DNA of 17,225 bases, from NCBI GenBank assembly GCA_002404675.1, contig DHKE01000082.1, positions 1 through 17,225 on the forward strand. The letters are read 5' to 3'. A program made the translations under genes and the position numbers. This document shows positions 1-17,225 of the stretch, in pieces. Origin of the DNA: Porphyromonadaceae bacterium UBA4702. Its GTDB lineage: Bacteria; Bacteroidota; Bacteroidia; Bacteroidales; Muribaculaceae. Within the stretch, counting starts at the first letter, position 1. Every line of letters starts with the position of its first letter. The notes beneath the pieces are model-generated. The model made no database searches and had not been told where the DNA came from. It saw only the letters and a program-made list of their open reading frames with translations.

Positions 1-83
1 AGACAGGGATTCGAACCCTGGGTACCCGTAAGAGTACAACGGTTTTCGAGACCGTCCCGTTCGACCACTCCGGCATCTTTCCC
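1..83 (-). tRNA. tRNA-Ser (anticodon CGA), 3' end cut by window edge
   Basis: Read on the minus strand, the gene begins with acceptor strand GGAAAGA (83-77), then TG. The anticodon stem ACGGT/ACCGT (55-51 and 43-39) encloses the loop CTCGAAA, giving anticodon CGA (48-46), which reads UCG serine codons. A long variable arm (about 22-38), as expected for a class II tRNA-Ser, is followed by the T arm CAGGG-TTCGAAT-CCCTG. Only the first three bases of the 3' acceptor strand (TCT) are inside the window, so the discriminator base and any CCA are missing. Its 5' end lies just upstream of a + strand gene on the opposite strand. Confidence 0.93.
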
Positions 84-207
84 GGTCGTTTTTGATAGTG
101 TGCAAAATTACTACTTTTTTCTCAATCACGCATCATTTCCGGGCAACTTTTTGCCCACTATTTTCGTTACTACTGATAAAGGACTGATTGACAGCAATGT
201 TTTTTCT

Positions 208-240
208 GTTGTGTATATGAAAATTATTTTGTAACTTTGC
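208..240 (+). promoter_or_regulatory. Bacteroides-type promoter for the nucleoside phosphorylase
   Basis: The -7 box TAACTTTG(C) at 232-240 matches the Bacteroidales consensus TAnnTTTG. GTTG at 208-211 sits 20 nt upstream, in the place of the -33 TTTG element (3 of 4 bases). Transcription would begin near 245, leaving a leader of about 50 nt before the ATGs at 298/301. Confidence 0.6.
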
Positions 241-297
241 ACTGTCGATAGGAAAGGACATCTGTCGATGCCGTACAAGAGTATATATATAATGTAT

Positions 298-1179
298 ATG
301 ATGGACACTAAGCGCATAATACCGGCCTCGGAGCTTATCATCAACGATGATGGCTCTGCATTCCACATCCATGTGCGCCCAGACCAGTTGCGAGACAACA
401 TCATTCTGGTGGGCGACCCGGGGCGTGTGGGCATGCTGGCTGCATATTTCGACCGCATCGACTATGATGTGCAGTCGCGCGAGTTCCATGCCATTGGCGG
501 CACATACAAGGGTAAGGAGCTGATGTGCATCTCGCACGGCATCGGCTCTGACAACATCGAAATCGTCCTGACCGAACTCGACGCGCTTGCCAACGTGGAC
601 TTCAAGACACGCGAGGTCAAGGAGACGCACCGCACGCTTAACCTGATACGTGTGGGCACTTCCGGCTCGCTGCAAGAGGACATCCACATCGGCGATTTCG
701 TCATCGCGCAGAAAGCCGTCGGCACTGACGGAATACTCAACTACTACGCGGGACGCGACGAAATCTGCGACACGGAGCTGGAGCGCAAGCTGGTGGAGCA
801 TACAGGATGGCCGGAAAGGTGGGCATACCCCTACGCGGTCGATGCGAACCAGGAACTGGTGGAACGCATAGGCCGTGACGATATGGTGCGAGGATGCACG
901 ATGTCCGCCGTGGGCTTCTACGCGCCGCAAGGCCGCGAGGTGCGGTTGCCGCTCCTGCGTCCGGACATGAATGAAAAGATAGAGAGCTTCGTCTGCGAAG
1001 GCCTCCGCGTGACCAACTTTGAGATGGAATCGGGATGCCTGCAGGGCATGGCACGGCTGCTCGGACACCGGGCAATGACTGTCTGCTGCATCATCGCAGA
1101 GCGTCGCCAAACACGCGCCAACCCGGACTACAAGCCGGCGGTGCGAAAATTAGCTGAAACCGTACTCGATCGCATATAG
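298..1179 (+). CDS. Nucleoside phosphorylase (uridine phosphorylase-like, PNP/UDP family)
   Basis: A cytoplasmic enzyme of the nucleoside phosphorylase-I family. It would cleave a nucleoside with phosphate to free base plus (deoxy)ribose-1-phosphate, in nucleoside salvage. Motifs visible in order are a phosphate-binding GDPGRV near residue 40, the central IRVGTSGSLQ segment, and NFEMESG near the C-terminus, whose glutamates bind ribose in this family. The length (about 293 aa) fits the Bacteroidales uridine phosphorylase-like group. The frame stays open back to an ATG at 268. I prefer 298 or 301 because family members start just before an (R/I)PASELIIN segment, and the extra residues from 268 (PYKSIYIMY) look like leader. 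No Shine-Dalgarno is seen. The exact nucleoside preference cannot be read from sequence. Confidence 0.9.
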   Translation: MMDTKRIIPASELIINDDGSAFHIHVRPDQLRDNIILVGDPGRVGMLAAYFDRIDYDVQSREFHAIGGTYKGKELMCISHGIGSDNIEIVLTELDALANVDFKTREVKETHRTLNLIRVGTSGSLQEDIHIGDFVIAQKAVGTDGILNYYAGRDEICDTELERKLVEHTGWPERWAYPYAVDANQELVERIGRDDMVRGCTMSAVGFYAPQGREVRLPLLRPDMNEKIESFVCEGLRVTNFEMESGCLQGMARLLGHRAMTVCCIIAERRQTRANPDYKPAVRKLAETVLDRI

Positions 1180-1260
1180 ATGCGCGAGCGTACTCAACCT
1201 TATACACATTGTTTATCACTCTCAATTAAGTTTATCTCGACTAAGGTTACATTAGATTGT

Positions 1261-1296
1261 GGGACTGGCTGTGAAGTTAGTCCCTCAATTGTTTTC
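1261..1296 (+). terminator. Possible terminator of the nucleoside phosphorylase gene
   Basis: GGGACTGGC (1261-1269) can pair with GTTAGTCCC (1276-1284), counting two G-U pairs, around a 6-nt loop. It is followed by TCAATTGTTTTCT. The T-tract is interrupted, so this is a moderate candidate. The hairpin overlaps the stop codon of the convergent gene and may serve as a shared convergent 3' end. Confidence 0.4.
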
Positions 1297-1834
1297 TGAC
1301 CCTACGCCAATCGGGGAAATACCGCTCGACCAGCTCCCAGAACTCGCGCTGATGCCCACGGTGGACAAAATGCGCCAGTTCATGCGTTATCAGGTAGACG
1401 ATACACTCTTCGGGATATGCAGCCAGCCGCGTATTGACGGTTATGGTTGACTTGGCAGGGTTGGCAGAACCCCATTGCGAAGTCATGCGGCGCAGCACAT
1501 ACCTCTCGGCATGAAGTCCCATTGCGGCCTCACGCTCGCGGATAACGCACTCGAGCATGGCGCGGAACTCCGTCAAGTCCTGCTCGGCGGCAGCGTTCTC
1601 CCTCTCTTTCTTCTCGCAGACCTTGCCAATCTGCTTGCGCATCCAGGGCAGGCATGAGTATGCGAAATCCGCGATAGTCTTACGGCTTGCCGCAAGCGGC
1701 GCGGAGATGCGGAAACACTCACAGCGCCGCGAGAAGCGGAGGGTCATACGGACGACGTCCTTCCACTCGATGATGACACCAAACTCTTCAACCCTCACCG
1801 CTTCGCGGCGATACACAATATTCCTATTAGCCAT
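1277..1834 (-). CDS. YgjP-like (DUF45) zinc metallopeptidase-type protein
   Basis: A 185-aa cytoplasmic protein of the YgjP/DUF45 (SprT/M48-like) family. The C-terminal HELAHFVHRGHQREFWELV gives the zinc motif HExxH at H151-E152-H155 with a further histidine at about 161, then the usual DW..RRK-type tail. The family's conserved WGS(C/R) segment is present as WGSAN upstream of the zinc motif, so a commonly seen cysteine is replaced by alanine. The N-terminal half is basic and charged, with a predicted helical region (KKERENAAAEQDL). It starts 12 bp after the MATE gene ends, on the same strand, and is probably cotranscribed with it. The physiological substrate of this family is not settled, so I assign fold and likely metal binding only. 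Confidence 0.85.
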   Translation of the reverse strand: MANRNIVYRREAVRVEEFGVIIEWKDVVRMTLRFSRRCECFRISAPLAASRKTIADFAYSCLPWMRKQIGKVCEKKERENAAAEQDLTEFRAMLECVIREREAAMGLHAERYVLRRMTSQWGSANPAKSTITVNTRLAAYPEECIVYLITHELAHFVHRGHQREFWELVERYFPDWRRVRKQLRD

Positions 1835-1846
1835 AATATATGACGG

Positions 1847-3232
1847 TTATGCTGCCTTTACGAAAGCGCGGTGCATCCACCGCTTGCCGTACCACCGGCG
1901 CAGGAACACCACACCGCGCACATTCTCGTCGAGCGAGAACATCCACCACATGCCCAGTATGCCGAAGCCGAAGGGTATGCCGAACAGGTATGCGAGCGCC
2001 ACGGCTATTGTCCACATGAATATCACACCCACATAGAAGGGGTAGTTAACGTCACCCACGCTCTGCAATATGTTGACAAACACGATGTTGATGGGGCGGC
2101 CTATCTCAAGCGGCACGTCTATCCACAGTATGGCGGTCCCGAGGGCGATGATTTCCGGATTGTCTGAAAGCGCGGACATTATGGAATGCCCGGCGACAGC
2201 AAGCAGCAGCGAGGCTGTGAACGTCACCGCAACTGCCACGCGGCACACATACCGCCCCAGCGTGAACGAGGCCTTCCACTTCTCCGCGCCCACGAGATGC
2301 CCGGTCACTATCGCGCCGCCATGGGAGATGGCAATGCAGAACAGGTAGGAGTACATGATGAGGTTGACGCAATAGGTGCGTGCCGCAAGAGCCTCCATGC
2401 CGAGCATGGTGATGAAAAAGGAGATGACAAGCTGCGAGCATGAATAGGACATCTGCTCGCCGGCAGCGGGCAGACCTATTTTCAGCAGGTTGCGGAACTC
2501 CACTATGGGCCAGCTGCGGAAAATCGACCATGGGAAACGGCGTATCGTAGTGGAAAAGACGATCACGAACAGGGCAATCATCGCCAGCGTGCGGCACGAG
2601 GCTGTGGTGATGGCAGCGCCGGACACGCCGAGAGCTGGCGCGCCGAACTTGCCGAATATCAGCGCGTAGTTGCCGATGATATTCAGCACGTTGACAACAA
2701 GTATCACCAGCATAGGCCAGTAGGCCTTGTTGTTGGCCCGCAGCACGGCAGATAGGGTCATGGCGAGAGCCTGGACGAAAGCGAAAGCGCCGACGATGCG
2801 CATATAGCTCACACCCAGCGGCAGCATATCGCCGCCAAGCCCCATTGCCGACAGTATCGGCTCGGCATAGAAATAGAGCAACGCGCTTATTGCCAGCCCG
2901 AAAAACAGGTTGACCACCAGCGACACCCCCACTACCAGCTCCATGCGCCGTTTCAGGTTCGCGCCCAGATACTGGCTGCACAGCACCGACGTGCCGAGGT
3001 TGATGACCTCAAAGACGATGAAGCAGAAAGTGACAATCTGGTTGGCGAGGCCCACCGCCGCCACGCTCGCGTCGCTGTGGCGCGAGAGCATGAACGTGTC
3101 CATCGCCCCGAGGGTCATGATGAGCAGCGTCTCGACAAATATCGGGACGGTCAGGAACAGCAGCTCGCGCTTCAGCGGCGAGGCGATGCGCAGCCGCCGT
3201 GATATGCCTTCGGGTAATGAGAATGATGCCAT
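1847..3232 (-). CDS. MATE family efflux transporter
   Basis: A polytopic inner-membrane protein of about 461 aa, the usual MATE length, with around 12 hydrophobic segments spread over the whole protein. Typical MATE stretches are visible: VPIFVETLLIMTLGAMDTFM in the first helix, AAVGLANQI in the second, then SQYLGA, and GLPAAGEQM at the start of the second half. Members export cationic drugs or metabolites using Na+ or H+; the substrate here is unknown. The frame opens at an ATG at 3274, but a -7 promoter box lies at 3250-3257, downstream of that codon. The start at 3232 (MASFSLPEG) is therefore preferred. It precedes the YgjP-like gene by 12 bp. Confidence 0.9.
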   Translation of the reverse strand: MASFSLPEGISRRLRIASPLKRELLFLTVPIFVETLLIMTLGAMDTFMLSRHSDASVAAVGLANQIVTFCFIVFEVINLGTSVLCSQYLGANLKRRMELVVGVSLVVNLFFGLAISALLYFYAEPILSAMGLGGDMLPLGVSYMRIVGAFAFVQALAMTLSAVLRANNKAYWPMLVILVVNVLNIIGNYALIFGKFGAPALGVSGAAITTASCRTLAMIALFVIVFSTTIRRFPWSIFRSWPIVEFRNLLKIGLPAAGEQMSYSCSQLVISFFITMLGMEALAARTYCVNLIMYSYLFCIAISHGGAIVTGHLVGAEKWKASFTLGRYVCRVAVAVTFTASLLLAVAGHSIMSALSDNPEIIALGTAILWIDVPLEIGRPINIVFVNILQSVGDVNYPFYVGVIFMWTIAVALAYLFGIPFGFGILGMWWMFSLDENVRGVVFLRRWYGKRWMHRAFVKAA

Positions 3233-3249
3233 GGTGACGAAATGCGGCA

Positions 3250-3257
3250 CAAAGATA
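3250..3257 (-). promoter_or_regulatory. -7 promoter box for the MATE gene
   Basis: On the minus strand TATCTTTG matches TAnnTTTG. No clear TTTG is seen 19-21 nt upstream, where the DNA is GC-rich. Transcription would begin near 3243, only about 11 nt before the preferred start codon at 3232, so the leader would be very short. Confidence 0.45.
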
Positions 3258-3399
3258 CCAAATAACGCCGACACCGCGCCGGACGGCGCGTTAAATATTA
3301 CAATGCGCTATATGCCACCACCTTGCATATTCTCCAAAAGGCAAGCCGGCACGCCACGGTTTGTTTATCCGGCGGCACGGCAAGAATTAGCGGAAAAGA

Positions 3400-3432
3400 T
3401 TTGGAATATTGGCGGCGGCTTGCTACCTTTGC
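3400..3432 (+). promoter_or_regulatory. Bacteroides-type promoter for the Fur-purA-DUF1015 operon
   Basis: TTTG at 3400-3403, a 20-nt spacer, then TACCTTTG(C) at 3424-3432 form a full match to the TTTG/TAnnTTTG consensus. Predicted initiation is near 3438, leaving a leader of about 50 nt before the ATG at 3488. This promoter is divergent from the MATE promoter about 150 bp away. Confidence 0.75.
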
Positions 3433-3487
3433 AACGCCATCGGGACAAGCAACAGATGCTTGCCCCGTATGGATATGTTTGCAGGGA

Positions 3488-3988
3488 ATGAACAGCACTG
3501 GCAACGACATAGCCCTCCGCAGCCGCTTTGAGGCTTACCTCGCCTCCAAGGGAATGCGCAAGACACAGGAGCGTTTCGTGATACTCGAAGCCGCCTGTGC
3601 CATGGGCGGGCATTTCGATGCCGACACGCTGCACCGCCGCCTTGAGGCAGACACATACCATGTCAGCCTCGCCACGGTATACAACACGCTCGAGCTGCTG
3701 CGGCGTGCCGGCATTCTGGCATGCCACACGTTCAAGAGCCGCCAGTCGCAGTACGAGTTTGCAGATGCCGACGAGGGGCACATGCACCTGATCTGCTCGC
3801 AGTGCGGCAAAGTGCGCGAAGTTCCGGATCTGGAACTCTCGCAAGCCATCGCGCAACGACGCTTCGGCTCATTCTCCGCAACAAGCTTCTCGATAGAAAT
3901 CTTCGGCATCTGCGCATCGTGTGTGCGCCAGAACCGCAAGAACAAGAATAACAAAACTAATCCGCAAAACAGTAATGGCAAAAGCTGA
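3488..3988 (+). CDS. Fur-family metal-responsive transcriptional regulator
   Basis: A 166-aa DNA-binding repressor of the Fur superfamily. The winged-helix region covers residues 12-95, with the recognition helix in HVSLATVYNTLELLRRAGIL (58-77). Two structural zinc cysteine pairs are visible, C103-x2-C106 (CSQCG) and C142-x2-C145 (CASC), plus H98/H100 in the GHMHL segment, a usual metal-site region. The tail after residue 147 is rich in Lys and Asn. The frame is open back to 3323, but the promoter at 3400-3432 lies inside that extension, so 3488 is chosen. The stop overlaps purA by 14 nt, suggesting translational coupling. Whether it senses Fe, Zn, Mn or peroxide cannot be decided from the sequence. 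Confidence 0.9.
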   Translation: MNSTGNDIALRSRFEAYLASKGMRKTQERFVILEAACAMGGHFDADTLHRRLEADTYHVSLATVYNTLELLRRAGILACHTFKSRQSQYEFADADEGHMHLICSQCGKVREVPDLELSQAIAQRRFGSFSATSFSIEIFGICASCVRQNRKNKNNKTNPQNSNGKS

Positions 3989-5246
3989 TGTATTGCTCGG
4001 CCTGCAATGGGGCGATGAGGGGAAAGGCAAGATAGTGGACGTGCTCACCCCGCGCTACGATGCAGTGGCTCGCTTCCAGGGCGGCCCAAACGCCGGCCAC
4101 ACCCTCGAGTTTGAAGACAAGAAAGTAGTCCTCAGGTCACTGCCCTCGGGCATTTTCCTCTGCCGCACAAATATTATAGGCAACGGCGTGGTCCTCGACC
4201 CGGTGCTGTTCCGCCGCGAGGCAATGGAGATAGAGCAACAGGGCACAGACCTGCACGCAATACTCAAAATCTCACGCAAGACACACCTCATCCTCCCCAC
4301 GCACCGGCTGCTCGACGCTGCCAACGAGCGTGCAAAGGGAGATGCCAAAATAGGCACTACCGGCAAGGGCATCGGCCCGGCATATACCGACAAGGTGTCG
4401 CGTTACGGGCTGCGCGTGGGCGACCTCTTCTCATCGTTTGACAAAAAGTACCGCGCAGCCGTCAGTCGTCATACCGATATGCTCCGCCGAATGGGCGAGA
4501 CGCCGGATTTTGCCGACCTCGAGCGCGAATGGCTAGAAGCCGCCGAATACCTCAAAAGCTACGACATCGTGGACTCTGAGTATTTCGTCAACGACATGCT
4601 CAGCTCCGGCAAGAGCATACTCTGCGAGGGGGCGCAAGGCACGATGCTTGACGTTGACTTCGGCTCGTACCCCTTCGTCACCTCCTCCAACACCGTCTCC
4701 GCCGGAGCATGCATAGGACTGGGCATCTCACCTCACCGCATCGGCGAGGTTTACGGCATCTGCAAGGCTTACTGCACCCGCGTAGGCTCAGGGCCGTTCC
4801 CCACAGAACTGCACGACGAAACCGGCAAGCTGATGCGAGACCGCGGCCATGAGTACGGCGCTGTGACAGGACGTGAACGCCGCTGCGGCTGGATCGACCT
4901 CGTGGCTCTCAAATATGCCGTCACTATCAACGGCGTGACACGCCTCATCCTCATGAAGAGCGACGTGCTCGACACCCTCGACACGGTCAAGGCGTGCACG
5001 GCATACGAAATCGACGGCACACGCACAGACCATTTCCCCTTTGACGCTGCAGCAGAGGACATCAAGCCAGTCTATACCGAAATGCCCGGCTGGAAGACCA
5101 ACCTGACGCAGATGACCGCCCCGGAACAGTTCCCCGAGACATTCCGCAGCTACATACGCTTCATCGAGGAATACCTCGGAGTGCCGGTATACATCGTCTC
5201 CGTCGGCCCTGACCGCCTGCAGACCATCGTCTGCCGCCAGCTCTGA
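3975..5246 (+). CDS. purA: Adenylosuccinate synthetase
   Basis: Catalyses IMP + aspartate + GTP to adenylosuccinate + GDP + phosphate, the first committed step to AMP, in the cytoplasm. The 423-aa length fits the family. The N-terminus carries QWGDEGKGK (catalytic Asp14 in the P-loop) and GGPNAGHT (catalytic His42). Further on are TTGKGIGPAYTDK, the GAQGTMLDVDFGSYPFVTSSN segment, and TGRERRCGWIDL. All expected catalytic motifs are intact. An upstream ATG at 3921 in frame lies inside the Fur-family gene; MAKADVLLGLQWGDEGKGK at 3975 is the conventional start. The ATG falls within the last codons of the regulator gene. Confidence 0.97.
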   Translation: MAKADVLLGLQWGDEGKGKIVDVLTPRYDAVARFQGGPNAGHTLEFEDKKVVLRSLPSGIFLCRTNIIGNGVVLDPVLFRREAMEIEQQGTDLHAILKISRKTHLILPTHRLLDAANERAKGDAKIGTTGKGIGPAYTDKVSRYGLRVGDLFSSFDKKYRAAVSRHTDMLRRMGETPDFADLEREWLEAAEYLKSYDIVDSEYFVNDMLSSGKSILCEGAQGTMLDVDFGSYPFVTSSNTVSAGACIGLGISPHRIGEVYGICKAYCTRVGSGPFPTELHDETGKLMRDRGHEYGAVTGRERRCGWIDLVALKYAVTINGVTRLILMKSDVLDTLDTVKACTAYEIDGTRTDHFPFDAAAEDIKPVYTEMPGWKTNLTQMTAPEQFPETFRSYIRFIEEYLGVPVYIVSVGPDRLQTIVCRQL

Positions 5247-5296
5247 GGCATAATCCATCACGTAAACAACAACCTTAAATAAACAACGAAAAAACC

Positions 5297-6544
5297 ATGG
5301 CAACAGTTAAACCATTCAAGGGAGTACGTCCTCCCAAAGAGTTTGTCGAGCAGGTAGTGTCACGTCCATACGACGTGCTCAACTCCGAGGAGGCCCGCAA
5401 AGAGGCCGAAGGCAACGAGAAGTCACTCTACCACATCATCAAGCCGGAAATCGACTTCGCCCCCGGCACTGACGAGCATGACCCCAAAGTCTACGAAAAG
5501 GCTGTCGAGAACTTCCACAAGTTCCAGGAGAAAGGCTGGCTCGTTCAGGATCCCAAAGAGAACTACTACATCTATGCGCAGACCATGGACGGCCGCACAC
5601 AGTACGGTTTCGTGGTCGCTGCCTGGGTGAACGACTACCTCGAAGGACGCATCAAGAAGCACGAGCTGACACGCCGCGACAAGGAGGAAGACCGCATGAA
5701 GCACGTCCGCGTAAACAACGCCAACATCGAGCCGGTGTTCTTCGCTTTCCCCGACAACGAGAAGCTCGAGGAAATCATCCGCACTGTCATCAAAAACAAG
5801 CCCGAATACGACTTCGTCGCTCCCGACGGGTTCGGTCACACTTTCTGGGTAATCTCTGACGAGAAGCTGATCAAGGAAATCACCGAAGAGTTCGCCAAAA
5901 TACCCAGCCTCTACATCGCCGACGGACACCACCGCTCAGCAGCCGCCGCCCTCGTTGGCGCAGAGAAGGCCAAGAACAACCCCCACCACACCGGCAAGGA
6001 GGAATACAACTACTTCATGGCTGTAGCATTCCCCGCTTCTCACCTCCGCATCATCGACTACAACCGCGTGGTGCGCGACCTCAACGGCCTCACCCCGGAG
6101 CAGTTCCTCGACAAGGTGCGCGTCAACTTCGAGGTCGAGAAGATAGGCAAGGAGATATACCACCCCAAGTGCCTGCACAACTTCGCCCTCTATCTGGACG
6201 GCAACTGGTACTCGCTGACCGCCAAGCCCGGCACATACAACGATCAGGATCCCATCGGCGTGCTTGACGTGACCGTATCTTCCGACCTCATCCTGCGCGA
6301 CATCCTCGGCATAACCGACCTGCGCAGCGACAAGCGCATCGACTTCGTCGGCGGCATTCGAGGCCTCGGCGAACTCCAGCGCCGTGTTGACAGCGGCGAG
6401 ATGAAGATGGCTCTCGCCCTCTACCCCGTCACCATGGACCAGCTCATCAACATCGCCGACACCGGCAACATCATGCCCCCGAAGACCACATGGTTTGAGC
6501 CTAAGCTCCGCTCCGGCCTCGTGATTCACAAGCTCGACGACTGA
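5297..6544 (+). CDS. DUF1015 domain-containing protein
   Basis: A 415-aa soluble protein whose whole length matches the DUF1015 family as I know it. The N-terminus KPFKGVRPPKEFVEQVVSRPYDVL and the central IADGHHRSAAA (near residue 208) are family signatures. In other Bacteroidales relatives often sit beside serine biosynthesis genes; here the neighbour is purA. No signal peptide or membrane segment is seen. It begins 50 nt after purA behind an A-rich leader (AACGAAAAAACCATGG) and is followed by a terminator, so it is the last gene of the operon. The biochemical function is not established, and I do not assign one. Confidence 0.88.
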   Translation: MATVKPFKGVRPPKEFVEQVVSRPYDVLNSEEARKEAEGNEKSLYHIIKPEIDFAPGTDEHDPKVYEKAVENFHKFQEKGWLVQDPKENYYIYAQTMDGRTQYGFVVAAWVNDYLEGRIKKHELTRRDKEEDRMKHVRVNNANIEPVFFAFPDNEKLEEIIRTVIKNKPEYDFVAPDGFGHTFWVISDEKLIKEITEEFAKIPSLYIADGHHRSAAAALVGAEKAKNNPHHTGKEEYNYFMAVAFPASHLRIIDYNRVVRDLNGLTPEQFLDKVRVNFEVEKIGKEIYHPKCLHNFALYLDGNWYSLTAKPGTYNDQDPIGVLDVTVSSDLILRDILGITDLRSDKRIDFVGGIRGLGELQRRVDSGEMKMALALYPVTMDQLINIADTGNIMPPKTTWFEPKLRSGLVIHKLDD

Positions 6545-6571
6545 AAAGCCTCAACAACAACCTCATAACAG

Positions 6572-6604
6572 ATGGGATGCCCGACAGACGGCATCCCATT
6601 TTTT
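6572..6604 (+). terminator. Rho-independent terminator of the Fur-purA-DUF1015 operon
   Basis: A perfect 10-bp stem ATGGGATGCC (6572-6581) / GGCATCCCAT (6590-6599) with an 8-nt loop runs directly into TTTTTT (6599-6604). It lies 27 nt after the DUF1015 stop codon. Confidence 0.92.
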
Positions 6605-6621
6605 GTTCCAGCCCCTCTTTC

Positions 6622-6657
6622 TCGGAGTTTTCCGAGTACTCAGAGTTCTCGGAGGGA
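6622..6657 (+). repeat. Four degenerate 9-bp tandem units
   Basis: Units TCGGAGTTT, TCCGAGTAC, TCAGAGTTC and TCGGAGGGA follow each other without gaps (consensus TCnGAGTWY). The region lies between two convergent transcription units and would encode repeating S-E-F/Y if translated. I see no start or coding support for that. Confidence 0.7.
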
Positions 6658-6666
6658 AAGTGCCGC

Positions 6667-6719
6667 TTGTCTTGCACACGAGACAAAAAATGCCCGATTT
6701 TGTCTCACAAACGAGACAA
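6667..6719. repeat. Two copies of a palindromic 20-mer
   Basis: TTGTCTTGCACACGAGACAA (6667-6686) and TTGTCTCACAAACGAGACAA (6700-6719) differ at four positions. Each is an inverted repeat: TTGTCT/AGACAA, and TTGTCTC/GAGACAA. The period is 33 bp. They lie in the convergent gap between the DUF1015 and GNAT genes. They could be interspersed repeat units, hairpins at a 3' end, or protein-binding sites. Confidence 0.7.
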
Positions 6720-6807
6720 GTCAGGAAAATCGAACAAAATATGCTCTCTCTTGGCAAACCGCCATAAAGGCCCTTACAGCGGTCACGAGGAAACCCAAAG
6801 CAAATGG

Positions 6808-7356
6808 CTACAGCAATGACGCGAGGTCGAAATACATCACGCGGGTACGCTTGTCCTCGTCATCGTTATTGAGAAACTGGTAATTGTTTTTGATGTAGAA
6901 TGGTATGGCATCAACGTATGCGTCCACAGTCACAAAGCGACACCCCGATTTATTGTCAACGACGAAATAGTCTTCGATAAATCCGAGCAGATAAGTCCCC
7001 AATGACTGATGCTGGAAAGACCGAGCTATTCCAAGCCGACCAATTTTCACGGCAGGGTAGCTTTTCAGCCTCTTCTCGTTGACAAACTTGTGCTTGCGGA
7101 AACGGTTGAACTCGGTTTTGCTCTCGAAATCAGATATTGAGACCTTGTCATTGGCAAGGCTGAAATAAGCAGCTATTTCGCCAGTCGCTTTTTCCTCCAA
7201 CACATACGATACAGACAATAAGGCTTCCCGATAAGGATTTGACTCTTTCAGCAGGAAGTCATTCAAATCCTCATCGCCGCAATCAAATGCCGCCACCGTA
7301 TCGCCCACATTGAAACGGCGAATGCGATATTTCTCTTGGCACTCTTTGAGAGTCAT
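6808..7356 (-). CDS. GNAT-family N-acetyltransferase, candidate toxin of a GNAT-type TA pair
   Basis: A 182-aa acetyl-CoA-dependent acyltransferase. The acetyl-CoA pyrophosphate loop is in IARSFQHQSLGTYLL (Q115-x-Q117-x-x-G120), a degenerate Q/R-x-x-G-x-G/A signature. PFYIKNNYQFL (Y154) matches the motif whose tyrosine is often the general acid. The opening (FNVGDTVAAFDCGDEDLNDFLLKES) resembles the F-x-CG-x-x-x-LD-x-(F/W)L start of TacT/AtaT-type toxins, which acetylate aminoacyl-tRNA. It starts 5 nt after the stop of a 50-aa gene, a spacing typical of antitoxin-toxin pairs. Toxicity is inferred from this layout; an ordinary small-molecule acetyltransferase is the alternative. Confidence 0.8.
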   Translation of the reverse strand: MTLKECQEKYRIRRFNVGDTVAAFDCGDEDLNDFLLKESNPYREALLSVSYVLEEKATGEIAAYFSLANDKVSISDFESKTEFNRFRKHKFVNEKRLKSYPAVKIGRLGIARSFQHQSLGTYLLGFIEDYFVVDNKSGCRFVTVDAYVDAIPFYIKNNYQFLNNDDEDKRTRVMYFDLASLL

Positions 7357-7361
7357 ATCCT

Positions 7362-7514
7362 TTACTTCACTAACATCTTTATGAACGTCTCATACGAGGC
7401 GCGTATCTCCGCACGCTTTTCAGGAGACACTTTCGGTGGGTTCTTCATGCGCTCCAAAAAGCGGCGAGCATCATCACCGAACAGGATCGGCGTTTCTTTA
7501 ATAGGTCTTGCCAT
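7362..7514 (-). CDS. Small 50-aa protein paired with the GNAT gene, candidate antitoxin
   Basis: The sequence begins MARPIKETPILFGDDARRF and is charged throughout, with a helical-looking C-terminal half (SPEKRAEIRASYETFIKMLV). I recognise the MARPIKETP opening from small Bacteroidales proteins found next to GNAT or toxin genes; that is memory, not a search. The open frame continues upstream to 7631, but the promoter at 7541-7570 lies in that extension. ATG 7514 is therefore chosen, leaving a leader of about 20 nt. No ribbon-helix-helix signature can be stated with confidence. Together with the GNAT gene it forms a two-gene minus-strand operon. Confidence 0.7.
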   Translation of the reverse strand: MARPIKETPILFGDDARRFLERMKNPPKVSPEKRAEIRASYETFIKMLVK

Positions 7515-7540
7515 AGCTTTGTGTGTCTTGGTTTCGATTG

Positions 7541-7570
7541 CAAAGTTACAACAATTATCTGATATACAAA
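7541..7570 (-). promoter_or_regulatory. Promoter of the small protein-GNAT pair
   Basis: On the minus strand, TTTG (7570-7567), an 18-nt spacer, then TAACTTTG(C) (7548-7540) form a near-consensus Bacteroidales promoter. Predicted initiation is around 7534. Confidence 0.65.
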
Positions 7571-7631
7571 GTTTCAGCCGATGATTCCGTGTCCCTACTG
7601 TCGCGCAAGCGTATTGGGTTCTTGCGGACAC

Positions 7632-7666
7632 GAAAAAGCGGGATGCCGTGTGGCCGGCATCCCGCT
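7632..7666 (-). terminator. Rho-independent terminator at the 3' end of the lipoprotein operon
   Basis: A perfect 12-bp stem AGCGGGATGCCG (7637-7648) / CGGCATCCCGCT (7655-7666) with a 6-nt loop. Read on the minus strand it is followed by a T-run (7637-7632: complement of cgaaaaa). It lies about 215 nt after the stop of the last lipoprotein gene (7882) and is the first strong terminator downstream, so it probably ends the whole minus-strand operon. Confidence 0.85.
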
Positions 7667-7881
7667 CGTCAAATTGCGACAGAGTGATTATAAAACTTAT
7701 CTATAATATGAAATGAAACATTGATTGTGTAAGTTTCTTTTCCGTCACGCCAGTTCAACCGTTTTTGACGGCTTGCAAGGGCAAGCGATGCCGCCCTCCT
7801 GGCTTTCATTGCAGCCGGCACACAGGCGCCTGGTCTTTCACCATAGCCCATGCCTGGCTCTGATGCAGCTCTGTATCCTGA
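7667..7881 (-). other. Apparent 3' untranslated region between the last lipoprotein gene and its terminator
   Basis: No convincing gene on either strand. It holds several small hairpins: GCTTGC-AAGG-GCAAGC (7771-7786) and, overlapping its edge, CCGT-TTTTG-ACGG (about 7760-7771), with CCGTCA at 7742-7747 as an alternative partner. The remainder toward the terminator is A/T-rich. A structured 3' UTR or a processed small RNA is possible; the sequence does not decide it. Confidence 0.4.
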
Positions 7882-9390
7882 TTACTCAGCTACAACCTCG
7901 TAGGCTGTCAGGCCTGTGCCGTTGTAGTTCGGATGCTCAACGACCTTGTAGCCCTCGCCTACGAAGTTAGCCTGCGGGTTCTCGCTGTCAGAATGTGAGG
8001 GATCGTAGCCTACGAATGTACCGCCCTTGACTATGATCTTAGCTTTACCATTATGGTAGTTTTCATCGAGGCAATTCAGCATGAACGCATACTCCTTGCC
8101 AGAATCACCTAACTGCTGAATCTCGAACACGCCGCCGCGAATTTCAAGCGTACCCTCAGATACGTACACTGCGTCGAGGTTGCCCTTGAAATGGCCGTTC
8201 TCAATTATCAGGTGCGCCCCGTTCTGCACGTCAAGCGCAAAGGTGTCATTTGCCTTGGCGAAGAAGTTGCCGTTGCCGGTGATAGTCAGCTTGCCGCCGC
8301 GAACTGAGAGAAGCGACCAATTGCCAGCACCCTCGTCCCACAGGTCAGCTGTGTTGTCAAGCGTGCTGCCGTTCATGTCGAGGACAAGGTTTGAACCGTT
8401 AGCGACGATAGTTTCGGTAGCCGTCACGTCCTTGCCGGCTGACAGCTGGCCTATCAGGTTCTCAAAGTCTGAAACCAGGTTGTACTCGCCCTCGAAGCCC
8501 GGCAGGATCTCTACCTTCACGTCGATGCCGTTGGTCAGCAGCGAGCCGTAGATGTTCGTGCGGTAGTTGCGCTGCGTCGGAACGGAGCCGAAAGTGAACG
8601 ACTGGCTCTCGTCTGTTGCGGAGTATACGGTGAACTCCATGTCGCGGACAGTCTTGGCTGACGGAACGAGGATGTAGTTCATGCCTACATACTGATACGC
8701 CTTGTCGTTGATTGTGACAGTTCCCGTGGGGAGCACGTCAGGAGCGAAAGTCACTTCCTCTGCCTCGCCTGAAGTGACACCGGTCAGCAGGTTGAGCGTG
8801 TTGGGCACGTCCTTAACCTTAAGAGAGGACTTCTGGGTGTCGAAGCCCGCGTTCTTGTTGGCGGCCAGGTCGTCAGTCAGGATGTTGATCTGAGCGAAGG
8901 GACGGCGCAGCTGCGCGCTGATGGTTGCGTCGCCGGCTACCGTGTAGTTGGTCTTGGCGCAGAAGAATGCGTCAAGAGCCTCCTGGTTGGCTGCTGTGCC
9001 ATAGTCGGCTGTTACAGTCTGTCCCTCAACGTCAAATGTGTACACAGACTCGGGAGCGTCTGCCCAGAACACGAAGTCGTAGCTCTTGCCCGTTGTCAGG
9101 CGCAGAGACAGTGTGGTCTTCAGGCCGACCATGGTGGCTGAGCCCACCTTCGGGTCGGCAGTGCCGGTGCATACCTCCAGCGGCTGCTGCTTGCCGTGCT
9201 CGTATACGGCATAAGTCAGGTGGGTAGCGGTTGTCCCCTCGCCGTAACGGGTCTGGAGGCCGTCAGGAAGTTCTACAGTCACAGCGACAACGCTCTCGTC
9301 GCCCTGGACATTCGGCATGTCCTCGCTTGAGCAGGACACCATCAGCAGCGTTGACACTGCGGCTGCTGACGCAAAAAGAATTTTCTTCAT
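7882..9390 (-). CDS. Surface lipoprotein with fimbrillin-like (DUF6562-type) domain and one beta-helix-like module (paralog A)
   Basis: 502 aa. A lipoprotein signal ends in LLMVSC (Cys20) followed by SSED, resembling the Bacteroides lipoprotein export signal that directs lipoproteins to the cell surface. Residues about 30-300 form the shared N-terminal domain: ELPDGLQTRYGEGTTATHLTYAVYE, then YDFVFWAD, RRPFAQINILT, YVGMNYILVP, VPTQRNYRTNIYGSLLTN and PGFEGEYN. I match this to the DUF6562/fimbrillin-like families from memory. Residues about 320-502 hold glycine-rich strands spaced like a right-handed parallel beta-helix (LTITGNGNF, LIIENGHFKGN, LEIRGGVFE, IIVKGGTFVGY) and end in a GYKVVEH cap. 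It is the last gene of the minus-strand operon. A structural or adhesive surface role is inferred; no catalytic residues are recognised. Confidence 0.85.
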   Translation of the reverse strand: MKKILFASAAAVSTLLMVSCSSEDMPNVQGDESVVAVTVELPDGLQTRYGEGTTATHLTYAVYEHGKQQPLEVCTGTADPKVGSATMVGLKTTLSLRLTTGKSYDFVFWADAPESVYTFDVEGQTVTADYGTAANQEALDAFFCAKTNYTVAGDATISAQLRRPFAQINILTDDLAANKNAGFDTQKSSLKVKDVPNTLNLLTGVTSGEAEEVTFAPDVLPTGTVTINDKAYQYVGMNYILVPSAKTVRDMEFTVYSATDESQSFTFGSVPTQRNYRTNIYGSLLTNGIDVKVEILPGFEGEYNLVSDFENLIGQLSAGKDVTATETIVANGSNLVLDMNGSTLDNTADLWDEGAGNWSLLSVRGGKLTITGNGNFFAKANDTFALDVQNGAHLIIENGHFKGNLDAVYVSEGTLEIRGGVFEIQQLGDSGKEYAFMLNCLDENYHNGKAKIIVKGGTFVGYDPSHSDSENPQANFVGEGYKVVEHPNYNGTGLTAYEVVAE

Positions 9391-9462
9391 ACTATGTATG
9401 TTTAGTTGGTTTTCAGTTGCTGGTTACAGTTGGCTGTCTCCGACGTGCTGTCGTCGGCTTGG

Positions 9463-9557
9463 CAGGGACACGGCGTGCCGTGTCCGCCCAAATGTCATTG
9501 CAATTCAACGACATACGCCCTCGCCGACCTTCGGACACGGCACGCCGTGTCCCTACT
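9463..9557. repeat. 95-bp inverted-repeat element, copy 1
   Basis: Two 25-bp arms in inverted orientation (9463-9487 and 9533-9557, one mismatch) flank a 45-bp centre. Each arm is itself nearly self-complementary around GGACACGGCGTGCCGTGTCC (9467-9486; the complementary version is at 9534-9553), and the outer end reads GCAGGG/CCCTAC. It lies between the stop of the 11255-9603 lipoprotein gene and the start of the 9390-7882 gene. It encodes nothing. It looks like a non-coding interspersed (REP/MITE-like) repeat. Confidence 0.88.
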
Positions 9558-9602
9558 TGGCTGCGCGTGTTTTGACACGAAGCAGTCCGTCGGGTCTGCG
9601 CA

Positions 9603-11255
9603 TTATTCCTTTACGACCTGCCATGCCTGTTTGCCGTTGTAATCAATCTTAACGGACTTGTAGCCGTCAGCTACATAGTTGGTGTGTTCACCATCAGCGG
9701 AGTTGTCCGCAGGATTGAAGCCCACGAATATGCCGCCATAGACTTTCAGAGAGCATCTGCTTTTTTGACTATCATCAATATTCAGCAGGTACTGAGGCTT
9801 TTCCGACTCGAATACACCGCCATAAATGTTGCAATACGCTTCCTTATTGGAAGCCCCTACATAAATGCAAGGATTTGCATCCCCATTTGCGTCAACACCT
9901 ACGTGAAAATAGCCGCCATAGATGTTCGTTGTACCTCCTCTGACCAATATTGCATAATTGTTACTTTTAGAGCCGCTGCCACCGTCAAAAGTAAGGTTGC
10001 CGTAGATGTTCAGGTTGGAATTTTCAACCGCTATAGCAGCAGAGCCGATACTGCTCAATGTATTACCTATCGGACCAATGAATTTACCAGTTCCATTAAG
10101 ATTAAGTGTGCCGCCTGCATAAACGTTGATACAAGCAGACCGGTTGCTAAGAGCTGACACAGTTGCACCTTCCGATAGTGCAATGTTGACTGTATTTGCA
10201 TAGTCATCACCGACATAAATCCAGCGGTCAATGATCATATTCTCGTTGATGAGAAGGTTCAGGTTGTCATTGTTTTCCAACAAAGTCAGAAGGTCTGCCG
10301 TGTTTGTCACGACCTCGTAGTCGTAGTTGGGGTCGAAGAAGCCGGGGAGGATCTCGACGTTGAAGTTCTGCGAGCTGGTCAGCAGCGAGCCGTAGATGTT
10401 CGTGCGGTAGTTGCGCTGAACGGGCACGGTGTTGAAGTTGTAGACGTGCGTTTCGACATTCTCTGTCCCGTCTGCATAGAGGGTGAACTCCATGTCGCGA
10501 AGCGACTTCTCTGCCGGAACGAGCAGGTAGTTCATGCCGATGTAGTCGTACTTCTTGCCGTTGATTTCCATAGTGCCGGTGGGGAGCGTGTTGGCTGCGA
10601 ATGTCACTTCCGTCTCGTCGCCCGTAACTGTGCCGTCCATCAGGTTAAGGCCTGTGGCAACGGTCGTCTTGAGCGAAGAGTTCGCGGGAACGAAACCGCC
10701 GTTATCGGCAGCCTTGAGGTCGTCGGTGACGATGTTCACTTGCGCAAAGGGACGGTAGAGCTGTGCGCTGATAGTAGCGTTGCCGCTTACCTTGTATGTC
10801 TTCGCGCAGTAGAATGCGTCGAGAGCCTCCTGGTTGGCGGCTGTGCCGTTGTCAGTAGCGTTATATTCGGCTGTCACCACCTGATGTTCTGCGTCAAAGC
10901 GGTAAACAGACTCTTCAGCGTCTGCCCAGAACACCATGTCGTATTCCTGGCCGCTGGCGAGCTGCAGGCTCAGCGTTGTGCTGCGGTTGATTGTGGCAAG
11001 GCCTTCTGTGGCGTTCTTGTCAGTGCCGTTTATGCAGACAGGCAGCGGCTTTTTCGTGCCTTTTGCGTATACTGCGTAGTGAAGGCGTGTTGCGGTCTCG
11101 CCCTCGCCGTAACGGGTCTGGAGACCGTCGGGGAGCTGCACGGAGACTGCAACAGTAGCAACGTCGCCGTTCTCGGGAGCGGGCATGTCGTCGTTTGAGC
11201 AGGAAGCCAGCATCAATGAGGCTGCTGCCATTGAGAGGAAATATATCTTCTTCAT
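9603..11255 (-). CDS. Surface lipoprotein with fimbrillin-like domain and a different beta-helix-like module (paralog B)
   Basis: 550 aa. The signal MKKIYFLSMAAASLMLASC puts the lipid-modified Cys at 19, followed by SNDD (surface-export-like). The N-terminal domain (about 30-305) parallels paralog A, with LPDGLQTRYGEGETATRLHYAVY, YDMVFWAD, YRPFAQVNIVTDDL, YIGMNYLLVP, VPVQRNYRTNIYGSLLTS and PGFFDPNYDYE. The C-terminal part (about 320-550) has asparagine- and glycine-rich strands (LNLNGTGKFIG, LNIYGNLTFDGG, TNIYGGYFHVGVDANGD, CNIYGGVFESE, LKVYGGIFVGF) and a GYKSVKIDYNGKQAWQVVKE end cap. It corresponds to module 2 of paralog C, not to the module in paralog A. The frame extends upstream to 11408 only because it runs through the 95-bp repeat; 11255 is the start with a proper signal peptide. 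Confidence 0.86.
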   Translation of the reverse strand: MKKIYFLSMAAASLMLASCSNDDMPAPENGDVATVAVSVQLPDGLQTRYGEGETATRLHYAVYAKGTKKPLPVCINGTDKNATEGLATINRSTTLSLQLASGQEYDMVFWADAEESVYRFDAEHQVVTAEYNATDNGTAANQEALDAFYCAKTYKVSGNATISAQLYRPFAQVNIVTDDLKAADNGGFVPANSSLKTTVATGLNLMDGTVTGDETEVTFAANTLPTGTMEINGKKYDYIGMNYLLVPAEKSLRDMEFTLYADGTENVETHVYNFNTVPVQRNYRTNIYGSLLTSSQNFNVEILPGFFDPNYDYEVVTNTADLLTLLENNDNLNLLINENMIIDRWIYVGDDYANTVNIALSEGATVSALSNRSACINVYAGGTLNLNGTGKFIGPIGNTLSSIGSAAIAVENSNLNIYGNLTFDGGSGSKSNNYAILVRGGTTNIYGGYFHVGVDANGDANPCIYVGASNKEAYCNIYGGVFESEKPQYLLNIDDSQKSRCSLKVYGGIFVGFNPADNSADGEHTNYVADGYKSVKIDYNGKQAWQVVKE

Positions 11256-11355
11256 CGTTTTATCTGTGTTTTGATTTCGGTTATGTTGTTTCTTGTCCGG
11301 CCGGGACTGGGGGGTTGTGTCGAAATTCAAATGCAGCGGCATTGTCCTCGGCAGC

Positions 11356-11450
11356 GTAGGGACACGGCGTGCCGTGTCCGCACCGATATATTGCAGCAAA
11401 TCAAACAATTGCGTTTACCGCTCGGCGGACACGGCACGCCGTGTCCCTAC
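11356..11450. repeat. 95-bp inverted-repeat element, copy 2
   Basis: Same length and architecture as the copy at 9463. Perfect 25-bp inverted arms (11356-11380 and 11426-11450) begin GTAGGGACACGG and end in CCCTAC, with a 45-bp centre that is only loosely similar to copy 1 (shared ATTGCA and ATTCAA/AATCAA stretches). It ends 6 bp before the stop of the 13655-11457 lipoprotein gene and precedes the 11255 gene by about 100 bp. Confidence 0.9.
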
Positions 11451-11456
11451 TCAAAA

Positions 11457-13655
11457 TTACTCCTTAACTACAGTCCAGGCCTTCTTGCCGTTGTACGTCG
11501 TCTCTACTGACTTGTAGCCGGCCTTTACAAATGAGGTAATGTCACCTTCATTTACATGTGAAGGATCAAAGCCTACAAATGTACCGCCAGTAATTTCCAC
11601 AGTACATCTCTTGCGGTCTGAATCATACAGATTTATCAAATATGTCGCATCACCGTCGCACTCGAATACGCCGCCATTGATATAAAGCTTCACATATTGA
11701 CGATATGCAGGAGCCAAATATATCACCTCGCTCGACCCTCCATTCACATCATTGCCAGAATGGAAATATCCGCCATTAATGGTAAGCGAACCCTTCACCA
11801 GCTTAACAGCATAGTTACCTGTGCTGCCGCTGCCGCCGTCAAAGGTATTGTTGCCATTGATGACCAGGTTGCCTCCTTGCACTGTAATGGCTGAAGTCCA
11901 AGTAGTCCCAATGGTTCTTGCAGAAACACGACCGCCCTCACCATTGATTGTCAGCGTGCCTTTGCCGACAAAAATTGTTTCCTGAACTTTTTTCTCACTG
12001 AAGCCTCCTTTGATTTCACCGCCAGCTGCAAGTGTGAGAGTAGATGTGGTTTTAGATGACAGATGTGTGTCTACAATAGGAATGGTGTAATCAACCGGGT
12101 TCTTAAGGATTGAAGACATGGCATTGTCAGACTTCATCACCTCGTAAGTCTCGGGGCTGCTGCTTGTCTTGACAGATACATAGCCTGGGGCTACGAAGTT
12201 GGTATGTGCGCCTTCGGCTGCGCAGTCTGCCGGGTTGAAGCCGATGAACTTGCCGCCTGTGACGATGATATGTGCCTTGCCTTCCTTGTATGCAGCATCG
12301 ATGCAGTTAAGGAAGTATGCGTCGGGATTCCAGTGCTGAAGCAACTCGAATGTGCCGCCCTTGATTTCGGCAGTGCCTTCTTGTACCTGAATGACACTGA
12401 CATTGCCATAGAAATGCCCGTCTTCGATTATCAGGTGGCTTCCGCCTTTAACATTGATGCCGTAGCAGTCTTCTGCCTTGGGCTTCAGAGTGCCGTTGCC
12501 GTTGATTGTCAGAGTTGTTCCGTCCTCAAGGCTCAGCAGTGCGTTTCCGCTCTCGTCCCAAATATCATCTTTGTTGGCGATAGTCTTGCCGTTGAGGTTA
12601 AGGCTTACAGTATGTCCGCCTGTGATCTTCATCATTTGCGTCGGCTCGAGGTCTTTCACGAGAGCCACATCCTTGCCTGCTGAAAGGTCTGCGACCATTT
12701 TGTATACGTCAGCTGCGTAGTTGTAGATGCCGTCGAAGTCGGGGACGATCTCAACCTGCACGTTCACGGCGTTGGTCAGGATCGAGCCGAAGATGTTCGT
12801 GCGGTAGTTGCGCTGCACGGGCACGGTGTTGAACGTGTGGCTGATGGGTGCGCCGTTGCCGGTAACAGTCAGATTCACGTCAACGAGCGACTTGTCTGCG
12901 CCTGTCAGCACGTAGTTCATTGCCAGGTAATCGTAGCTTGTGCCAGCTGACGTGGGGAATGTCTCGCCCTCTGGGAGAGCCTTGGCTGCAAATTTGGTAG
13001 CAACAGGCTCGTTAACCGTGCCGTCCTCAAGGTCGAGTGAAGTTGACACGGGGACTGTCACCTCGGCTGTTGCGGCTGTGAAGCCGGCCTTGGACGCTGC
13101 TTCGAGGTCGTCTGTGCCTATGTTGAGCTGCGCGAAGGGGCGGCGCAGCTGGATGGTCTGAGTGCCGTCGCCCTCGACGGTGAATGTCTGGTATGCGTAG
13201 AATGCGTCGAGGTTCTCGTCGCTTGTAGTGAAGCCTGTATAGTCGGCCGTTACCTTATGGTTCTCTGCGTCGTATGTATAGGGAGAGGCGCTTCCGGCGT
13301 CAGACCAGCAGATGACTGCGTATTTCTTGCCGGTAACGAGCTTGACGGGGACGTTGGTCGTCAGCGAGTTCTCGGCAAATGTAGTGGTGTAGACAGTTTT
13401 TGTGCCGTCATCAAACACGGCGAGGTTACCGCCCTTGATGCCGCTGTCGCCGGCCTCGCAGACTACCATCTGCAGGTTCTTGGCTGTCGTGCCGTCGCCG
13501 AAGGCGCGGGTCTGGAGAGACGCGGGAAGCGTTGCCGTCAGGGTGACCGTCGCGTCACCTGTCTGGATGTCGATGTCGTCATTCGAGCATGAGGGCAGCA
13601 GCATCGCTGCACTTGCCGTCAGAGCGAACATGGATAGGTAATTGATCTTTTTCAT
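11457..13655 (-). CDS. Large surface lipoprotein with fimbrillin-like domain and two beta-helix-like modules (paralog C)
   Basis: 732 aa. The lipobox LLPSC (Cys23) is followed by SNDDID, an acidic surface-export-like stretch. The N-terminal domain (about 30-307) has LPASLQTRAFGDGTTAKNLQMVV, YAVICWSD, RRPFAQLNIGTDDLEAA, YLAMNYVLT, VPVQRNYRTNIFGSILTN and PDFDGIYN. Module 1 (about 320-515) parallels the C-terminus of paralog A, with LTINGNGTL, LIIEDGHFYGN, AEIKGGTFEL, IIVTGGKFIGFNPADC and a GYVSVKT cap. Module 2 (about 530-732) parallels paralog B, with LVINGNNTFDGGSGS, LTINGGYFHSGNDVNGG, LYINGGVFECD, VEITGGTFVGF and a GYKSVETTYNGKKAWTVVKE cap. It is preceded by a 62-bp gap after the shorter fimbrillin-like lipoprotein gene and is probably in its operon. 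Confidence 0.86.
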   Translation of the reverse strand: MKKINYLSMFALTASAAMLLPSCSNDDIDIQTGDATVTLTATLPASLQTRAFGDGTTAKNLQMVVCEAGDSGIKGGNLAVFDDGTKTVYTTTFAENSLTTNVPVKLVTGKKYAVICWSDAGSASPYTYDAENHKVTADYTGFTTSDENLDAFYAYQTFTVEGDGTQTIQLRRPFAQLNIGTDDLEAASKAGFTAATAEVTVPVSTSLDLEDGTVNEPVATKFAAKALPEGETFPTSAGTSYDYLAMNYVLTGADKSLVDVNLTVTGNGAPISHTFNTVPVQRNYRTNIFGSILTNAVNVQVEIVPDFDGIYNYAADVYKMVADLSAGKDVALVKDLEPTQMMKITGGHTVSLNLNGKTIANKDDIWDESGNALLSLEDGTTLTINGNGTLKPKAEDCYGINVKGGSHLIIEDGHFYGNVSVIQVQEGTAEIKGGTFELLQHWNPDAYFLNCIDAAYKEGKAHIIVTGGKFIGFNPADCAAEGAHTNFVAPGYVSVKTSSSPETYEVMKSDNAMSSILKNPVDYTIPIVDTHLSSKTTSTLTLAAGGEIKGGFSEKKVQETIFVGKGTLTINGEGGRVSARTIGTTWTSAITVQGGNLVINGNNTFDGGSGSTGNYAVKLVKGSLTINGGYFHSGNDVNGGSSEVIYLAPAYRQYVKLYINGGVFECDGDATYLINLYDSDRKRCTVEITGGTFVGFDPSHVNEGDITSFVKAGYKSVETTYNGKKAWTVVKE

Positions 13656-13717
13656 AACAAGAGATTTGTATGTTTAGTTGATTGTTTTCGCGTTTACTGT
13701 TGTCGTGTTTTTGGGGG

Positions 13718-14791
13718 TCATTTGTACTCGTAGTTGTACTCGCCCTCGAACCCGGGGTCGATGCCGACGCCGCCCTGGGCAAGCACCGACAGGAACTGCC
13801 CGCGCACTATCGTCACTTTGTTGCGCACCAGCGGAACGTCTACCGGGTAGCTGCGCGACAGCAGCGTCCCCTGGCGGTCGTACACCTCTACGGACACCGT
13901 GACCGTCGACTCGTGGCCGTTGACGAACACGTAGTCGTAGCCCAGCTCGACGTTGTCATCGTCTATCTGCCTCATCTCGCCCTCGAATGTCAATCCCGTC
14001 CATGCGTCGGCAGGGCGGTTGGTGAACATGTTAAACGAGCAGGGCACGAACCCGCTGTAGCGGAACACCACGCGGAAGTCGCCGGCGTTGATGCGGCTGG
14101 CCACGTTCTCCGGGTCGTCGGAACGCAGCACCTCGGTGAGGAACTTCACCACGTCGTTGCTGATGAACTTGAACTTGGCCAGCGGACGCTCCATGTCAAC
14201 ATGGACGCGCGTCACGCCGTCCTCGCTCGCCGTGGGGATGTCCGCAGCCTTCTCGCCCCGGAACGCATCGCGCAGGTCGGTGTTGCCCACGTAATGGTCG
14301 CGGCTCGTCAGGATGACCTCCTCAAAGTTGGAGCTGTCGTAGTACAGGTCGTCGGTCTTGCCGTGCTCCACGTAGTCTGCCCACACCAGGAAGTTGTACT
14401 TGCCCGGCGGCAGCTCCAGGCGCACCGTGTGGTTCAGGTCCGTCAGGTCGCTCTTGGTGACGACTGTAGAGCTTACTGCCACGCGGCTCGTGCGGCTGTC
14501 GCGGCTGCGGCTGCCGTCCTCCACCAGCGGATAGGCGTTGACCACGTAGCGTATGTCGTAGCCCTGGCCGCCGTCGCGAGACAGGTAGTCTATCGTCTTG
14601 TAGAAGTCCATGTCGTAGGAGCCGGTGAAGTCCAGCTCAAGGTACACTTCCTCGGTCAGGTCCTCGTCCTCGGGGAACTCGTGCACGCCGCACGAAGTGG
14701 CTGCGGCGAGCAGGGCCACAGCACAGAGCATCATGGCGGCGCAGCGCCCCCAAGCCCGGTATATTGCATACATTGTCGCTGCCATGGTCAT
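13718..14791 (-). CDS. Fimbrillin-like/DUF6562-like lipoprotein without beta-helix extension (FimB/Mfa2-like position)
   Basis: 357 aa. A hydrophobic signal with lipobox AAATSC (Cys34), then GVHEFPEDEDLTEE. The remainder is one beta-rich region carrying the hallmarks of the N-terminal domain of the neighbouring paralogs: YNFLVWADYVEHG, DMERPLAKFKFISND, GYDYVFVNG and VPLVRNKVTIVRGQFLS. It ends exactly at IDPGFEGEYNYEYK, the point where the larger paralogs continue into their beta-helix. The start at 14791 overlaps the DUF3575 stop by 4 nt (ATGA), and the upstream TGGAGGAAATGA contains a strong Shine-Dalgarno, unusual for this phylum. An upstream ATG at 14857 lies inside the DUF3575 gene. Anchor or minor subunit of a fimbria-like structure is inferred from context. 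Confidence 0.8.
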   Translation of the reverse strand: MTMAATMYAIYRAWGRCAAMMLCAVALLAAATSCGVHEFPEDEDLTEEVYLELDFTGSYDMDFYKTIDYLSRDGGQGYDIRYVVNAYPLVEDGSRSRDSRTSRVAVSSTVVTKSDLTDLNHTVRLELPPGKYNFLVWADYVEHGKTDDLYYDSSNFEEVILTSRDHYVGNTDLRDAFRGEKAADIPTASEDGVTRVHVDMERPLAKFKFISNDVVKFLTEVLRSDDPENVASRINAGDFRVVFRYSGFVPCSFNMFTNRPADAWTGLTFEGEMRQIDDDNVELGYDYVFVNGHESTVTVSVEVYDRQGTLLSRSYPVDVPLVRNKVTIVRGQFLSVLAQGGVGIDPGFEGEYNYEYK

Positions 14792-15525
14792 TTCCTCCAG
14801 TCTTTGATGTTGAACATGTACGAGAATGTCACAGAGAGCTGGTCGATGCCGAACCACGCCTTCTTGCGCGAGTAGAGCAGCGGCCCGTTGTGCCGGTTCT
14901 CAAACTTGTCGTAGTCGAGCGAGTACACGCCCAGGCCCAGCGAGAACTCGACCTTCCACGGGCTGCCCTTGCGCAGCGGCATCCGCCAGCCGGCGTTCAA
15001 GCCGCCGCCGAAGGCCGGCCGGCCCCCGTTGCGGTCCTGCGTCCGGACCTTGCCGTCAAAGGCGTAGTTGTACCACGCAAGCCCGACGTGCGCCCCGGCG
15101 TACCACCCGTCGTCGCTGCCCCCCCACCAGTAACGGTATTCCGGGAGGACAGCGAGCATACGGAATTTGAGTGTCGACTTGAAGTAGTTCCACGCCGAGT
15201 AGTACACCGGCACCACGACCGACATGTTCGGGCGCACGGTCAGCTCCCCCTGCACGTTGGCCAGCAGGAGCGTCCACGCCAGCACGTCGCTCTTGACATA
15301 CACGTGGCGCTGCCAGTCGTCATTAAGAGGCAGGTTGAGAGCCTCGTTGCGGGTGAGTGTGTCGCCCTGCGCCGTGATGACATACTTGACCTCCTCGCCG
15401 TCTGGGAGCAGTTCCTCCGACGGCAGCCGCCGGGGCGTTTCGCTTCTCTCTTGCGCAACAGCGGAAGAGAAAGCCATGCCGAGCGACATCGTTATTATTG
15501 CTATATGTCTAATATTCAAGTACAT
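14788..15525 (-). CDS. DUF3575 family outer-membrane protein, first gene of the operon
   Basis: 245 aa. A signal peptide (MYLNIRHIAIITMSLGMAFS, cleavage near SAVAQ) is followed by a periplasmic stretch and then a C-terminal beta-barrel-like region with alternating aromatic strands (VVVPVYYSAWNYF, LAVLPEYRYWWGG, WYAGAHVGLAWYNYAFDGK, FGGGLNAGWRMPL, VEFSLGLGVYSLDYDKF, LSVTFSYMFNI). This matches the DUF3575 family as I know it, which in Bacteroidales commonly heads fimbrillin operons. It overlaps the next gene by 4 nt. Its start lies 17 bp from the nearest inverted repeat of the putative switch. In the present orientation I see no promoter facing it. Confidence 0.85.
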   Translation of the reverse strand: MYLNIRHIAIITMSLGMAFSSAVAQERSETPRRLPSEELLPDGEEVKYVITAQGDTLTRNEALNLPLNDDWQRHVYVKSDVLAWTLLLANVQGELTVRPNMSVVVPVYYSAWNYFKSTLKFRMLAVLPEYRYWWGGSDDGWYAGAHVGLAWYNYAFDGKVRTQDRNGGRPAFGGGLNAGWRMPLRKGSPWKVEFSLGLGVYSLDYDKFENRHNGPLLYSRKKAWFGIDQLSVTFSYMFNIKDWRK

Positions 15526-15542
15526 ATCCGTAGTTAGCGGTA

Positions 15543-15565
15543 ATTTCTCTTTGTAAGAGAAGTTA
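15543..15565 (+). repeat. Left 23-bp inverted repeat of the switch
   Basis: The core TTCTCTTTGTAAGAGAA is itself an inverted repeat. Arms ATTTCTC and GAGAAGT flank a 7-bp centre TTTGTAA, the general shape of a tyrosine-recombinase crossover site. It matches the right copy over 23 bp without mismatch. Confidence 0.92.
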
Positions 15566-15701
15566 CACTTTCAACTGTCTGTTTATCAGCGAGATGTCTG
15601 TTTTGATGCAAGGCGTTGGCTCTTCACATCGCAGCAGTCTTAAATCTGTTAGTAGCAAAAATCGGCACTCGGAAATATTCACACCAAAAATTTCACCTTT
15701 T

Positions 15702-15734
15702 CTTGCCCATTTGCTGGAAAAGAAGTAACTTTGC
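15702..15734 (+). promoter_or_regulatory. Promoter inside the invertible segment
   Basis: CTTG (15702-15705), a 20-nt spacer and TAACTTTG(C) (15726-15734). This has the same -7 box and spacer as the promoter in front of the nucleoside phosphorylase gene in this window. Predicted initiation is about 15739, just before the right inverted repeat. Confidence 0.72.
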
Positions 15735-15742
15735 GGCGTAGA

Positions 15743-15765
15743 TAACTTCTCTTACAAAGAGAAAT
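15743..15765 (-). repeat. Right 23-bp inverted repeat of the switch
   Basis: Exact reverse complement of 15543-15565, with its core reading TTCTCTTACAAAGAGAA on the + strand. Flanking bases on both sides differ from the left copy, so the repeat boundaries are well defined. Confidence 0.92.
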
Positions 15766-15880
15766 CGCGAGTACCTGCTGCCAAAATCGCATCCCGTTCT
15801 GGTTTTCAATGCAGAGCCGCACCCGTAAATGGTGCGCCTCCACATTGAGTGTCTCTTGTTATTCTGATGTTATCAGCAGC

Positions 15881-15916
15881 CGGGGAGGCGGCACGGCGTG
15901 CCAGGCCTCCTCCCCG
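15881..15916. terminator. GC-rich hairpin after the truncated lipoprotein gene, possible terminator
   Basis: CGGGGAGG (15881-15888) pairs with CCTCCCCG (15909-15916), and inside is a second palindrome GGCACG-G-CGTGCC (15890-15902). It lies 12 nt after the stop of the 17225-15929 gene. Neither strand has a T-run, so it is not a standard intrinsic terminator. The inner CACGGCGTGCC matches the core of the 95-bp repeats and may be a relic of one. Confidence 0.35.
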
Positions 15917-15928
15917 ACCGGGATCGGG

Positions 15929-17225
15929 TTATGCAGGCACGACCTCAAAGGCAGTCTTGCCGTTGTAGGTGGTCTGGTTGAACTTGTAGCCGGACTTCAG
16001 GTACTTGGCATCAGGCTGGCTGCCTACGAATATGCCGCCGGAAATCTCGAATGCAACTTTAGCCTTCTTGTTGGCGGGGTCGTTGTATACCAGTTGATTG
16101 CTGTATTCAAACACGCCGCCCTGTATATACACCTTGAGTTCTTTTGTGCCGTACATATATCCGATTTCAAACAATCCGGAGTCGCTTCTCGTATCGGTAG
16201 TATTGAAGTGGCCGCCCTTGACTGTCACAGTGCTTTCCCTCATACAGAAGACCGGGCCTTGGCTCACATACGTGTTGTTGCCTTCTATTGTGAGGGCAGA
16301 ACCGCAGGACATATTGAACAGAGAAGGTCTCCAGGAACTCGAACTTGTTGCAGAAATCACGCCGTCCTGGCCGCTGACAGTGCAGTTTTGAGCCTTTCCA
16401 GAAGTGGTGCCAAAATAAAATACGCTACTTGTGTCTGTTCCTCTGATTTCACCGCCGGCAGCCATTGTTATTCTGCTGTCGGCCGCGTCGGCTGCGGGCT
16501 GCAAGTGAACATTCTTCAATGCGAGGACATAGTCAATGGTCGTGCCGAACACTTCGGAGTAGTCATTGTAGAAGCCCGCTTTCTTCACTACGAAGTGATC
16601 CTTGCCGTCAGTGCTGGGCACTTTGACGGAAACGTAGCCTTCTGCCACGAAGTTGGTATGTGCGCCCTCGGCGTTGCAGTCTGCCGGGTTGAAGTTGATG
16701 AACTCGCCGCCCTTGACAGTGATCTTGGCAGTGCCGTTCTTGTAGTTGTCATCGTAGCAGTTGAGGACGTAGTCTTTGACCCAGTCTGTAGAGTTTGTCA
16801 GCTGCTCGAAGCGTCCGCCGCGGATTTCAGCCTCGCCGGAGAACACGTACACCACATGGTCGTTGCCGTAGAAGTTGCCGTCCTCGATGATGAGCTTGCC
16901 GCCCTCCTGAACGTCAAACGCGAAGGCGTCGTCTACCTGGGCAACCGGCGTGACTGTGCCGTTGCCGGAGACGGTCAGCTCGCCGCGTACAGAGAACATC
17001 GACCATTTGTCGCCGTTGCTGAAGTCTGCTATCGGGCCTGAAGCGGAGTAGGTCTTGCCGTTGAGGTCGAGGATGTTGCCCTTGCCGCGTATTACCATCG
17101 TCTTGTCGGCAGTCATGTCTTCGGTAAGGTGGATGTACGCGCCGTCGAAATCAGGCTCGATAACCACATTGAAATTCTGGGAGCTGGTCAGGAGCGAGCC
17201 GAAGATGTTGGTGCGGTAGTTGCGC
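15929..17225 (-). CDS. Surface lipoprotein paralog with two beta-helix-like modules, 5' end beyond the window (paralog D)
   Basis: About 432 aa are visible and the frame runs off the right edge. The first visible residues, RNYRTNIFGSLLTSSQNFN then PDFDGAY, are the end of the same N-terminal domain as in the other paralogs, so the missing part should hold a signal peptide and roughly 280 residues. Module 1 has LTVSGNGTV, LIIEDGNFYGN, AEIRGGRFEQL, ITVKGGEFINFNPADC and a GYVSVKV cap. Module 2 has ITMAAGGEIRGT, LTIEGNNTY, VTVKGGHFN, VYIQGGVFEYS, FEISGGIFVG and a GYKFNQTTYNGKTAFEVVPA cap. The layout equals paralog C. It lies upstream of the switch in transcription order, so it has its own promoter or belongs to another unit. 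Confidence 0.86.
   Translation of the reverse strand, partial: RNYRTNIFGSLLTSSQNFNVVIEPDFDGAYIHLTEDMTADKTMVIRGKGNILDLNGKTYSASGPIADFSNGDKWSMFSVRGELTVSGNGTVTPVAQVDDAFAFDVQEGGKLIIEDGNFYGNDHVVYVFSGEAEIRGGRFEQLTNSTDWVKDYVLNCYDDNYKNGTAKITVKGGEFINFNPADCNAEGAHTNFVAEGYVSVKVPSTDGKDHFVVKKAGFYNDYSEVFGTTIDYVLALKNVHLQPAADAADSRITMAAGGEIRGTDTSSVFYFGTTSGKAQNCTVSGQDGVISATSSSSWRPSLFNMSCGSALTIEGNNTYVSQGPVFCMRESTVTVKGGHFNTTDTRSDSGLFEIGYMYGTKELKVYIQGGVFEYSNQLVYNDPANKKAKVAFEISGGIFVGSQPDAKYLKSGYKFNQTTYNGKTAFEVVPA

Follow-up and report, generated by a model that had tools for sequence, protein, structure and literature searches.

Between the DUF3575-led gene cluster and the 3' end of a further fimbrillin-like gene, the 17,225-nt stretch of DNA analyzed here (the window) carries an inverted repeat with a promoter inside it, which raises the question of whether this segment switches the cluster and, if so, which enzyme turns it. 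The answer that we hold with high confidence is that positions 15543 to 15765 form a site-specific invertible promoter, flipped by a tyrosine recombinase encoded elsewhere and switching the cluster of DUF3575, anchor, and fimbrillin genes (Table 1). This reading draws its support from conserved cores, spacer-matched partner sites, a fixed promoter geometry, and tyrosine recombinases adjacent to the sites in some relatives, as well as from the occurrence of both orientations among relatives and from two alternative junctions of one flank in the assembly of one relative.

Table 1. Positions of the switch elements, the DUF3575 cluster, and its neighbors in the window
Feature	Position	Strand	Details
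Operon-side arm	15543..15565	+	core TCTCT-TTGTA-AGAGA at 15546-15560
Invertible inner segment	15566..15742	.	177 bp; 42% GC versus 55% for the window
Bacteroidales-type promoter	15703..15733	+	TTG (-33) at 15703-15705, N20, TAACTTTG (-7) at 15726-15733
Distal arm	15743..15765	-	core at 15748-15762
Gene 1, DUF3575 protein	14788..15525	-	Pfam 4.5e-29; first gene of the switched cluster
Gene 2, DUF6562/Mfa2-like anchor lipoprotein	13718..14857	-	ORF limits; start more likely near 14773
Gene 3, DUF6562 fimbrillin-like lipoprotein	11457..13655	-	ORF and Pfam
Gene 4, DUF6562 fimbrillin-like lipoprotein	9603..11255	-	Pfam; start taken as the MKKIYFLSM methionine
Gene 5, DUF6562 fimbrillin-like lipoprotein	7882..9390	-	ORF and Pfam
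Hairpin	15877..15920	-	immediately after the upstream gene ends; may be a terminator, though a clear T run is missing
Further fimbrillin-like gene, 3' part	15929..17224	-	leaves the window; 3' end faces the segment

An earlier note on this DNA had described perfect 23-bp inverted repeats around 177 bp, and this description holds exactly: the two 23-nt arms are 100% complementary and lie 177 nt apart. When the window was shuffled 60 times with its dinucleotides preserved, perfect inverted repeats spaced 50 to 600 nt apart reached at most 14 nt, and the maximum was 12 nt when the local 500 bp were shuffled 500 times. Absent from the earlier note is the internal structure of the arms, both of which are near-palindromes with the core TCTCT-N5-AGAGA, extended on the inner side. 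The window presents the inverted repeat pair around a promoter-bearing segment that defines an inverton, and its half-sites enclose an asymmetric spacer that matches between the two partners, as in Tsr-type switches.

A search for TTG-N19-21-TAnnTTTG inside the segment returns a single match, on the plus strand and pointing away from the operon, in agreement with the lone, outward-directed promoter proposed before; the end of its -7 box lies 14 nt from the core. When the segment is reflected, this box falls on the minus strand at 15575 to 15582 and lies 49 nt upstream of the ATG (15525), which confirms the leader of about 50 nt that had been calculated, and inversion would thus bring a -33/-7 promoter to the gene start as in other invertons, as judged by consensus match and position only. 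Since only 17 bp separate the arm (15543) from this ATG, a fixed promoter next to the DUF3575 gene does not fit. That the assembly captured the OFF state follows from the sequence, the promoter facing away, although it is possible that read-through from the partial fimbrillin-like gene upstream expresses the operon even in this state. A related reading, in which the segment is a relic or locked and the operon is silent or read through from the upstream gene, we consider unlikely. The upstream gene is indeed codirectional with the operon, no canonical T-run terminator was found in the gap behind it, and the 17 kb hold no recognized recombinase; yet the arms have kept all 23 nt identical and their asymmetric spacers match, the promoter box and its 14-nt spacing are intact, and a strong hairpin (-39.5 kcal/mol for 91 nt, z -3.6) stands behind the upstream gene.

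The same arrangement is found in relatives. Inverted core pairs precede the operon in 4 of the 15 DUF3575 loci on genome contigs (L002, L003, L004, and L008), and no such pair was seen in the other 11. Together with the window and three further core pairs of one genome (L036, L039, and L040 of G004), these make a set of eight in which the position of the promoter can be compared. In six of the eight, the distance from the end of a perfect TAnnTTTG to the core is 14 nt (15 nt in L040), L003 has a 5-of-6 box with one mismatch at 15 nt, and no recognizable box was seen in the L002 pair. Shuffled inner segments show this box geometry in 4 to 10 of 2,000 cases. Among 393 Bacteroidales genomes, the pattern of core, 13 to 15 nt, and box yields 31 matches in 14 genomes, compared with 2 for a reversed-pattern control.

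Of these pattern loci, 30 were fetched; in 21 of them, the core is matched by an inverted partner whose spacer is reverse-complementary, at a distance of 141 to 207 nt in twenty and 1,105 nt in one. The partner search tolerated at most two mismatches in the 15-mer; 18 of the 21 partners show none and 3 show one, located outside the spacer. Of the nine partnerless loci, four run into a contig end on their inner side (L088, L089, L096, and L098), one has its match in an inverted core at a distance of 7.2 kb, close to the opposite contig end (L091), and four lack a partner core although the contig continues (L078, L081, L084, and L095). Contig C64 of genome G008 carries spacer-matched inverted cores at 234 and 7430, 7.2 kb apart and near both contig ends, the second of which has a box; the two may perhaps bound a longer segment that inverts, or the assembly may have broken at a switch.

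The more general site TCTCTTNNNAAGAGA occurs 68 times in 11 of 12 genomes that were picked because such sites had already been seen there (none in G249), with 9 matches for the reversed-pattern control. Twenty-two neighboring pairs of these sites lie within 1 kb of each other, 20 of them with reverse-complementary spacers, for which the chance expectation is 1 in 64, and 2 in direct orientation. Pairs of one genome mostly differ in spacer, with four different spacers in G251, so recombination between loci would be limited; two pairs of G042 (on C15 and C18) have a common spacer. A further contig of G042, C27, holds identical-spacer cores in direct orientation at 16318 and 16508, an arrangement that would give excision, not inversion.

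Comparison of orientation between related genomes, one of the checks suggested beforehand, gave both states. Eight box-bearing switches are linked to DUF3575, counting the window; two promoters face the operon (L004 and L102) and six face away (the window, L003, L008, L040, L100, and L101), with the DUF3575 assignment of L003 resting on a tblastn match and that of L040, which is cut by a contig end, on a 53% match to the L004 protein in its N-terminal part. Pfam confirmed the domain for the window, L002, L004, L008, L100 (as L070), L101 (as L079), and L102. L002, being boxless, is counted with neither orientation. At L101 (2493 to 2748) and L102 (7466 to 7704), we observe three cores per switch, the extra copy lying on the operon side. 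At L008, an open reading frame composed of repeated helix-turn-helix motifs (3790 to 5271) separates the invertible promoter from the DUF3575 operon.

Alternative junctions were found in genome G377, at a locus different from that of the window. Contigs C23 and C24 are identical over 5,032 nt (all of C23 that was fetched) through the core, and past the core they continue into two different 62-nt inner ends, where each contig stops. A third contig, C25, joins another flank to the inner end of C24; the fourth junction was not found in this genome. Judging from the contig sequences, a population in which both orientations coexist would leave such junctions in an assembly. The same junctions may also stem from duplicated cassettes or from two strains merged into one metagenome-assembled genome. 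Shared contig ends alone (C24 with C25, C26 with C53) could reflect duplicated cassettes, and the C23/C24 divergence is the stronger evidence.

Two further readings of the repeat are weakened by these comparisons. It is very unlikely that the arms serve as an operator or RNA hairpin and not as recombination sites: in the predicted leader, each palindromic arm could fold into a hairpin of 7 bp, but this would leave unexplained the spacer pairing of distant arms, the mixed orientations, the adjacent recombinases, and the G377 junctions. An assembly artifact is scarcely credible; the window comes from a single assembly, in which the printed orientation between inverted repeats can be arbitrary, but the same architecture is present in many genomes and such an error could alter only the orientation as printed.

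With the segment read as an invertible promoter, there remains the question of the enzyme. No recombinase was recognized in the window, either among its open reading frames or by Pfam on 15 proteins, and the enzyme would therefore act from elsewhere. In relatives, a tyrosine recombinase gene (Phage_int_SAM_5 and Phage_integrase by Pfam, the Phage_integrase match of L003 being below its cut-off) lies directly beside the repeat at L003 and L008. At L100, a 58% relative of the L008 enzyme is encoded about 370 nt from the repeat, and relatives of the L008 enzyme adjoin cores in G410, G123, G395, and G377. The R, RH, GH, and Y positions appear conserved by eye in an alignment of 11 recombinases. 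The earlier note had left the choice between serine and tyrosine recombinases undecided; Pfam matches of the adjacent enzymes and the conserved positions favor the tyrosine type. A spacer of about 5 nt is also a better fit for strand exchange by tyrosine recombinases, serine invertases exchanging strands over 2 bp. That the segment is invertible by a serine invertase of the Mpi/Hin type is quite unlikely: the window leaves room for it in that no enzyme is recognized there, and B. fragilis Mpi, a serine recombinase, is described as inverting 13 regions (PMC4747536), but the recombinases recognized beside this class of core in the relatives named above are of the tyrosine type. A resolvase-like open reading frame was seen by eye at L009, a locus without the core.

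The listed recombinase matches of G002 and G004 are on contigs other than the one that carries the DUF3575 switch, as would be required of an enzyme acting in trans. All 14 genomes searched contain matches to the L008 enzyme (E<=0.001), many of these matches being distant. At E<=1e-70, a recombinase match is present in all 11 genomes examined of the 14 that have the site pattern and also in 6 of 11 that lack it, so presence of the enzyme does not predict the sites; in two of these six, the core or part of it stands beside the enzyme (L126 and L138). An NCBIfam scan of eight recombinases from relatives returned only Xer/integrase-type models below cut-off and provided no name.

Inverted repeats just past the 3' end of the recombinase gene were seen at L054, L055, L056, L057, L058, and L062, and none was seen there at L059, L060, and L061. 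The TCTCT core is missing from the repeats of L055, L056, and L062 and is variant in L058, and 30 further recombinase loci show a similar mixture of repeats. Behind these recombinase-side repeats are found DUF3575 (L058), a SrfB-family gene (L056), and a RibD_C gene (L055). At L057 (8895 to 9082), a 24-bp inverted repeat of the same core class leads from the tyrosine recombinase to ClpB-like and VgrG-like genes of type VI secretion system (T6SS) type, possibly a phase-variable T6SS. At L054 (8905 to 9095), an inverted repeat lies between a tyrosine recombinase and a gene set with an Eco57I-type methylase and ResIII, possibly a phase-variable restriction-modification or defense system.

From this comparative evidence, we infer the following course of events for the window copy. 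A tyrosine recombinase supplied from elsewhere in the genome would bind the conserved AGAGAAGTT-like half-sites of both arms, and strand exchange in the asymmetric spacer (TTGTA/TACAA) would turn the 177-bp segment around. In the ON state, the promoter would drive the cluster of DUF3575, anchor, and fimbrillin genes; provided that the transcript begins 7 nt beyond the box, its leader would measure about 43 nt. In the OFF state, the one assembled, it would fire toward the 3' end of the neighboring fimbrillin-like gene.

The first gene under this predicted control encodes a protein whose N-terminal helix resembles a signal peptide by eye, followed by a predicted outer-membrane-type beta-barrel (AlphaFold, mean pLDDT 79.6); a fold search gave weak matches to generic OmpW/NspA-like barrels, none at E<=0.001. 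Metagenome relatives of this protein include one at 98% (P0001), whose cluster comprises 68 member sequences. Among 295 genomes of the order, the nearest DUF1015 protein is 82% identical (G035), and in the family of that genome (nine genomes) three have a DUF3575 match at E<=1e-45, with 41 to 49% identity; in the G306 family (nine genomes), there was no DUF3575 match at E<=1e-50. The product of gene 2 matches DUF6562 (7.5e-94) and Mfa2 (PF08842, 1.7e-07, above its cut-off), and a PDB sequence search with it returned nothing credible (best E, 0.44). A lipobox is visible by eye in genes 2 to 5. The combination of a Mfa2/FimB-type anchor with lipoprotein pilins, as seen by Pfam and, for the lipobox, by eye, is that of a type V pilus operon, and the gene set fits type V pili, which suggests a fimbrial role. 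The 412-aa part of the upstream fimbrillin-like gene gave no Pfam match, and its RNYRTNIFGSLLT stretch resembles genes 3 to 5 by eye.

Of the proposal that five genes are switched ON and OFF as an operon, the invertible promoter is supported by the relatives, and a single transcript of genes 1 to 5 is no more than plausible, strong hairpins occupying two of the gaps (-70.3 kcal/mol after gene 3 and -81.6 kcal/mol after gene 4, z -9.1 and -6.9). REP-doublet-like structures are observed at 9464 to 9556 (after gene 4) and 11356 to 11450 (after gene 3), consisting of inverted 23- to 26-bp palindromic repeats 43 to 45 nt apart that form very strong hairpins. The REP-like palindrome of the window was found in 0 of 16 relatives.

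Phase variation of a fimbria-related locus has a precedent in B. fragilis, reportedly that of Weinacht et al. 2004 and with a reported involvement of tyrosine recombinases. This phase-variable adherent/aggregative locus is cited in PMC12632263 (reference 116), and its likeness to the window lies in the phase variation of fimbria-related proteins of the outer surface, in a different organism. Also described are the switches of the B. fragilis tyrosine recombinase Tsr19/BF2766, which inverts IVp-I and IVp-II, local and distant TAnnTTTG promoters (PMC4747536). As is proposed for the window, a tyrosine recombinase there flips a TAnnTTTG promoter before surface-structure operons, and extra repeat copies can intervene before the gene, an arrangement also seen in L101 and L102; the three-core switches of these two loci recall the extra repeats that tune expression of B. 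fragilis EPS (PMC4747536). Tsr19 serves EPS and outer-membrane protein operons (PMC4747536), whereas the window has a DUF3575/DUF6562 fimbrial cluster. Among the invertons of the hCom2 community, groups 112, 122, and 137 are described as having fimbrillin-family genes in a regulatable position, site-specific integrases are enriched near group 137, and the FimB/Mfa2 family is predicted to be up in surface-attached cultures (PMC11892184); the likeness to the window is that of invertons beside fimbrillin-family genes. The type V pili of P. gingivalis (FimA/Mfa) likewise combine lipoprotein pilins with a Mfa2-type anchor (PMC12632263), but the pilin-like proteins of the window differ from them in carrying DUF6562 and C termini that look like a beta-helix by eye, and their polymerization is putative. 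The relatives differ in turn: the second gene encodes DUF3868 in L100 to L102 versus DUF6562 in the window, and the DUF3575 operons of L100 and L101 include Fimbrillin_C, with a FimA domain in L101.

Both promoter inversion by tyrosine recombinases and phase-variable fimbria-related loci are thus already known, and the window locus is a new instance, by which the DUF3575/DUF6562 fimbrial cluster would join the phase-variable surface structures of gut Bacteroidales. For a shared core with per-locus spacers, no description was found in the literature searched, which covered passages of PMC4747536, PMC11892184, and PMC12632263. The core, spacer, and 14-nt box spacing form a compact, searchable signature for such switches and for their pairing with a recombinase clade, and the signature extends to relatives with T6SS-like and restriction-modification-like genes behind similar repeats. 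More tentatively, and with slightly less than even confidence, we propose that one tyrosine-recombinase clade serves promoter switches genome-wide, through common half-sites and an approximately fixed 14-nt geometry, with the spacers acting as addresses that leave the loci mostly unjoined. If so, one enzyme would flip many loci: those of fimbriae and perhaps also, in relatives, those of T6SS, restriction-modification, and further surface genes.

Outside the cluster, we observe at 6808 to 7631 of the window a GNAT-like protein (Pfam matches below cut-off) beside an 89-aa open reading frame, an arrangement that we take to be like that of GNAT toxin-antitoxin pairs.
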